Assembly: GCA_026003755.1 (NCBI GenBank)
Contig: BPHV01000004.1
Span: 248,001 to 312,000, forward strand
Origin: Candidatus Roseilinea sp.
Lineage (GTDB): Bacteria; Chloroflexota; Anaerolineae; J036; Brachytrichaceae
Length of the DNA stretch: 64,000 bases
Direction of reading: 5' to 3'
Under the pieces are notes generated by a model, which searched no databases, had not been told where the DNA came from, and worked only from the letters and a program-made list of their open reading frames with translations. Every line of letters begins with the position of its first letter. Within the stretch, counting starts at the first letter, position 1. This document shows, one piece after another, positions 1 through 64,000 of this stretch. The position numbers and the translations under genes are program-made.

Positions 1-2862
1 GGCGCATCCGATGATCTCGGCTGCGTATTTGATGGTGAGCGCCTCTTTGGGCTGAATGACCGGCACTTCCCAAGTGACCAGATTTGTGGAGGTGATGAGG
101 GTGATGCCGGCCACCGACCCCAACGACGAGGTGATGCTGGCGGGTGACGAAGCGCAGCCCGCTCCCCAGGGCGTCGGTAAGCACTAGGCTGTAGGCCGGG
201 CCGGCGCCGGTGTTCTTGGCGATCAACGTCCAGGTCACAACGTCGCCGGTGGCGTAGATGCGCTCCGGGAATTTGGTGAGCAAGGGCAAGGGCGCCAGGC
301 GCAGCGGAGCGGCCAACGTCCCGCCGGCGTTGCAGCGCTCATAGTATGTGTCGTTGTTGCTGCACAGGCTCTCATAGTGGATCGTCCCCTGCAACGGCGC
401 CGGCGGACCGCCGCACCTCAATTGCACGCGCAGTTGCACCGTCCGCCGTGGTGGCTGCGGTGAACGTATCGGAGTAGAACCAACGGTAACCCGTGCTGTC
501 CGTCTGGGTGAAGACCGGCGTTGCGCCGCCGAAGCCCCAGCACATCCAGCACGGCATAGGTGCCGGTGGGCACTACGATCACCGCGTCGTATGCGCCCAC
601 GCTCGATGTGCGTTGCGCGGTCAGCGTGACGGTGTACACGCCGCACGCAGCCACGTTGGGCGGCAGCCCGCTGGGCGCTCAGGGTCATCTGCGGGGGCGA
701 GCGTCTCCACAAACACGCCCTCGGCGATCACATCCCCGCCGCTGCACACGCTGTTGCCGCTGACGCCCAGGTTGAGGTACGACCAGTCGTACCATGACGC
801 ATTGCTGCACGAGTTCGTCCTCGCCGGCGGCGGTGGTGTAGGTGATCACCAGCGTGGCGCCGGCCACGTTTGGATTGCACGGCGGGGTGATGTTGGTGAT
901 CACCAACTGTCCGCCGATGATCGCCTGTGAGAATGTCGCCGTGCACGAGATCGGCCCGTTGCCCACCCACACCTGCGCCGAGCCGGTCACGTAGCTTTGG
1001 TTGGTCAACGCCTCGGTAAAGATCAGGCTGCTCCATGTCGGCGTGACGGCGAAGCTCGGCGCAAAGGTGTAAATGTTCGTGTAAGTGAACGCCGGCGTGC
1101 TGCACACGGCCGCCGGCGCCGAGACCAGCTTTTGGCTTTGCACGCCGTCATCGCATTGCAAGTAGGTCACGCTCTGGGCGGTGGCAGTCTGCTGGCAGGC
1201 GCGGCAGTCCTGCAGGGTGGCCGTCACCACGTTGGTCAGCGCCTGGCCGCACAAAGCGCACGTGCCGGCGGTGTTGCTCACCACAAACACCGGGGTCAGC
1301 GTGGCGCTGCCGGTCACGGCCCAGGTGATGTAGGTGACGCCGCCCAGCGCGAAGCTGACGCCGCCGCCGGTGCTGACGATGGCAAAGCCGGCCGGCACCT
1401 GATCGGTGACGATCACCGTGCCGGAGACGCCGTCGGCGTTGACGGTGATTGGGGTGGTGATGAGCTGACCGCGATAGACCTCGCCCGGCGCGCTCTTGCT
1501 CAGGCTGAGCTGGCCGGGCGTGTTGGTCAACTGCCACGCCCCGGCCTGCGGCGCTTCGGTGTAGAAGAAGTTGCAGGCGTCGCGATAGGTGATGTCGAAA
1601 TCAAAGCTGCCGCTGAGCGGCGCGGCGCATACGTTGGCCGGCGTGGTGAGCGTGAAGACCAGGTTGAAAGTCTGGCCGGGCGGGATGGGCGGCAACTGGA
1701 AGGCGCCGGCCGTGTAGGTGGCCGGCGCGCTCACCGCCACGCTGAACGGACTGAGGTTGACCGGCAGCGTCACCGAGTAGGCTGTGCCGTCGCCGGTGTT
1801 GGTGACCGGAATCGTGAAGACGGTGCTACCGCCACAATAGTTGACGTTGAACGGCGGCAGGGCGTAGTCCAGGTCGGGGAAGCGTGGTTGCAGGTCAATC
1901 GAGGCCTTGGCCGTTTGCGGCGCCAGGCACGCCCCGCCATTGCACCCCCACGTGGCGACCACGCTGTTCTCCAGCCCGCTGCACGCCATCACCTGCGCCG
2001 CCACGGTGAACGAAACGCTCTGGCCGACCGGGATGGAGACAAACGTGGCCGAGGTGATGCCGCTCACAAGTTGTAAGCCTGGGCCGAGCGTGTCGGTGAC
2101 GCGCACGTTGTACACCGTGCCGTAGCCGGTGCTGTCCACAAACACCGTCCAGGTCACCACGTCGCCGATGGCGGCCGGGACCACCGCCGGCTCTTTGCGC
2201 ACGGTGATCGCGCCGGGGTTCACCACATACTCGGCCAGCTTGACGATGGGTGGATGCGCATCTTGCGTCAGCGTCACCACCACTTGGCCGGAGACCGCCC
2301 CGCACGTGCTGGTGAAGACCGCTTGTTGCGTGATCACGGCGTTGGGCGCCACCGTGCCCACGTTAAACGTGGCGAGGTTAGCGTTGAAGCCGCCCGGCAG
2401 CGCGGCTGTGATCGCCACGCCGGTGGTCGTCACGGCATTGTTGGCCGCCACGATGGTCACCGTGAGCGGATCGCACAGGTTGATCGTCTGCGGGGTGAGG
2501 GTGACGGTGACCTGGTTGGCATAGATGGTCTGGCTGCCGAACGACGGGCCGTTGGCTTGCGTGGGTGGGCCTTGGGTGGAGGATGCGCCGGCCGGCGTCA
2601 AGGGGGGAAACCAATCCGGTAGCACAGAGGGCGCAGGCGACGGACCTAAGTCGCCCGGCAGCGCAAACCAATCCGGCAATACGTCCGCCGCATCGGCGGC
2701 GTCCGGCGAGGCAAACCAGGCCGGCAAGGCTTGAAGCACATCTGAGCGAAGTATGGCCACTTCAGCGCGGCGTCCAGCCGCGTGTGACGGAGCGGCAGCC
2801 ATGAACGATTGCGGGAGAGGAACAACAAGCACAATGAGGACGAACAGTCGTAACGCATTCAT
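1..2862 (-). CDS. Secreted DUF11-repeat surface protein, partial, frame-broken in its 3' part
   Basis: The start is the ATG at 2862, followed by a hydrophobic signal peptide (about residues 4-24) and a long Thr/Val/Pro-rich extracellular chain. Beta-sandwich modules of the DUF11 type recur, with phrases such as VTWTVFVDSTGYGTVYNVRV and VTDTLGPGL. The frame is open to about 810. Below that the same kind of sequence continues only by switching frame near 810, 665, 540, 445 and 145; the last piece (VTWEVPVIQPKEALTIKYAA) is still coding at base 1, so the gene runs off the left edge. Residues 46-85 hold three copies of an LP(A/D)WF motif before the first module. The family is associated with cell-surface adhesion or sheath material; the exact role here is unknown. 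The breaks may be sequencing errors or decay. Confidence 0.75.
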
Positions 2863-2985
2863 TATTCACTGCTCCATGTCTCACCGCAGCACAGTGGAAC
2901 GTGCTCCCTTGTGCGGGATTAAATACGGAAGCCAGGCTTGTAGCTAAATATAGTGCCAGCAAAGCCAATCGAAAAGTCCGTTCAT

Positions 2986-3018
2986 GTCACGGGCGCATCC
3001 GGTATGCGCGCCCGTGAC
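2986..3018. repeat. Perfect 11-bp inverted repeat with 11-nt loop
   Basis: GTCACGGGCGC at 2986-2996 is exactly complementary to GCGCCCGTGAC at 3008-3018. It lies about 125 bp upstream of the DUF11 gene start on the minus strand and before the decayed transposase on the plus strand. There is no T-tract on either side, so an operator or a relic of an element end fits better than a terminator. The rest of 2863-3127 shows no gene. Confidence 0.6.
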
Positions 3019-3127
3019 ACACACGCACAATTGCATCATTCCGAGATACCCTAGCCATTGCCTTCGGTGGGGGTATAGCGCAGGAATGTGGCGAGTTTTT
3101 CTGCAGCGGAGGGGCAAAATAGGAGGC

Positions 3128-3510
3128 ATGAAGACATCAACCGCACCTAGCTACGCGCAGCAGCGCGAACGGTTCCCGGTCTTGGCCGCCCAGGCCTAAG
3201 AAGAATTCGAGACGTGGGATGACCAGCTCCCGGACGCCATGCTCGCTGAGATCAAAGCCATGCGACAGGCGTTGATGGGCCGAGGGTTGGAGATGCTGAA
3301 CAATCGCGGAAGCGATGCGGGGACTGCCTCCGGCTGAGGCGACGGAGCTGGCGGGCTACTGTGCCGACAATGCTTAGCGGATGGGTTATGCGAGTTCCGC
3401 GCGCAAGGGTTGCCGATTGGCAGTGGTGTGGTGCAGAGCGGCTGCAAGACGATAATTCGATGCTTTTGGGGTGCTCCCTCGATCGGCGCGATGAGCAACA
3501 GCACCATCTT
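3128..3510 (+). pseudogene. Decayed ISKra4-like transposase remnant
   Basis: An ATG at 3128 opens a peptide (QRERFPVLAAQA, stop, EEFETWDDQLPDAMLAEI) that looks like the N-terminal helical part of an ISKra4-family transposase, interrupted by a stop codon at 3197. About 150 bp further on, GLPIGSGVVQSGCKT (near 3405-3450) matches the conserved C-terminal GWPIGSGVVESACKQ of the intact transposase at 10333-11722, preceded by RMGYASS (compare RMQYQSL). The whole middle, including the catalytic core, is missing. I see no inverted ends. It is therefore an old, internally deleted copy of the same family as the intact element 7 kb away, not a recent duplicate. Confidence 0.6.
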
Positions 3511-3524
3511 CGTCGCGCAACGCA

Positions 3525-5118
3525 TCAAGGCACGCGGCTCAAAATATCTGATGGTGCGGGATAGTCGTTTGCGTCTCTGCCGATATAAGACCAGATGATT
3601 CGTCCCCTTGCGTCTATGACAAACACCGCCGGCGCCGCCAGATTGTCGCCCAGGCGGTTGAACACGCCGAACGCCTCGCTCACCGCATGCGACTCGTCGG
3701 CGAGAACCGGGAACTCAAGCTGGCCGAGTTGCCGCACCACGCTTGCCTGTGTGACGCCCTGAACGGCGATGGCCAATACTTCGGCACCGCGCGCGCGGAA
3801 GCGATCATACTCCGTCTGCATCGCACGGAGTTGTTGCTGACATGACCCGCAGCCGGCGTTGCGATAGAACAGCAGCACGACCGACTGGCGACCGCGATAG
3901 TCGCGCAGCGACACCATGCGGCCATCCTCGCGCGGCAGGGTGAAATCGGGCGCGGGCTGTTCGGTGGGCAGCAAGTCCGCTAAGAGCGGCGCAATATAGT
4001 CGGCAAGCTGATCGGCGTTGAGCACGCCAACGTGCCGCGCGCGCATGCCTCCGGCTGCATCTATGAAGATCGTCGTGGGAATGCCGACCACGTCATACAT
4101 GCGGCTGACGGCACCGTCGGCGTCGCGCAGCAGCGGATAGTCCATGCCGTTGGCCTCGGCGAAGGCGCGCGCAGTGGCTGCATCTTCGCGCAGGTTCACC
4201 CCAACGACGACTAAGCCGCGTCCGCGATAGCGCTGCGCGAAGTCGCCAAAGTCGCGCGCCTCGGCGCGGCAAGCTGGACACCACGATGCCCAGAAATTCA
4301 GCACGACCACTTGGCCGCGAAATTGGCTCAGGCGGACAGGCTGACCGTCCAAGTCGAGCAGGGTGAAGTCTGGGGCTGGATTTTCTGGAGGCGCCATGGC
4401 GGGGGCGCGCTCATCCACCACCGGTTGCGGCGCAAGCGCCGGTGTTGGGCTGGCAGTTGCTTGACCTGCGGAAGCGAGCACCAACGGCGTAGCCGGCGGC
4501 GTTGGCAGCGCAGCCACCAGGACTGAAGGCGTGGGCGGAGCGCTGAAGCTGGCGTAAAGCCCAACTTTGGCGCGCCGGCGCCGTTCGGCCATCCACTGCT
4601 GGGCGTCGGCTTCCGAACCCAACCGCGCCAGATAGGCCTCGACGACGAGCAAGCGGCGGATCGCATCGAGGGCATCGCCCCTGCGGCACCCCTTCCCGCG
4701 CCAAGGCAGCGTCAAACGATGCCTCATCCTTATTCCAGCGGCGCAGCAACGCGCGCAGGCGCGCGGGTAGCCTGATCCGGGCGTGGCCGCGAGGCCGGCC
4801 GCCCGCGCTTCGCGCAAGACGAGTCGCTCGTTGACCAGGCGCTGGAGCGATGCCTCGGGCGTCGGCGCAGATTGGCCGGCTAGCGCACTCATGGCGCGGT
4901 CGCGCGCCAGCGCCCGCTGCCATTCCTCGCGGGGTGACCACTTCGCCATCCACTTCTGCCACGATGATTTGGGCGATTGAGGTAGGTGCAGCAGGCGGAG
5001 GACGCCAACCCGTTCGCGGCGCGGTCGCCGGCGCTGCGCACCCAGCAAGCATGAGCACAAGCGCCACACACCCGACATCTCGCGCACGCTCCAAGCGAAA
5101 TCCTGTGCTGCTGTGCAT
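3525..5118 (-). CDS. Lipoprotein with SurA-like N-domain, TlpA thioredoxin and peroxiredoxin-like domains (frame-broken)
   Basis: The start is the ATG at 5118, followed by a signal peptide with lipobox LAGC. Next comes a SurA-type helical region (VAEVDGEVV, then EEWQRALARDRAMSALAG and NERLVLREARAAGL). A Pro/Ala-rich linker leads into two thioredoxin folds. The first is TlpA-like with active site WASWCPAC. The second is AhpC/TSA-like, with FYRNAGCGSC holding a CxxC. The protein is probably anchored outside the membrane and may couple thiol-disulfide exchange with peptidyl-prolyl or chaperone activity. The reading frame changes near 4930 (four C where three are needed), near 4790 and near 4683 (four G where three are needed). 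From about 4680 to 3525 it is intact. Two redox domains of different types in one lipoprotein is uncommon. Confidence 0.7.
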
Positions 5119-5164
5119 TGCTACGCCATTTTGACCCTTCGGCGCCCCCGCGCGTGCACGCAGT

Positions 5165-5846
5165 TCATTCGCGAAAGAGATGCTCCAACTCCTGACGCAA
5201 CAGACCCGCCCGCGCATCGTTGACCAGCTTGCGATTCAACCGTCGAACAATGTTGCGCCGGATTTGACTCACCTCGTTCTCGTCCACGAAACAATCGGGA
5301 TGACGCGCGCGGATTTGACGAGGCTCCAGCCCATCTTCCCACATCTCACTCTGGCCACGATGCGTTCGCGCTCGCCCTCGATAATCTGATCGAGTAATTC
5401 CCACAAGTGGTTCAAGATTGCGGTGTTTTCAACGATTGCTTCGACAGCGATGTGAGCCATGCATCTCCAAAACGCGCTCATCCATCATTCTCTCGGATTC
5501 GTCGTCGTCTTCCGAATCACCCATCTCTGCCAAATGCCATAATGCATCTTTCCGGCTTCGACGCAACTCATCTTCGACGGCAGACCACGTGCAACGCTTC
5601 AAGTACTGCATGTAATCCGCAACGGCGCTGAAACGCCCTTCGCGGGCATGGCGCTTGCCGTATTGCCATAGTCGCGAAAAGGCTTGATTGGCGAAGTAGT
5701 CCGCATCCTCGCCGGTGATTCGAAAGTGAGGATGGGCGTACACCCATCGCAGGACTTGCGGATAATAGATTTTGTAGATAGCAGCCCAGGCTTCCTGATT
5801 ACGCTCGACGAGGGGCTCAGTCGGAGAAGCTCCAGACAGGGTTGTT
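5165..5846 (-). pseudogene. Sigma-70-like transcription factor, frame-broken
   Basis: Three overlapping frames give one continuous sigma-like protein. A region-2-like part contains ERNQEAWAAIYKIYYPQVLR, then EDADYFANQAFSRLWQYGK and YLKRCTWSAVEDELRRSRK. After a frame change near 5470 comes NTAILNHLWELLDQIIEGER. After another near 5380 comes a region-4-like helix-turn-helix tail (GLEPRQIRARHPDCF, EVSQIRRNIVRRLNRK), ending at 5165. The start is uncertain because the frame is closed upstream of 5846. Chloroflexota carry many sigma-like proteins of this design, with a degenerate region 2 and an RARHP-type region 4. Two or three single-base errors would restore a protein of about 215 residues, so this may be a live gene with sequencing errors. 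Confidence 0.5.
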
Positions 5847-5871
5847 CATCGCGCAGGTGATCATCCCCCCG

Positions 5872-6372
5872 CGAAATTCGCCGGCCTGCGCGCCACACAT
5901 CTCGGCAAGCTGCTGAATCGCGTTAGCTTCGTGCGTGGTCGTTCACCGCCCCTGTCCTTCTCGAGCCTTGCGCCGGAGCACCTGTGGGCGACGCATCGGC
6001 CACACTATGCGCGCGAGCGTTCGGCAACTTAAATCGTGGGACATTATATAGGCGTCCGCGCGTAGCATTCTGTCATCGCGCAAACATGCTGTGGGCGAGG
6101 CGCATGTGCGCACGGGAACGAGCGTCTCAACCGAAAACTGCCTTCTCAATCACTCACAGCTATCCTTCTCTATATTTCTCTATACCTTGTTTTGTCGAGA
6201 GTCCAAACCACCATGGGATTATAAAGTCCGTTCAATGGTTTTGGTCAATTGATACAAGAATAGTAGCCCAAGTTCACAGCGGCCGTAGACCGAACCGATA
6301 GGACTCATTTTGTCATCACCGACACGTTTAAGAAAGATTTTGAATCACGGACTTATAGTTAATTTGCCAGAC
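5872..6372. other. Gene-poor, AT-richer spacer
   Basis: No gene is recognisable. A short minus-strand coding-like stretch at 5829-5930 (AIQQLAEMCGAQAGEF) could be the end of another lost gene. From about 6120 to 6420 the base composition is visibly AT-richer than the flanking chromosome, consistent with the edge of a transferred segment before the NB-ARC cassette. Confidence 0.4.
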
Positions 6373-6401
6373 TTTACAAAACTTGAACAGAGTTGTATAA
6401 T
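6373..6401 (+). promoter_or_regulatory. Near-consensus sigma-70 promoter
   Basis: TTTACA at 6373-6378 and TATAAT at 6396-6401 are separated by exactly 17 bp. This is the cleanest housekeeping promoter in the window. Transcription would start near 6408, giving a leader of only about 16 nt, with GAGG at 6411-6414 acting as ribosome binding site for the ATG at 6424. Confidence 0.7.
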
Positions 6402-6423
6402 ACATCCGAAGAGGATTATTTAC

Positions 6424-6801
6424 ATGGATACAACAAGCGTGATCTTAATCGTTGCTATCATTCTCGTCGTAGCGCTCATCGGCTACGTCGTTTGGCGCAA
6501 CCCAAAAGTGAAGACATCAGTCGGCTTGGGGCCAATCAAAATCAATCTCGACACCGAGCGCGCGGACGAGTCGTCAGCGGGTCAACGACGCGATGAAAAC
6601 ATCTCACACAATGCGCAGCCCGCGGCCAGTCTTTCGGTGGGAAACATCCACAGATCGCAAGTGATCAACGAGGGAGCGGGCGGCCGCGCCGAGATGCAAG
6701 CCAACGATGTCACACACTCGACCATCATCAACACGAGCGGCAAGGCCCGACATCCGCACAGCACAAAACAAACGAACGAACACAAGAGTGATATGAGATA
6801 A
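6424..6801 (+). CDS. Small single-pass membrane protein with a duplicated beta-arch-like motif (possible effector)
   Basis: The ATG at 6424 is chosen because a GAGG lies 9 bp upstream and a strong promoter just before it; an upstream in-frame start at 6310 would lie before the promoter. The 125-residue protein has one N-terminal membrane helix (about residues 5-24), then a polar tail. The tail contains GNIHRSQVIN (73-82) and NDVTHSTIIN (94-103), two similar segments spaced 21 residues apart and matching in the pattern N/D-I/V-x-x-S-x-V/I-I-N. I do not recognise the family. It ends 7 bp before the NB-ARC gene, so the two are almost certainly co-transcribed and translationally linked. By analogy with NLR-associated membrane effectors carrying amyloid-type signalling motifs, it could be the effector; that is inference. 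Confidence 0.6.
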   Translation: MDTTSVILIVAIILVVALIGYVVWRNPKVKTSVGLGPIKINLDTERADESSAGQRRDENISHNAQPAASLSVGNIHRSQVINEGAGGRAEMQANDVTHSTIINTSGKARHPHSTKQTNEHKSDMR

Positions 6802-6808
6802 GCAACAC

Positions 6809-9800
6809 ATGGAACCGCAGCTATCTTCTAGGCTCATAAGCCGCTTAATCGTCCCCTTGCTTGGCGGAGCGTCTGCTCTGTATAAGAGAAAGGCGCGCGC
6901 CGGCCCCGCTGCGCCTTCGCCGCCGAGTCCGGCGCAGGCCAGCGCATCTCAGTTCAGTGCGGAAGACATCCTCGGTTCACACATCCGCAACGTCGCCGGC
7001 GACTACACCGAGATCGCGGTCAAAAACGTATTTCCCGCATGGCAGATGCCTTCCGCCGCTGCAGTCAATCGGGTCACGCTGCCACCCCGCCGGCCATTCG
7101 TGGGACGAGAAGATTTGCTCGCGCGCTTGGAAGAACGTCTGAAAAGCGCCGATGGGGTGAACGTCATCTGCCTCACCGGCACAGCCGGGGTGGGCAAGAG
7201 CGCGCTTGCGCTGGAAGCGGCTTATCGGTTTGGCGCCCTCTTTCCCGACGGCTGCTACTGGGTAGACCTGCGGGGCAATGACTGGGTAGAGGCGCTGCGC
7301 GGACTGCTGAGCGCGCTGGGCGTACCGCACACCGAGGAACTAGGTCAAGATACGCTTGCTCTGGCCGAAATCGCCCGCGGACGGTTGGCGGATAAGCGCA
7401 CCTTGTTGATCCTGGATAACGCCGAGAACGTCGTGCGGCGTCACCGACAGCACGTGCTCGCCCTGTGTCCTGCGGCGCCGGCAAAGACCATCATCACCAG
7501 CCGCATCATCATAGACACGGACGACCTACGTGTGGATGCGCTGAGCGACAGCGACGCGCTGAAACTGCTGGAGGCCAAAGGCATCTCTATCGCCGACCAA
7601 TATGACGACGCGCTCAAACTGGTCAGGCGACTCGGCAATCTGGCGCTTGCCATCGCCATCATGGCGCGGCGCATGCGCATCATTCAGCCGACGCAATCGT
7701 GCGCCGACAGCTTGCGAGAGCTAGACAAGAGCGCCACTCCGATAGACGCGCTCAGGCTTCCCCTCAGTAATACACCCGATGACAGCCTCGCCGCAACATT
7801 CGCCCTCTCGTATGAGCTCCTCGATGAGCCACTGCGAACGGCCTTCCACGCGTTAAGCCTCTGCGCGCCTTCCGGCGCGTCCGTTCAAGGCATTGCGCGC
7901 ATGTGCGACATCACCGAGCCTGTCGCGTGCGACAGGCTGCGAGCGTTGGCTATGCTCTCGCTGGCCGAGTTCGACGGCCGGCGCGCGCAACTCCATCCGC
8001 TGCTCAGGGACTGGGCGCACACCCTTCCTTTCGAGCGCGATGCGCTGATCACACGACATGCAGCGTACTTTGGCTTGGAGATCGGCAACCGCTATCAACA
8101 GGCGCTCAACAGCGAGCAGGACCCACTCCCTGCGCTCATCCGGATCGACGCCGAGTTGGCTAACATCCAGCTCGCTCAGGAACGCGCGCTTTCGCCCAAC
8201 TTCCCGGCGCCGGAGCTGGCGGTAGAGATCACGGATTGCCTGGCGCTCTACTGGTGTCAGCGTCACCTCCCTCCCCAACAGCGCCTGCGGTGGATCAACC
8301 GGGCCTGCCGTCTGGCGGAACAAACGCAACAGCGAAATCACCTCGCCAACTTGCTGCAGGCAGCCGGCGACGCGCAGACATTCTGCGACCAACACGACGC
8401 TGCGCTGCAATCTTACCGACAGGCGCTCGACTTGTTCACCGCGCTGGATGACCGGTTGGGCCAGGCCAACACGCTCAAGGCCATCGGCGACGTGCAGGCC
8501 TTCCGCAAGGAGAACGACGCCGCGTTGCAGTCCTATCAGCAAGCGCTCGATGGGTTCGCGGCCATCGGCGACCGGTTGGGCCAGGCCAACACGCTCAAGG
8601 CCATCGGCGACGTGCAGGCCTTCCGCAAGGAGAACGACGCCGCGTTGCAGTCCTATCAGCAAGCGCTCGATGGGTTCACGGCCATCGGCGACCGGTTGGG
8701 CCAGGCCAACACGCTCAAGGCCATCGGCGACGTGCAGACTTTCTGCGACCAGCACGATGCGGCGCTGCGCTCCTACACGCAAGCGCTCGGCCTGTTCATC
8801 GCCACCGGTGACCGGATGGGCCAGGCCAATTCGCTCAAAGCGATTGGGGATCTAAGCGCTTCGCGCGACCAGCATGACGCGGCGCTGGATTCCTACGCGC
8901 GTGCGCTCGACTTATTCACGGCCATCGGCGACCGGCTGGGCCAGGCCAACACGCTCAAGGCCATCGGCGACGTGCGGGCCTTCCGCAAGGAGAGCCACGC
9001 CGCTATGCAGGCGTACGATCAAGCGCTAGGGCTGTTCTCTGCTGCAGGCTCATCACTGGGGCAAGCCGGTGTGCTCAAAGCCATCGGCGATGTGCTCGCC
9101 TTCCAAGACCAGCTAGACGCAGCTCAGCAAGCATATCAGCGCGCGCTCGAACTGTTTACCGTGGCAGATTCGAAGCTTGGCCAGGCCAACACGCTCAGGG
9201 CGCTCGGGGACATTGCAGCGCTTCATCACGCTCACAATGAGAGCGAGGCTGCGCTGTCATGGTATCAACGCGCGCTCGAGTTGTTCAACAAGATCGGCGA
9301 TCGGCTGGGTCAGGCGAACACGCTCAAGGTCATTGGGGACGCCTATGCCCAGCGCGGAGAAAGCGACGCTGCGCTGCATTCATACGAGCAAGCGTTGGAA
9401 TTGTATATCGCGACCAACTCCCAACTGGGACAGGCGCACACCCTGCATGCAATCGGGGACGTGCAAGCGGCATGTGGGCAAGAGGCCCAGGCGCTCAAGC
9501 TATATGAGCAAGCGCTAACGCTCTTCACCCTGGCGGGATCCACGCTCGGGCAGGCCAACGTCTATGCGTCCCTCGGTCGCATCAGCGGCAAACGCGCCCA
9601 CTTCGACAAGGCCATTCGGCTATACGCCAGCATACAAGATTTGTACAGCCTCGCCCGGTGCAAGTTCTACTACGCGCTGAGCGTGCTGGATCAAGATAGC
9701 GACATCGCCCGGGAACTGCTCATGGATGCCAAGTCGCTGTGGACCCAGATTAACTTCGAGGAAGGCAGAGCGGCCGTGGATGATCTGTTGAGCCAGCTCG

Positions 9801-9811
9801 CAATCGGATGA
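6809..9811 (+). CDS. NB-ARC/STAND ATPase with C-terminal TPR repeats (NLR-like)
   Basis: This is a 1000-residue protein. The N-terminus has a short hydrophobic stretch (LISRLIVPLLGG) and a low-complexity linker, then SHIRNVAGDYTEIAVKN (57-73). The NB-ARC module follows: FVGRED (98-102 region), P-loop GTAGVGKS (124-131), Walker B LLILDNAE (199-206), TIITSR (227-232), LGNLALAI (275-282). A helical domain ends in an MHD-like LHPLLRDWA. From about residue 515 to 930 there are eleven 40-residue TPR-like units built on GDRLGQANTLKAIGD. STAND proteins with this layout act as ligand-gated switches in transcription control, signalling or antiphage defence. No catalytic effector domain is fused, which makes the co-operonic membrane protein the likely output. 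No DNA-binding domain is seen, so an AfsR-type regulator is less likely. Confidence 0.8.
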   Translation: MEPQLSSRLISRLIVPLLGGASALYKRKARAGPAAPSPPSPAQASASQFSAEDILGSHIRNVAGDYTEIAVKNVFPAWQMPSAAAVNRVTLPPRRPFVGREDLLARLEERLKSADGVNVICLTGTAGVGKSALALEAAYRFGALFPDGCYWVDLRGNDWVEALRGLLSALGVPHTEELGQDTLALAEIARGRLADKRTLLILDNAENVVRRHRQHVLALCPAAPAKTIITSRIIIDTDDLRVDALSDSDALKLLEAKGISIADQYDDALKLVRRLGNLALAIAIMARRMRIIQPTQSCADSLRELDKSATPIDALRLPLSNTPDDSLAATFALSYELLDEPLRTAFHALSLCAPSGASVQGIARMCDITEPVACDRLRALAMLSLAEFDGRRAQLHPLLRDWAHTLPFERDALITRHAAYFGLEIGNRYQQALNSEQDPLPALIRIDAELANIQLAQERALSPNFPAPELAVEITDCLALYWCQRHLPPQQRLRWINRACRLAEQTQQRNHLANLLQAAGDAQTFCDQHDAALQSYRQALDLFTALDDRLGQANTLKAIGDVQAFRKENDAALQSYQQALDGFAAIGDRLGQANTLKAIGDVQAFRKENDAALQSYQQALDGFTAIGDRLGQANTLKAIGDVQTFCDQHDAALRSYTQALGLFIATGDRMGQANSLKAIGDLSASRDQHDAALDSYARALDLFTAIGDRLGQANTLKAIGDVRAFRKESHAAMQAYDQALGLFSAAGSSLGQAGVLKAIGDVLAFQDQLDAAQQAYQRALELFTVADSKLGQANTLRALGDIAALHHAHNESEAALSWYQRALELFNKIGDRLGQANTLKVIGDAYAQRGESDAALHSYEQALELYIATNSQLGQAHTLHAIGDVQAACGQEAQALKLYEQALTLFTLAGSTLGQANVYASLGRISGKRAHFDKAIRLYASIQDLYSLARCKFYYALSVLDQDSDIARELLMDAKSLWTQINFEEGRAAVDDLLSQLAIG
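8461..8700 (+). repeat. Two nearly identical 120-bp tandem units inside the TPR region
   Basis: Bases 8461-8580 and 8581-8700 differ by a single base (GCG versus ACG in the GF(A/T)AI codons). Flanking units at 8341-8460, 8701-8820 and 8881-9000 are more diverged but keep the 120-bp period and the phrase GQANTLKAIGD. Near-identity at DNA level implies recent duplication or gene conversion within the sensor domain. Confidence 0.9.
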
Positions 9812-9818
9812 ACGGCTG

Positions 9819-10049
9819 CTATCCGTCTTCATCCTGAGTTTGCCCCGTCGTTTGCGACGGATGTTTGCTGGCGAGCTGAGACAAACCCGATTTGCGCTGA
9901 TTCGATATTTGGCGTCCTGTCTCTGCCGCGTCCTTTTCAATACCGCATTCAGTTTTGGGTAGGAAGTTCTTCCAAAACTTGCGAAAAGACCTCCCCCGCC
10001 CTGCATCATCATCTTGAGAGGCAGCCTGCTGCGAGGACTCCTGTGTCAA
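9819..10049 (-). CDS. Possible small cationic protein, convergent with the NB-ARC gene
   Basis: This is a 76-residue frame with a TTG start at 10049, preceded by AAAGGAG six bases upstream, a good ribosome binding site. The product (RGRSFRKFWKNFLPKTECG and a Gln/Ser-rich tail) has no motif I recognise. It ends 7 bp from the NB-ARC stop, tail to tail. Its body contains a sequence similar to the insertion sequence end (see 9945-9964), so it may be a chance frame within mobile-element debris. Confidence 0.25.
   Translation of the reverse strand: MTQESSQQAASQDDDAGRGRSFRKFWKNFLPKTECGIEKDAAETGRQISNQRKSGLSQLASKHPSQTTGQTQDEDG
9945..9964 (+). repeat. Sequence resembling the end of the neighbouring insertion sequence
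   Basis: GCATTCAGTTTTGGGTAGGA at 9945-9964 closely matches 10154-10175, the left end of the intact ISKra4-like element, apart from a missing T and a GC-to-T change. It may be a solitary end left by an earlier copy. Confidence 0.4.
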
Positions 10050-10140
10050 GCGATACTCCTTTCGCGTTTCGTGCGTTGAGCGTTCAGGTCAGACTGTCTC
10101 AGGCAGGCGTCCCAGTGAGCCACAGTATAGCAGCACCGCT

Positions 10141-10149
10141 GTCACGCTT
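10141..10149. repeat. Target-site duplication, left copy (GTCACGCTT)
   Basis: GTCACGCTT directly abuts the left inverted repeat and is repeated exactly at 11732-11740 next to the right one. An intact 9-bp duplication indicates fairly recent insertion. Confidence 0.9.
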
Positions 10150-11731
10150 GGGTGCATTTCAGTTTTGGGGCAGGAGCGCACTCAAAAAGCGCGCAGATTG
10201 ACCTCGCCCGCGTGAACATCCGAAGATCACGGACGTCGTCGTGGATTGACAGACCGGCATCTCAGCGAGGGACGACAAGCCGCAGGCCGCTGCGGGCATA
10301 ATGCGAGGACAGTTATATCCGGGAGGTGTGCCATGAAAGAGACCAGGGCGACGACACAGCGCAAGTCAGCGTCTTCGCCACGGCGAGGCGAGATGAAAGC
10401 GGTGCTGATGCGAGAAGCGGAGGCCGTGATCGATGAATTGCTGGACTGGAATGAACAGGCCGGCCAGCCGACGCTGACGCAGATCGAGGAGGTGATCCTG
10501 AAGCTGCGCAAGCGGATGAGCGAGGCGATGGCGGTCACCGTGATCGAGGCGCAAGAGGCGAGCCGCCCGGTGCCGGGGCCGGTCTGTCCGCAGTGCGGGC
10601 GGGAGATGCACTCCAAAGGCCGCAAGCGGAACACGGTCGAGAGCCGCGTGGGCAGCCTGTCCGTGCAGCGAGGATACTACTACTGTGAAGCCTGCCGCGT
10701 CGGGCTTTTCCCCCCTCGATCGGCAGCTGGCGGTGTGGGACAAGCACTGGAGCGAACAGGTGGCCAAGCAGGCGGTGTGGCTGAGCGGGCTGGTGACGTT
10801 TGAGGAAGCGGAGCGCATCCTGGGACAGGTGGGCGGGCTGGTCATGTCCGACAGCAGTGTGTGGCGGCGGGTGGCGGTATGGGGAGAGCGCTTTCGGGGG
10901 GTAGAAGCCACACAACGCGCCCTGGCGGACGGCGGCGGGCGCACCGCCGAGGCGGCGACCGTGCCGGGCAAGATGGGTGTCGCCCTGGACGGAGCAACGG
11001 TTCATGTGCGTGGCGAAGGCTGGAAGGAACTCAAGGTGGGGTGCGTGTTCGATGTCGTGCTACAGCCGACTTGGGATCGCCAGAGCGAGGAGTGGGTTGA
11101 CACGGCCCACGCCGTCCGCGCCAGCTACGTCGCCCATCTGGGCGGGCCGGAACGGTTCGGCCAGGTGTTGTGGACGGCCGCCCAACGTCGCGGCTGGACG
11201 CAGGCACGTGACACCATCGCCTTGGGCGATGGCGCCGCGTGGATTTGGAATCTGGTCAGCGAGCACTTCTACGACAGCCGACAAGCCGTGGACTGGTATC
11301 ACGCCAGCCAGCATCTGTGGCAGGTTGCTCACGGCCTGCACGCAGCAGGCAGCCCGGCGGCCCAGGCTTGGTATCGTGCCCACGAAACCCTCTTGTTCCA
11401 GGGCCATGCCGACCGGATTGCGGCTCGACTCCGTCAGGCCGCCCATACCCATCCCCAGCACGCCGAGATGCTACGGCGTGAAGCGGGCTACTTCGGGGAC
11501 AACCGGCGACGCATGCAATACCAGAGCCTGCGCGAAGATGGCTGGCCGATCGGCAGCGGCGTGGTCGAGAGCGCCTGCAAGCAATTCCGTCATCGCTTCG
11601 CCGGTAGCGGGATGCGCTGGAGCCGTCCCGGCATCGAGCGTCTGCTCCCGATTCGGGCGGCCGTCATGGGTCACGCCTTTGACGCGATGTGGTCTGCTGC
11701 CTATTCTTCGCCCCCAAACTGAAATAGACCC
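10150..11731 (+). mobile_element. Complete ISKra4-like insertion sequence, 1582 bp
   Basis: The left end at 10150-10171 and the right end at 11710-11731 are inverted repeats of 22 bp matching at about 19 positions (shared core ATTTCAGTTT, opening GGGT). They are flanked by identical 9-bp duplications. The element carries one transposase gene whose stop codon lies inside the right end. It sits between the NB-ARC cassette and the ABC importer operon, 8 bp before that operon's putative promoter, which it leaves intact. Confidence 0.9.
10333..11722 (+). CDS. ISKra4-family transposase, one frame change
   Basis: The ATG at 10333 has GGGAGGTG just upstream. The N-terminal part carries a zinc-finger-like CPQCGREMHSKGRK followed by YYYCEAC; the C-terminal part holds the DDE-type core (MGVALDGATVHV, TIALGDGAAWIWN, WYHASQHLWQVAHGLH, WPIGSGVVESACKQFR). 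The two parts are in different frames and join at GLFPLDRQLAVW near 10718, where a run of six C replaces the five needed. Restored length is about 460 residues, normal for the family. Some insertion sequences use programmed frameshifting, so the C run could be a slippage site, but an identical +1 homopolymer pattern in housekeeping genes nearby makes sequencing error more likely. Confidence 0.8.
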
Positions 11732-11740
11732 GTCACGCTT
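11732..11740. repeat. Target-site duplication, right copy (GTCACGCTT)
   Basis: This is an exact repeat of 10141-10149, directly after the right inverted repeat. Removing the element and one copy restores a continuous intergenic sequence. Confidence 0.9.
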
Positions 11741-11747
11741 AACGCAT

Positions 11748-11776
11748 TTGACCACAGCGCACCTTTTCGCTAAACT
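11748..11776 (+). promoter_or_regulatory. Putative promoter of the importer operon
   Basis: TTGACC at 11748-11753 and TAAACT at 11771-11776 have 17-bp spacing. The start codon of the first permease (TTG 11783 or GTG 11786) lies only 7-10 bp past the -10 box, so a transcript from here would be leaderless or nearly so. No ribosome binding site is seen before the start. Confidence 0.45.
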
Positions 11777-11782
11777 TGTGGG

Positions 11783-12604
11783 TTGGTGGATATCGCACTT
11801 TCACCTGCACGGCCAGCTCGCCGCGTCGCACCTGCCCTCGCCGTCCTCCTGATCATCCTGACGCTTGTCGTTGCTTGGGAGCTGATCAAGCTGCTCTTCA
11901 ACCTCGACAAGCGCACGCTGCCACATCTATGGGAAATCGCCGAGGCGTTCGGGCAGCCTTCGCGTCGCAACGGGCCGCCGCTGATCGGTGTGCTGGTCGA
12001 GGCAGCGCTCTATACCTTGCGCGGCGCGCTGCTGGGGTTCTTCATCGGTGCGGCGCTGGGCTTCGTGCTCGGCACGCTCTTCGCGCATTTGCCGTTGCTC
12101 GAACGCAGCCTGGTGCCTTACGTCGTCGCATCGCAGACTGTACCCATCCTGGCGATCGCCCCGATGGTGGTGATCTGGCTGCGCGGGTCGTGGTGGTCGG
12201 TGCCGGTCATCGCCGCGTATCTGACTTTCTTCCCGGTCACGATCAACACCCTACGCGGCATGCGCTCGCCCGACCCGCGCGCCGTCGAACTGATGGGCTC
12301 GTATGCCGCCTCGACCTGGCAGACGTTGTGGAAATTGCGCTTCCCATCGGCGCTGCCGGCGATCTTCACTGCGCTCAAGATCGCCGCGACGGCCAGCGTG
12401 GTGGGCGCGATCATCGCCGAGCTGCCTTCGGGCGTCCAGCAGGGACTGGGCGGCGCAATCTTGAACTTCAATCAGTATTACATCACCGGCCCGGAGCGCC
12501 TGTGGGCAGCGATCTTCATGGCCGCCCTCGTCGGCATCCTGTTGTTCGTGGCCGTGTCGGCGGTCGAGCGCATCGTGTTGAGAAACATCGTGCGCAGCGC
12601 TTAG
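11783..12604 (+). CDS. ABC transporter permease, NitT/TauT (SsuC/ThiX) type
   Basis: A 273-residue integral membrane protein with about six helices of the BPD_transp_1 family. The EAA-type coupling loop is GSYAASTWQTLWKLRFPSAL. The start is TTG 11783 or GTG 11786; neither has a clear ribosome binding site. It heads a six-gene run of permease, ATPase, permease, binding protein, LLM enzyme and dihydropyrimidinase. Having two different permeases, rather than one used as a homodimer, suggests a heterodimeric channel. Family members import small nitrogenous or sulfonated organics such as thiamine precursors, taurine and nitrate; the next genes point to a pyrimidine or hydantoin-like substrate. Confidence 0.85.
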   Translation: MVDIALSPARPARRVAPALAVLLIILTLVVAWELIKLLFNLDKRTLPHLWEIAEAFGQPSRRNGPPLIGVLVEAALYTLRGALLGFFIGAALGFVLGTLFAHLPLLERSLVPYVVASQTVPILAIAPMVVIWLRGSWWSVPVIAAYLTFFPVTINTLRGMRSPDPRAVELMGSYAASTWQTLWKLRFPSALPAIFTALKIAATASVVGAIIAELPSGVQQGLGGAILNFNQYYITGPERLWAAIFMAALVGILLFVAVSAVERIVLRNIVRSA

Positions 12605-12649
12605 CGCCGGGTGGGTAAACTGGTCAATCGGTAACGGGTCACTACGGCA

Positions 12650-13435
12650 ATGCAATCGGTCGTCTCGCTCAAGAACGTCAACAAGATCTTCGGATCGGCC
12701 GGCCGGCCGACCACCGTCGCGCTCAAAGACATCAACCTGGAGATCGGCCCCCGCGAGTTCATCTCGCTCATCGGCCCTTCCGGCTGCGGCAAGTCCACCT
12801 TGCTGCGCACGATCGGCGACCTGATCGAAGTCACGAGCGGCGAACTCCTGGTCAACGGCAAGCCGGCGCGCCAGGCGCGCATCAATCGTGAATATGGCAT
12901 GGTCTTTCAGGCGCCGGTGTTGTTCGAGTGGCGCACCGTGCTGAAGAACGTCGAGCTCCCGTTGGAGATTATGGGGGTGCCTAAAGCCGAGCGGGTGCAG
13001 CGCGCGCGGGCGATGCTCAAGCTGGTCGAGCTACAGCACTTCGAACGCCACTACCCCTGGCAGTTGTCCGGGGGCATGCAGCAGCGCGTGGCCATTGCCC
13101 GCGCGCTCGCTTTTCGGCCAGAGCTGCTGCTGATGGATGAGCCGTTCGGCGCGCTGGACGAGATCACCCGCGAGCGCATGAACGCCGAACTGCTGCGCAT
13201 CTGGCAGGAGACGCAGACGACGGTGGTGTTCGTCACCCACTCGATCCCCGAAGCGGTCTTCCTATCTACCCGAGTCGTGGTGATGAGCGCCCGTCCAGGA
13301 CGCATCAGCGACATTATCCCGATTGACCTACCCTACCCGCGCAACGTCGAGACGCGCGAACACCCGCGCTTCTTCGAGCTGGTCACAACCGTGCGCGAGG
13401 CGCTGCGCAAAGGCGAGGAGATGCGGGAGACATGA
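12650..13435 (+). CDS. ABC transporter ATP-binding protein, NitT/TauT type
   Basis: 261 residues with a complete nucleotide-binding domain: Walker A GPSGCGKST, Q-loop in YGMVFQAPVL, signature LSGGMQQRVAIARAL, Walker B LLLMDEPFGALDE and switch histidine in FVTHSIPEA. It energises the importer formed with the permeases on either side. Its stop codon overlaps the next start in ATGA at 13432-13435, so the second permease is translationally coupled. 45 bp separate it from the first permease. Confidence 0.9.
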   Translation: MQSVVSLKNVNKIFGSAGRPTTVALKDINLEIGPREFISLIGPSGCGKSTLLRTIGDLIEVTSGELLVNGKPARQARINREYGMVFQAPVLFEWRTVLKNVELPLEIMGVPKAERVQRARAMLKLVELQHFERHYPWQLSGGMQQRVAIARALAFRPELLLMDEPFGALDEITRERMNAELLRIWQETQTTVVFVTHSIPEAVFLSTRVVVMSARPGRISDIIPIDLPYPRNVETREHPRFFELVTTVREALRKGEEMRET

Positions 13436-14211
13436 TGGCCGGGGCTTTGCGATTCCAGCGCTACGCGCCTCCCCTCATCGTTTTCTTCGCCGTCATCGTG
13501 CTGTGGGAGGTGCTGGTGGACCTGCTGAACGTACAACGCTTCCTGCTGCCGGCGCCGAGCGTGATCTTGGAGGCGTTCTTCCGCACATTCTCGACCATCA
13601 TGAGCAGCGCAGCCTACACGATTCGCAGCGCCGTGATCGGCTTCCTGATCGGTGCGGGCGCCGGCATCCTCGTCGCGCTAGCCACGGCACGCTGGACGAC
13701 GATACGCGAGGGGCTGATGCCGTTCGCCATCGCGCTGAACTCGGTGCCGATCATCGCCTTCGCGCCAATCATGAACAACTGGTTCGGCAGCACCAACCCG
13801 ATGTCCAAGATCATGATCGTGGCGATCATCACCTTCTTCCCCATGATGATCAACATGGTGCGCGGATTGACGCTGGTTGAGCCGGCCAAGCTCGAGCTGA
13901 TGCACTCGTATGCCACTGCGCCGTTCGAGGTATTGACAAAGGTGCGTATCCCGAACTCGCTGCCCTACTTGTTCAACGCGCTAAAGGTATGCAGCACGCT
14001 GGCGCTGATCGGCGCCATCGTGGGCGAATACTTCGGCGGCCCGCGCGAATCCCTGGGGGTATACATCCTTCAGGAAGCGCAGTTGTTCCGTTTTGACAAT
14101 GCATGGGCGGCGATTATCATCAGTGCCCTACTGGGCATCGCGTTCTACCTCATCATCCTTGCCGCTGAAAGGGTCGCGATTCCCTGGCATGTCTCAGTCG
14201 AGAAGCGATGA
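13432..14211 (+). CDS. ABC transporter permease, NitT/TauT type (second subunit)
   Basis: 259 residues, about six membrane helices, same family as the permease at 11783 but clearly diverged from it. The coupling loop is HSYATAPFEVLTKVRIPNSL. It overlaps the ATPase gene by four bases and ends 28 bp before the binding-protein gene. It probably pairs with the first permease to make an asymmetric channel, as in pyrimidine/thiamine-precursor (ThiXYZ-like) systems with two permease genes. Confidence 0.88.
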   Translation: MMAGALRFQRYAPPLIVFFAVIVLWEVLVDLLNVQRFLLPAPSVILEAFFRTFSTIMSSAAYTIRSAVIGFLIGAGAGILVALATARWTTIREGLMPFAIALNSVPIIAFAPIMNNWFGSTNPMSKIMIVAIITFFPMMINMVRGLTLVEPAKLELMHSYATAPFEVLTKVRIPNSLPYLFNALKVCSTLALIGAIVGEYFGGPRESLGVYILQEAQLFRFDNAWAAIIISALLGIAFYLIILAAERVAIPWHVSVEKR

Positions 14212-14239
14212 ATTTCATTCACAGAGGAGAAAAGGACCT

Positions 14240-15382
14240 ATGAAACCGACGATCAAAGCTTTCTCATTTGCGACGCTCGCCACGCTCATGTTAGCAGCTT
14301 GTGCCGCGCCGGCTGCCCCCGCTGCGCCAGCCACGCCCGCTGCGCCGGCGGCCACCGAAGCCCCCGCGCCGGCGACGCTCACGCCCGTGCGCGTCGTCCT
14401 GCAGTGGGTGCCGCAGTCGCAGTTCGCCGGCTACTACGCGGCCAAGGACAAAGGGTTCTATGCTGCAGAGGGTTTGGATGTGACCATCATCCCCGGCGGG
14501 CCGGACATCGCGCCGGCGCAAGTCGTCGCGTCCGACGGCGCGGAATTCGGCGTGGCCTGGCTGCCCGGCCGCATGCTCGCCGCGCGCGAGGCCGGCGCCG
14601 ACCTGGTCAACATCGCCCAGATCTTCCAACGCAGCGGCACCCTGATGGTCTCCTTCAAGGAGAAGAACATCACCAAGGTCGAAGATTTCCGCGGCAAGAA
14701 TGTCGGCTCGTGGTTGTTGGGCAACGAGCCGGAGTTGTTCGCCGCGATGCGCAAGGCCGGCCTCGACCCGGACAAGGACGCGAAGATCATCAAGCAGAAC
14801 TTCGACATGAGCCAACTGCTCAACGGCGAAGTGGACGTGGCGCAGGCGATGATCTACAACGAGTACGCCCAAGTGCTGGAGACCAAGAACCCGGCCACCG
14901 GCGAACTTTACAAGCCCGAGGATCTGAACGTGATCAACTTCAACGAAATCGGCACCGCCATGTTGCAAGACGGCATCATGGCGCGCGAGTCGTGGCTGAA
15001 GCAGCCGGGCAACGAGGACATCGCCGTCAAGTTCCTGCGCGCCACCTTCAAGGGCTGGATCTTCTGCCGCGATAACTTCGACGAGTGCGTGCAGATCGTG
15101 TTGAACAACGGCACGGCGCTGGGCGAGAGCCACATGCGCTGGCAGCTCAACGAGATCAACGCGCTGATTTGGCCTTCGCCCAAAGGCATCGGCCAGATGG
15201 ACGAAGCACTCTACAAGCAGACGGTGGAGATCGCCAAGACCTACGGCATCCTGAAGCAAGACCCCGACGCCGGCGCTTACCGCACCGACCTAGCCCAGAA
15301 AGCGCTGGAAGGGCTGGAAGGCGACGTCAAAGGCGAAGGCTTCACCAAGATCACGGTCGAGCTGAAGGAAGGCGGCAATTAG
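14240..15382 (+). CDS. NMT1/THI5-like substrate-binding lipoprotein
   Basis: 380 residues; ATG at 14240 behind GAGGAGAAAAGGA. A signal peptide with lipobox LAAC at about residue 19-22 is followed by an Ala/Pro-rich tether, then the binding domain (VVLQWVPQSQFAGYYAAKDK, GVAWLPGRMLAAREAG, GSWLLGNEPELFAAM). The opening matches proteins of the NMT1/THI5 (ThiY) family that bind pyrimidine or related heterocycles. The ligand cannot be read from the sequence, but the adjacent dihydropyrimidinase supports a pyrimidine, hydantoin or similar cyclic amide. Confidence 0.88.
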   Translation: MKPTIKAFSFATLATLMLAACAAPAAPAAPATPAAPAATEAPAPATLTPVRVVLQWVPQSQFAGYYAAKDKGFYAAEGLDVTIIPGGPDIAPAQVVASDGAEFGVAWLPGRMLAAREAGADLVNIAQIFQRSGTLMVSFKEKNITKVEDFRGKNVGSWLLGNEPELFAAMRKAGLDPDKDAKIIKQNFDMSQLLNGEVDVAQAMIYNEYAQVLETKNPATGELYKPEDLNVINFNEIGTAMLQDGIMARESWLKQPGNEDIAVKFLRATFKGWIFCRDNFDECVQIVLNNGTALGESHMRWQLNEINALIWPSPKGIGQMDEALYKQTVEIAKTYGILKQDPDAGAYRTDLAQKALEGLEGDVKGEGFTKITVELKEGGN

Positions 15383-15477
15383 CGGTTCATCTTTCATCTG
15401 ATGAAGACCAGGGGTGCAGGGAGCAGGCTGCCGTTGCGACGCCTGCCCCTGATCCCTGAAATTTGACACCGGACGTT

Positions 15478-16572
15478 ATGGCTAAGATGGATTTCGGCAT
15501 CACCTTCAAAAGCGACCTCGACGTCCGCCGCGAGGTCAAGATCGCCATGCAGGCCGAGGCCGCCGGCTTCGGCTATGTGTGGAGCTTCGACAGCCACGTG
15601 CTGTGGCAGGCGGTCTTCCCGCGCTTCGCCCTGTGGGCGTGGAACACCAAGAAAGTGCACATCGGCACGCTGGTCACCAACCCCGTGGTGCGCGACGTGA
15701 CGGTGTGCGCCAGCGACTTCGCCACGTTGCAGCGCATCAGCAAGGGGCGCATGGAGATGGGCATCGGGCGCGGCGATAGCTCGCGCCGCCGGCTGGGCAA
15801 GAAGCCGACGACGATGGCCAACCTCGAAGAGTTCGTGGAACAGTTCCGCAAGCTCACCGCCGGCGAGCACATTGACTACGACGGCGTAGATACGTATCTG
15901 AGCTGGGCCGACGGCGGCGTGCCGCCGGTCTGGGTGGCGGGCTACGGGCCGATCGCCCTGCGTTCGGCCGGGCGCATCGCCGACGGCGTCATCCTGCAGT
16001 TCGCCGACCCCTATCTCATCAAGTGGTGCTTGCAGTTCGTGAAGGAAGGCGCGGAAGAGGCCGGGCGCGACTATTCCCAGATCAAGATCATGGCCTGCGC
16101 GCCGGTGTGGATTTCGAGCGACCTGGCCGTGGCGCGAGAGCGCGTGCGCTGGTTCCCCGCCCTCGTGTCCAACCACGTGGTGGACTTGCTCAAGCGCTAT
16201 CCCAAGGAAGAGTTGCCCAAGGAGCTTTACGCCTACGTCGAGGATCGCCCCGGTTACGACTACCTGCATCACGCCGAGGTGGGCAGCAGCAACGCCCGGT
16301 TCGTCAGCGACGAGATCACCGACCGCTACTGCATCGTCGGCTCGATCAAAGACCACATCGCTAAGATCGAGGAGCTGCAGTCGCTGGGCGTGCATCAGTT
16401 CAACATCTACCTGATGTGCGGCGACGAGGAGAAACAGGTCGCCGCCTACGGGCGCAGCGTCATTCCGCACTTCAACGGGAAGCGGCGCGCAGTCGTGGCT
16501 GCCAAAGCCGCGACCAACGGCAAAGCGCGCAAAGCCTCAGCCAAAACCAAGGCTGCGCCCAAAAAGCGCTGA
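15478..16572 (+). CDS. LLM-class F420/flavin-dependent oxidoreductase
   Basis: 364 residues; the ATG at 15478 is preferred to an upstream TTG in the same frame. The luciferase-like TIM barrel begins MDFGITFKSDLDVRREV and shows MGIGRGDSSRRRLGK and VWVAGYGPIALRSAGRIADG, characteristic of the CPS_4043-type subgroup, which often neighbours dihydropyrimidinase genes. It probably oxidises or reduces the imported substrate before or after ring opening. The last 25 residues are Lys/Ala-rich (KARKASAKTKAAPKKR), an unusual basic tail for this family. It lies between the binding protein and the hydantoinase in the same operon. Confidence 0.85.
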   Translation: MAKMDFGITFKSDLDVRREVKIAMQAEAAGFGYVWSFDSHVLWQAVFPRFALWAWNTKKVHIGTLVTNPVVRDVTVCASDFATLQRISKGRMEMGIGRGDSSRRRLGKKPTTMANLEEFVEQFRKLTAGEHIDYDGVDTYLSWADGGVPPVWVAGYGPIALRSAGRIADGVILQFADPYLIKWCLQFVKEGAEEAGRDYSQIKIMACAPVWISSDLAVARERVRWFPALVSNHVVDLLKRYPKEELPKELYAYVEDRPGYDYLHHAEVGSSNARFVSDEITDRYCIVGSIKDHIAKIEELQSLGVHQFNIYLMCGDEEKQVAAYGRSVIPHFNGKRRAVVAAKAATNGKARKASAKTKAAPKKR

Positions 16573-16623
16573 TCGCCACACACCAAACGCAAGTCGGCCA
16601 TTCAGCTCACCGAGGAGAGAAAC

Positions 16624-18009
16624 ATGGCTCTATTGATCAAGAACGGCACCATCGTCACGGCCGGCGAACAGATGCAGGCCGACATCTACTGCGAAGGCGA
16701 GCAGATCAGCCGCATCGGGAAGCACCTCGACGCCCCGCCGGACGCGACGGTGATTGACGCGACCGGCAAATACGTTTTCCCCGGCTTCATTGACCCACAC
16801 GTGCATGTCTACCTGCCCTTCATGGGCACGTTCGCCAAGGACGACTACGTCAGCGCCAGTAAGGCCGCGCTGATCGGCGGCACCACCACCCTGATCGAGA
16901 TGGTCTGCCAAGCGCGCAACGGCCGGCCGCTGGCCGACGGCTTCGAATTTTGGATGAACCAGGCCGTCGGCAAAAGCGCGTGCGACTTCACCTTCCATCA
17001 ATCGGTGACGCGCTACGATGCACAGGTCGAGGCCGAGCTGACCGAGATCGTGAAAGCCGGCGTCGCCAGCTTCAAAGTCTTCCTGGCCTACAAGGGCGCC
17101 TTCGGCATCACCGACGAGGAGCTGTATCACACGCTGCGGCTGGCCAAGAAGCTCGGCGTGATCGTGACGGCCCACTGCGAGAACGCCGACCTCGTGCTGG
17201 AGCTACAAAAGCAACTGTTGAGCGAGGGCAAGACCGGCCCGGAGTATCACTACTGGAGCCGCCCGCCGCGCGTAGAAGCCGAGGGGGTGCATCACCTGCT
17301 GTCGTTCGCGGAGATGACCGGAGCGCACACCTACATCGTGCACACCAGTTGCGAAGAAGCGCTGCGCGAGGCGATGGCCGGCAAGGACCGCGGCTTGAAC
17401 GTTTGGGTAGAGACGTTGATCCAGTATCTGGTGCTGGACAAGAGCTACGCCGAACTGCCCAACTTCGAGGGCGCGAAATACGTCATGTCGCCGCCGCTGC
17501 GCGACAAGAAAAATCAGGACGTGTTCTGGAACGCGCTCAAGCAACGCTTCGTCTCGACGGTTGCCACCGACCATGCGCCCTTCGACTTCAAAGGCCAAAA
17601 AGAGATGGGGCGGGATGACTTCACCAAAATCCCTAACGGCATCCCTTCGCTGGAAGACCGCGTCAACCTGCTCTACACCTATGGCGTAACGACCGGACGG
17701 TTGGACCTAAACACGTTCGTGGACTGCGCCAGCACGCAGGCGGCTAAGCTATTCGGCCTGTTCCCGCGCAAAGGGACGATCGCTGTGGGCAGCGACGCCG
17801 ACCTGGTGGTCTACGACCCGAACTACCGCGGCGTGATCTCGGCCAAGACGCACCACATCAACTTGGACTACAGCGCATTCGAGGGGTGGGAGATCAAGGG
17901 CCGGCCCAGCGTGGTCACCGTGCGCGGCGAGGTGGCCGTGCGCGACGGCGAATTCGTCGGCACGATCGGGCGCGGGCAATTCCTGAAGCGCGAACCGACG
18001 CACTTCTGA
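16624..18009 (+). CDS. Dihydropyrimidinase / hydantoinase
   Basis: 461 residues, full length for the family. The ATG at 16624 follows GAGGAGAGAAAC. Metal-site motifs are in place: HVHVYLPF, the carboxylated lysine in SFKVFLAYKG, VTAHCENAD, YIVHTSCEEAL and the catalytic aspartate in TDHAPFDFKG. The enzyme hydrolyses six- or five-membered cyclic amides (dihydropyrimidines, hydantoins) to N-carbamoyl amino acids. No N-carbamoyl amidohydrolase or dihydropyrimidine dehydrogenase is in the window, so the pathway is incomplete here. Substrate choice cannot be decided from sequence. Confidence 0.9.
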   Translation: MALLIKNGTIVTAGEQMQADIYCEGEQISRIGKHLDAPPDATVIDATGKYVFPGFIDPHVHVYLPFMGTFAKDDYVSASKAALIGGTTTLIEMVCQARNGRPLADGFEFWMNQAVGKSACDFTFHQSVTRYDAQVEAELTEIVKAGVASFKVFLAYKGAFGITDEELYHTLRLAKKLGVIVTAHCENADLVLELQKQLLSEGKTGPEYHYWSRPPRVEAEGVHHLLSFAEMTGAHTYIVHTSCEEALREAMAGKDRGLNVWVETLIQYLVLDKSYAELPNFEGAKYVMSPPLRDKKNQDVFWNALKQRFVSTVATDHAPFDFKGQKEMGRDDFTKIPNGIPSLEDRVNLLYTYGVTTGRLDLNTFVDCASTQAAKLFGLFPRKGTIAVGSDADLVVYDPNYRGVISAKTHHINLDYSAFEGWEIKGRPSVVTVRGEVAVRDGEFVGTIGRGQFLKREPTHF

Positions 18010-18062
18010 TCGAGGGAGGCGATGGCAATGCCATCGCCTCCCCCCGGTTATATCATTCGCGT

Positions 18063-18626
18063 ATGGCCGTGCACGTCACCTTGCGTCCGATCAGCGTGAG
18101 CGAATACGCGCGCATGCGCGAAGCCGGCATCCTCGCCGAGGACGACCGCGTCGAACTCATTGCCGGGGAGATACGCCGGATGAGTCCCATCGGCCCACTA
18201 CACGCAGCAATCGTCAAGAAGCTCAACGAGCTTCTTCTACTCTTGTTGGCGCAATCGGCTATCGTCAGCGTCCAAGATCCCATACAACTTGACGATTTAT
18301 CGGAACCGCAACCAGACCTCGCCGTTCTCAAGAGGCGCGATGACTTCTACCGCCAGGGCATCCCCACTGCAGAGGACACGCTCATCGTCATCGAGGTGGC
18401 CGACGCCTCGGCGGACTACGACCGCAAGGAGAAGATTCCGCGCTACGCGAGCGCCGGCATCCCCGAAGCCTGGCTGATAGACGTCACCAACCAGGTGATC
18501 GAGCAATACACGCAGCCCGGCAAATCGCGCTACCAGAACGTGCGCATCCACGAATGGGATGACACGCTGACTGCACAGGTCATCCCCGGCTTGCAGATCA
18601 AGGTCGAGCAAGTGTTCGGCCTGTAG
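18063..18626 (+). CDS. Uma2-family (DUF820) PD-(D/E)XK endonuclease-like protein
   Basis: 187 residues from the ATG at 18063, 53 bp after the hydantoinase. The fold signature is present: DDRVELIAGEIRRMSPIG, PQPDLAVLKRR, IVIEVADASADYDRKEKIP and YASAGIPEAWLIDV. These proteins are abundant in Cyanobacteria and Chloroflexota, usually as scattered single genes with unknown targets. Its place in the catabolic run is probably accidental. The active-site acidic residues and the EVA...K pattern appear intact. Confidence 0.88.
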   Translation: MAVHVTLRPISVSEYARMREAGILAEDDRVELIAGEIRRMSPIGPLHAAIVKKLNELLLLLLAQSAIVSVQDPIQLDDLSEPQPDLAVLKRRDDFYRQGIPTAEDTLIVIEVADASADYDRKEKIPRYASAGIPEAWLIDVTNQVIEQYTQPGKSRYQNVRIHEWDDTLTAQVIPGLQIKVEQVFGL

Positions 18627-18673
18627 CCACCGCCGCGCTTGCCCGCTCCCCAAACGGCGCTATAGTGGCGAGT

Positions 18674-19411
18674 ATGATTCAGACGCCGGATATCGTTCGT
18701 CCCCCCAAAGAACTCATCGAAGGGCTGCGCCACATCGGCTGCGCCACAGCCGTCGGCGAGCTATATCGGCTAGGCATCCGCGACGCGCACATCCGCGGCC
18801 CAGTCTCGTGGAACAAGGGCAAGCACGTGGTCGGCCCGGCCCTCACGCTCCAAATGATGCCGAAGCGCGAAGACCTCTACGGCGAGAGCGAATACAGCAA
18901 CGTCGAGGCGCAACTCCACCGCCACGTGCTCTATCACACTCAGCCGGGCGACATCGTCGTGGTGGATGCGCGCGGCGACATGGGCAGCGGCATCTTCGGC
19001 GAGATGATGCTGACCTACTTCAAGGGCCGCGGCGGCGCCGGTGTGGTGATTGACGGCTGCATCCGCGATTACCCCCATGTCAAAAACCTGGATCTGCCCA
19101 TGTGGCTGCGCGGCGTCACGCCTAACTTTCACACACAGACCAACCTGATGCCCTTCGCCGTCAACGTGCCGATCGCCATGAACAACGTGCTGGTCATGCC
19201 CGGCGACATCATCATCGCCGATGACGATGGCGTCGTCGTGGTACCTATCAAGCTGGCGCCGGAGTTGCTGAAGAAAGCCAGCGAGCACGCGGAATGGGAA
19301 GACTTCACCCGCATGAAGCTGGCCGAGGGCGGCGACTTGCGCAAATACTACCCGCTGCGCGAAGACGCCCGCGAGGAATACGAAGCCTGGCGCCGTTCAC
19401 AAGGCCGGTGA
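18674..19411 (+). CDS. RraA-like protein (possible oxoacid aldolase/decarboxylase)
   Basis: About 245 residues from the ATG at 18674. RraA/HMG-aldolase family features are clear: CATAVGELYRLG near the start, GDIVVVDARGDMGSGIFGEM, GVVIDGCIRD (Arg-Asp pair binding metal and substrate) and PGDIIIADDDGVVVVP. Relatives act as 4-hydroxy-4-methyl-2-oxoglutarate aldolase/oxaloacetate decarboxylase; others inhibit RNase E. With a hydantoinase and an importer beside it, a catabolic aldolase or decarboxylase is more likely than RNA regulation. Its C-terminus is longer than that of stand-alone RraA (about 160 residues). Confidence 0.82.
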   Translation: MIQTPDIVRPPKELIEGLRHIGCATAVGELYRLGIRDAHIRGPVSWNKGKHVVGPALTLQMMPKREDLYGESEYSNVEAQLHRHVLYHTQPGDIVVVDARGDMGSGIFGEMMLTYFKGRGGAGVVIDGCIRDYPHVKNLDLPMWLRGVTPNFHTQTNLMPFAVNVPIAMNNVLVMPGDIIIADDDGVVVVPIKLAPELLKKASEHAEWEDFTRMKLAEGGDLRKYYPLREDAREEYEAWRRSQGR

Positions 19412-19414
19412 AGT

Positions 19415-19876
19415 ATGTCGGACCACACGGTGTTGTTCGTCTGCACCGGCAACTACTATCGCAGCCGCTACGCCGAGCTGTATTTCAATGCGACCGCGCC
19501 GGCCCATCTGGGCTGGCGCGCCGCTTCGCGCGGCTTCGCCCCCAACCCGTTCAACCCCGGTCCGATCGCCGTTAGCGTGATCTACCGCGCGCAGGAGCGT
19601 GGGCTTCCCTTGCCCGCCGACCTACCCCACCCGCGCCGGTTGACCGAAGCCGACCTTCACTCGGCGCAGCGCATCATCGCGCTGGACGAAGATGAACATC
19701 GCAGCTATGTCGAGCACTACTTCCCTGCATGGCGCAACCGCATCACGTACTGGCGCGTGCACGATCTCCATCTCATGCCAACCGCTGAGGCATTCGCGCT
19801 GATCGAGCACAACGTGGACGCACTGGTGCGCGAGCTGACGGCCATCACGCCGGCGCAGCCCGAATACCCTCGTTGA
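19415..19876 (+). CDS. Low-molecular-weight protein-tyrosine-phosphatase-like protein
   Basis: 153 residues, ATG 3 bp after the RraA-like stop, so it is coupled to it. The P-loop VCTGNYYRSR fits CX5R with the catalytic cysteine near residue 10; an acidic general-acid region ALDEDEHRSYV is present. It resembles arsenate-reductase/LMW-PTP folds but has YY in the P-loop where most phosphatases have IC or SC, so the substrate may differ. Confidence 0.8.
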   Translation: MSDHTVLFVCTGNYYRSRYAELYFNATAPAHLGWRAASRGFAPNPFNPGPIAVSVIYRAQERGLPLPADLPHPRRLTEADLHSAQRIIALDEDEHRSYVEHYFPAWRNRITYWRVHDLHLMPTAEAFALIEHNVDALVRELTAITPAQPEYPR

Positions 19877-19889
19877 CCGCGACGGCGAT

Positions 19890-20149
19890 CGCGTTCAACA
19901 TTCCGCGCACAATACGCCTCGCGCTAGCCGCGAGCTGCCGGCGCAGTTGCGCCAGATCGGCGCGCGCCATACCCCGATCGTCACCGACGCCTTCCCGGCG
20001 CGCAGCCGGATCCCACCGACCTCAACGACGCGCGCGAGAGGAGCCTGGAGAACATGGCGCAGGACGCGCTCGCCTCCGGCAGCCCGCAAAACAACCCGGT
20101 CGTGCCGACAGCCGAGCAGATCATCGCGCTTTACGAGCAAGCGTGGTAG
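19890..20149 (+). pseudogene. Internally deleted iron-containing alcohol dehydrogenase fragment
   Basis: Two pieces in different frames resemble the two ends of an Fe-ADH or maleylacetate reductase. LRQIGARHTPIVTDAF matches the N-terminal nucleotide-binding strand. LENMAQDALAS...NNPVVPTAEQIIALYEQAW matches the typical C-terminus and ends at a stop at 20149. Everything in between, including the iron ligands, is missing. It is a dead fragment. Confidence 0.55.
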
Positions 20150-20173
20150 ATTCCACGTGCACTCAGATCGAGG

Positions 20174-20640
20174 TCAATGCGCGGCCCGCCATTCGCGACA
20201 ACCGTTCACGATCGGTTCTGCACAAGCCAGCGCGCGCTCAGAATCGCTTGCGCGATACACTCGGCCCGGCGCGGAGGTCGCTAACGCATTAGGATGAGGC
20301 GTTGGAATGTAAGACTGGTCAAGCTGGGCCGCATAGTCACTCCACTGTCTCCAATCAGGCAACGCATCGCGCTCGACGAAATTTTCGACTAACGCCACGA
20401 CGGAATGGCCGCCAGGCTCCTGGTCGAGTGCGCACCACAGCGTTCTCACCGCCTTTTCGGCCGCCTGTTGGCGGTGTGGATTTCGGCCAGGATACCTTCG
20501 TAGCGGTCGAGGAACGGTTTGTCGGTCTCCTGGACGACGATCAGGTCGCGCGACCGAGCCAAACACGAACGCGCGCGCCACGCCATACTTGAAGATCGGT
20601 TTCAGCGCGGCTCGCAGCTCGTCCAGCGAGATATTCGACG
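20174..20640 (-). pseudogene. Decayed MNT nucleotidyltransferase / HEPN module
   Basis: On the minus strand, SLDELRAALKPIFKYGVARAF and FVFGSVAR give the start of a minimal nucleotidyltransferase. After a frame change near 20535 comes DLIVVQETDKPFLDRYEGIL, so the stretch that should carry the GxxDxD catalytic aspartates is mostly lost. A further join leads directly into QQAAEKAVRTLWCALDQ and LDQSYIPTPHPNAL, the C-terminal half of a HEPN protein, whose N-terminal half is gone. Intact MNT/HEPN pairs are toxin-antitoxin systems; this one looks inactivated by at least two internal deletions. Confidence 0.6.
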
Positions 20641-20657
20641 CCCAGTGGGATTATATT

Positions 20658-20679
20658 GGCGATTGAACTTATAATCGCC
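20658..20679. promoter_or_regulatory. Inverted repeat overlapping a -10 box before the aldehyde dehydrogenase
   Basis: GGCGATT (20658-20664) and AATCGCC (20673-20679) are exact inverse complements around an 8-bp spacer. A TATAAT at 20670-20675 lies within it. No good -35 is seen, which suits an activator- or repressor-controlled promoter. It is 39 bp before the gene start at 20718. Confidence 0.45.
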
Positions 20680-20717
20680 GCACAGCCAAGAAGCTTGTAC
20701 TTCAGGGAGAAAAGGAC

Positions 20718-22197
<1,480 letters not shown>

Positions 22198-22424
22198 TCC
22201 GAATGGCCGATCCCCTACCCCAGTTGCGGATGGGCTTCACACGCGCTTCGACCGGCTGGCCCCACCGCAACCGGCCCTGGGCGACAGTCCGCGCACACTT
22301 CGCACCGAACCACAGTAGGCGTGGGATTGCGCCCGATCGGGCTGCTAGATGCTGAACGGCGGACACCGCGGCGCAAAGAACCACGCCCTCGACGCCGAGC
22401 TGGTGATGCGACGGCAGGGTGAAC

Positions 22425-22463
22425 TCAAGCGATCAGACCGCTTCAAGCGGTCTGATCGCTTGA
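22425..22463. repeat. Perfect 19-bp inverted repeat, one-base centre
   Basis: TCAAGCGATCAGACCGCTT at 22425-22443 is the exact reverse complement of 22445-22463, with a single C between. It lies in a 397-bp gap between two convergent genes. No T-run follows on either strand. It may act as a bidirectional terminator or be a repetitive palindromic element. The rest of 22198-22594 shows no gene. Confidence 0.85.
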
Positions 22464-22594
22464 TACGTCAGTTTGGGATTTAGATTAAGCTGGCAGCACC
22501 AAAGTCAAGCAAGGCCGGGCACGGCTCGCGCTCCGACTTGGGTTTGATGAATCAAGTCTGCGCGCCGTCGTGCTTTTTTGCTACTGTCCAACGC

Positions 22595-23834
22595 TTAACT
22601 TGGCCATTCGCCCAGACGCACGCGCTCGACGTGATAGCCGGCATCGGCCAGCCGCTGCATCACGGCCTGTCCATGCGCCTCGTCACGCACCTCGAGCACG
22701 AGTTCCAGGCCGGTGCGCGTGAGCGGCGCCAACCACACCGCCCGTCGGTGGATCACGTCAATGATGTTAGCCCCGCATGCCGCCACGTGGTTGATCACCG
22801 CCGCAAGCTGGCCGGGGCGGTCCAGCACGGTGAGGCGCAACACGACGATGCGCCCCTGCTGCACCATCACTTGCTCGATGACCCGCGCCAGCAGATTGCC
22901 ATCAATGTTGCCGCCGCATAGCACAGCGCAGACGACATCGCCTGGCCCGACCGCAACTTTGCCCGCGAGCAGCGCAGCCACGCCGGCCGCGCCGGCGCCT
23001 TCCACCACCAGCCGGGCATACTGGGCGCAGTGGGCAATGCCCCGCGCGATCTCGTCGTCGCTCACCTCCACCACGTCATCCACCAGTTCGCGGATGTAGC
23101 GCAGCGTCAGCTCGCCCGGACGCTTGACGGCGATGCCATCGGCGATGGTGTGAGCCGAGGGGGCCGTGACCACTTGGCCGGCCGCCAACGACGCACGCAC
23201 CGGCGCACAAGCCGCTGATTGCACGCCGACGATGCGCACGCTAGGCTTAAGCGCCTTCACCGCGATGGCGATGCCGCTGATCAAGCCCCCACCGCCGATG
23301 GGCACGAGGAGCGTGTTCAGCTCAGGCAATGCGGACAGGATTTCCAACCCAATCGTGCCCTGTCCGGCGATGACGAGCGGGTCTTCGAAGGCGTGCACGA
23401 ACGTCAAGCCGCGCGCTTGCTGCTGCTCGCGGGCGAACGCGCCGGCATCATCAAAGGTTGCGCCGTGCAAGATCACCTCCGCGCCCAAGTCGCGCGTGCT
23501 CACCACCTTGGTCAGCGGGGCATGCTCCGGCATCACGATCGTCGCCGGGACGCCGAAGAGGCGCGCAGCCAGCGCCACCCCCCTGCGCGTGATTGCCGGC
23601 GCTGGCTGTAATCACGCCGCGTTGGCGCTCCTCCTCGCCCAGGCGGCTGATCTTGTTATACGCGCCGCGAATCTTGAACGAGCCGGCCCGCTGCAACGAT
23701 TCGGCTTTCAGAAACACGCGCGCGCCGAGGGTGCGCGTCAGGCGCAGCTCCGGCAGCACCGGCGTGAGGATGAGCTGATCGCGCAACACCTGCTGCGCGG
23801 CGTAGATGTCGGCAAGGGTGATGGACGTTGTCAT
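22595..23834 (-). CDS. ilvA: Threonine ammonia-lyase with C-terminal ACT domain, one frame change
   Basis: Start ATG 23834. The PLP lysine sits in [12 protein letters not shown]; the phosphate-binding loop is [13 protein letters not shown]. The frame breaks near 23582, where six C on the plus strand (six G in the gene) replace five; repair gives [18 protein letters not shown]. The last 75 residues form an ACT domain ([19 protein letters not shown]). About 413 residues, the size of the catabolic/short biosynthetic form. It deaminates threonine (or serine) to 2-oxobutyrate (or pyruvate). It is 32 bp downstream of the glycerate kinase gene, probably in one operon. Confidence 0.85.
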
Positions 23835-23866
23835 GGGAGAGATTCCAAAATATGGCGCATCGCGCT

Positions 23867-25099
23867 TTACGCTGCGGTTACATCGCTCAGCCTCAGGGCG
23901 ATGATGATATCGGCGACATTGGTGCCGGTCGGGCCGGTCATGATCAGCTCGCCCAGCGTCGCGAAGAAATGATAGCTGTCATTGCGCTCAAGATAGTCAT
24001 GGGCTTCCAAGCCGCGCTCGCGCGCGCGTCGCACCGTGTCGGCGAAAGCCATCGCGCCGGCGGCATCGGTCGGGCCGTCGGTGCCATCGGTGCCCAGCGC
24101 AGCGATGCCGACGCAGGGGCGCGTCCGCGGGTCCGCTTGCGCATCCAGTTCAATGGCCGCCGCCAGCGCCAACTCCTGGTTGCGCCCACCTTTGCCATTG
24201 CCGCGCACGGTCACGGTGGTCTCGCCGCCATAGATCAGGCACACGCCATGCGCTGTAGGCGGAGCATCGGCATCCAGCAATGCGCGGGCGATTTGCGCGC
24301 CGGCCTCGCGCGCCTCGCCGCGCAGCGTGGTGGTGACCACGCGCGCCGCAAGGCCGAGCCGCTCCGCCGCTTGCGCTGCGGATTGGCACACCTGCGCGTT
24401 GTTGCCCACCAGCACGTTGTGCGCCTGTGGGTCGTTCGTCAACCCGCCCGCGATCACGTCGAGCGGGTCACCGATCACGTCGCTGAGGATCAAGCCGATC
24501 ACCGTCGCCGGCTGCGCCAGTCGCACCAGCCCGCCGCGCTTCAGGCGATCCAGACGCGCGCGCACGGCGTTCATCTCGTGGATGTCGGCCCCGCTGCGCA
24601 GCAACGCATCGTTGATGGCGCGCATCGCGTTCAGCGAGATGCCGGCGTGAGGCGCGACCAGCAGCGCCGACGCCCCGCCGCTGACACAGACGATGACCAG
24701 CGTCCGCGCCGTGCAACCGCGCAGCGCCGCGCGCACCGCCCGGCCGGCGCGCAGGCTGTGCGCGTCCGGCACCGGATGGCCGGCTTCGATCAGGGTAAAG
24801 CCTCGCCGGGTGAGTTTGGCCCTTAAGTCAGGAGGCAGATGACCATGCTTGGTGACGATGACGGCGCGGAACAAGTGCTCACCCAGCAAACGGGCCACCT
24901 CGGCGGCCATCGGCGCCGACGCTTTGCCAACCGCGATCAGGCGCGCGTCATCGAAGGCGCGCAGGTCGCACGTCACGCCGTCCATCACGAGCGATTCGCC
25001 GTCGCGACGGACGTGACGGCGAATCGCCTCAGCGGGGTCAGCCGCGCGCAGGGCCGCGCCGACGATCGCTTCGAGCGCCGCGCGCAGTTCGATGCTCAT
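23867..25099 (-). CDS. Glycerate 2-kinase (MOFRL/DUF4147 family)
   Basis: 410 residues from the ATG at 25099. It has the two-domain glycerate kinase structure: an N-terminal DUF4147 part with [32 protein letters not shown] and [15 protein letters not shown], and a C-terminal MOFRL domain with [20 protein letters not shown] and [18 protein letters not shown]. The enzyme phosphorylates D-glycerate at C2, feeding glycolysis from serine, glyoxylate or tartronate routes. The family has often been labelled hydroxypyruvate reductase; the kinase call is preferred. It lies between DUF4349 and ilvA on the same strand. Confidence 0.88.
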
Positions 25100-25129
25100 G
25101 CCGCCGATTGTAGAGGTAACCCGCAATGC

Positions 25130-26029
25130 TCACGCGGTCTTCACTGCCTCAGCCTTTCTGCGGCGGCGCGCGCGCCGGATGAGCAGCGCCAGCAGGACGA
25201 TTGGGATGGCCAGGATCAACGACACGGGCAGGACGACGATGACCACCCAGATCAACAGCGAGGCCAGCCCCTGCAACGTGGCAATCAGCGCCTCGAACGC
25301 TTCTTTGACCACACCCGCCGGCCGCCAGCCGCCCAACTGAAGCGGCTGCGCCAGCGCGTCGGGGATGAGCGTGACCGAGATGGTCGCCAGCGCCGCCGAC
25401 TGGGAGAGGTACTTCATGCGTCCCTTGATCTGCTCGATTTGCCCGCGAATCTCGGTGAGTTCGCGGTACACGGCCAGCACATCCTCGGTTGTGCCAGCCC
25501 GTTCGAGAATCTTCTGCAACTGCGCCTCAGTCGCCTCCAGATTCTTCAGGCGGGCGTCGAGGTCCACATACTCGGCAGTCACATCCTCGCCGCGCACGTT
25601 TTCGTTGCGCACCTCGATGGCCAAGCTCCGGATGCGGTTCATCGCCTCATCGAAGCGCGCCGCATCCACGCGCAGCATGACATAGCCTTGCAGGGCGTTA
25701 TCGCGGACGCGCGACGCGCTCGACGACACAACGAAACCGCCGAATTCCTGGGCCAGCTTGGCCAGCGCGTCCATTTGCGCCTGCGTATCCTTCACAACGA
25801 TGGTCAGGTCTGCCGTGCGGATCACCAGGCGCGTCTGGAGCGCCTGATCCATTGCCCCGGTGCCGGGGACAGGTTGCGCCGGCGCGCGCGCCTCGCGTTC
25901 AGGCATGGTCGCTGCGCCCATCGGCGCAGCATCCGAGGTGTATGGCGGGGGCGCCGCCGGCGCGCAGGCCGACGCGGATAAAACCACCGAGCCGAACAGC
26001 GCGACGAGACGACGTTTGGGGATACTCAT
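25130..26029 (-). CDS. DUF4349 lipoprotein with C-terminal membrane helix
   Basis: 299 residues; signal peptide with lipobox SASAC at about residue 18-22. DUF4349 features follow: RLVIRTADLTIVVKD, GGFVVSSSASR, the coiled coil DLDARLKNLEATEAQLQKIL, and TEIRGQIEQIKGRMKYLSQS. A final membrane helix (about 255-285) is followed by a basic tail RRARRRRK. The coiled coil is therefore probably held between a lipid anchor and a membrane helix on the outer face. Function is unknown. The gene is divergent from pspA, sharing a 279-bp control region. Confidence 0.85.
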   Translation of the reverse strand: MSIPKRRLVALFGSVVLSASACAPAAPPPYTSDAAPMGAATMPEREARAPAQPVPGTGAMDQALQTRLVIRTADLTIVVKDTQAQMDALAKLAQEFGGFVVSSSASRVRDNALQGYVMLRVDAARFDEAMNRIRSLAIEVRNENVRGEDVTAEYVDLDARLKNLEATEAQLQKILERAGTTEDVLAVYRELTEIRGQIEQIKGRMKYLSQSAALATISVTLIPDALAQPLQLGGWRPAGVVKEAFEALIATLQGLASLLIWVVIVVLPVSLILAIPIVLLALLIRRARRRRKAEAVKTA

Positions 26030-26308
26030 ATGGTCATCCTCCTTTTGACTGACCTACGCGCAAGTGTGCAGTTTCACTTTGAAGACGTCAAATCCTCTGC
26101 AAAGTTCCACGGTCGCGCTACGCCCCGGCTTCTGGTAGATTGCGGCCAGGCGAATGTCTGCCCGGCCACTATGATGGCTATAATTTCAGCCATCTGCTTG
26201 CCGGCGCGGCCGTCTGGAATTCATCCTCGTTCAGGTTCGCAGTCCATATCAAGCTGATGCGGATCGGCCGGGAAGCAGCGATAGTTCGAACATCCCGGAG
26301 GAAAACGA

Positions 26309-26989
26309 ATGGCTTCTCTTCTCGACAAAGTGAGCACGCTGATTCAGGCCAATCTGCACGCGCTGGTGGACAATGCGCTGAAGTCCAACTCGATGGCCGT
26401 GATCGATCAATATATCCGCGACGTGGACAATAACCTCGACGCCCTGGAGGACGCCGCCGCCACCGTAGGCGGCCAGGTTAAGACGCTCGAGCGCAAGGCC
26501 GATGAGTACAAAAAGCAGATGGATGAGCTTGACCGGAACATTGACCTATTCCTCACCCAGGGGAAGGAAGAACTGGCGCGCGCCGCGCAGGCCAAGCTGA
26601 ACTCGGTGCGCAGCCTATACGAGACCTACAACAGCCAGTTGGAACGCCAGCAGCGCGAGTACAAAGCGCTGCTCGACGCGCGCCTGAAGCTGCAAGCGAA
26701 GCTCTCGACCATCCGCCAACAACGCGAGGAGATGGCGGCGCTGCTCGACTTGGCCAAAGCCAAAGAGATTACCAACAAGACGATCAAGTCGCTGGACGAC
26801 CTGGCCGGCGTGGGCGACGCCGATGTCGCCCGCATGGCCGAGGCCATTCGGGCGCGGCTCGACCAGGCCTCAGCCCGCGCCGAGATGGCCGCCCAAAACC
26901 TGGATGCGCAGATGGACGAGGTGCTTGGCCGCGGCGAACTGGACGCCCAACTCGAGGAGCGCAAGCGGCGGTTGGGGATTAGCCAGTAG
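26309..26989 (+). CDS. PspA/IM30-family membrane-stress protein
   Basis: 226 residues, almost entirely helical coiled coil. The N-terminus LLDKVSTLIQANLHALVDNA is an amphipathic membrane-binding helix of PspA/Vipp1 type, and YIRDVDNNLDALEDAAATV continues the family pattern. ESCRT-III-like PspA assembles on damaged membranes. ATG 26309 follows CGGAGGAAAAC. A TATAAT at 26179-26184 lies upstream in the shared divergent region but without a convincing -35. The next three genes on the same strand are all membrane-associated, suggesting one envelope-stress locus. Confidence 0.85.
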   Translation: MASLLDKVSTLIQANLHALVDNALKSNSMAVIDQYIRDVDNNLDALEDAAATVGGQVKTLERKADEYKKQMDELDRNIDLFLTQGKEELARAAQAKLNSVRSLYETYNSQLERQQREYKALLDARLKLQAKLSTIRQQREEMAALLDLAKAKEITNKTIKSLDDLAGVGDADVARMAEAIRARLDQASARAEMAAQNLDAQMDEVLGRGELDAQLEERKRRLGISQ

Positions 26990-27054
26990 CCGACAAACGG
27001 CGACGCGGGCGCGGGCCATCGCCGGCCTCTATCAACAACCGATCGGTCGAACCA

Positions 27055-27921
27055 ATGGGCGACCTGAGACAACGCACGCGCGGCAAGCTCATTCAGAATG
27101 CGATCTTCAGCCTGCCCAGCGCACTGATCATCGCAGCCGCGATCATCCTGGTCGGGCTGGGCGTGCCGATCCCGATCTTGGGCGATCCACCGTTCAACTT
27201 GTCGCCGGCGTGGTGGCTGGCCGGGTTGGCGCCGCTGTGGTTGGGCGTGATCGGCATGAGCGTCGCCAACCGGCAGGCCGGCGAGCAGGCCGTGTCCCAG
27301 GCGTTGCGCGAGGAATTCGACCTCAGCCGAATCCGCAACCCCAGCCTGCGCATGAACGTCAAACAGGCCATCGCCTACCGCGAGCGGATTGACAAGGCGG
27401 TGGAACGCTTCGCCGACTCCGCAATGCAGCATCGCATGCAGGATGTGGCCAACCAGGTGGAGGCATGGGTGCGCAACATCTACGCGCTGGCCAGCCGGCT
27501 GGACGCCTTCCAGAACGACGAGGTCATCAAGAAAGACTTGAACGACGTGCCGGAGTCCATCAAGCGTCTCAGGCAGCGCGCGCTACAAGAGCAGGATGAG
27601 CGCATCAGGCGCGAGCTGGACGAGACCATCACCCGCCGGCAGGCGCAATACAACAACCTACTTAAGCTGGAGGCCGCGATGGATCGCGCCGAGCTGCAGT
27701 TGGAGAACACGCTCACGGCGCTCGGCACAGTGTATTCGCAGATGCTGCTGCTGGATGCGCGAGGCGTGGACAACAACAAAGCGCAGCGCTTGCGCGAAAG
27801 CATCACCGAGCAAGTCCATTCGCTACACGACATACTGGCTTCGATGGAGGAGGTGTACGACGGCAGTCACGACCTGGTTGGACGCAGCCGCGCCAATCTG
27901 AGCGATGGCGGCGCGCGTTAA
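27055..27921 (+). CDS. Membrane-anchored coiled-coil protein, unknown function
   Basis: 288 residues. Two membrane helices near the N-terminus (about residues 14-38 and 47-68) are followed by a long charged helical region with RLRQRALQEQDERIRRELDE and a coiled coil (LLKLEAAMDRAELQLENTLT). I do not recognise a named family. Its position directly after pspA and before nfeD suggests a membrane partner or sensor for the PspA-type coat. It could also be a structural membrane scaffold. 65 bp separate it from pspA. Confidence 0.65.
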   Translation: MGDLRQRTRGKLIQNAIFSLPSALIIAAAIILVGLGVPIPILGDPPFNLSPAWWLAGLAPLWLGVIGMSVANRQAGEQAVSQALREEFDLSRIRNPSLRMNVKQAIAYRERIDKAVERFADSAMQHRMQDVANQVEAWVRNIYALASRLDAFQNDEVIKKDLNDVPESIKRLRQRALQEQDERIRRELDETITRRQAQYNNLLKLEAAMDRAELQLENTLTALGTVYSQMLLLDARGVDNNKAQRLRESITEQVHSLHDILASMEEVYDGSHDLVGRSRANLSDGGAR

Positions 27922-28046
27922 TCCGCGCTTCACCCTTTTGCCTGTATCCTTCTAACCTATGAGCGATATAGTCCACCGCAACCCGCTCGGCGAGCAAGAG
28001 GATGCGCTCCGACGGTGTGCGCTTGGGCAGTCGCGCAGGGAGATCT

Positions 28047-28718
28047 ATGGACATCGGCCAGGCTGTTTTCGACGTCATCGCCAATCCAAACATCGCGTAT
28101 GCGTTGCTCATGCTCGGCCTGATCGCGCTGGTGATGGCCTTCGCCGTGCCGGGCACCGGCTTGCTCGAGATCAGCGCCGGGTTGTGCCTGCTCCTGGCCC
28201 TGCTGGGCTTGTCTCGCCTGCCCGTGAACGTCGCCGGCCTGTTACTCATCCTCGCCGGCATCGGCCTGTTGATCGCCGATATTCAGATCCAGAGCGGGTT
28301 AGTCGCGCTCGGCGGGGCCATCATCCTGGGCATCGGCTCGCTCTTCCTGTTCCGACCGGACGAGCGGGCTTTCGCCGTATCGTGGTGGCTGATCATGCTG
28401 GTATCGGGCGGTTCGGCGATTTTCTTCGGCTTCGGGTTGCATCGCGCCCTGCGCGCCATGCAGCAGCGACCGGTCATCTCGCCCGACAACATCCTGGGCG
28501 CGCATGGCGTGATCAAGTCGCCCATCACCCCCGAGTCGCAGTTCACAGGCACCGCGCAGGTGGCCGGTGAGCTGTGGACGGTCAAATCGGATGAGCCGAT
28601 CGGCGAAGGCGCGCCCATCGTCGTTGTACAAGTCGAAGGGTTAACATTGTTTGTGCGCGCGCTCGCACATCCGCCGGAGCAGGCGGAACGCGAAGCGCCA
28701 ATCAAGGAGGAGAAATAA
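28047..28718 (+). CDS. NfeD-family membrane protein
   Basis: About 223 residues from the ATG at 28047 (AGGGAGA upstream). Four to five membrane helices are followed by a C-terminal OB-fold domain (LGAHGVIKSPITPESQFTG, AQVAGELWTVKS, IVVVQVEGLTLFVRAL), typical of NfeD. It lacks the N-terminal serine protease domain of long forms. NfeD proteins pair with SPFH/stomatin proteins; here the partner starts only 4 bp after its stop, with the ribosome binding site AAGGAGGAGAAA overlapping the NfeD end. Confidence 0.85.
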   Translation: MDIGQAVFDVIANPNIAYALLMLGLIALVMAFAVPGTGLLEISAGLCLLLALLGLSRLPVNVAGLLLILAGIGLLIADIQIQSGLVALGGAIILGIGSLFLFRPDERAFAVSWWLIMLVSGGSAIFFGFGLHRALRAMQQRPVISPDNILGAHGVIKSPITPESQFTGTAQVAGELWTVKSDEPIGEGAPIVVVQVEGLTLFVRALAHPPEQAEREAPIKEEK

Positions 28719-28721
28719 GAA

Positions 28722-29669
28722 ATGAGCGGTTTAGCCACATTGATCGCGGTCAGCTTGATCGTCATCATCGCGCTGTTCATCCTGGGAGGCCTACTGCGCT
28801 CCTTCATCTTGATCGCCAGAGAATACGAACGGTATGTCATCTTCCGCCTGGGCCGCTCCATCGGCGCCAAAGGGCCTGGATTGGTCATCCTGATCCCGTT
28901 GATTGACACCGCCACGAAAGTGGATTTGCGCGAGCAGTTCATGGAAGTGCCGCAGCAGACGGCCATCACCAAGGACAACGCGCCGATCTCGGTGGACTTT
29001 CTCACCTACTGGAAGGTATCCGATCCAGAGCGCAGCGTGCTGCAGGTGGGCAACTTCGCGGCGGCATCGCAAGGCATCGCTACGACGACGCTGCGCGCCG
29101 TCATCGGCGACATCACGCTGGACGATGTGCTGGCCCAGCGCGAACGCATCAACCAGACGCTGCGCAGCAAGCTCGACGAAGTGACCGAACGCTGGGGGGT
29201 GAAGATCACCGCAGTCGAGATCCGCGAGATTACGCCGCCGCGCGAGGTGCAGGAGGCGATGAACCGCCAGATGAGCGCCGAGCGCACGCGCCGCGCGCTG
29301 GTCACCGAAGCCGAGGGCAAGCGCCAAGCCGCCATCACCCTGGCCGATGGCGAGAAGACCGCGGCCATCCTGCGCGCAGAAGGCTCGAAGCAATCGGCCA
29401 TCCTCGAGGCCGAGGGCCAGAAGATGGCACAGGCGCTGCGCGCTGAGGGCTTCGCCACAGCGTTGAACGCCATCTTTGAAGCTGCGCGACATGTGGATAC
29501 CAACACCATGTTGATCCAGTATCTGGAAGCGCTCAAGGCGATCGGCGCCAGCCCGGCGACGAAATACATCTTCCCCATGGAATTCACCAACCTGGTCAAG
29601 CCGTTAGGGGAGATGATGGCGGCGAACGGCAAGGGGACGCGCGACAGCATCCAGTCGTCCGGCGAATGA
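28722..29669 (+). CDS. SPFH/Band 7 (stomatin/QmcA-like) membrane protein
   Basis: 315 residues: N-terminal membrane helix (about 5-28), SPFH domain (EYERYVIFRLGRSIGAKGPG, VDLREQFMEVPQQTAITKDN, EIREITPPREVQEAMNRQMS), then an Ala/Glu-rich coiled coil (AEGKRQAAITLADGEKTAAI) and an oligomerisation tail. Such proteins form ring-like membrane scaffolds that organise lipid domains and protect membrane proteins. It is translationally linked to nfeD and followed by a hairpin terminator. Confidence 0.9.
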   Translation: MSGLATLIAVSLIVIIALFILGGLLRSFILIAREYERYVIFRLGRSIGAKGPGLVILIPLIDTATKVDLREQFMEVPQQTAITKDNAPISVDFLTYWKVSDPERSVLQVGNFAAASQGIATTTLRAVIGDITLDDVLAQRERINQTLRSKLDEVTERWGVKITAVEIREITPPREVQEAMNRQMSAERTRRALVTEAEGKRQAAITLADGEKTAAILRAEGSKQSAILEAEGQKMAQALRAEGFATALNAIFEAARHVDTNTMLIQYLEALKAIGASPATKYIFPMEFTNLVKPLGEMMAANGKGTRDSIQSSGE

Positions 29670-29702
29670 CGCCCCACAGGCAGCGCGAAGCCCAGCCGTG
29701 AA

Positions 29703-29750
29703 AGGCCGGCGCGGGGGGACAGGCTCAGCCCACGCCGGCCTGTGCGTTTT
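29703..29750 (+). terminator. Hairpin between convergent SPFH and purK genes
   Basis: AGGCCGGCGCGGG (29703-29715) pairs with CCCACGCCGGCCT (29729-29741) with one mismatch and a 13-nt loop; GTGCGTTTT follows on the plus strand. It ends the PspA-NfeD-SPFH group and overlaps the purK stop. On the minus strand there is no T-run. Confidence 0.65.
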
Positions 29751-30889
29751 CACACAAACCAAGCCGACGCGCTCATCAAATCGCCGGCCGCCATGCGCGC
29801 GATGCGCTCGGCCTCGGACAATGAGTCGTGCACGGCGGTGACATGACCCATCTTGCGGCCCTTGCGGCACGCGCGCTTGCCATACCAGTGCAGGTGCGCG
29901 CCGCGATAGGACAACGCGCGCGCGAAGTCGCGCGGCTTGGGCATCTGATCGCTCACGCCGAGACAGTTCACCATCACCGCCGCCGACTTCACCATGTCCG
30001 GCCATCCGAGCGGCAGCCCCAGCACAGCGCGGACGTGGTTCTCGAATTGCGATGTCAGGCAGGCTTCGATGGTGTAATGGCCGCTGTCGTGCACCCGCGG
30101 CGCAACCTCATGGACGAGCACCTGGCCGTCGGGCAACTCGAACAGTTCGATCCCGAACACGCCGACGCCGTTCACCGCCTCCACCACAGCCCGGCCGATC
30201 TCCTTGGCCGGGTGGTCGAAGCCGCTGCGATGCGCACGCACGACGTGGCAGACGTGGTTGAGCCGCAGCGTTTCAGCCACGGGATAAGTGACGATCTGGC
30301 CATCTTGCCCTCGCGCGACGATGATCGCCAGCTCACGTTTGAAGCGAACCAATGACTCGACCATCAGCGCGCAGCCGGTCGCGGCCAGCTTGTCCCAGGC
30401 GGCCGGTATCTCGCCCTCATGGTCGATCTGCGCGTTGCCGTAGCCATCGTAGCCGAGTGTGCGGGTCTTGAGCACGAGCGGATAGCCGTGTTGAGCGCCG
30501 AAGGCCCGGACCGCGTCGGGCGAGCCGACGGCAGCGTAGATCGCGGTGGGCAGGCCGGCGGCGTTCAGCGTTTGCTTCTGAATGAACTTGTCCTGCACCA
30601 ACGCCAAGGTGTGCGAGCTGGGCAGCGCGCGCCGTCCGCGCTGCTCGATGAACGCGATGCGCTCAGCCGGCACGAATTCGCTCTCGACGGTGATCGCGTC
30701 CACGGCATCGGCGAACGCACCGAGCGTCTCCAGGTCGCGCCACGAGCCGGTCACGCCGAAGGCGGTCACCTGCATCGCCGGACTCAACTCGTCTTCGTCG
30801 AGGATGGCGACGTTCACCCCAATGCGCTGCGCGGCCTGCGCCAGCATGCGCGCGAGTTGCCCGCCGCCGAGGATGCCGAGGGTGGTCAT
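29750..30889 (-). CDS. purK: 5-(carboxyamino)imidazole ribonucleotide synthase
   Basis: 379 residues from the ATG at 30889. The ATP-grasp enzyme of purine synthesis has clear motifs: GILGGGQLARMLAQAA, DAITVESEFVPAERI, the ATP-binding loop KTRTLGYDGYGNAQI, and HEVAPRVHDSGHYTIEAC. It converts AIR to N5-CAIR. purE, normally adjacent, is not in the window. It is divergent from the CinA-type gene, with 140 bp between the starts. Confidence 0.93.
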   Translation of the reverse strand: MTTLGILGGGQLARMLAQAAQRIGVNVAILDEDELSPAMQVTAFGVTGSWRDLETLGAFADAVDAITVESEFVPAERIAFIEQRGRRALPSSHTLALVQDKFIQKQTLNAAGLPTAIYAAVGSPDAVRAFGAQHGYPLVLKTRTLGYDGYGNAQIDHEGEIPAAWDKLAATGCALMVESLVRFKRELAIIVARGQDGQIVTYPVAETLRLNHVCHVVRAHRSGFDHPAKEIGRAVVEAVNGVGVFGIELFELPDGQVLVHEVAPRVHDSGHYTIEACLTSQFENHVRAVLGLPLGWPDMVKSAAVMVNCLGVSDQMPKPRDFARALSYRGAHLHWYGKRACRKGRKMGHVTAVHDSLSEAERIARMAAGDLMSASAWFV

Positions 30890-31029
30890 GGGATCTCTGC
30901 TCCGACTAGGGGAATGATAATCGTCACCGAAAGCGCGCGGGCCCCTGCGCACCCGCTGCGCTGAACTCCCCAATTTTGCAATGCGGGGTGTATAGTTCAG
31001 GCCGTTGATTTCGTCAACAGCAACCGACC

Positions 31030-31878
31030 ATGTTCAGCGACCTGCGCACTGTAGAAATCTTCGCCATCGGCAATGAGCTGCTCGTTGGGCAAGTGCTGGA
31101 CACAAACACGCACTGGCTCATCCGCATGGTCACCGGCCTGGGCGCGCGGGTGACGCGGGCCGCCATGCTCCGCGACGACTACGACCACATCGGCGACGAG
31201 ATCCGCGCCGCGTTGCGGCGCGGCCCACGGCTGATTCTGACCACCGGCGGCCTCGGCCCAACCGAGGACGACCTGACCCTGCGCGCCATCGCCCGCGCGC
31301 TCAACCTGCCGATGCGCGTGCATCCGGAAGCGCTGGAGATGGTGCGTCAACGTTACGCCTATTTGGCTACGCTGCGCCCGAACTTCAGCGCCGAGCTGAA
31401 CGACGCGCGCCGCAAGATGGCCCTGTTCCCCGAGGGCGCAACGCCGATCCTCAACCCCGAAGGCGCAGCGCCGGCCATGGCGCTCGACACACGTTCGGAG
31501 CATCCCGACGGCGTGACGACGATCGTCTCGTTGCCTGGCGTGCCCGGCGAGATGAAGGCGATCTTCACCACCTCGCTGCAGCCGGTGCTGGCGGGCACCA
31601 TCGGCGCGGGCGGCTACGTCGAGCGCACGATCGTGCTGGATAAGGGCGATGAATCGCGCATCGCCGCGCTACTTAAGGACGTGCAAGACCATCACCCGAT
31701 GGTGTATGTCAAGTCGCGCGGTCAGATGTTTGAGGATGGCTTGCACCTCACCGTCGTGCTTTCTATCGGCGGCAGCAACCTGGCTGCCATGCGCGAGGAA
31801 GTGCGGCGCACGGAGGAAGAAACCATTTCAGGGCTGACGCACCTGGGCTACAGCGTCGTACGCGTGTTGGAGTCATAG
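31030..31878 (+). CDS. CinA-type molybdopterin-binding (MoCF) domain protein
   Basis: 282 residues. The N-terminal MoCF domain has EIFAIGNELLVGQVLDTNTH, LTTGGLGPTEDDLT and the family's SLPGVPGEMKAIF, followed by a CinA KH-like/linker region. The C-terminal nicotinamide-nucleotide amidase domain of full CinA (about 410 residues) is absent, so this is the pyrophosphatase-type half. It probably hydrolyses ADP-ribose or related nucleotides. The 162 bp to sucC contain nothing I recognise. Confidence 0.82.
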   Translation: MFSDLRTVEIFAIGNELLVGQVLDTNTHWLIRMVTGLGARVTRAAMLRDDYDHIGDEIRAALRRGPRLILTTGGLGPTEDDLTLRAIARALNLPMRVHPEALEMVRQRYAYLATLRPNFSAELNDARRKMALFPEGATPILNPEGAAPAMALDTRSEHPDGVTTIVSLPGVPGEMKAIFTTSLQPVLAGTIGAGGYVERTIVLDKGDESRIAALLKDVQDHHPMVYVKSRGQMFEDGLHLTVVLSIGGSNLAAMREEVRRTEEETISGLTHLGYSVVRVLES

Positions 31879-32040
31879 CCCAACCGCGCAGCGCCGGCGC
31901 GAACGAGCTGATACAATTCTCGGGCTGAGAGCCATCCGAACATGCGCATTGGGTGAGCACAAAGCACGCCGCACTTGTTCAATCGCGCGTTGTGTCATGA
32001 GTTGGTGGATAGGCTCTGAGCCTGATAGGACGCACGGATC

Positions 32041-33188
32041 ATGAAACTCCACGAATACCAATCCAAGCAGATCTTTGGCCGATTCGGCATCCCAACGCCC
32101 CAGGGCATCGTGGCCGAGAATGCCACCGAGGCGCGCAACGCCGCCCGCGAGATTGGCCTGCCGGTCGTCATCAAGGCGCAGGTGCTGGTGGGCGGGCGCG
32201 GCAAAGCCGGCGGCGTGAAGGTCGCCCACACGCTCGAAGAAGTTGAAGAGAAGGCCGAGCACATCCTCGCCTTGACCATTAAGGGCCTGCCCGTGCGCAA
32301 GGTGCTGGTTGACCCCGCCGCCGACATCCAAAGCGAAATCTACCTGGGCGTAGTGATAGACCGCGCGCGACGCCGCGCCGTGCTGATGGCCAGCGCTGCC
32401 GGAGGCGTGGACATCGAGGAAGTCGCAGCGACGACGCCCGAAAAGATCGTCCGCGCGCCGATTGATCCGTTCATCGGCTTGCCTGATTATCTGGCGCGCG
32501 ACGTAGCAGTGGCCATCGGCCTGCCGCGCGAGCATTGGGGTGATTTCGTCAAGATCGCCAAGGGACTCGCAGCGGCCTTCGTCGCCAACGATGCGTCGCT
32601 GGCCGAGATCAATCCGCTCGCGATCGTGAGCGCAGACGGGGGCGCGAAGCTGCTGGCGCTGGACGGCAAAATGGTGATTGACGACAACGCGCTTTTTTCC
32701 GACATCCCGAGCTGGCGGCCATGCGCGACCCGGACGAGGAAAGCGAGGCCGAGCGCAAAGCGCGCAACGCCGACCTCAGCTTCGTCTCGCTCGATGGCAA
32801 CATCGGCTGCCTGGTCAACGGCGCCGGCCTGGCGATGGCCACGCTCGACATCATCCAGCACTTCGGCGGCAAGCCGGCCAACTTCCTGGACGTGGCCGGC
32901 GGCGCGCGCGCCGATAAAGTCGCTGCCGCCTTGCGCATCGTGCTCTCCGATCCCAAAGTCAAAGTGGTGATGTTCAACATCTTCGGCGGCATCACGCGCT
33001 GCGACGAGGTGGCGCGCGGCATCGTGCAAGCGATGGAAGAAGTGAAGCCCAAAGTGCCGATGGTGGCGCGCATCACCGGCACGAACAAGGAAGAAGGCGA
33101 CCGCATCCTGGCCCGCGCCAACCTGATCACGGCCACGAGCGCCGCCGAAGCTGCGCAGAAAGCGGTTGAACTCGCCAGCCGGAACTGA
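32041..33188 (+). CDS. sucC: Succinate-CoA ligase beta subunit, one frame change
   Basis: Start [18 protein letters not shown] at 32041. ATP-grasp motifs include [13 protein letters not shown] and EINPLAIV; the ligase end has [17 protein letters not shown] and [17 protein letters not shown]. The frame breaks at 32692-32697, a run of six T where four restore [17 protein letters not shown]. All else is intact (about 382 residues). With SucD it interconverts succinyl-CoA and succinate in the citric acid cycle. sucD does not follow; hisG starts 50 bp downstream, so the alpha subunit must be elsewhere. Confidence 0.9.
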
Positions 33189-33238
33189 GGTCACGAGACC
33201 GCAAGCGCCACGGCACATCCGCGTCATGCTCAACCCCC

Positions 33239-34255
33239 ATGCGTAACGACATCCGGCTGGCGCTGCCCTCGAAAGGCCGGCTGCAACAGCCCACTTTGGA
33301 TTTTCTGGCGCGCTGCGGCTTCGACGTGAAGCAATCGGCGACGCGCAGCTACATCGGCTATATCTCGGCGCTGCCGAAGGTGACCGTGCTCTTCCAGCGC
33401 CCGCGCGATATTGTGGTCAGTGTGGCCGGCGGCGGCGTGGACTTCGGCATCACCGGCTACGACGTGATTGCAGAGGCAAACGCCGGTGAGGCCGCGCACG
33501 TCCTGCACGATGCGCTCGGCTACGGCAAGTGCCGCGTGGTCATCGCCGTGCCGGAATCCTGGCAGGACGTGCGAACGATGGCCGAGTTGGCCGCCAAGGT
33601 TCGCGCGATGGCGCAGCCGTTGCGCGTGGTGACCAAGTATCCTCACCTTACGCGCGAGTTCCTGCGCAAGCACAACGTCGCGCCGTTCACCTTGATTGAC
33701 GCCGAAGGATCGCTGGAGGTCGTGCCAGAGATCGGCTACGCCGACATCATCGTGGATATCGCCGAGACCGGCGCGACGCTTCAGCAGAATCGGCTGCGCA
33801 TGATCGAGGATGGCGTCATCCTCCATACGCAGGCCAGCCTGGTCGCCAATGGCAACTCGCTCAAGCGGCCGGAGGTGATGGACGTGGCGATCGAGATGCT
33901 GGAGTATTTCGAGGCGCATCAGCGCGCCGAAGGCTACTTCATGATCTGGGCGAATGTGCGCGGGCAGTCGCTCGAGGACGTGGGACGCACCATCACCCAG
34001 CGCACGACGCTCGGCGGGTTGCAAGGGCCGACGATCGCGCCGATCTACCCCAATCCGCACAGCGCCGCTGCCAACCCCGGCGCACACTGGTTCGCCGTGA
34101 ACCTCGTCGTCGGGCGCCACGAGCTGACCGACGCGATCGAACAACTGCGCGCCATCGGCGGCAGCGGCGTCGTCGTCACCCCGGCGACCTACATATTCGA
34201 GGAGCAACCCAGCCGCGTAGCAGCGCTGCGCGCCCTTCGCCAGTCGCTGAGGTGA
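33239..34255 (+). CDS. hisG: ATP phosphoribosyltransferase, long form
   Basis: 338 residues. IRLALPSKGRLQQPTLDFL opens the catalytic domain; VDFGITGYDVIAEA and the PRPP loop YADIIVDIAETGATL follow. The C-terminal third (HWFAVNLVVGRHELTDAIEQ, SGVVVTPATYIFEE) is the ACT-like regulatory domain, so it should be feedback-inhibited by histidine without HisZ. It is the first enzyme of histidine synthesis and the first gene of the his run, which continues through hisIE at 42165. Confidence 0.92.
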   Translation: MRNDIRLALPSKGRLQQPTLDFLARCGFDVKQSATRSYIGYISALPKVTVLFQRPRDIVVSVAGGGVDFGITGYDVIAEANAGEAAHVLHDALGYGKCRVVIAVPESWQDVRTMAELAAKVRAMAQPLRVVTKYPHLTREFLRKHNVAPFTLIDAEGSLEVVPEIGYADIIVDIAETGATLQQNRLRMIEDGVILHTQASLVANGNSLKRPEVMDVAIEMLEYFEAHQRAEGYFMIWANVRGQSLEDVGRTITQRTTLGGLQGPTIAPIYPNPHSAAANPGAHWFAVNLVVGRHELTDAIEQLRAIGGSGVVVTPATYIFEEQPSRVAALRALRQSLR

Positions 34256-34327
34256 GCCATCGCTGCGCCGATCCTCACCTCCCCGGCCCGCCTTTGTGTG
34301 TAAAGTTCGGGGAACCGACCAGATCGT

Positions 34328-35485
34328 ATGGACGTTGAATCGCTGATTCATCCCCACCTGCGGGCGATGCAACCCTATACGCCCATCGTCCCGTTCGAGG
34401 TGCTCTCGCAACGTCTAGGCCGACGCCCTGAAGAGATCGTCAAGCTGGACGCCAACGAGAACCCCTACGGCCCATCGCCGCGCGCGCTGCAGGCGCTGGC
34501 CCGCGCCGACGGATTACACATCTACCCCGACCCAGACCAGACGGCCCTGCGCAAGGCCATCGCCGACTACATCGGCATCCCGCCCGAGCACATCCTATGC
34601 GGCGCCGGCGCAGACGAGGTGATTGACCTGGTCGCCCGCGCCTTCGTCCGGCCAGGCGATGCCGTCATTGACCTGCCCCCCACGTTCGGCATGTACCGCT
34701 GGGTCGCCGACGTGGCGAACGCGAACTACGTCGCCGCGCCTCGCCGCCAAGACTTCTCGGTTGACATGCAAGCCGTTCAGACGCGGGTCGCCGGTCACAT
34801 GGCGCCGAGCGACGCGACATCCGCCGCGCCCCGCTGCAAACTGCTGTTCATCGCCGACCCCAACAACCCCGATGGCTCGACGATCTGCGACGAACAACTG
34901 CGCGCGCTTTTGGCGTTGCCGGTCGTGGTGGTGCTGGACGAAGCCTATGTGGATTTCAGCGCGCGCCCCAGTCGGGTGAGCTGGGCGCTGGCATACGACA
35001 ACCTGATCGTGCTGCGCACGTTCAGCAAGCTGGCCGGCTTGGCCGGCCTGCGGGTCGGCTATGGCGTCTTCCCGCGCGCGATCATCCAGCACCTGTGGAA
35101 GATCAAACAACCCTACACGCCCAACGTGGCCGGGACGGTGGCCGCCATCGCCGCGCTGAGCGACCGCGAGTATCTGCGCGAGAACGTGCGGCGGCTGGTG
35201 GCCGAGCGTCAGCGCATGAGCGAGCTGCTCGGGCAGTTCGACTGGCTGCATGTCTTCCCCAGCGAGGCCAACTTCGTATTGTGTCGCGTGGCCGAGGACG
35301 CGCCGGTGAACCACGGCGAGACCCGCCAGCCGGCCGCGCGCCGCCTGAAGCAGGCTCTGGAACAGCAGGGCGTGCTGGTGCGCTACTTCGACCGCGAGGG
35401 CCTGCGCGACTGCGTGCGCATCAGCGTAGGTCGGCCCGACCAGACCGACCGGCTGATCGCCGCGCTCAAAGCACTCTGCGCATAA
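34328..35485 (+). CDS. hisC: Histidinol-phosphate aminotransferase
   Basis: 385 residues. Class II aminotransferase fold: [16 protein letters not shown] near the N-terminus, [37 protein letters not shown], and the PLP lysine in [17 protein letters not shown]. It makes histidinol phosphate from imidazole-acetol phosphate. An insertion near residue 150-175 ([11 protein letters not shown]) lengthens a surface loop. 72 bp follow hisG; hisB starts 2 bp after its stop. Confidence 0.93.
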
Positions 35486-35487
35486 CC

Positions 35488-36075
35488 ATGGCAAGAATCG
35501 GCAGAATTCAACGCAAGACGAACGAGACCGACGTCTCGGTGTATCTGGATTTGGACGGCGCCGGCCGCGCCGAGATTCAGACCGGCATCGGCTTCTATGA
35601 CCACATGCTGCAGCATGTCGCGCACCACGGCTTATTCGATCTCACCGTGCGCGCCGTCGGCGACCTGCAGGTGGACGAGCATCACACCGTCGAAGATGTG
35701 GCCATCGCCCTCGGCCAGGCGCTGAACGAGGCGCTGGGCGACCGCGCCGGCATCGTGCGCATGGCCGACGCCTGGGTGACGATGGACGAAGCGCTGGCGC
35801 ACGTCGTCGTGGATTTGAGCGGCCGGCCGTATGCCATCTTTCGCGGCGCGCTCGATGGGCCGAAGATCGGCAACCTGAGCGCAACGCTTATCCCGCATGT
35901 CTTCGAGTCCATCGCGACCCACGGCCGGCTGAACCTTCACGCGCGCGTGCTCTATGGCCGTGATGACCATCACAAAGCCGAGGCGTTGTTCAAGGCGCTG
36001 GGCCGCGCGCTGGACGCTGCCACGCGCATTGACCCGCGCCGAAGCGGCATCCCCTCGACCAAGGGCGTGCTGTAG
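35488..36075 (+). CDS. hisB: Imidazoleglycerol-phosphate dehydratase
   Basis: 195 residues, ATG 35488, monofunctional form without the phosphatase domain. The manganese-binding histidine motifs are present: [42 protein letters not shown] and [14 protein letters not shown]. It dehydrates IGP to imidazole-acetol phosphate, the substrate of HisC just upstream. rsmI begins 10 bp after its stop. Confidence 0.95.
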
Positions 36076-36085
36076 GTTCGCTGCG

Positions 36086-36856
36086 ATGCTCTACCTGGTC
36101 GCGACGCCCATCGGCAACCTCGGCGACATCAGCCAGCGCGCCTTGGAGGTGTTGCGCAATGCCGATGTGGTGGCCAGCGAGGACACGCGCTACACCGGCC
36201 GCCTGCTCAAGCACTTCGGCATCTCCCGCCCGCAGATCTCGTTTCACGAACACAACGAGCGACAGGCCACCGAAAAGATCATCGCGCTGCTTCGGGAGGG
36301 GCGCACAGTGGCGCTGGTGAGCGACGCCGGCACGCCGGGCATTAGCGACCCCGGGTTCGTGTTGGTGCGGCGCTGTATCGAAGCGGGACTGCCGCTGACC
36401 ATGATCCCTGGGCCGGCCGCCTTCGTCATGGCGCTGGTGCTCAGCGGGCTGCCGACACATGCGTTCATCTTCCGTGGCTTCCCGCCGCGCAAACCGACCA
36501 TGCGCCGGCGCTTCCTCGCGGTGGACGCGCAGTCGCCTCACACGCTGATCTTCTACGAAAGCCCGCACCGCATCGCCGCGCTGATCGCCGATGCAATCGC
36601 CGTATACGGCGACCGACGCGCGGCGCTGGCCAACGACCTGACCAAGATGTTCGAGCGCGTGGACCGCGGCCGGCTGTCGGCGTTGCTGGCGCAAGTGCAA
36701 GGCCGAACGCCCAAAGGCGAATACGTCCTGGTGATCGAGGGCGCCGCGCGCGCCGAAGGATGGCCGGTTGGGGAAGAAGATGAGGCGTCGCAAATCACCC
36801 GCAGCGCTTCGGCCACCAGAAGCGACTTGCCCAACGCCCAACGCTCCATCCTATGA
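36086..36856 (+). CDS. rsmI: 16S rRNA (cytidine(1402)-2'-O)-methyltransferase
   Basis: 256 residues from the ATG at 36086. The tetrapyrrole-methylase fold is evident in [65 protein letters not shown] and FYESPHRI. It methylates the ribose of C1402 in the decoding centre. The stop overlaps the tgt start in ATGA (36853-36856). Placing two RNA-modification genes within a his operon is a local arrangement, not a pathway link. Confidence 0.92.
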
Positions 36857-38014
36857 CGCCCAGTGTCCTCCATCTACCGCACGGCGCGCTGGCCCTGCCG
36901 ACCTTCCTGCCCGATGCCACGCGCGGCGTCGTGCGCGCTGTGGACAGCGCCGATCTCGAGAACGTCGGCGTCGAGGGGGTTGTGATGAGCATCTTCCACC
37001 TGATGCAGCGCCCCGGCGCCACCACGGTGAAGTCCCTCGGCGGCCTACACGCGATGACCGGTTGGCAGCGACCCATCGTGACCGACAGCGGCGGCTTCCA
37101 GGCCTACTCGCTCATCCGCCAGAACCCGCGGTTCGGCTCGCTCACCGACCGGGGGCTGGTCTTCCGGCCCGACGGCAAGGACAAAGTGCTGCTGACGCCG
37201 GAGGAAAAGCACGCAGCTCCAGCTCAGCTTTGGCGCAGACATCGTCATTTGCCTGGATGACTGCACCCACCCGGATGACAGCGAGGCCGAGCAGCGCGAG
37301 AGCGTCCATCGGACAATCGCCTGGGCCAGGCGCTGCAAAGCCGAGTTCGAGCGGTGGCTGGCCATGCCCCGCAGCGCCCCCGCTTCGCACAGACCCACGG
37401 ACGCGCCACCGGCAGCGGCTCTTTCGTCCCCGGCGGACGCTGCAACCAGGCGACCGCTGCTGTTCGGCGTGATTCAGGGCGGCGCTTCCAAAGAGCTGCG
37501 CAAGGCGTGCGCCGAGGCGTTGCTGGAGATTGGCTTCGACGGCTTCGGCTACGGCGGATGGCCGCTGGATAGCGAAGGCGAGCTCCTGCGCGATATCGTC
37601 GCTTATACGCGCGCGCTCGTCCCGCGCGCGCTGCCCATGCACGCCCTAGGCATCGGACATCCCGATAGCGTCGTCGCCTGCGCGCGCATGGGCTACGACG
37701 TGTTCGACTGCACCCTGCCCACGCGCGACGCCCGACGGGGCCGGCTGATGGTCTTCAACCAGCCGCCTGATGAGACGCGCTTCACGGGTCAGTGGTGGTC
37801 CTACCTCTACATCGGCGACGAGAAGCACATCAAGTCGAGCGCGCCGGTCTGCGACTATTGCGACTGCCCGACCTGCCGGCGCTACTCGCGCGGCTACCTG
37901 CATCACCTCTTCAAGGTCAAAGATGCAGCATACGGGCGATTGGCTACGCTGCACAATTTGCGTTTCATGACGCAGTTGATGGCGCGTCTGCGGCAGATCC
38001 TCGCCCCAGGCTGA
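36853..38014 (+). CDS. tgt: tRNA-guanine (queuine) transglycosylase, one frame change
   Basis: Catalytic features: [11 protein letters not shown] with the nucleophile region, [27 protein letters not shown], and the zinc site CDYCDCPTC with a later histidine in LATLHN. The frame breaks near 37207, where four A replace three (GAGGAAAAGC); repair gives [17 protein letters not shown]. About 387 residues, but with a Pro/Ala-rich insertion near 37370-37440 ([17 protein letters not shown]) not usual for the family. It exchanges G34 for preQ1/queuine. It overlaps rsmI by four bases. Confidence 0.88.
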
Positions 38015-38015
38015 C

Positions 38016-38822
38016 GTGATGCACGACGATCCCCGGCTGGATGAGCTGGTCAGGCAAGTGCGCGCCAGCCGCAAATACAGCGCGATCAGCGAAGCGCTTG
38101 TGCGGCGCATCGGCGCTGCGGAGCTGTGCAAGCGCGCGACGCTCCAAGACGCCGTCAAAGCGACCAAGAAGACGCTGCATCAAATCGCCGGCCTGTATCT
38201 CGCCAACGCGCACCCGCCTTACGACGCATGGCTGCGTCAGATCATCCAAGCGCCCGACGACGCCGCGCGGCGCGCCGTGTTGCGATCCATCATGAACCAT
38301 CACACCTCGACGCGCGAGCGGCTCCCCATCCTGGATGCGTTCTACGCGCGCGTGCTTGCCGACCTTGGCCCGGTGCGCTCGGTGCTCGACCTCGCCTGCG
38401 GCTTGAACCCGCTGAGCCTGCCGTGGATGCCGCTGGCCGCCGGCGCGGCCTATCATGCCGTGGACATCTACGAGGACCTGGCAGGCTTTCTGCGGGCAGC
38501 CCTGGCGGCGCTCGGCGTAGCGGGCAAGGCCGAAGCCCGCGATGTCATCGCGGATTGCCCCACCGACGCGGCCGACGTCGCTCTGTTGCTCAAGGCGCTC
38601 CCCTGCCTGGAACAGCTCGACAAAGCCGCCGGCGCGACCATCCTGGATACAATCAATGCGCGCTGCATCGTCGTCTCGTTCCCTACGCGGACGGTGGGCG
38701 GCCGGCAAGTCGGCATGCGCGAGAACTACGCGGCGCGCTTCGCGGCGATGATCGCCGACCGGCCTTGGCGCGTCGAACGCATCGAGTTTGCGGGCGAACT
38801 GGCCTTCCGCCTGACGCGATAG
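38016..38822 (+). CDS. FmrO/Arm-like 16S rRNA (guanine-N7) methyltransferase homologue
   Basis: About 267 residues, start GTG 38016 or ATG 38019. An N-terminal helical domain with VRASRKYSAISEALVRRIG and AVKATKKTLHQIAGLYL is followed by a SAM-binding domain with VLDLACGLNPLSLPWMPL. This combination is typical of the FmrO family, whose members (Sgm, GrmA, ArmA/Rmt) methylate G1405 of 16S rRNA and give high-level aminoglycoside resistance. The later KALPCLEQLDKAAG and VVSFPTRTVGGRQVGM also fit. It lies between tgt and hisH, spaced 1 and 32 bp. Whether it confers resistance or has a housekeeping role cannot be told from sequence. Confidence 0.8.
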   Translation: MMHDDPRLDELVRQVRASRKYSAISEALVRRIGAAELCKRATLQDAVKATKKTLHQIAGLYLANAHPPYDAWLRQIIQAPDDAARRAVLRSIMNHHTSTRERLPILDAFYARVLADLGPVRSVLDLACGLNPLSLPWMPLAAGAAYHAVDIYEDLAGFLRAALAALGVAGKAEARDVIADCPTDAADVALLLKALPCLEQLDKAAGATILDTINARCIVVSFPTRTVGGRQVGMRENYAARFAAMIADRPWRVERIEFAGELAFRLTR

Positions 38823-38854
38823 GCCGCGCGGCGCAGCGCATTCGAGGGACATCC

Positions 38855-39565
38855 ATGATCGCAGTGATTGACTACGGCGCAGGCAACCTGCGCAATGTGT
38901 GCAAAGCGCTGGAACACGTTGGCGCCAAACTCACGTTGACCGACGACCGGCGCGAACTGGAGCGCGCCGCAAAGCTGGTGCTGCCCGGCGTGGGCGCCTT
39001 TGCCGATTGTCAGCACGGCCTGAAGGCGCGCGGCTTGTTCGAGCCGCTGCGCGCGCTGGCGCTGGCCGGCAAGCCGTTGCTCGGCATCTGCGTCGGCATG
39101 CAACTGCTGTTTGAGGTCGGCGAGGAGATGGGCGAGTGGGACGGCCTGGGCCTGATCCCCGGCCGCGTCATCCGCTTCCACTTCACAATGCAAAATAACA
39201 CCGCCGACGACGAGGGCGAACGCCGGCTCAAAATCCCACACATCGGCTGGAATCAGTTGTGGTTGAAACAGCCCGATCATCCGCTGCTGGCCGGCATACG
39301 CGACGGCGACTATGCTTACTTCGTCCACTCCTATCACCCGCAGGTCGCCGATCCGGCGCACGTGCTGGCGGTCACCGACTACGGCTACCTGTTTCCGTCG
39401 GTGGTCGCGCAAGGCAACGTGTGGGGCATCCAGTTCCATCCGGAAAAGAGCCAGGACGTCGGCTTGCGCCTGTTGAGAAATTTCGTGGCTTGGCCGGCGA
39501 ACGATGCAACGCTCGGCGATGTCTATGGGAGGAGCAAGCATGTTCACGATCTATCCGGCCATTGA
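38855..39565 (+). CDS. hisH: Imidazole glycerol phosphate synthase, glutaminase subunit
   Basis: 236 residues from the ATG at 38855. Class I amidotransferase: VIDYGAGNLRNVCKALEHVG, oxyanion loop VLPGVGAF, nucleophile in LLGICVGMQLLFE, and His/Glu of the triad in WGIQFHPEKSQ. It supplies ammonia to HisF. It is longer than usual by about 25 residues because of a loop at 110-125 and a tail that overlaps hisA by 26 bp. Confidence 0.93.
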   Translation: MIAVIDYGAGNLRNVCKALEHVGAKLTLTDDRRELERAAKLVLPGVGAFADCQHGLKARGLFEPLRALALAGKPLLGICVGMQLLFEVGEEMGEWDGLGLIPGRVIRFHFTMQNNTADDEGERRLKIPHIGWNQLWLKQPDHPLLAGIRDGDYAYFVHSYHPQVADPAHVLAVTDYGYLFPSVVAQGNVWGIQFHPEKSQDVGLRLLRNFVAWPANDATLGDVYGRSKHVHDLSGH

Positions 39566-40286
39566 CCTGCGCAACGGGCGCGTCGTGCGCCTGTTGCAAG
39601 GCGACCCATCGCAACAGATCACGTATTCGGATGACCCGTCGGCCATCGCGGCGCGCTGGGCGAGCGAGGGGGCGACCTGGTTGCACGTGGTCAACCTGGA
39701 CGGCGCGCTCGGCGACCCAGCCGCAGGGCGCGCCAATCGTCGCGCGTTGCAAGACGTGCGGCGCCGCGTGAGCGCGAAGATCCAGTTCGGCGGCGGCCTG
39801 CGAGACATCCACGATGTGACGGCCGCGTTCGACGCCGGCGCCGACCGCGTGGTGCTGGGAACCGCTGCGGTGGAGAATCCGAAGCTCGTGGCCGACGCGC
39901 TCGACCGGTTCGGGCCGGCGCGCATCGTCGTCGGCCTGGACTCACGCCATGGCATCATCGTCACGCGCGGCTGGCAACGGGCCACGCCGATAACGGCGAT
40001 CGAGCTGGGTTCGCGCATGCGAGAGATGGGGGTCATTCACGCCCTCTACACGGAAGTCGGGCGCGACGGCATGATGGCCGGCGTCGCCGCCGAGCTGACG
40101 GCAGCCCTGGCGCAGTTGACCGGCCTGCAAGTCATCGCCTCAGGCGGGGTGCGCAACCTGGACGACATCCACGAGTTGATGCAGTATGCATCGCGCGGCG
40201 TGTCCGGCGTGATCGTCGGGCGCGCGCTCTATGAGGGCGCATTGTCGCTCAGGGAAGCATTGCAAACGATCGTCACGCAAGGGTAA
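39540..40286 (+). CDS. hisA: ProFAR isomerase
   Basis: 248 residues, ATG 39540 behind GGGAGGAGC, inside the end of hisH. TIM barrel with YPAIDLRNGRVVRLLQGD, catalytic aspartates in AIDLR and YTEVGRDGMMAG, and phosphate loops FGGGLRD and VIASGGVRNLDDI. It isomerises ProFAR to PRFAR, the substrate of HisFH encoded on either side. hisF begins 3 bp after its stop. Confidence 0.94.
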   Translation: MFTIYPAIDLRNGRVVRLLQGDPSQQITYSDDPSAIAARWASEGATWLHVVNLDGALGDPAAGRANRRALQDVRRRVSAKIQFGGGLRDIHDVTAAFDAGADRVVLGTAAVENPKLVADALDRFGPARIVVGLDSRHGIIVTRGWQRATPITAIELGSRMREMGVIHALYTEVGRDGMMAGVAAELTAALAQLTGLQVIASGGVRNLDDIHELMQYASRGVSGVIVGRALYEGALSLREALQTIVTQG

Positions 40287-40289
40287 CGT

Positions 40290-41042
40290 ATGCTCGCCAA
40301 GCGCATCATCCCATGCTTCGACGTCGCCAACGGACGGGTGGTCAAGGGGGTGAACTTCGTCAACTTGCGCGACGCCGGCGACCCGGTGGAGCAAGCCGGC
40401 ATCTACAACGGCGAGCGCGCCGACGAATTAGTCTTCCTCGACATCCTGGCCTCGCACGAAGGCCGCGGCACGACCGTCGAGATGGCGCGCCGCGTGGCCG
40501 ACGAGGTGTTCATCCCCTTTACCATCGGCGGCGGCATCCGCTCGGCCGACGACTTCCGCACGCTGCTGCTGGCCGGCGCCGATAAGTGCTCGATCAACAG
40601 CGCCGCCGTGCGCAACCCCAATCTGATCAACGAGGCGGCCTGGCGCTTCGGGTCGCAATGCGTGGTGGTGGCCATAGACGCCCGACGCGATGGCGACGGC
40701 TGGAAGGTATATCTGAACGGCGGGCGCATACCGACCGACCTGGACGCCGTGGCATGGGCACAAGAGGCCGAACGGCGCGGCGCCGGCGAAATCTTGCTCA
40801 CCAGCATGGACACCGACGGCACGCAGGACGGCTACGACTTGCCGTTGTTGCGCGCGATCTGCAGCGCCGTGAACATCCCGGTCATCGCCTCCGGCGGCGC
40901 CGGCAAGCTCGAGCACTTCTACGAAGCGATCCAGGCCGGCGCCAGCGCTGTGCTGGCGGCTTCGGTCTTCCACTATAAAACCTTCAGCGTAGGCGAGGTG
41001 AAGCGCTACCTCGCCGGTCGGGGCGTGCCCGTGCGCCTGTGA
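40290..41042 (+). CDS. hisF: Imidazole glycerol phosphate synthase, cyclase subunit
   Basis: 250 residues. TIM barrel with catalytic aspartates in [17 protein letters not shown] and [14 protein letters not shown], plus [12 protein letters not shown] and [16 protein letters not shown]. It closes the imidazole ring using ammonia from HisH. The stop overlaps the next start (41039), so the following small gene is coupled to it. Confidence 0.95.
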
Positions 41043-41471
41043 GTTTGACTTTGAGGCAGGTTGATCTAATTCCGACGCTGCAGGCGCGGCGCGCGTTCGA
41101 CGACGCAGCAGCACAGCAGGCCGATTTGCTCCGGCTTATTGCCGGCCAAACTGGGCGGCAGGCCCCTGCCCCTTCGCACGGGACACACACATGCCGAAGC
41201 TGCGAAAGGCAAACCCGGCGACCTGTGCCCGCCCTGCGCCGTGCTGCACGCCGGCGCGCCAGACGACTGGGAGGAGCACGAGCGGCTGCATCTGCCGGCG
41301 GAGGTGCTGCCGTTGCGGCTGTTCCAATGCCGTCAAGCCATTTGGCGGGTCGCGCCCGGCCTCCACAGCGACAAGCCCACGCGACTCATCCTGCCTGAGT
41401 TCGGCGGAGGGGACGATGAAAGCGAGGACGAGCAGGGCACGCGCGATAGCAATGCCGCACAGGACGCATGA
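41039..41471 (+). CDS. Small unknown protein in the his operon, one frame change
   Basis: The gene starts inside the end of hisF ([19 protein letters not shown]). Near 41160 the frame changes, with four C where three would give [18 protein letters not shown]; it then reads [17 protein letters not shown] and [20 protein letters not shown], ending at 41471. The CPPC suggests a zinc ribbon or redox pair. No family is recognised. Conserved coupling on both sides (hisF before, hisIE 64 bp after) suggests a real gene, but its role is unknown. Confidence 0.45.
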
Positions 41472-41535
41472 CCACGCCGCTATAATCACACGCGAGGTTG
41501 CCATGCTGTCGGCCTAGCCCGCAGCGCAGCGAAAC

Positions 41536-42165
41536 GTGCTTCAACTCAAGTTCGATGCCTTCGGCCTGATCCCCGCTATCATTCAGGACGCCCTCACCGG
41601 CCGTGTGCTCATGCTCGGCTGGATGAATGAGGAGGCGCTGGGGCGTACGCTGCGCACCGGTGAGGTGTGGTTCTGGTCGCGCAGCCGACAGACGCTGTGG
41701 CACAAGGGCGACACCAGCGGCAACGTGCTGCGCGTGCGCGAAGTGCGCGCCGATTGTGATGCCGATTGCCTGCTCGTCCGCGCCGAGCCGGCCGGCCCGA
41801 CATGCCACACCGGCCGCGAGAGTTGCTTCTGGCAAGACGTGAACGGCAACGCGCTCCAACCGCCCGCAGCCGGATTCCTCGACGAACTGGCCGAGATCGT
41901 GCAGGCGCGCCGCGTCGCTGCGCCGGACGAAAGCTACACCGCACGGCTGTTCGCGCAGGGTCGCCTGAAGATTGCCCAAAAAGTGGGCGAGGAAGGGCTG
42001 GAAGCAGCGCTGGCCGGCGTCGCACAGGACGAAGACCGGCTGATCGAAGAAAGCGCCGATCTGCTCTTCCACCTACTCGTGCTGCTGAACGAGCGCGGCG
42101 TAGCGCTGCGCGAAGTATTGGCCCGGCTGGCCGAGCGGCATGCACGAGCGACGCAGGAGCGATGA
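41536..42165 (+). CDS. hisIE: Bifunctional PR-AMP cyclohydrolase / PR-ATP pyrophosphatase
   Basis: 209 residues, GTG start at 41536. The N-terminal HisI domain has [33 protein letters not shown] and the zinc ligands in DCDADCLL and CHTGRESCF. The C-terminal HisE domain has [14 protein letters not shown] and [14 protein letters not shown]. It performs steps 2 and 3 of histidine synthesis. With it, the locus holds every his function except hisD and the histidinol-phosphate phosphatase. Confidence 0.94.
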
Positions 42166-42170
42166 CGCGC

Positions 42171-42199
42171 TTCCAGAGCCTGAAAAGTAGCGGTATGAT
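42171..42199 (+). promoter_or_regulatory. Putative promoter of tRNA-Lys
   Basis: TTCCAG (42171-42176) and TATGAT (42194-42199) have 17-bp spacing. Transcription would begin 2-3 bases before the mature tRNA 5' end at 42209. Confidence 0.45.
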
Positions 42200-42208
42200 T
42201 AGCCCATA

Positions 42209-42282
42209 GGGCCGTTAGCTCAGCCTGGCAGAGCAGGGGACTTTTAATCCTCGTGTCGCAGGTTCGAATCCTGCACGGCTCA
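42209..42282 (+). tRNA. tRNA-Lys (anticodon TTT)
   Basis: The acceptor stem GGGCCGT pairs with ACGGCTC (one G-T pair), discriminator A at 42282. The D arm is GCTC/GAGC, the anticodon loop CTTTTAA places TTT at 42243-42245, and the T arm is GCAGG-TTCGAAT-CCTGC. All four arms fold normally. CCA is not encoded. Confidence 0.95.
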
Positions 42283-42299
42283 TCAACCCTTAACCCTCG

Positions 42300-42640
42300 C
42301 CGGTCGGCGCACCGCGCATCAAAGGCTGCGGCCGGATAGCGCAGCGATTCGGCCTGATCCACGCCGACGGGGCCGAGCGCCATGCCCCCTTGCGCATCCC
42401 CCACGAAGTCGCCACCGCGCTGTAACGGATCCTCGACGGCGTTCGGCATGCAACAGGCTTGGGATGCTGACTCAGCGCGATGGTGCGCCCTTCGACGTCC
42501 GTCGCCTCGAAATCCGGAGCCGCTCCTCGCCCACCCGAGGGATGTGCAAACCGACGCTTCTGCTCGACATCCACCGATGATCCGCCAAGCGACCCACGAA
42601 TTCGCGCTGCATGTGAGCGCGCACACATTCCGCGGAAGCG
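42300..42640. pseudogene. Gene debris after tRNA-Lys, including a peroxiredoxin-like start
   Basis: On the minus strand at about 42460-42520, APDFEATDVEGRTIALS is the typical opening of a Bcp/AhpC peroxiredoxin, preceded in another frame by VGEE. It soon loses coherence, with no peroxidatic cysteine motif. On the plus strand at 42340-42410 a coding-like AQRFGLIHADGAERHAPL ends at a stop. No intact gene exists between the tRNA and 42803. Confidence 0.35.
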
Positions 42641-42802
42641 CATTTGGATAACCTGAATCAGGGCGCGTCGCGTTGGGACAACGGCGGGCCAGCCTCGAAA
42701 ATCGGCTGCTTGACTTCGCTTATCGGCGCGCGCCGGAGCGACCGGCGCACTTGCGCTTAAATGACTGAGGGGCTGGCTGCCTGTCGCGCCTGCGATCGGA
42801 AC

Positions 42803-44164
42803 TCAATCCGTCAATTCGCTCGCCTCGACCGGCAGCAACAGCCGGTCTTCGCTGCGGTCATATTCGAACAGCTCGGCATAGCGCCCCCAGTCCACCGCGG
42901 TTTCAAATTGACGTTGCGCCTCGTCGCGCGGGAAGTGCTCGTCCAGGATGTCGAGGAAGAACCCGGCGCGCATCGAGCCGTTCGGCTTCTTTTTCAGCGC
43001 AGTGTAGATCATCTTCACCGTCGGCACGCGCTCCAGCACCTGCGCGCGGAAGATGTCCTTGCTGGTCTGGATGTCGGCTACGGCAAACGCCTTGCCGGCG
43101 TCGGTGAGCGTGATGTCGCCCTGTTTCACCTCCGCCAGGCCCAACATGACCGCCGCGTCAATGATCGGCAGCAGATCATCCGTCGGCAGTTGCAAAGAGC
43201 TGGACACTTCGGGCAGGTCGCGCAGTTCGGGCCGCTCATAGAGCAGTTCAAGCAGGCCGCTAATGCCGCCGGCGGTAGCGTGCGGCAGGGGTGGATATGG
43301 CGTCTCGCGGCGCGGCAGCGTGCCGGTCACGGCCGTAGTCAGGTCACGGTCGGGGTTCGTCAAGACAATGTAGATGCCGTCCACCAAATCCTTGAACCGG
43401 GGGGCGCTCCGGTCGCGGGGGCGCGGCAGGTCAATCATCACCTCCCCGCGCACGCGACCTGGGTTGGCGCCAAGGATGATCACGCGATCGGCCAGGTACA
43501 CCGCTTCCTCGATGTTGTGCGTGACGATCAGCATGCTCTGCGCGGGAAAGTCGCCCCGCTCCCACAAGTCGCTGATCTCGCTACGCAAGTTCTCGGCCGT
43601 CAGCACGTCCAAGGCGCTAAACGGCTCATCCATGAACAACACCTTGGGTTGCTTGACGAACGCCCGTGCAAAGCCAACCCGCTGGCGCATGCCGCCCGAT
43701 AGCTCTCTCGGATAGGCGCTCTCAAAACCGTCCAGCCCGACCATGTCAATCGCCTTGAGCGCGCGCGCCTGCCGCTCCTTCATCGGCACGCCGATGGCTT
43801 CCAGGCCCAGCTCGACGTTTTGCTGCACGGTCAACCACGGCAACAGCGCAAACGACTGGAAGACCATCGCCACGTCGGAATTAGGGCCGGCCACGCGCTT
43901 ACCCGATGAGAACACTTCGCCGCTGGATGGTGGAATCAGCCCGGCCAGGATGCGCAACAAGGTGCTCTTGCCACTGCCGCTGCGGCCGAGCAGCGCTACG
44001 ATCTCACCGGGCTTAACGGCGAGGTTGATGTCTTCAAGCACGGTAAAGATGCCATGGCTGTCGGGCAGCTCGAAGCACTTGCAGACTTTGACCGCTCGAA
44101 TCAGCGCGTCGTCGCGCTCATCAAGCGCGCGCACCGTTGCAGTATGGATGGGCAACGTCGTCAT
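42803..44164 (-). CDS. NitT/TauT-type ABC ATPase with C-terminal AAA-associated domain
   Basis: 453 residues from the ATG at 44164. The N-terminal nucleotide-binding domain has LLGRSGSGKSTLLRILAG, signature LSGGMRQRVGFARAF, Walker B VLFMDEPFSALD and VTHNIEEAVYLADR. Residues about 300-450 form an AAA-associated C-terminal domain (PLPHATAGGISGLLELL, TLTDAGKAFAVADIQTSK, LDILDEHFPRDEAQRQFETA), thought to be regulatory. It energises the double permease encoded just upstream (14-bp gap). No substrate-binding protein is in this operon. Confidence 0.88.
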   Translation of the reverse strand: MTTLPIHTATVRALDERDDALIRAVKVCKCFELPDSHGIFTVLEDINLAVKPGEIVALLGRSGSGKSTLLRILAGLIPPSSGEVFSSGKRVAGPNSDVAMVFQSFALLPWLTVQQNVELGLEAIGVPMKERQARALKAIDMVGLDGFESAYPRELSGGMRQRVGFARAFVKQPKVLFMDEPFSALDVLTAENLRSEISDLWERGDFPAQSMLIVTHNIEEAVYLADRVIILGANPGRVRGEVMIDLPRPRDRSAPRFKDLVDGIYIVLTNPDRDLTTAVTGTLPRRETPYPPLPHATAGGISGLLELLYERPELRDLPEVSSSLQLPTDDLLPIIDAAVMLGLAEVKQGDITLTDAGKAFAVADIQTSKDIFRAQVLERVPTVKMIYTALKKKPNGSMRAGFFLDILDEHFPRDEAQRQFETAVDWGRYAELFEYDRSEDRLLLPVEASELTD

Positions 44165-44178
44165 TTCGATACTTCCTT

Positions 44179-45921
44179 TCACAAGACATATCGGCTTTCA
44201 GCCAAGACATACAGCCGCCGCCAAAACAGGCGGTTGAGCGCGACGACGAACAACGACATCACGGCGACGCCAAGCGCAATGCGCGGCCAATCGCCGACCT
44301 CGGTTGCGCGCGCGATATATGCGCCCAGTCCGGTCGCCACAAGCTGCGTATCGCCCCACGACACCACCTCGGCCACGATGCTGGCGTTCCACGCCCCGCC
44401 CGAGGCAGTAACGCCGCCCGTCACCCAAGCCGAGAAGATGCCGGGGATGATCAACCGCCGCCACAGCTTCCAGCCGCGCAACCCCATGTTCGCCGCCATC
44501 TCGCGCAGGTCGCTGGGGATGGTCTGCGCGCCAGCGATGACATTGAACAGGATGTACCATTGCGCGCCCAGCGACATCAGCAAGATGCTCCCCACGTTCA
44601 AGCTGATGCCCGTTGCGATCAAGGCAATCGTGATGAACGGGAAGAGGAAGTTGGCCGGGAAGGCCGACAGGAACTGTGCGACAGGCTGGACCAACCGCGC
44701 CAAACGCGGGTTGAAGCCAACGGCTACGCCGATCGGCGCCCAAATCAACGTAGCCACCCCCGTGAGCGCGGCGACGCGCGCCATGGTGATCAACCCAAGC
44801 ACGAAGGTGTTGCCCACTTCGACGAGGCCAACCTCGCTGAGGATGAACCGCGTCAGCACGACCGCGCTGCCGGCGACGAGCGCCACAATCAGGAAGTTAT
44901 AGACCCCGTCCACCCACAATGACCGCCCCACGCGAAGCGGCGTCTGCTGGGCCGGCTTGAGCCAGAGCGCGCCGCTGAGCGCGCGGTTGACGAATTCATA
45001 CGCCGGGCGCAACGCTTCACTGATGAGCGACGGCAGCCGCGCTGCGCGCCAGAGGTTCAACACCCACGATGTCGGCAGCTCACTGGCTTCACTTTGCTCG
45101 TTGCGGAACTTCTGCGACCAGGCGATCAGTGGGCGCCACACCAGTTGATCCACCAGCACGATCATGATCGCCATGGCCACGATGGCGGCGATCAGTGCGC
45201 CGACATTCTGCTGATCAATCGCTTCAGTCACGTAGGCGCCGATGCCGGGCAAGCGATAGTCCTGGTTGAGCACGCGGATGGCTTCGCTTGCCGCAACGAA
45301 GAACCAACCACCGCCGAAGCTCATCATCGCGTTCCACGTCAGGCCGATCATCGAGTTCGGCACCTCGACCTTGGTGAAGTATTGCCAGCGCGGCAGCCGG
45401 AACATGCGGGCCATCTCCTGCTGCTCGCGCGGGATGGTGCGCAAAGACTGGTAGAACGAAAATGTCATATTCCACACCTGGCTGGTGAAGATGGCGAAGA
45501 TCGAAGCCGCCTCCAGCCCCAGCAGGCTGCCGCGAAACAGCGCGATGAAAAACGTGATGGTCACTGACAGGAAGCCCAGCACCGGCACGCTCTGCAGAAT
45601 GTCCAACAGCGGGATGAGCACGCGCTCGGCGCGCGGGCTGTGCGCTGCCACGTAGCCGTAGGTGAACGTGAACAACAGCGAGAAGAATAGCGCGATGAAC
45701 ATGCGCAGTGTGCTGCGCGCGAGGTAATACGGCAAGTGAACGATGTCTAGGCTGATCGGCTCGGGCAGCACGTCCGGCGGCTGGAACGGCGCCAGCGCTG
45801 TGCTGCCCACGTAGGCGGTGACGACGATGAGCGCCAGCGTGCCGAGCACAACGGCAGCATCGGCAGGTGTAAACGGCAGGCGGCGCAACGTCTCGCGCGT
45901 GGGGAAAGTCAATCTGACCAT
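44179..45921 (-). CDS. Fused double-permease ABC transporter subunit
   Basis: 580 residues with two BPD_transp_1 domains in tandem: the first about residues 65-270 (coupling loop FRLPRWQYFTKVEVPNSM), the second about 350-575 (MGLRGWKLWRRLIIPGIF). About twelve membrane helices in all. One polypeptide therefore supplies both halves of the channel, in contrast to the separate permeases of the importer at 11783-14211. Its partner ATPase follows on the same strand. The substrate is unknown; the family is loosely grouped with nitrate/sulfonate/bicarbonate importers. Confidence 0.88.
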   Translation of the reverse strand: MVRLTFPTRETLRRLPFTPADAAVVLGTLALIVVTAYVGSTALAPFQPPDVLPEPISLDIVHLPYYLARSTLRMFIALFFSLLFTFTYGYVAAHSPRAERVLIPLLDILQSVPVLGFLSVTITFFIALFRGSLLGLEAASIFAIFTSQVWNMTFSFYQSLRTIPREQQEMARMFRLPRWQYFTKVEVPNSMIGLTWNAMMSFGGGWFFVAASEAIRVLNQDYRLPGIGAYVTEAIDQQNVGALIAAIVAMAIMIVLVDQLVWRPLIAWSQKFRNEQSEASELPTSWVLNLWRAARLPSLISEALRPAYEFVNRALSGALWLKPAQQTPLRVGRSLWVDGVYNFLIVALVAGSAVVLTRFILSEVGLVEVGNTFVLGLITMARVAALTGVATLIWAPIGVAVGFNPRLARLVQPVAQFLSAFPANFLFPFITIALIATGISLNVGSILLMSLGAQWYILFNVIAGAQTIPSDLREMAANMGLRGWKLWRRLIIPGIFSAWVTGGVTASGGAWNASIVAEVVSWGDTQLVATGLGAYIARATEVGDWPRIALGVAVMSLFVVALNRLFWRRLYVLAESRYVL

Positions 45922-46601
45922 GACAGCAATCCATCCGGGATGTTAGGATGACAACGGCGCAACGCGCGTCACGTGCAACACAATCGCCCTGCAAGGCCAA
46001 GGGATTTTTGCGGGTGTGCTCTTGAAGGTCGCCCACGGCCAGACGGCTCGATGGGTCTTGCACCCCTGTTCAGCGTTTTGGCGCTGGTGGACGCAGTTTG
46101 CGCGCGTTACAAAGGCGCGGCGGGATCACAATTAGCTGCTTCGCGCAAAGCCTTAATCCGGCCTGCCGGTCTTACCCATCGGCGGCTCGCGACTTTTCCG
46201 GGCGACAGCGTGTGTCCAAACCCGCAGCCTCGCCTAAAGAGCTTTTGAATTGCCGGGGCCGATTTTACAGCGTTGCATGTGCACAGCGTCAAGATGGACG
46301 GCCTTAAATTTCTTCAGGCGGCCGACTTTACCTTGAGGTCTCGGCGCCATCGCATTGGCCACGGCTCGGGACAAATCCCTCGGACGAAGAAGCGCAGGCG
46401 CGCCTTCAAACAAAACAAATCTCAAGGCGCGGACGGCGCGGTCGCCCTTCGGCTGGGCGACAACAATCCCTTCGGCGTGCTCAACACGGGCGACGCCTCG
46501 GCCCGCGGGGCGTCGCGGAGCGGAGGCACGGAACGTCTTTTCAGCAGGAGGACCAGGCCGCCCACATCAAGAAGCTGCTGGAGAAGTGCGCGTAGCCGAA
46601 A
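45922..46601. other. 680-bp intergenic region with coding-like fragments
   Basis: No intact gene. On the plus strand, LRLGDNNPFGVLNTGDASAR (about 46440-46500) and, after a frame change, FQQEDQAAHIKKLLEKCA ending in TAG near 46594 look like the end of a decayed gene. The minus strand at 46237-46380 reads RDLSRAVANAMAPRPQGK in an open frame. The GC-rich stretch 46120-46260 can fold but matches no riboswitch I know. It is the 5' region of the double-permease operon. Confidence 0.35.
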
Positions 46602-47129
46602 TCAGAGGCGGGTATAACGCCAGCTCACAGGCTGGCCGTTCTCGTAGGGCATCACGCCGTGGAACGGACGAGGATCGTCATCGAAGACGAGCGGCAAGAA
46701 GTACGGGTCGCCCGGCCACATGGGGAGCGCGGCGCGGTCGCGCGTCCGTGGATCGGTCGAACATGCATCCAGCAGGCGTTGGAGCGGCGTCCACTCCAAC
46801 GTGCCTTCGTCATTGCGCATCACCGGCTCACCGACAAACTGATAGATCAAGAAGACGAAGCCGAGCCAGTCCTCGCCGTTCGGGCCGAAGCCGGGCCAAC
46901 TGATGGTGCCACGCAACTGCATGGCGGCCACCTCGACGCCGGCCTCCTCGCGGATCTCGCGCTTCATGCACGCCGCGACATCCTCATCGCGTTCCACCTT
47001 GCCACCCAGGCCGTTGTATTTGCCGAAGGCCTGATCATCAGGGCGCACGTTGCGGTGAATCATCAACACAAATCGGCGGTCGGGCGAAAGGATATAGCCC
47101 AGTGTGCCGATAATGGGGGTGTAGGGCAT
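46602..47129 (-). CDS. NUDIX hydrolase (MutT/8-oxo-dGTP diphosphatase-like)
   Basis: 175 residues from the ATG at 47129. The Nudix box spans residues about 40-62: GGKVERDEDVAACMKREIRE followed by EAG, fitting GX5EX7REUXEEXGU. The opening IGTLGYILSPDRRFVLMIHR is typical of the 8-oxo-dGTP or general NTP branch. It probably sanitises the nucleotide pool. The gap to the PQQ-propeller gene upstream is 24 bp. Confidence 0.88.
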   Translation of the reverse strand: MPYTPIIGTLGYILSPDRRFVLMIHRNVRPDDQAFGKYNGLGGKVERDEDVAACMKREIREEAGVEVAAMQLRGTISWPGFGPNGEDWLGFVFLIYQFVGEPVMRNDEGTLEWTPLQRLLDACSTDPRTRDRAALPMWPGDPYFLPLVFDDDPRPFHGVMPYENGQPVSWRYTRL

Positions 47130-47153
47130 GAGGGGAGAGGCGCCGCTGTGGCG

Positions 47154-48299
47154 CTACGGCTTAGTCGCCAAGGGGAAATCAAACTTCTTTCGGCGGCTTT
47201 CTAGGTCAACCGCCGTCAACTTGATGTCCCCGTCGAAGAGCGGCACGAGCAGCGCGCCATCGGCGTAGGCCGGCGTAGAGAGCAACCGCCGCACCAGGCC
47301 ATTCTCCAGCACACGCACCGGCGATGAGCGGCTGGCGTCCGCGTTGAGCCGGCGATCAAAACTATACAGGTAAGTGTCGCTCGACACCACGTAGAGCGTG
47401 TTGCCGACGATGACCGGCTGAGCGCGGATTGCGCCGCCCACCTGTGACCGCCAGAGCACGTTGCCGTTGCGGCGGTCAATGGCATACACCCCACCCTTTA
47501 CATCGCCGACGAAAATCTCGTCGCCGTCGAGCAGCGGATCGCACCAGATCCAGCCGTCCAGCCGGTTCGGCGAGCGCCAGACCAGCGCGCCGGTCTCGGC
47601 GTCCACGGCGTACATGTGCTGGTCGAATGAGCCGAAGTACAACACGCCGTCGGCGATGGCCGGGTGCGAGGCGATCGAAGCGCCAGCGCTGAAAGTCCAC
47701 AACAGCTTGCCGGTAGCCGCATCGAGCGCATACAGCTTGTGATCGAGCGACGGCTGGAAGACTTTGCCCTTCGCCACCAGGGGCCGCACCCACAGCTTAT
47801 TCTGCGCGGTGAACTTCCACACCAGCTTCGGCTCGGCGCCTTCGAGCTGCGCCGGGTCGAGCGCGTAGAGCGTGTTATCTCCGTTCGGCGCAAAGATCAG
47901 TTTGCCGTCGGTGCTGGCGCCGTCGGTGTACTCGCGCTGGCCGCCGGAAAAGCGCCACAGCTCAACGCCGCTGTCAGCGGAAAGCGCGTAGAGGCGATGG
48001 CTGGTGCGGCCGTTCAAGCCGATGGTCTCACCTACGATGATGGCGTTGCCAAATTTCAGCGGCGGGCCGGCGAACGGGCCGGGGCGCGTGTTGTTATCGG
48101 CCTCGGTCGCAGGGAACATCCACTTTTGCGCGCCGGTGGCCGGATCAAACTTATACACATGCAAGTTGCTAGCGAGGTAGGCGTCCGCGCCGTCGAGTGT
48201 GAGACCGGGAAAGGAGGTGGGGGAGATTTCGCCGCCGCAGGCGCTCAGCGTCAGGGCTGCAGCCGCGACGACAAGCAAGTTGCGAAGCGTTCTTTTCAT
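47154..48299 (-). CDS. PQQ-like beta-propeller lipoprotein
   Basis: 381 residues; signal peptide and lipobox LSAC at about residue 18-21. The rest is a repeated blade pattern: DAATGKLLWTFSAG, VDAETGALVWRSPNRLDGW, IDRRNGNVLWRSQVGGAI, each with the W-docking end. It is similar to BamB-like and PQQ-repeat propellers, but no PQQ-dehydrogenase active site is visible, so a scaffold or binding role outside the membrane is most likely. It is followed by nudix on the same strand. Confidence 0.85.
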   Translation of the reverse strand: MKRTLRNLLVVAAAALTLSACGGEISPTSFPGLTLDGADAYLASNLHVYKFDPATGAQKWMFPATEADNNTRPGPFAGPPLKFGNAIIVGETIGLNGRTSHRLYALSADSGVELWRFSGGQREYTDGASTDGKLIFAPNGDNTLYALDPAQLEGAEPKLVWKFTAQNKLWVRPLVAKGKVFQPSLDHKLYALDAATGKLLWTFSAGASIASHPAIADGVLYFGSFDQHMYAVDAETGALVWRSPNRLDGWIWCDPLLDGDEIFVGDVKGGVYAIDRRNGNVLWRSQVGGAIRAQPVIVGNTLYVVSSDTYLYSFDRRLNADASRSSPVRVLENGLVRRLLSTPAYADGALLVPLFDGDIKLTAVDLESRRKKFDFPLATKP

Positions 48300-48314
48300 G
48301 TTCGGTTCAGACGC

Positions 48315-48569
48315 TCAGGGGACCGGATCGTATCCGCCGGGATGGAAGGGATGACAGCGCGCGATGCGCTTGACGCCCAGCCACAGCCCTTTCACGGCGC
48401 CATACTTGGCGATGGCCTGGAGCGTATATTCGCTGCACGTGGGATAAAAGCGACACGACGGCGGCAGCGCCGGAGAGATCGCAAGCTGGTAAAAACGAAT
48501 CGCGCCGATCATCAGCCGGTCGAGCAAAGCCTGCCGCATGCGCGCACGTCGCGGGTAGGTTTCGAGCAT
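48315..48569 (-). CDS. yidD: Membrane protein insertion efficiency factor
   Basis: 84 residues from the ATG at 48569, which overlaps the rnpA stop by one base (TGATG). Hallmarks: [34 protein letters not shown] and [14 protein letters not shown] at the C-terminus. It assists YidC-dependent insertion. yidC, which normally follows, is not here; the next gene downstream on this strand is the PQQ propeller. Confidence 0.92.
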
Positions 48570-48940
48570 CACTTCGCGATAGGCGCCGTTCGTATCAGAT
48601 GAGCTTTGTTCAGCAGCCACAGTAGATCTTCTTGCACCTGCTGCATGCGCGCCGACTCGGCGATGATGGAAGGCTGCGCGATCAGCACAATGTCCCAGCC
48701 CGGGGCGATTGAATCGGACAGATGACGCATTGCCTCTTGCAACAACCGGCGCGCGCGGTTACGCTTCACCGCGCTGCCGATCGCTCGCGTAGTAATATAA
48801 CCGACGCGCGTTTGCAACCCATGCGGTTCATCCGCTTGCGCCGGCGCGCGAGCGGCGTTCAACACACAATACTTGCCCCGCCACCGCGCGCCCTCTCGGC
48901 GAACCCGCTCGAAGTCCTCCTTCCTCGCCAGCTTCTCCAA
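48569..48940 (-). CDS. rnpA: Ribonuclease P protein component
   Basis: 123 residues. [20 protein letters not shown] opens the domain; the RNA-binding helix [20 protein letters not shown] holds the RNR motif. It pairs with RNase P RNA to mature tRNA 5' ends. It begins 4 bp after the rpmH stop and is coupled to yidD. The usual order rpmH-rnpA-yidD is kept. Confidence 0.93.
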
Positions 48941-48944
48941 TGGG

Positions 48945-49166
48945 TCACTTGCTGCCCGCTGTGCCGCGTTTGCTCTTGGCCGGGGAATACACCGCGTTCC
49001 AGTTGACCTTCTTGACGTGGTTGTTCGCCGACACCGTCAACACTTTGCGCCCTTTCGCGCGACGCGCGGCGAGCACCTTGCGTCCACTCTTGGTTGACAT
49101 GCGCGCTCGAAAGCCGTGTACGCGCACGCGGCGGCGCTTCTTCGGTTGATACGTTCGCTTTGGCAT
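48945..49166 (-). CDS. rpmH: Ribosomal protein L34 with C-terminal extension
   Basis: 73 residues. The first 45 ([20 protein letters not shown], then [19 protein letters not shown]) are a standard L34. A further 28 residues ([18 protein letters not shown] within) extend beyond the usual 44-47. The start is fixed by the conserved MPKRT. The extension runs to within 4 bp of rnpA, so it is either genuine or the result of a lost stop. dnaA is not on the other side; Maf is. Confidence 0.9.
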
Positions 49167-49277
49167 CTCGTACTACTCCTCTTACACTCGTTCAAACTCA
49201 CCGAAGGCGTGCAACCGATGCCCGCCTTGGCAGAAGTCCACGATCCAGGGAATGAAGCGCGCGGATTATACCGGAGT

Positions 49278-50093
49278 TTACGCTGAGCCGCGTGGCGACG
49301 CCAAGCGTGTAACGACGTGGTGCGGATCGTCTAACACGCGGGGGCATGGCGCGCCGGTGAACGCCACACACACCGGCGCCGGATCAGGCAAGTGCGGCAC
49401 CAAAGCGCGCACATGACACAGCGCCAGGCCGACGACGTTGAGTGGACAACCGCGGATGTGGTCAACGGGCTGGAAGGCGGGATGCTGCGCAGCATAACCG
49501 CCGGCCTTGTCAAACGGATCGCCGGTGGCGATGTAGGCCTCGATTTCGTCATCGCTGTAATGGCGCATCGTTACTTGCGATGAAACAGCGTCAAGGCGTT
49601 CGTGTCCGTTCCAACAGATCACAATGGCCGACTGCACCTGATGGGTGCGCCCGCGCAGGCGGCGCAGCATCGTGCGTGCTTCGTCGGCGTCGGCGGGTTT
49701 GTTCAGCATCTCGCCGTCCAGCACCACCGTGGTGTCGCAGGCGATGATGATCGGATCGGAGACCGGAGATTGGGGATTGAGGATTGCGTGCGATATAGGC
49801 AACTGCTCGACCTGGGCTGCACAATCTCCAACCTCTAATCTCTTGCGCGCAATGCGTGCCTTCTCACGCGTGATGCGGCATTGGGTCTCGAGCGGCGTCT
49901 CATCCGGCAGCGGAGTTTCGTCCACGTCGGCCGGGCACACCTGAAACGTCACCCCGAGCAAGGCGAGTAGCTCACGCCGACGAGGCGAGGCAGAAGCGAG
50001 GACGATCGAGGATTGGGAATTGAGGATTGACGATTTAAGATTGGAGATTGGAGACTGAGAATCAGGGATTGGCAGTTGCGATAAATGATTCAT
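49278..50093 (-). CDS. maf: Maf-family nucleoside triphosphate pyrophosphatase with repeat-encoded insertions
   Basis: 271 residues from the ATG at 50093. The Maf core is clear: SIVLASASPRRRELLALLGV, DVDETPLPDETPLETQCRI, IIACDTTVVLDGEMLNKPA, DPFDKAGGYAAQHPAF. Two segments are not Maf-like: residues about 5-29 (LPIPDSQSPISNLKSS, ILNSQSS) and an insert near 97-125 (ISHAILNPQSPVSD). Both are encoded by the heptamer-type repeats at 50005-50074 and 49754-49847, which here happen to be open in frame. The enzyme hydrolyses non-canonical or pyrimidine NTPs. A start further in, close to SIVLASASP, cannot be excluded. Confidence 0.85.
   Translation of the reverse strand: MNHLSQLPIPDSQSPISNLKSSILNSQSSIVLASASPRRRELLALLGVTFQVCPADVDETPLPDETPLETQCRITREKARIARKRLEVGDCAAQVEQLPISHAILNPQSPVSDPIIIACDTTVVLDGEMLNKPADADEARTMLRRLRGRTHQVQSAIVICWNGHERLDAVSSQVTMRHYSDDEIEAYIATGDPFDKAGGYAAQHPAFQPVDHIRGCPLNVVGLALCHVRALVPHLPDPAPVCVAFTGAPCPRVLDDPHHVVTRLASPRGSA
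49754..49847. repeat. Heptamer-type repeats in inverted halves inside maf
   Basis: Variants of GGAGATT/GGGGATT/GAGGATT run from 49754 to 49787, and inverse variants (AATCTCC, CCTCTAATCTC) from 49822 to 49847, with 34 bp between. The halves could pair. They encode a non-conserved insert in Maf. Confidence 0.8.
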
Positions 50094-50160
50094 AAGCAGC
50101 AAATCTCCGATCTCCAATCTCCTATCTCTAATCTCCTATCTCTAATTTCTAATCTCCATC
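50005..50160. repeat. Heptamer-type repeat array in inverted halves around the maf start
   Basis: 50005-50074 carries GAGGATT, GGGAATT, GGAGATT and related units; 50101-50160 carries many units such as ATCTCCT and ATCTCTA in inverse orientation. The maf start codon (50091-50093) lies between them. Short tandem heptamers of this sort are familiar in Cyanobacteria and Chloroflexota intergenic regions. Confidence 0.85.
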
Positions 50161-50179
50161 CACATGCCAAAATCCGCAC

Positions 50180-51187
50180 TCAGCCGATAAACTCGGTGCG
50201 CTTGAGCACCTCGATGTTCTCAAGCGCACGACCGGTGCCGAGGGCGACGCAAGCGATCGGTGCATCGGCCACATAGGCTGGGACGCCGGTCTCTCGGGTG
50301 AGGTATTCGTCGAGCTTGTGCAACAAGGCGGTGCCGCCGGTCAGCGCCATGCCGCGGTCAATGATATCGGATGCCAACTCGGGCGGCGTGCGTTCCAGCA
50401 CCGACTTCACGCACGCAGAAATCTGCGCCAGCGGTTCTTGCAGGGCCTCAACAATTTCGTTGGTCGAGACCTCAATCGTGCGCGGCAGGCCGGTGACCTG
50501 ATCACGCCCCTGCACTTGCATGTACATCTCTTCTTCCAGCGGGAGCGCGCTGCCGATGTTGATCTTGATTTCTTCCGCAGTCGGTTCGCCAATGGCCAGG
50601 TTGTACTTGCGGCGAATAAAGTTCTGAATAGCCGCGTCGAGCTTGAGGCCGCCGACGCGCACAGAGTTGGCGACGACGATGCCGTTCATGGAGACCACGG
50701 CGGCCTCGGCGGTGCCGCCGCCGATATCAACCACCAGGTTGCCTGTGGCGGTATCCACCGGCAAGCCTGCGCCGTATGCGGCGGCCAGCGGCTCGCGGAT
50801 CGGGAAGACCTCACCGGCGCCGGCTTCGATGGCCGCCTCGCGCACGGCGCGACGCTCGACGCTGGTCACGCCATAGGGCACGCCGATCACCACGCGCGGC
50901 GGCAACAGGCTGAAGCCCTTCGCTTTATTCACGAAGTGCTGCAGCATCCTCTGCGTCACCTGGTAATCGGCGATCACGCCATCGCGCAGCGGCCGGGCGA
51001 CTTCAATCTCGTCGGGAGTGCGGCCGTACATCTGGCGCGCCTCTTCGCCAACTTCCACGACCGTCTCCTCGCGCGAGAGAATAGCAACGACGGAGGGCTC
51101 CTGGATCACAATGCCCTTGCCCCGCACATACACCAACACGTTGACGGTGCCGAGGTCTATGCCGATCTCTGCCCGAAGGATGCCCAT
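50180..51187 (-). CDS. mreB: Rod-shape-determining actin homologue MreB
   Basis: 335 residues. Actin-fold phosphate loops: [51 protein letters not shown]; also [20 protein letters not shown]. The length is normal. It polymerises under the membrane to guide cell-wall synthesis. mreC/mreD are not adjacent; instead it follows atpC on the same strand with 72 bp between, and precedes maf. A rod or filament shape is implied. Confidence 0.93.
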
Positions 51188-51259
51188 GTCGTTCTCGCGA
51201 CTCGCGAATCTTGCAGCGTGCCGGCGCCTCGCACAAGGCGCGCCGCCACGCGTCTGGCG

Positions 51260-51703
51260 TCAGTTGTGCGCCTCACCGCGATGGGTGCGCCGGCGCATGG
51301 CCACGTTCAAGCGCACCGTGCTCCGACGTAGCGCCGCCTCGAGCTTGAGCAGGTCTTCTTTGTTCGGCGGCGGGTTCTTCAGTAACGCTTCGGCACGCGC
51401 GCGGGCCGCTTCGGCGCGGGCGATGTCAATCTCATCCGCGCGTTCGGCGCTGTCGGCCAGGATGATCACACGGTTGTCGTGAATATCCACGAAACCGCCG
51501 CCGATGGCGAACTCCTGCACCTCGTCGCCAATCTTGACGCGCAGCTCTCCCGGCTTCAGCGTGGAGAGCACCGGCGCGTGATGTGGCAATACGCCCATCA
51601 CGCCACCGGCGCCGGGCACGGTCACCATGTCCACTTCCCCGCTGAATACGGTGCGCTCGCTTGTGACGATTTCTAGATGCAACGGCATAGGCAAATGAAG
51701 CAT
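51260..51703 (-). CDS. atpC: ATP synthase epsilon subunit
   Basis: 147 residues (start ATG 51703, or ATG 51688 five residues in). An N-terminal beta-sandwich with LEIVTSERTVFSGEVDMVTV, GVLPHHAPVLSTLKPGELRV and AIGGGFVDIHDNRVIILAD is followed by a two-helix tail. It belongs to the central stalk and can inhibit hydrolysis. 64 bp downstream of atpD. Confidence 0.93.
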   Translation of the reverse strand: MLHLPMPLHLEIVTSERTVFSGEVDMVTVPGAGGVMGVLPHHAPVLSTLKPGELRVKIGDEVQEFAIGGGFVDIHDNRVIILADSAERADEIDIARAEAARARAEALLKNPPPNKEDLLKLEAALRRSTVRLNVAMRRRTHRGEAHN

Positions 51704-51767
51704 TGAGGGGAAGGCCGCCGGGTGGACGCTCGCCCGTCGCCGTCCTCAATGCAGCTTGGCGGCCTGC

Positions 51768-53231
<1,464 letters not shown>

Positions 53232-55130
53232 TTATCTGGCCTCTAGCACCACATACACGGGCAGGCCGCTCCTCTCATGTGCAATGAAGGTTTCGACCAC
53301 CTGCCGGCCCATCCGATTCGCGATTTCGGTGAAGTCTTTTCGGCGATTATAAACGGCAAACCGCTCCCAGAGCACGATGTAGCGCCGGTCGGGATCCTGC
53401 AGCATCTCAGCGGCACGTCGGCGGAAGCCTTCGTCGGCCTGCTCGGAGAAGCCGAAGATCTCTATCGGCCGCACGCGATCCGCCGTCAGCACGCGCAGGT
53501 TCTTCTCAATGCCCCAATCCAGCGCGACCGGCTGATGCACGGCGTGGGCATCCAACCAATCGGCCAACTTGTAGATCGCATCGGAGAAGCGCCCCGTCCC
53601 GCCCGTGCGCGCTAGGGTCGCGTGGTGCTGTTCATTGACCCACACATCGCGGCTGAAAGGCAGCGCGAGAAGCAGACCGACAAGGAGCGGGGGCAAGGAG
53701 GCGACCAGGCGATTTCTCTTTGTCCCCGTGACCCTTTGTCCCCGTGTCACGAAGCCTGCGACGAACTCCGCCAGCCACACGGCCGCGCACGCCACCACCC
53801 ACTGCGGCAGGGGCAGCATGATGAACTGGTGGGTGGACCACAAACCAGAGACCGTGAACGCGCCCAACACGACCAGGGTGGCGATGCTCGCCAGCACCGC
53901 GAAGAAAAGGCGCGACGCATCGCGCTTGCCTTGTTGCGCCGGCGGCTGGTCGCCCAAGCCGCGCCCACGGATGATCGCCAGGGCCCCGCCGACGGTTGCG
54001 CTGAGGATCAAGGTCGGCACGGCATAGACGTTGCCGAACGGCACGCCGTTGTACCAAAAGTAGCTGCCGTCCACGAACACACGCGCGTCGTCAACCGCTT
54101 TTTGGATGTTGTGGAAGAAATCCAGATTGTTTACGCCGAACTGCTGCGTCGGCCGCACGAGCGAATCGAGCAGGAGCGTGACCGTCCACGCCTGGCCATC
54201 GCGGATCAAGCCGACGATGTTGTAGTAGATCAGCGGAGACGCGCCGAGCAGCGCGCCAACTGCCGTCCACCCCAGCGCCGGCGCAAGCGCAGCCAGGCAT
54301 TCCCGCTGGCTCTGCAAGCGACGCGCCGCGCGGCTGCGCGTGAACCACATCACCGCGCCGATGACCAGCAGCACGATCACCCAGCGCAGGAACAACAACT
54401 TAGCCCACAGCCCCAGGCCGATGAGCGCGCCGGCGCTCAGCGCCAGCAGCCAGGAGGCTGAGGATAAACCACGACGCGTCGCGCTCGGCCCGCGGTGCGC
54501 GATGCGCGATTCCCGACTCTCCCTCCGAATCACCGCGTCGAGCAACAACAGCGAGCCGATCGAGAACACCGTCATCACACTGGTCACGCTGATGCCCTGC
54601 CGGCTAAACCAAATGAAGGAGGGGTTGACCGCCAGCAGCAGCGTGGCCAAGCCGGCGACGCCGTAGCCGAACCAGCGGTGGGCCAGCCACCAGGCCAGCA
54701 CGATGGTGACGCAGGAGAAGAAGATGGGCTGCGCCCGCGCCGCCACATAGCCCGGCCCAAACACCCCCATGAAGGGCAAGGTCAGGTAGCCGCCCAGGCT
54801 CCCCATATAGTCAAGCAACATGACCGGGAAACGGCCGATGCCGATGCCGCGCAGCAACTCCGGCTGTCGGCCTTGCATCACGTCCAGCATCGGCGCCAGG
54901 TCGAGCGCCTCGTCGTAATAGAAGCCGGGCAGATGCAGTTGGCGCAGCGAGAAGGCCAGGAATAGGACCACGGCGGCGACGAGCGGGAGGTAGCGCGCGA
55001 CTCGCGCCGCGATTAATTTTGCTGCTGCGGGTGCGGCTTGCACAAGATCCATGGTGCGCAGCCTGCCGGCATGGCGCAACCCAGCGAGCCGGCGGCCCAT
55101 GCCGGCATGACCGCCTTTGAACGGAGTCAA
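53232..55130 (-). CDS. GT-C-fold membrane glycosyltransferase (PMT/ArnT-like) inside the atp operon
   Basis: Up to 632 residues (start ATG 55130; ATG 55052 at MDLVQAAP is also possible). About ten to twelve membrane helices. The first outer loop has LHLPGFYYDEALDLAPM with the acidic pair expected of GT-C enzymes using polyprenyl-phosphate sugars. LLAVNPSFIWFSRQGISVTS follows the family pattern. The C-terminal 130 residues are soluble. It probably transfers a sugar to a surface protein or glycolipid. Two inserts look repeat-encoded: RRESRESRIAHRG and VTRGQRVTGTKRNR. Spacing is 36 bp to atpD and 31 bp to atpG, so it is co-transcribed with ATP synthase. Confidence 0.8.
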   Translation of the reverse strand: MTPFKGGHAGMGRRLAGLRHAGRLRTMDLVQAAPAAAKLIAARVARYLPLVAAVVLFLAFSLRQLHLPGFYYDEALDLAPMLDVMQGRQPELLRGIGIGRFPVMLLDYMGSLGGYLTLPFMGVFGPGYVAARAQPIFFSCVTIVLAWWLAHRWFGYGVAGLATLLLAVNPSFIWFSRQGISVTSVMTVFSIGSLLLLDAVIRRESRESRIAHRGPSATRRGLSSASWLLALSAGALIGLGLWAKLLFLRWVIVLLVIGAVMWFTRSRAARRLQSQRECLAALAPALGWTAVGALLGASPLIYYNIVGLIRDGQAWTVTLLLDSLVRPTQQFGVNNLDFFHNIQKAVDDARVFVDGSYFWYNGVPFGNVYAVPTLILSATVGGALAIIRGRGLGDQPPAQQGKRDASRLFFAVLASIATLVVLGAFTVSGLWSTHQFIMLPLPQWVVACAAVWLAEFVAGFVTRGQRVTGTKRNRLVASLPPLLVGLLLALPFSRDVWVNEQHHATLARTGGTGRFSDAIYKLADWLDAHAVHQPVALDWGIEKNLRVLTADRVRPIEIFGFSEQADEGFRRRAAEMLQDPDRRYIVLWERFAVYNRRKDFTEIANRMGRQVVETFIAHERSGLPVYVVLEAR

Positions 55131-55161
55131 CGGCGGGCCGGATCATCCGTTCCGGGTCTGC

Positions 55162-56088
55162 TCACAGAGCGCTGCCGGCAGGCATCCCCAGGGCCTTGGC
55201 GGCTTCCTCCATGGCCTGGCGCAGCGCCTCGGCGCCGCCGGCGATGTCGAGCAGTTCGTTGGTGATGCCGGCCTGGCGCGCCTTGTTGTAACTGAGCGTG
55301 TAGGCCACGATCAGGTCCGAGGCGTTGTCCGTGGCGTTGCGCATGGCGATGCGCTGGGCAGTGTAAAAGCTGGCCAGCGATTCGAGCACCGCCTGATACA
55401 CCTGCATCTCGGTTAGGCGTGGGAGGAGCGTGTTCAGGATCTCCGACGGCCCCGGCTCAAATTCATAGGCCGGACGAGGCCCGCGGTGCGCTTGATCCGG
55501 CATGATTGCTTCGCGCGCCAGGGGCAGAAGCCGTTTGATGACGGGCTTCTGCTGGGTAGCGCTGATGAACTCGGTGTAGATCAGATACACCTCGTCAGCG
55601 GCGCCGCTGAGGAAGTCGTCAATCGCAGCGCGCGTTGCGGGCGTCGTGTCCAACAGGGTTGGGCGCGCCGGCATGCCGGAGAAATCCGCAGCGATCTTGC
55701 CGCCGCGCCGGTAGATGAAGTCGCGCCCCTTCTTGCCGATGGTGATGAAGTGCACCGGCTTGCCGTAGTCACGCGCGAAGTTGAACGCGACGCGGGAGAC
55801 GTTGCTGTTGAACGCGCCGGCCAGGCCGCGGTCGCCGGAGATCAAGATGACGGCGGCGCTGTTGACCGGTTCGCGCTGGGTGAGCAGCGGATGCCTCGTC
55901 TCACCGCCGGCCAGCGACGCCACGCTGGCGAGCAAATCGCGCGCGCGTTGTGAATACGGGCGCGTGGCTTCGACCATCTGCTGGGCGCGCCGCACGCGGC
56001 CGGCCGCCACACTTTCCAGCGCTTTGGTGATCTGCCGGACGTTCTTGACGCTGCGAATGCGTCGCTTGATTTCTCGTGCTGTAGCCAT
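55162..56088 (-). CDS. atpG: ATP synthase gamma subunit
   Basis: 308 residues. ATAREIKRRIRSVKNVRQIT and ALESVAAGRVRRAQQMVEA open it, ISGDRGLAGAFNSNVSR is the conserved middle motif, and YNKARQAGITNELLDIAGGA closes it. It forms the rotating shaft of F1. 76 bp after atpA; the following gene is the GT-C enzyme instead of atpD. Confidence 0.95.
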   Translation of the reverse strand: MATAREIKRRIRSVKNVRQITKALESVAAGRVRRAQQMVEATRPYSQRARDLLASVASLAGGETRHPLLTQREPVNSAAVILISGDRGLAGAFNSNVSRVAFNFARDYGKPVHFITIGKKGRDFIYRRGGKIAADFSGMPARPTLLDTTPATRAAIDDFLSGAADEVYLIYTEFISATQQKPVIKRLLPLAREAIMPDQAHRGPRPAYEFEPGPSEILNTLLPRLTEMQVYQAVLESLASFYTAQRIAMRNATDNASDLIVAYTLSYNKARQAGITNELLDIAGGAEALRQAMEEAAKALGMPAGSAL

Positions 56089-56164
56089 CGTGGATGTATA
56101 AGCGCCAAGCGTTCAGAACCAAGCGCCCAGGTCTTCTGGCCGCCTGGGCGCAGGCACCCCGCCC

Positions 56165-57877
<1,713 letters not shown>

Positions 57878-58087
57878 CTACGTTAATCCTCCGGGGTTCA
57901 TTCTGCCAATCGGCGAACAGTTGCCTAAACGGGCGCAAGTATACCTTGAGCAGGCCAGGCGGCGGCTACGCGAGGCAGGCTTCTGGCGAAGGGGCATGCG
58001 CAACATGTCGAGGATGGGCGCAGGCCATGCCCGACGCCGCCCCGGCCTCGCCTGCGGATAAATGCACCCGGCGATGAAGCGACACAC

Positions 58088-58879
58088 CTACAGGCCCATC
58101 AGGTCGCCGAAGGTGACGACGCGTTCGCCGTTATCGGTCATCACCACCAGCGCGCCGTCGTCTTCCACACGCGCGGCGTCGCCCACCACAACCTCATCGC
58201 CTACTTGCAGCCGAACGCGCCGACCGAGCGTATCAAGGTAGCGCAAATAGTCGGCCAGCGGCGAGGCAGGCAGCATGGCATAGCGCGCACCGAACGCAGC
58301 TAACAACCGCTGGAGGACGACGTCGCGATCCACCGCCTGCCCGAGCGCCTCGCGCAGGCTGGTGGCGCGCTGCCTGACCTCCTCCGGCGCGTCATCGAAG
58401 CGGGTGTTCACGTTCAACCCTATGCCCAGCACTGCATACTCGAGGCGATCGCCGATGAGGGACGATTCCACTAACACACCGGCCACCTTTCTGCCGTTCA
58501 GCAGCACGTCGTTGGGCCACTTCAGCCTGAATTGAAGCGCATCCCAGCCCGGTCGAAGCGGCGCGGAAAGGGTGGACGCGCGCGAATGAGAATCGGCCGG
58601 CTGCGCGCTCGCAGTCGCTTCGGCGATCTCACAAACGGCAAGCGCGCCGATCATGGTCAGCCAACCGATCCGGCGCGGGTGCAGATCGGGCCGCAGCAGG
58701 ATGGAGAGGTGGAGCGACTGGCCGGGCGGCGAATACCAGGCGCGGCCGGCCCGTCCTCGGCCAGCGGTCTGCTCATCGGCCAAGACGACAAGCCCCTCAT
58801 CCGCGCCGTGCGCTGCGTAAGCGCGGCAGAGGTCCATCGTGGATGAGACGGTCTGGAAGCGCCGAAGGTCGAACTTCAC
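58088..58879 (-). CDS. birA: Biotin-[acetyl-CoA-carboxylase] ligase
   Basis: 263 residues, catalytic and C-terminal domains only (no N-terminal DNA-binding domain, so not a repressor). DEQTAGRGRAGRAWYSPPGQ is the biotinyl-AMP loop; FRLKWPNDVLLNGRKVAGVL and VLGIGLNVNTRFDD follow. It charges biotin carboxyl carrier proteins. A Ser/Ala-rich insert at about 92-108 (ASAQPADSHSRAS) is not typical. 58880-59039 contains nothing recognisable. Confidence 0.92.
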   Translation of the reverse strand: MKFDLRRFQTVSSTMDLCRAYAAHGADEGLVVLADEQTAGRGRAGRAWYSPPGQSLHLSILLRPDLHPRRIGWLTMIGALAVCEIAEATASAQPADSHSRASTLSAPLRPGWDALQFRLKWPNDVLLNGRKVAGVLVESSLIGDRLEYAVLGIGLNVNTRFDDAPEEVRQRATSLREALGQAVDRDVVLQRLLAAFGARYAMLPASPLADYLRYLDTLGRRVRLQVGDEVVVGDAARVEDDGALVVMTDNGERVVTFGDLMGL

Positions 58880-59039
58880 TGCGTCAGGCGTACGCTCGAA
58901 TAGATGCCGAGGCTAGGTCCTCGCATCGGTCATCCATGCCCTGGCACACGAAGGATAAGCGCTGGCCGGGCGGCGGCACCCCATCGAGCCTTCTTGCGAT
59001 AGGGGCCAGAAAGCGTCTTTCCATACCAGGCATACTTGC

Positions 59040-59236
59040 TCAGGTCAGGTTATATTCGATTTGCAGCCATCCATGCGTCCGCGACCAGTCGAGCCGAACG
59101 GCGCCGGGCACGGTCGCAGGGACGAACGCCGCCGGGATGTGTTGAGGGCCGTTGGTTGAGCCAACGATCGAGGCCTTACCACGCGCTTCATCGTAGGCAT
59201 AGTTTGAAAGCGAGATGCCGGTTTGTCCAATCCAGC
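59040..59236 (-). pseudogene. Orphan C-terminal end of an unknown protein
   Basis: The minus strand reads IGQTGISLSNYAYDEARG, NGPQHIPAAFVPATV and LDWSRTHGWLQIEYNLT, then a stop at 59040. It looks like a real extracellular-type protein end, but the frame upstream becomes incoherent beyond 59236, about 100 bp before the nuclease/methylase cassette. It is probably what remains of a gene cut by that insertion. Confidence 0.4.
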
Positions 59237-59239
59237 ATC

Positions 59240-59292
59240 GCTGCGATGAGCCGGCCCGCTCCGCTGCGCAGGTGAAGCGCAGGCCGTTAGGT
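59240..59292 (+). repeat. attC-like sequence at left edge of the nuclease/methylase cassette
   Basis: Read on the minus strand this begins CCTAACGGCCTGCGCTTCAC; on the plus strand it ends in GTTAGGT at about 59281-59287, which fits the GTTRRRY core of integron cassette sites. The minus-strand reading resembles 60643 onwards (CTAACGGCTTCGGCTCCAC). Full attC structure is not demonstrated. Confidence 0.35.
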
Positions 59293-59337
59293 GGCGATGG
59301 GAAGCGTCTGGGCGATAAAATATGAGAGGTATGTCCT

Positions 59338-59734
59338 ATGCCAAGAAAAGGAAAAGTAGCAGCCCCTAAAAGCGGTGACGAACTGAAGCAACGAGTTGTT
59401 GCTTTGGCGCAAGGCCCTGGTTTGAGCGCGCAAACGGAAGTCAAGGCAGCAAGAAGGCTATGGGGACAACGACGATACATTAGACGTAGTGATCACCGAC
59501 GAAAAGAGTAAGAAAAGGCTGGGAGTGGAATGCAAATTTCAGGCTACGTCGGGCACAGCGGAAGAAAAGATTCCGGCTACCATCCAGGACATGGAACATT
59601 GGCCTATTGAAGGCATCGTTGTTATTGATGGCGAAGGGTTTTCAAAGAATATGCAAGGATATCTGATGTCCACAGGGAAAGTAGTTTGGTTCAGCGATCT
59701 GGAGGATTGGCTACGCCTGTATTTTGGATTGTGA
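59338..59734 (+). CDS. PD-(D/E)XK nuclease, probably restriction endonuclease, one frame change
   Basis: ATG 59338. The first frame gives [20 protein letters not shown] and [16 protein letters not shown]; removing one A near 59482 joins it to [20 protein letters not shown] and [20 protein letters not shown], ending at 59734. D...ECK is the PD-(D/E)XK active site (Asp of DVVI, Glu-x-Lys of ECK). The product of about 131 residues is small. It ends 1 bp before the Dam-type methylase, as expected of a type II restriction pair. AT-richer than its surroundings. Confidence 0.65.
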
Positions 59735-59735
59735 T

Positions 59736-60617
59736 ATGGGCGATCTACTTCTTCCGCGACCTTTTTTGAAGTGGGCTGGCGGCAAGACACAGTTGACAGA
59801 CGCCCTATTGCAGCGTATGCCGGTTCATTTCAACACTTATCACGAGCCATTTGTGGGGAGCGGCGCTCTTTCTTTCGTTTATACCGGGAGCGCAAAATCA
59901 AGCAAGCTATTCTTTCCGATATTAATGCCGAGCTGATAGACACTTATCTAGCCGTTCGCGATCACGTTTGGGAGGTTATTCAACTACTTTCTGAATTTCC
60001 TCACAGTGAAAAATTTTATTACGAGATTCGCGAGAAGGATCCGTGGTCCATGGGCCTTGCTGAACGAGCGGCACGCATGATTTACCTGAATAAAACGGGC
60101 TACAACGGTTTGTATCGGGTCAATCGGCAGGGGAAGTTCAATGTCCCCTTTGGGCGGTATAAAGCGCCGAAATATCTGGACGAAGACAATCTTTTAGCAG
60201 TATCCCGCGCCTTGAGAAATGTTGAAATCTTATGTGCGCCATTTGATACAGTGACAGCAAGAACCAGGCCGGGTGACTGGGTATATTTTGATCCGCCTTA
60301 TGTTCCAATCTCGCAAACGTCAAACTTTACATCCTATTATGCCAATGGCTTTGGGTTACGAGAGCAGGAAAAAACTGCGGGACATTTGTATTGAGTTGAG
60401 CAAGAACAACGTTTACCTCACGCTTTCTAATTCTGATACTGCAATCATTCGCTCTTTGTACGCCACATCCTTTTTTGCTATTGATGAAGTTCGGGCCAAT
60501 CGGGCCATCAACTGCAATGGGGCAAAACGGGGGAAAATCACAGAACTGGTCATCACAAACTACCCCGTTGAAAGCGCGATATTACCGCGCCTACTTGAGC
60601 AACGGCTGACCTGTTGA
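59736..60617 (+). CDS. Dam-type DNA adenine methyltransferase, two frame changes
   Basis: Start ATG 59736. Motif I region [25 protein letters not shown], then (after a missing T near 59870) [40 protein letters not shown], catalytic DPPYVP, and (after one extra A near 60376) [20 protein letters not shown] and [10 protein letters not shown]. Restored, it is a complete D12-class enzyme of about 292 residues, likely methylating adenine in GATC or a related site. Partner of the nuclease just upstream. Composition is markedly AT-richer than the flanking chromosome, indicating transfer. Confidence 0.8.
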
Positions 60618-60641
60618 GTATTTCGAGGATGCCACCCAGCA

Positions 60642-60700
60642 CGCGCATCGGCTAACGGCTTCGGCTCCACTCCGCTACGCTCAAGGTCGGCCGCCTTCCG
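60642..60700 (+). repeat. attC-like sequence at right edge of the cassette
   Basis: GCTAACGGCTTCGGCTCCAC begins 24 bp after the methylase stop and resembles the left-edge sequence. No GTTRRRY end is found in the next 150 bp, so if it is an attC it is incomplete. Another GTCTAAC at about 60913 also fits the RYYYAAC core. Confidence 0.3.
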
Positions 60701-60801
60701 CACCTGCGCCTGCTCCCCCCATGCATCGTTTCAGCCCACGATGATAATGCAACAGCGCGGCAGCAAAGACGTGGGCCAAGGAAGCCAGCGGGCAGGAGCA
60801 G

Positions 60802-60984
60802 ATGCCGGACGTAGGCCCCTGGCTAAATAAGCGACGCCGACTCATAAGCATCGTCAACCGACTGAGGGAATTGGCCGGCGAATCCAATTCCGAAGGCGCT
60901 GTATCAGGCGGTCTAACAACACCATGCAATGACGATATGAGCGCTGAAGACGTCTCGCGGATGGCGCTGGATTTCCGCCGCTGA
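60802..60984 (+). CDS. Possible small protein before the helicase
   Basis: 60 codons, ATG 60802, product with KRRRLISIVNRLRELAGES and SAEDVSRMALDFRR. It ends 22 bp before the helicase start. No ribosome binding site of note and no recognised family; it could be debris of the cassette edge. Confidence 0.2.
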   Translation: MPDVGPWLNKRRRLISIVNRLRELAGESNSEGAVSGGLTTPCNDDMSAEDVSRMALDFRR

Positions 60985-61006
60985 TTGTGTTCTAATTAGT
61001 GATTCG

Positions 61007-64000
61007 ATGCACAGCTACAAGCCGGAGAATCCGCTCATCGTGCAAAGCGACCGCTCGGTGCTGCTGGAGGTGGACAACCCATATTACACCGAGGCGCGCG
61101 ACGCGCTGGCGCGCTTCGCCGAGCTTGAGAAGAGCCCGGAATACGTGCACACCTACCGCATCTCGTCGCTGTCGCTCTGGAACGCGGCTGCCGCCGGCCT
61201 GACTGCTGATGTGATCCTGGCCGACCTGGAGAAATACTCAAAATATCCGCTGCCGGAAAACATCAAGGTAGACATCCGCGATGCCGTCGGCCGTTACGGA
61301 CGGATCAAGCTCACGCTCGAAGATGGGCACATGCTGGTCGTCGCCGACGACGCAGTGCTGGGCGAAGAACTGGCGCGCCACCGATCCTTCGCGCCGCTGG
61401 TGAAAGGCCGCCTGAGCCCATCCATCTTTGAGATAGACCCGGCGCAACGCGGTCACGTCAAACGCGTCTTGTTGCAGATCGGCTATCCGGCCGAAGACTT
61501 GGCCGGCTACGTGAGCGGCGCGCCGCTGCACTTCGACCTGCGTCCGGTGACGCTTGCCGGCCAGCCCTTTGCGCTGCGACACTACCAGGCGGACGCCGCC
61601 GAGGTGTATTGGGCGCAGGGCAGCGCAGCCGGCGGCAGCGGCGTGGTGGTGTTGCCCTGCGGCGCCGGAAAGACCATCGTCGGCATCGCGGCCATGCACA
61701 AGGCGCAGTGCGCCACCCTCATCCTCACACCCAACACCATCGCCGTCCGTCAGTGGATGCGCGAGATCCTCGATAAGACCACGCTCACCGAAGATCAGAT
61801 CGGGGAATACAGCGGCCTGAAGAAGGAGATACGGCCGGTGACGATCTGCACTTATCAAGTGTTGACCTACCACCCGCGGAAGGGGACAGCACGCACGGGC
61901 CAGGGAGGGGGAACAGATAAAGACGGCAGCGCTGCGCCAGAGCCGCATTTCGAATCTATGGCTCCCCCAAAAAAGCGCAGGTTGCCCAGGATCAGCGAAT
62001 ATCCGCACATGGCGCTGTTCAACAGCATGGACTGGGGGCTGATCATCTACGACGAGGTGCACCTGCTGCCGGCGCCGGTCTTCCGCATCACCGCGGAGAT
62101 TCAAGCGCGCCGCCGGCTGGGCTTGACGGCTACGCTGGTGCGCGAGGACGGCATGGAAGGCGATGTGTTCTCGCTGGTGGGACCAAAGAAATACGACGTG
62201 CCGTGGAAGGACCTGGAGCGCCAGGGCTGGATCGCCACCGCCGAATGCCACGAAATCCGCGTCTCGCTGGCTGACGAAGATCGCATGGAATACGCCGTCA
62301 CCGGACACGATCAGAAATATCACTTCGCCGCGGCCAACCCGCGCAAGCTACAGATCGTCTCGATGCTGATGGCTAAACACAAAGATGATGACGTGCTGAT
62401 CATCGGCCAGTACATCCCGCAGTTGGAGCAAATCGCCCAGCGACTCGATGCGCCGCTGATCACCGGAGATACGCCGGTGCGCCAACGCGAGAAGCTCTTT
62501 CAGCAGTTCCGCGAGGGACAGATCCGCCGGCTAGTGCTATCGAAGGTCGGCAATTTCTCGATTGACCTGCCCGACGCCAACGTGCTGATCCAGGTGAGCG
62601 GCATGTTCGGCAGCCGACAGGAAGAGGCCCAGCGCCTGGGGCGCGTGCTGCGGCCGAAGCAGAACGGCCTGCTGGCGCACTTCTACACCATCGTCACGCG
62701 CGATACGCTCGACCAGGAATACGCCGCCAAGCGCCAGCTCTTCCTCACCGAGCAGGGCTACCACTACGACATCCTCTACGAAGAAGAGGTGCCCGGCTTC
62801 ACGCCGGCGCTGATGGCCATGAACGCAGCGCCCCCCCCGGCGCGCCAACGGCGCGCTCCAGCCGCGCGGCGCGGCTTTGGATTGATCGCGATGGGAAAGG
62901 CTCCACCGGCGCCCCACGTTGTGACACCCGCGAGGACGTGGCCCGTCGCCACGCCCTTTCGCAGCAACGCACTTTCACTCGCGCCGGTGATCGAAGCCGA
63001 GTTCAGCGGCGCCCAGTTGCGCGAACTGGCGCGCTGGCTCGGCGCGACGCCGAAGGGCAACTCGCGCGCAGGGTTGGTCGAACAAGTGGTCACAGCGCTC
63101 AACGAGCGCATCGCCCGCGTCGCCGAATCGCCTGATGCGTTGTTGGAAGGCCTGAGCGACGCACAACAACACTTCGCCCGCCGGCTGCTCACCGCGCGCG
63201 ACCCCGAGGTGCCGGTTGCGTATAGCGCGATCGCCGACCTATGGACGCAGTCGGCCGAGCGCCCGATCCACTCCTGGCCCTACGCCCACCGCCAGTTGAC
63301 CGAGATGCTCGAGTCGCTGCGCCGGCGCGCCCTGCTCTTCCCCACCCGCGCGCCCTTTCCGACCAGCGCCCATGATTCATATTACCAGTGGCTGCCCCTG
63401 CGCCGGGCGCCCGTGATGCGCTGGCCCGCACCGGCCGAGGCGACGACGCGCGAGACCGCAGGGCCTTCATCGCCCGCCGCCAACTTTCTGGAGCACTTCC
63501 GAACCTTCCTGGACGCCGTCGCGCGCAGCGGCGCCGCCCTGCGCACGCGGCTGCCGCCACATCAGCAAGCCGCGCGCCTGAGCTGGCTGCGCGGCTGGGA
63601 ACACAACGCCGACGAAGCCGAGCGCGTGCTGCGCTCTCGGCCAAACTGGGCGCCAGATCCACACACCGGCATCAGCGTGCCGATGCTCGGCCCCCTAGCG
63701 GCAGAATCGCTGACCACGCTGGAGAATCAAACGGGCCTGCCCGCGCCACAGATCGAGTTCCTGTTCGCCATCGCGTGCGCTTTACAACTCATCGAGGCGA
63801 CCGATCCCGATGCGCTTACAACGCAAGCCACGGATGGCGCATGGCGCGTGCGCGTATGCCACGATGCGCTCGAAGCGTGGTTGATCCTGGACGATCGGCA
63901 ACAACTTCGGCGCGCCTGGACGGCCTGGAGCGAACAAATCATGGACGGCCTGGAGGTGCGCAGCGCCATCGGCGACCTGAAGCCCGAGCAAACCTTTCGC
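61007..64000 (+). CDS. XPB/Ssl2-type DEAH-box DNA helicase with long C-terminal extension, partial
   Basis: Open for 998 codons from the ATG at 61007 to the right edge. An N-terminal domain (about 1-195) precedes the helicase core: Walker A LPCGAGKT (217-223), DEVH (349-352), XPB-type LTATLVRED with the RED motif, motif VI LGRVLRPKQ (about 543-551), and a C-terminal half ending near YDILYEEEVPGF. Residues about 290-318 are a Gly/Lys-rich insert (KGTARTGQGGGTDKDG). Bacterial XPB is usually 550-600 residues; here about 400 more follow, with a SAP-like LRELARWLGATPKGNSRAGL and unrecognised helical regions. It unwinds DNA in repair, usually with the Bax1 nuclease. The end is not in the window. 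Confidence 0.88.
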   Translation, partial: MHSYKPENPLIVQSDRSVLLEVDNPYYTEARDALARFAELEKSPEYVHTYRISSLSLWNAAAAGLTADVILADLEKYSKYPLPENIKVDIRDAVGRYGRIKLTLEDGHMLVVADDAVLGEELARHRSFAPLVKGRLSPSIFEIDPAQRGHVKRVLLQIGYPAEDLAGYVSGAPLHFDLRPVTLAGQPFALRHYQADAAEVYWAQGSAAGGSGVVVLPCGAGKTIVGIAAMHKAQCATLILTPNTIAVRQWMREILDKTTLTEDQIGEYSGLKKEIRPVTICTYQVLTYHPRKGTARTGQGGGTDKDGSAAPEPHFESMAPPKKRRLPRISEYPHMALFNSMDWGLIIYDEVHLLPAPVFRITAEIQARRRLGLTATLVREDGMEGDVFSLVGPKKYDVPWKDLERQGWIATAECHEIRVSLADEDRMEYAVTGHDQKYHFAAANPRKLQIVSMLMAKHKDDDVLIIGQYIPQLEQIAQRLDAPLITGDTPVRQREKLFQQFREGQIRRLVLSKVGNFSIDLPDANVLIQVSGMFGSRQEEAQRLGRVLRPKQNGLLAHFYTIVTRDTLDQEYAAKRQLFLTEQGYHYDILYEEEVPGFTPALMAMNAAPPPARQRRAPAARRGFGLIAMGKAPPAPHVVTPARTWPVATPFRSNALSLAPVIEAEFSGAQLRELARWLGATPKGNSRAGLVEQVVTALNERIARVAESPDALLEGLSDAQQHFARRLLTARDPEVPVAYSAIADLWTQSAERPIHSWPYAHRQLTEMLESLRRRALLFPTRAPFPTSAHDSYYQWLPLRRAPVMRWPAPAEATTRETAGPSSPAANFLEHFRTFLDAVARSGAALRTRLPPHQQAARLSWLRGWEHNADEAERVLRSRPNWAPDPHTGISVPMLGPLAAESLTTLENQTGLPAPQIEFLFAIACALQLIEATDPDALTTQATDGAWRVRVCHDALEAWLILDDRQQLRRAWTAWSEQIMDGLEVRSAIGDLKPEQTFR

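Follow-up and report, generated by a model that had tools for sequence, protein, structure and literature searches.

The two GGAGATT-type array sets at the maf gene of this Candidatus Roseilinea genome belong to a dispersed family of heptamer repeats that is also carried inside many other protein genes. Alignment of congeneric genomes shows that different heptamers occupy one codon site in different species. We consider it probable that the family consists of convergent pairs of heptamer arrays that change length in a slippage-like manner, spread by short-tract recombination and are filtered by reading frame and protein structure, being otherwise neutral or mildly selfish. The window analysed is a stretch of 64,000 nt (G000:C4:248001-312000) from a source genome of 3.34 Mb in 5 contigs, referred to as G000; its congeners are referred to as G001 to G008.

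Array pairs at the maf gene

The maf locus contains the following features, given in window coordinates.

49278..50117, minus strand: maf ORF, 279 aa from TTG 50117 (Pfam PF02545, 5.7e-52)
50093-50091, minus strand: ATG, likely maf start, giving a 271-aa product; located in the start-set spacer, between both arms
49754..49786, plus strand: internal set, GRGATT arm; read on the minus strand as AILNPQSPVSDP, residues about 111-122
49787..49821: internal-set spacer, 35 nt, non-heptameric
49822..49842, minus strand: internal set, inverted arm; maf reading KRLEVGDC, residues 92-99
50004..50072, plus strand: start set, GRGATT arm; maf N-terminal PIPDSQSPISNLKSSILNSQSSI, residues 16-38
50073..50101: start-set spacer, 29 nt
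50102..50158, minus strand: inverted start-set arm of about 8 heptamers, in the gap from the mreB stop to the maf start
50180..51187, minus strand: mreB, the upstream neighbour of maf (Pfam PF06723, 4e-133)

Both sets consist of a plus-strand arm followed by a minus-strand arm of GRRGATT-type heptamers. The first-pass annotation had proposed two inverted sets, one at the maf start and one in the gene interior, both read through in frame. The extents found here (50004-50158 and 49754-49842) agree with this, and the maf ORF is open across both sets and includes the peptides LPIPDSQSPISN and ILNPQSPVSD. The inverted arm of the start set was recovered by TRF as a period of 7 in 8.1 copies. The listed TTG start at 50117 is located inside the start-set array, while the final GGAG of the inverted arm lies 11 nt upstream of ATG 50093-50091; on sequence grounds, this ATG is likely the better maf start. 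The window contains 19 matches to the 14-mer GRRGATTGRRGATT (≤2 mismatches), compared to a shuffle mean of 2.37 (sd 1.57, maximum 8; n=100), and 17 of the 19 are at the maf sets. A 120-nt tandem repeat (5.3 copies), with multiples, occupies window positions 8365-9120.

The AlphaFold model of Maf is shallow (4 sequences, mean pLDDT 65, pTM 0.66), with E. coli YhdE (4p0e, TMt 0.80) as its best fold match in the PDB. Confidence drops to pLDDT <50 at residues 1-34, 102-118, 203-214 and 262-279, and by sequence the 31 residues 90-120 compare with 7 residues in YhdE. Within this model, the two maf sets give a low-confidence N-terminus and a low-confidence loop.

A comparison of Maf length in relatives was made by the KA-to-ACDTT motif spacing, for which the motif pattern was unreadable in 4 of 30 loci. 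The loop spans 38 residues in G000, G002 and G007, compared to 11-20 residues in 17 readable genomes of other genera. Among the remaining congeners, the spacing is 45 in G001, G003 and G006, 27 in G004, 26 in G005 and 20 in G008. The step from 38 to 45 corresponds to 7 residues or 21 nt, i.e. three heptamers. The NK_OTU-006 (Candidatus Roseilinea sp.) Maf has 83% identity in its best segment (L119). The same inserts were not found in the more distant Maf proteins of the 17 readable other-genus genomes, and a search for Maf relatives in viral contigs confirmed none. The earlier description of the inserts as non-conserved holds in that the peptides are unseen outside the genus, but not for the internal insert, which in a DNA alignment of congeners (G008 absent) is common, with its heptamers, to G000, G002, G007 and G001. 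The Maf loop of G003 and G006 is of comparable or greater length, with few or no heptamers. Furthermore, the inverted arm of the internal set aligns without gaps to less heptameric sequence of G003, G004 and G006, the G004 counterpart GCGGTTGGCCGTTGGCGGTTGC being itself roughly 7-periodic. An old loop insert that decayed in G003 and G006 fits the congener tree (5711 sites, support 75-100; G008 and G005 treated as outermost by distance), with exchange between lineages as the alternative. The internal pair is probably older than the split of six congeners.

G000, G002 and G007 carry the start set. G001 and G004 lack it and have, immediately after the mreB stop, a GTG that is usable as maf start. 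The ATG of the start-set spacer is lost in G002, and the longest maf ORF of the NK_OTU-006 record opens at TTG. The start pair probably displaced an older GTG start adjoining mreB, and we read both maf pairs as passenger sequence. A genome from another genus of the family (G014, L081) carries a heptamer-like peptide, KGSPLQSPIPNLS, just upstream of its maf start, hinting at an array between its mreB and maf genes as well.

A dispersed array family within and between genes

The repeat family proposed from the maf sets extends across the source genome: GGAGATTGGAGATT (≤2 mismatches) has 198 matches compared to 43 for the reversed pattern, and arrays stand in frame in many other genes. The heptamer load varies with the species. 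A total of 34 clusters in G000, 33 in G007 and 33 in G002 were examined, using as seed the 14-mer with ≤1 mismatch in G000 and G002 and the exact 14-mer in G007. The 34 clusters are all listed G000 sites with ≤1 mismatch; L031, L032, L034, L039, one L035 pair and one L047 pair stand outside this set, as these were listed only at two mismatches or found beside others. A G002 site at a contig end (C68:125) was left out. The 21-mer (≤2 mismatches) occurs in 27 of 301 genomes sampled from the phylum. No description of a GGAGATT array family was found in the literature searched, which reached few subscription journals, nor did a search for Roseilinea together with repeats yield any report.

All clusters of mixed orientation are convergent (20/20 in G000, 20/20 in G007 and 21/21 in G002). 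Hence the purine-rich arm comes first in 61/61, orthologues included, with no divergent pair; the 40 mixed clusters of G000 and G007 represent 31 distinct sites. A convergent pair reads as a purine-rich arm followed by a pyrimidine-rich arm on both strands. Since the pair is alike on both strands, neither transcription nor a leading/lagging bias can distinguish them, and the fixed polarity thus indicates either a 3'-end-polar process or selection against the divergent form. Unpaired arrays do have a strand preference. The sense strand is G-rich in 19/25 of those between co-directional genes (9/10, 6/9 and 4/6) and C-rich in 9/10 of those inside genes, with orthologues counted separately in both cases.

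Clusters wholly inside open genes amount to 13/34 in G000, 15/33 in G007 and 20/33 in G002 (48/100 together). This intragenic share is below the coding share of the G000 loci (0.89), so genes are avoided, yet they are far from array-free. Array-bearing genes include those for MutS (domain III), ArgC, PurB, the AlaRS core, GlyRS, FtsW/RodA, an FAD/iron-sulphur oxidoreductase, PMT-type membrane proteins and YfhO. The array is located within or between Pfam domains in MutS, ArgC, PurB, the AlaRS core, FtsW/RodA and an ABC ATPase (L031), the latter with a weaker pair outside the 34 clusters. Intragenic GGAGATT arrays read as (RLEIGDW)n...(NLQSPIS)n, and we infer their translation from open frames called with our own simple codon-usage gene caller. 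The stop-free nature of GGAGATT was considered as a special property and rejected, given that 8264 of the 16384 heptamers are likewise stop-free, whichever strand is read.

Two further observations concern individual loci. In G000, AlaRS is split at about 1872-1932 of L042 (G000:C1:728500-733500) into two overlapping ORFs of 572 and 257 aa in different frames, and the G002 orthologue (L161) has 906 aa and no stop; the split is either a sequencing error or a real frameshift. The arrays at L036 and L037 have a PUCC gene and a gene for a nitrogenase-type oxidoreductase as neighbours, in line with a phototroph.

Length comparisons were limited to arrays also found in the fetched G002 or G007 loci. 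For orthologous intragenic arrays (G000 versus G002 or G007), the length difference is a multiple of three in 18/18 cases, the seven non-zero values being -21, -6, -39, -36, +6, +15 and +21. The corresponding figure for other arrays is 11/21. Individual steps are not always whole heptamers: MutS of G000 has, relative to G002, one extra heptamer and one heptamer minus a base (net +6), and PurB of G000 contains a 15-nt repeated unit made up of two heptamers and one base. In FtsW/RodA, G007 has the full pair and G000 a single arm, 36 nt shorter.

Unit swaps and identity islands

The ArgC site carries GGAGATT arrays in G000, G002 and G007, and a GGATCGT pair in G001. An identical GC-rich insert of other sequence is common to G003 and G006, G005 has unrelated sequence of similar length, and G004 and G008 are short. 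In the L041 gene, GGAGATT arrays are present in G000, G007 and G001 and a GAATTGA pair is found in G005, with no such array in G002, G003, G006, G004 or G008. GAATTGA forms a second, abundant heptamer family and GGATCGT a third. GGATCGT has 35 matches in G001 compared to 1 for the control, and GAATTGA has 245 in G005, 270 in G001, 202 in G007 and 19 in G000, compared to 0 for its control in all 9 genomes.

The GAATTGA arrays of G005 were counted as 40 clusters in 37 loci (L224-L260) among the matches listed, with sites near contig ends left out. Among these listed matches, 23/23 mixed clusters are convergent and 20/40 clusters lie inside genes, where their predicted peptides are ENEELRI and NSQFSIL. 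TGA occurs in the purine strand of GAATTGA, and all 9 unpaired intragenic arrays among the listed matches are read from the pyrimidine-rich strand.

The first-pass annotation had described a repeat inserting into the gene. Insertion of a fixed element seems unlikely from the alignments of MutS and Maf, in which one arm is gapless against less heptameric or non-heptameric relatives, and from the unit, which varies by species at one site. The purine arm of MutS aligns without gaps to G008, which is devoid of heptamers by 18-mer search, and the other arm exceeds the corresponding stretch of G005 and G008 by 21 nt.

Array and flank conservation was determined in 41 orthologous comparisons. Array similarity exceeded that of the far flanks in 16, matched it in 2 and fell below it in 23. 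The 16 cases indicate that some of the arrays, including several inside genes, do not evolve as free sequence would, which slightly weakens the neutral reading and slightly strengthens the regulatory rival considered below. At two loci, compared with G007, the array is spanned by an exact-identity island:

L041:2398-2570: 173 exact nt around the array (G007 counterpart L142; aligned locus 85% identical)
L049:2404-2561: 158 exact nt around the array (G007 counterpart L154; aligned locus 85% identical)

The next-longest exact runs are 68 and 59. At L041 and L049, and at no other locus compared, the similarity of array and near flanks reaches 98-100% against a context of 83-84%; L035 and L055 display a milder rise against G002 (97-98% vs 86-88%). 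In the sister genome G002, the L041 gene is 95-96% identical to G000 in the flanks and 51% over the island, with no array. Between species that differ by about 13%, exact identity over these two arrays suggests short-tract exchange, and both islands could reflect active array mobility.

Origin of the arrays and known heptamer systems

According to the model we favour, arrays would gain or lose units by slippage-like change or unequal exchange, giving the length steps, and would move between strains by short-tract homologous recombination, giving the identity islands. Purifying selection would remove frame-breaking or structure-hitting arrays and little else, leaving survivors in termini and loops, and the repeats would be neutral or mildly selfish rather than regulators. 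Our preferred source of the polarity, snap-back copying from purine-rich 3' ends, is a conjecture. The 19/25 sense G-rich bias of unpaired arrays between co-directional genes speaks against neutrality, which does not predict it. The same bias would be accommodated if the arrays were functional RNA or translation elements, with the GGAG heptamers as multiple Shine-Dalgarno sites masked by the inverted arm and maf translation conditional as a result. We regard this as unlikely. The ATG does occupy the hairpin loop, 11 nt downstream of a GGAG, and the fold of the start set has a z of -2.63, with 0/200 shuffles as good. However, the internal set has a z of -1.31 with 19/200 shuffles as good, G001 and G004 lack the array at the start and have a possible GTG start beside the mreB stop, the spacer ATG is lost in G002 and the longest NK_OTU-006 maf ORF starts with TTG. 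Furthermore, arrays are found in or beside functionally unrelated genes. The mRNA hairpins suggested by the first-pass annotation thus find some backing in the start-set fold and less in the internal set, and G001 and G004 lack the start set; as judged from these folds, translational control by hairpins is weakly supported.

An unlikely possibility is that the arrays are selfish alleles spread by array-centred gene conversion. A hairpin would provoke a break or loop repair, and the array with some 30-60 nt per side would be copied into other strains wherever the homologous allele is empty or different. Polar copying directed from the 3' end would keep pairs purine-arm-first, the 7-nt length would be set by the machinery and the unit sequence would drift by species. 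Arrays would be tolerated in genes because the units are mostly open and their lengths are filtered to multiples of three. Polarity and the constant length of 7 with a variable unit (GGAGATT, GAATTGA, GGATCGT) could also stem from a template-bound polymerase adding purine-rich heptamers at both 3' break ends prior to joining, in line with 0 divergent pairs among the 61 GGAGATT mixed clusters and the 23 GAATTGA clusters among the matches listed. We consider such polar end addition quite unlikely, as some arms align gaplessly to older sequence and unpaired arrays are common. The palindromic shape, the dispersion and in-frame peptides as in RPEs recall a mobile unit of the RPE or MITE kind, i.e. 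a fixed palindrome with defined ends, moved by a transposase in trans and in frame by chance. This is highly improbable and largely refuted by the absence of common ends. No core is common to the 40 spacers (0-35 nt). Among the 20 spacers of at least 8 nt, any given 8-mer is found in two at most, and the shared 8-mers come from one orthologous pair. No target duplication was detected for 28 elements (sum 77 vs mean 80.5, p 0.82), one 9-nt direct repeat at L132 being an isolated case, and no spacer duplication in 20 tested (p 0.38). Without a shared core or target duplication, the arrays are not transposon-like in appearance, and the heptamer at one site depends on the species. Selection on the inserted peptides themselves, as binding or localisation motifs for instance, is scarcely credible. 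The same peptide types do recur across unrelated proteins, but they are a product of the DNA unit whichever frame is read, differ where another unit family occupies the site and are absent from ArgC of G004 and G008 and from the L041 gene of G002.

Here, in bacteria other than Rickettsia, core enzymes repeatedly receive predicted peptide loops from a DNA repeat, with close relatives displaying other states of the same site. The exceptionless polarity in the samples, the unit swaps and the array-centred islands make heptamer origin testable within one genus.

The published systems are compared here on the basis of excerpts of the cited accounts. The Rickettsia palindromic elements (RPEs) comprise families about 150 bp long whose peptide is conserved (review PMC10969869). 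GGAGATT pairs are likewise palindromic and in frame within protein genes; unlike RPEs, the 40 pairs have no fixed element or conserved sequence in common and share only a unit. The likeness to Rickettsia drawn by the first-pass annotation therefore survives for the in-frame outcome and not for the anatomy, which lacks a core and target duplication; the missing target-site duplication also separates the arrays from MITEs. In marine Beggiatoaceae, TAACTGA occurs as sporadic direct repeats, many near start codons, with one indirect repeat (PMC4679880). The heptamer unit and sporadic distribution are shared with GGAGATT, whereas the sense strand of the TAACTGA unit contains a stop codon and GGAGATT is open. 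Heptanucleotides have been proposed to favour polymerase slippage (reported in PMC4679880).

The closest parallels are heptamers described in excerpts of PMC4692102. Nostoc GGGGA(C/T)T repeats are 68% intergenic with few inverted pairs, and heptanucleotides occur in Calothrix too (PMC4692102). The Nostoc unit is nearly identical to GGAGATT and has a higher intragenic share than that of Xanthomonas, but is rarely paired, and the excerpts contain no analysis of frame. The Xanthomonas GGGAATC heptamers are dispersed and tandem, with 70 (Xcc) and 75 (Xac) close convergent pairs, three-G runs forming G-quadruplexes, and intragenic shares of 11% and 7% even with partly overlapping copies counted (PMC4692102). 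GGAGATT arrays resemble these in their tandem 7-nt unit, dispersal and close convergent pairs. In contrast, they are not rare in coding sequence, with 38-61% of sampled clusters wholly intragenic, and their consensus has two adjacent G, which by sequence does not suit a quadruplex, although single GGGGATT units occur. The arrays form a variant of the heptamer-repeat type seen in Xanthomonas and Nostoc.
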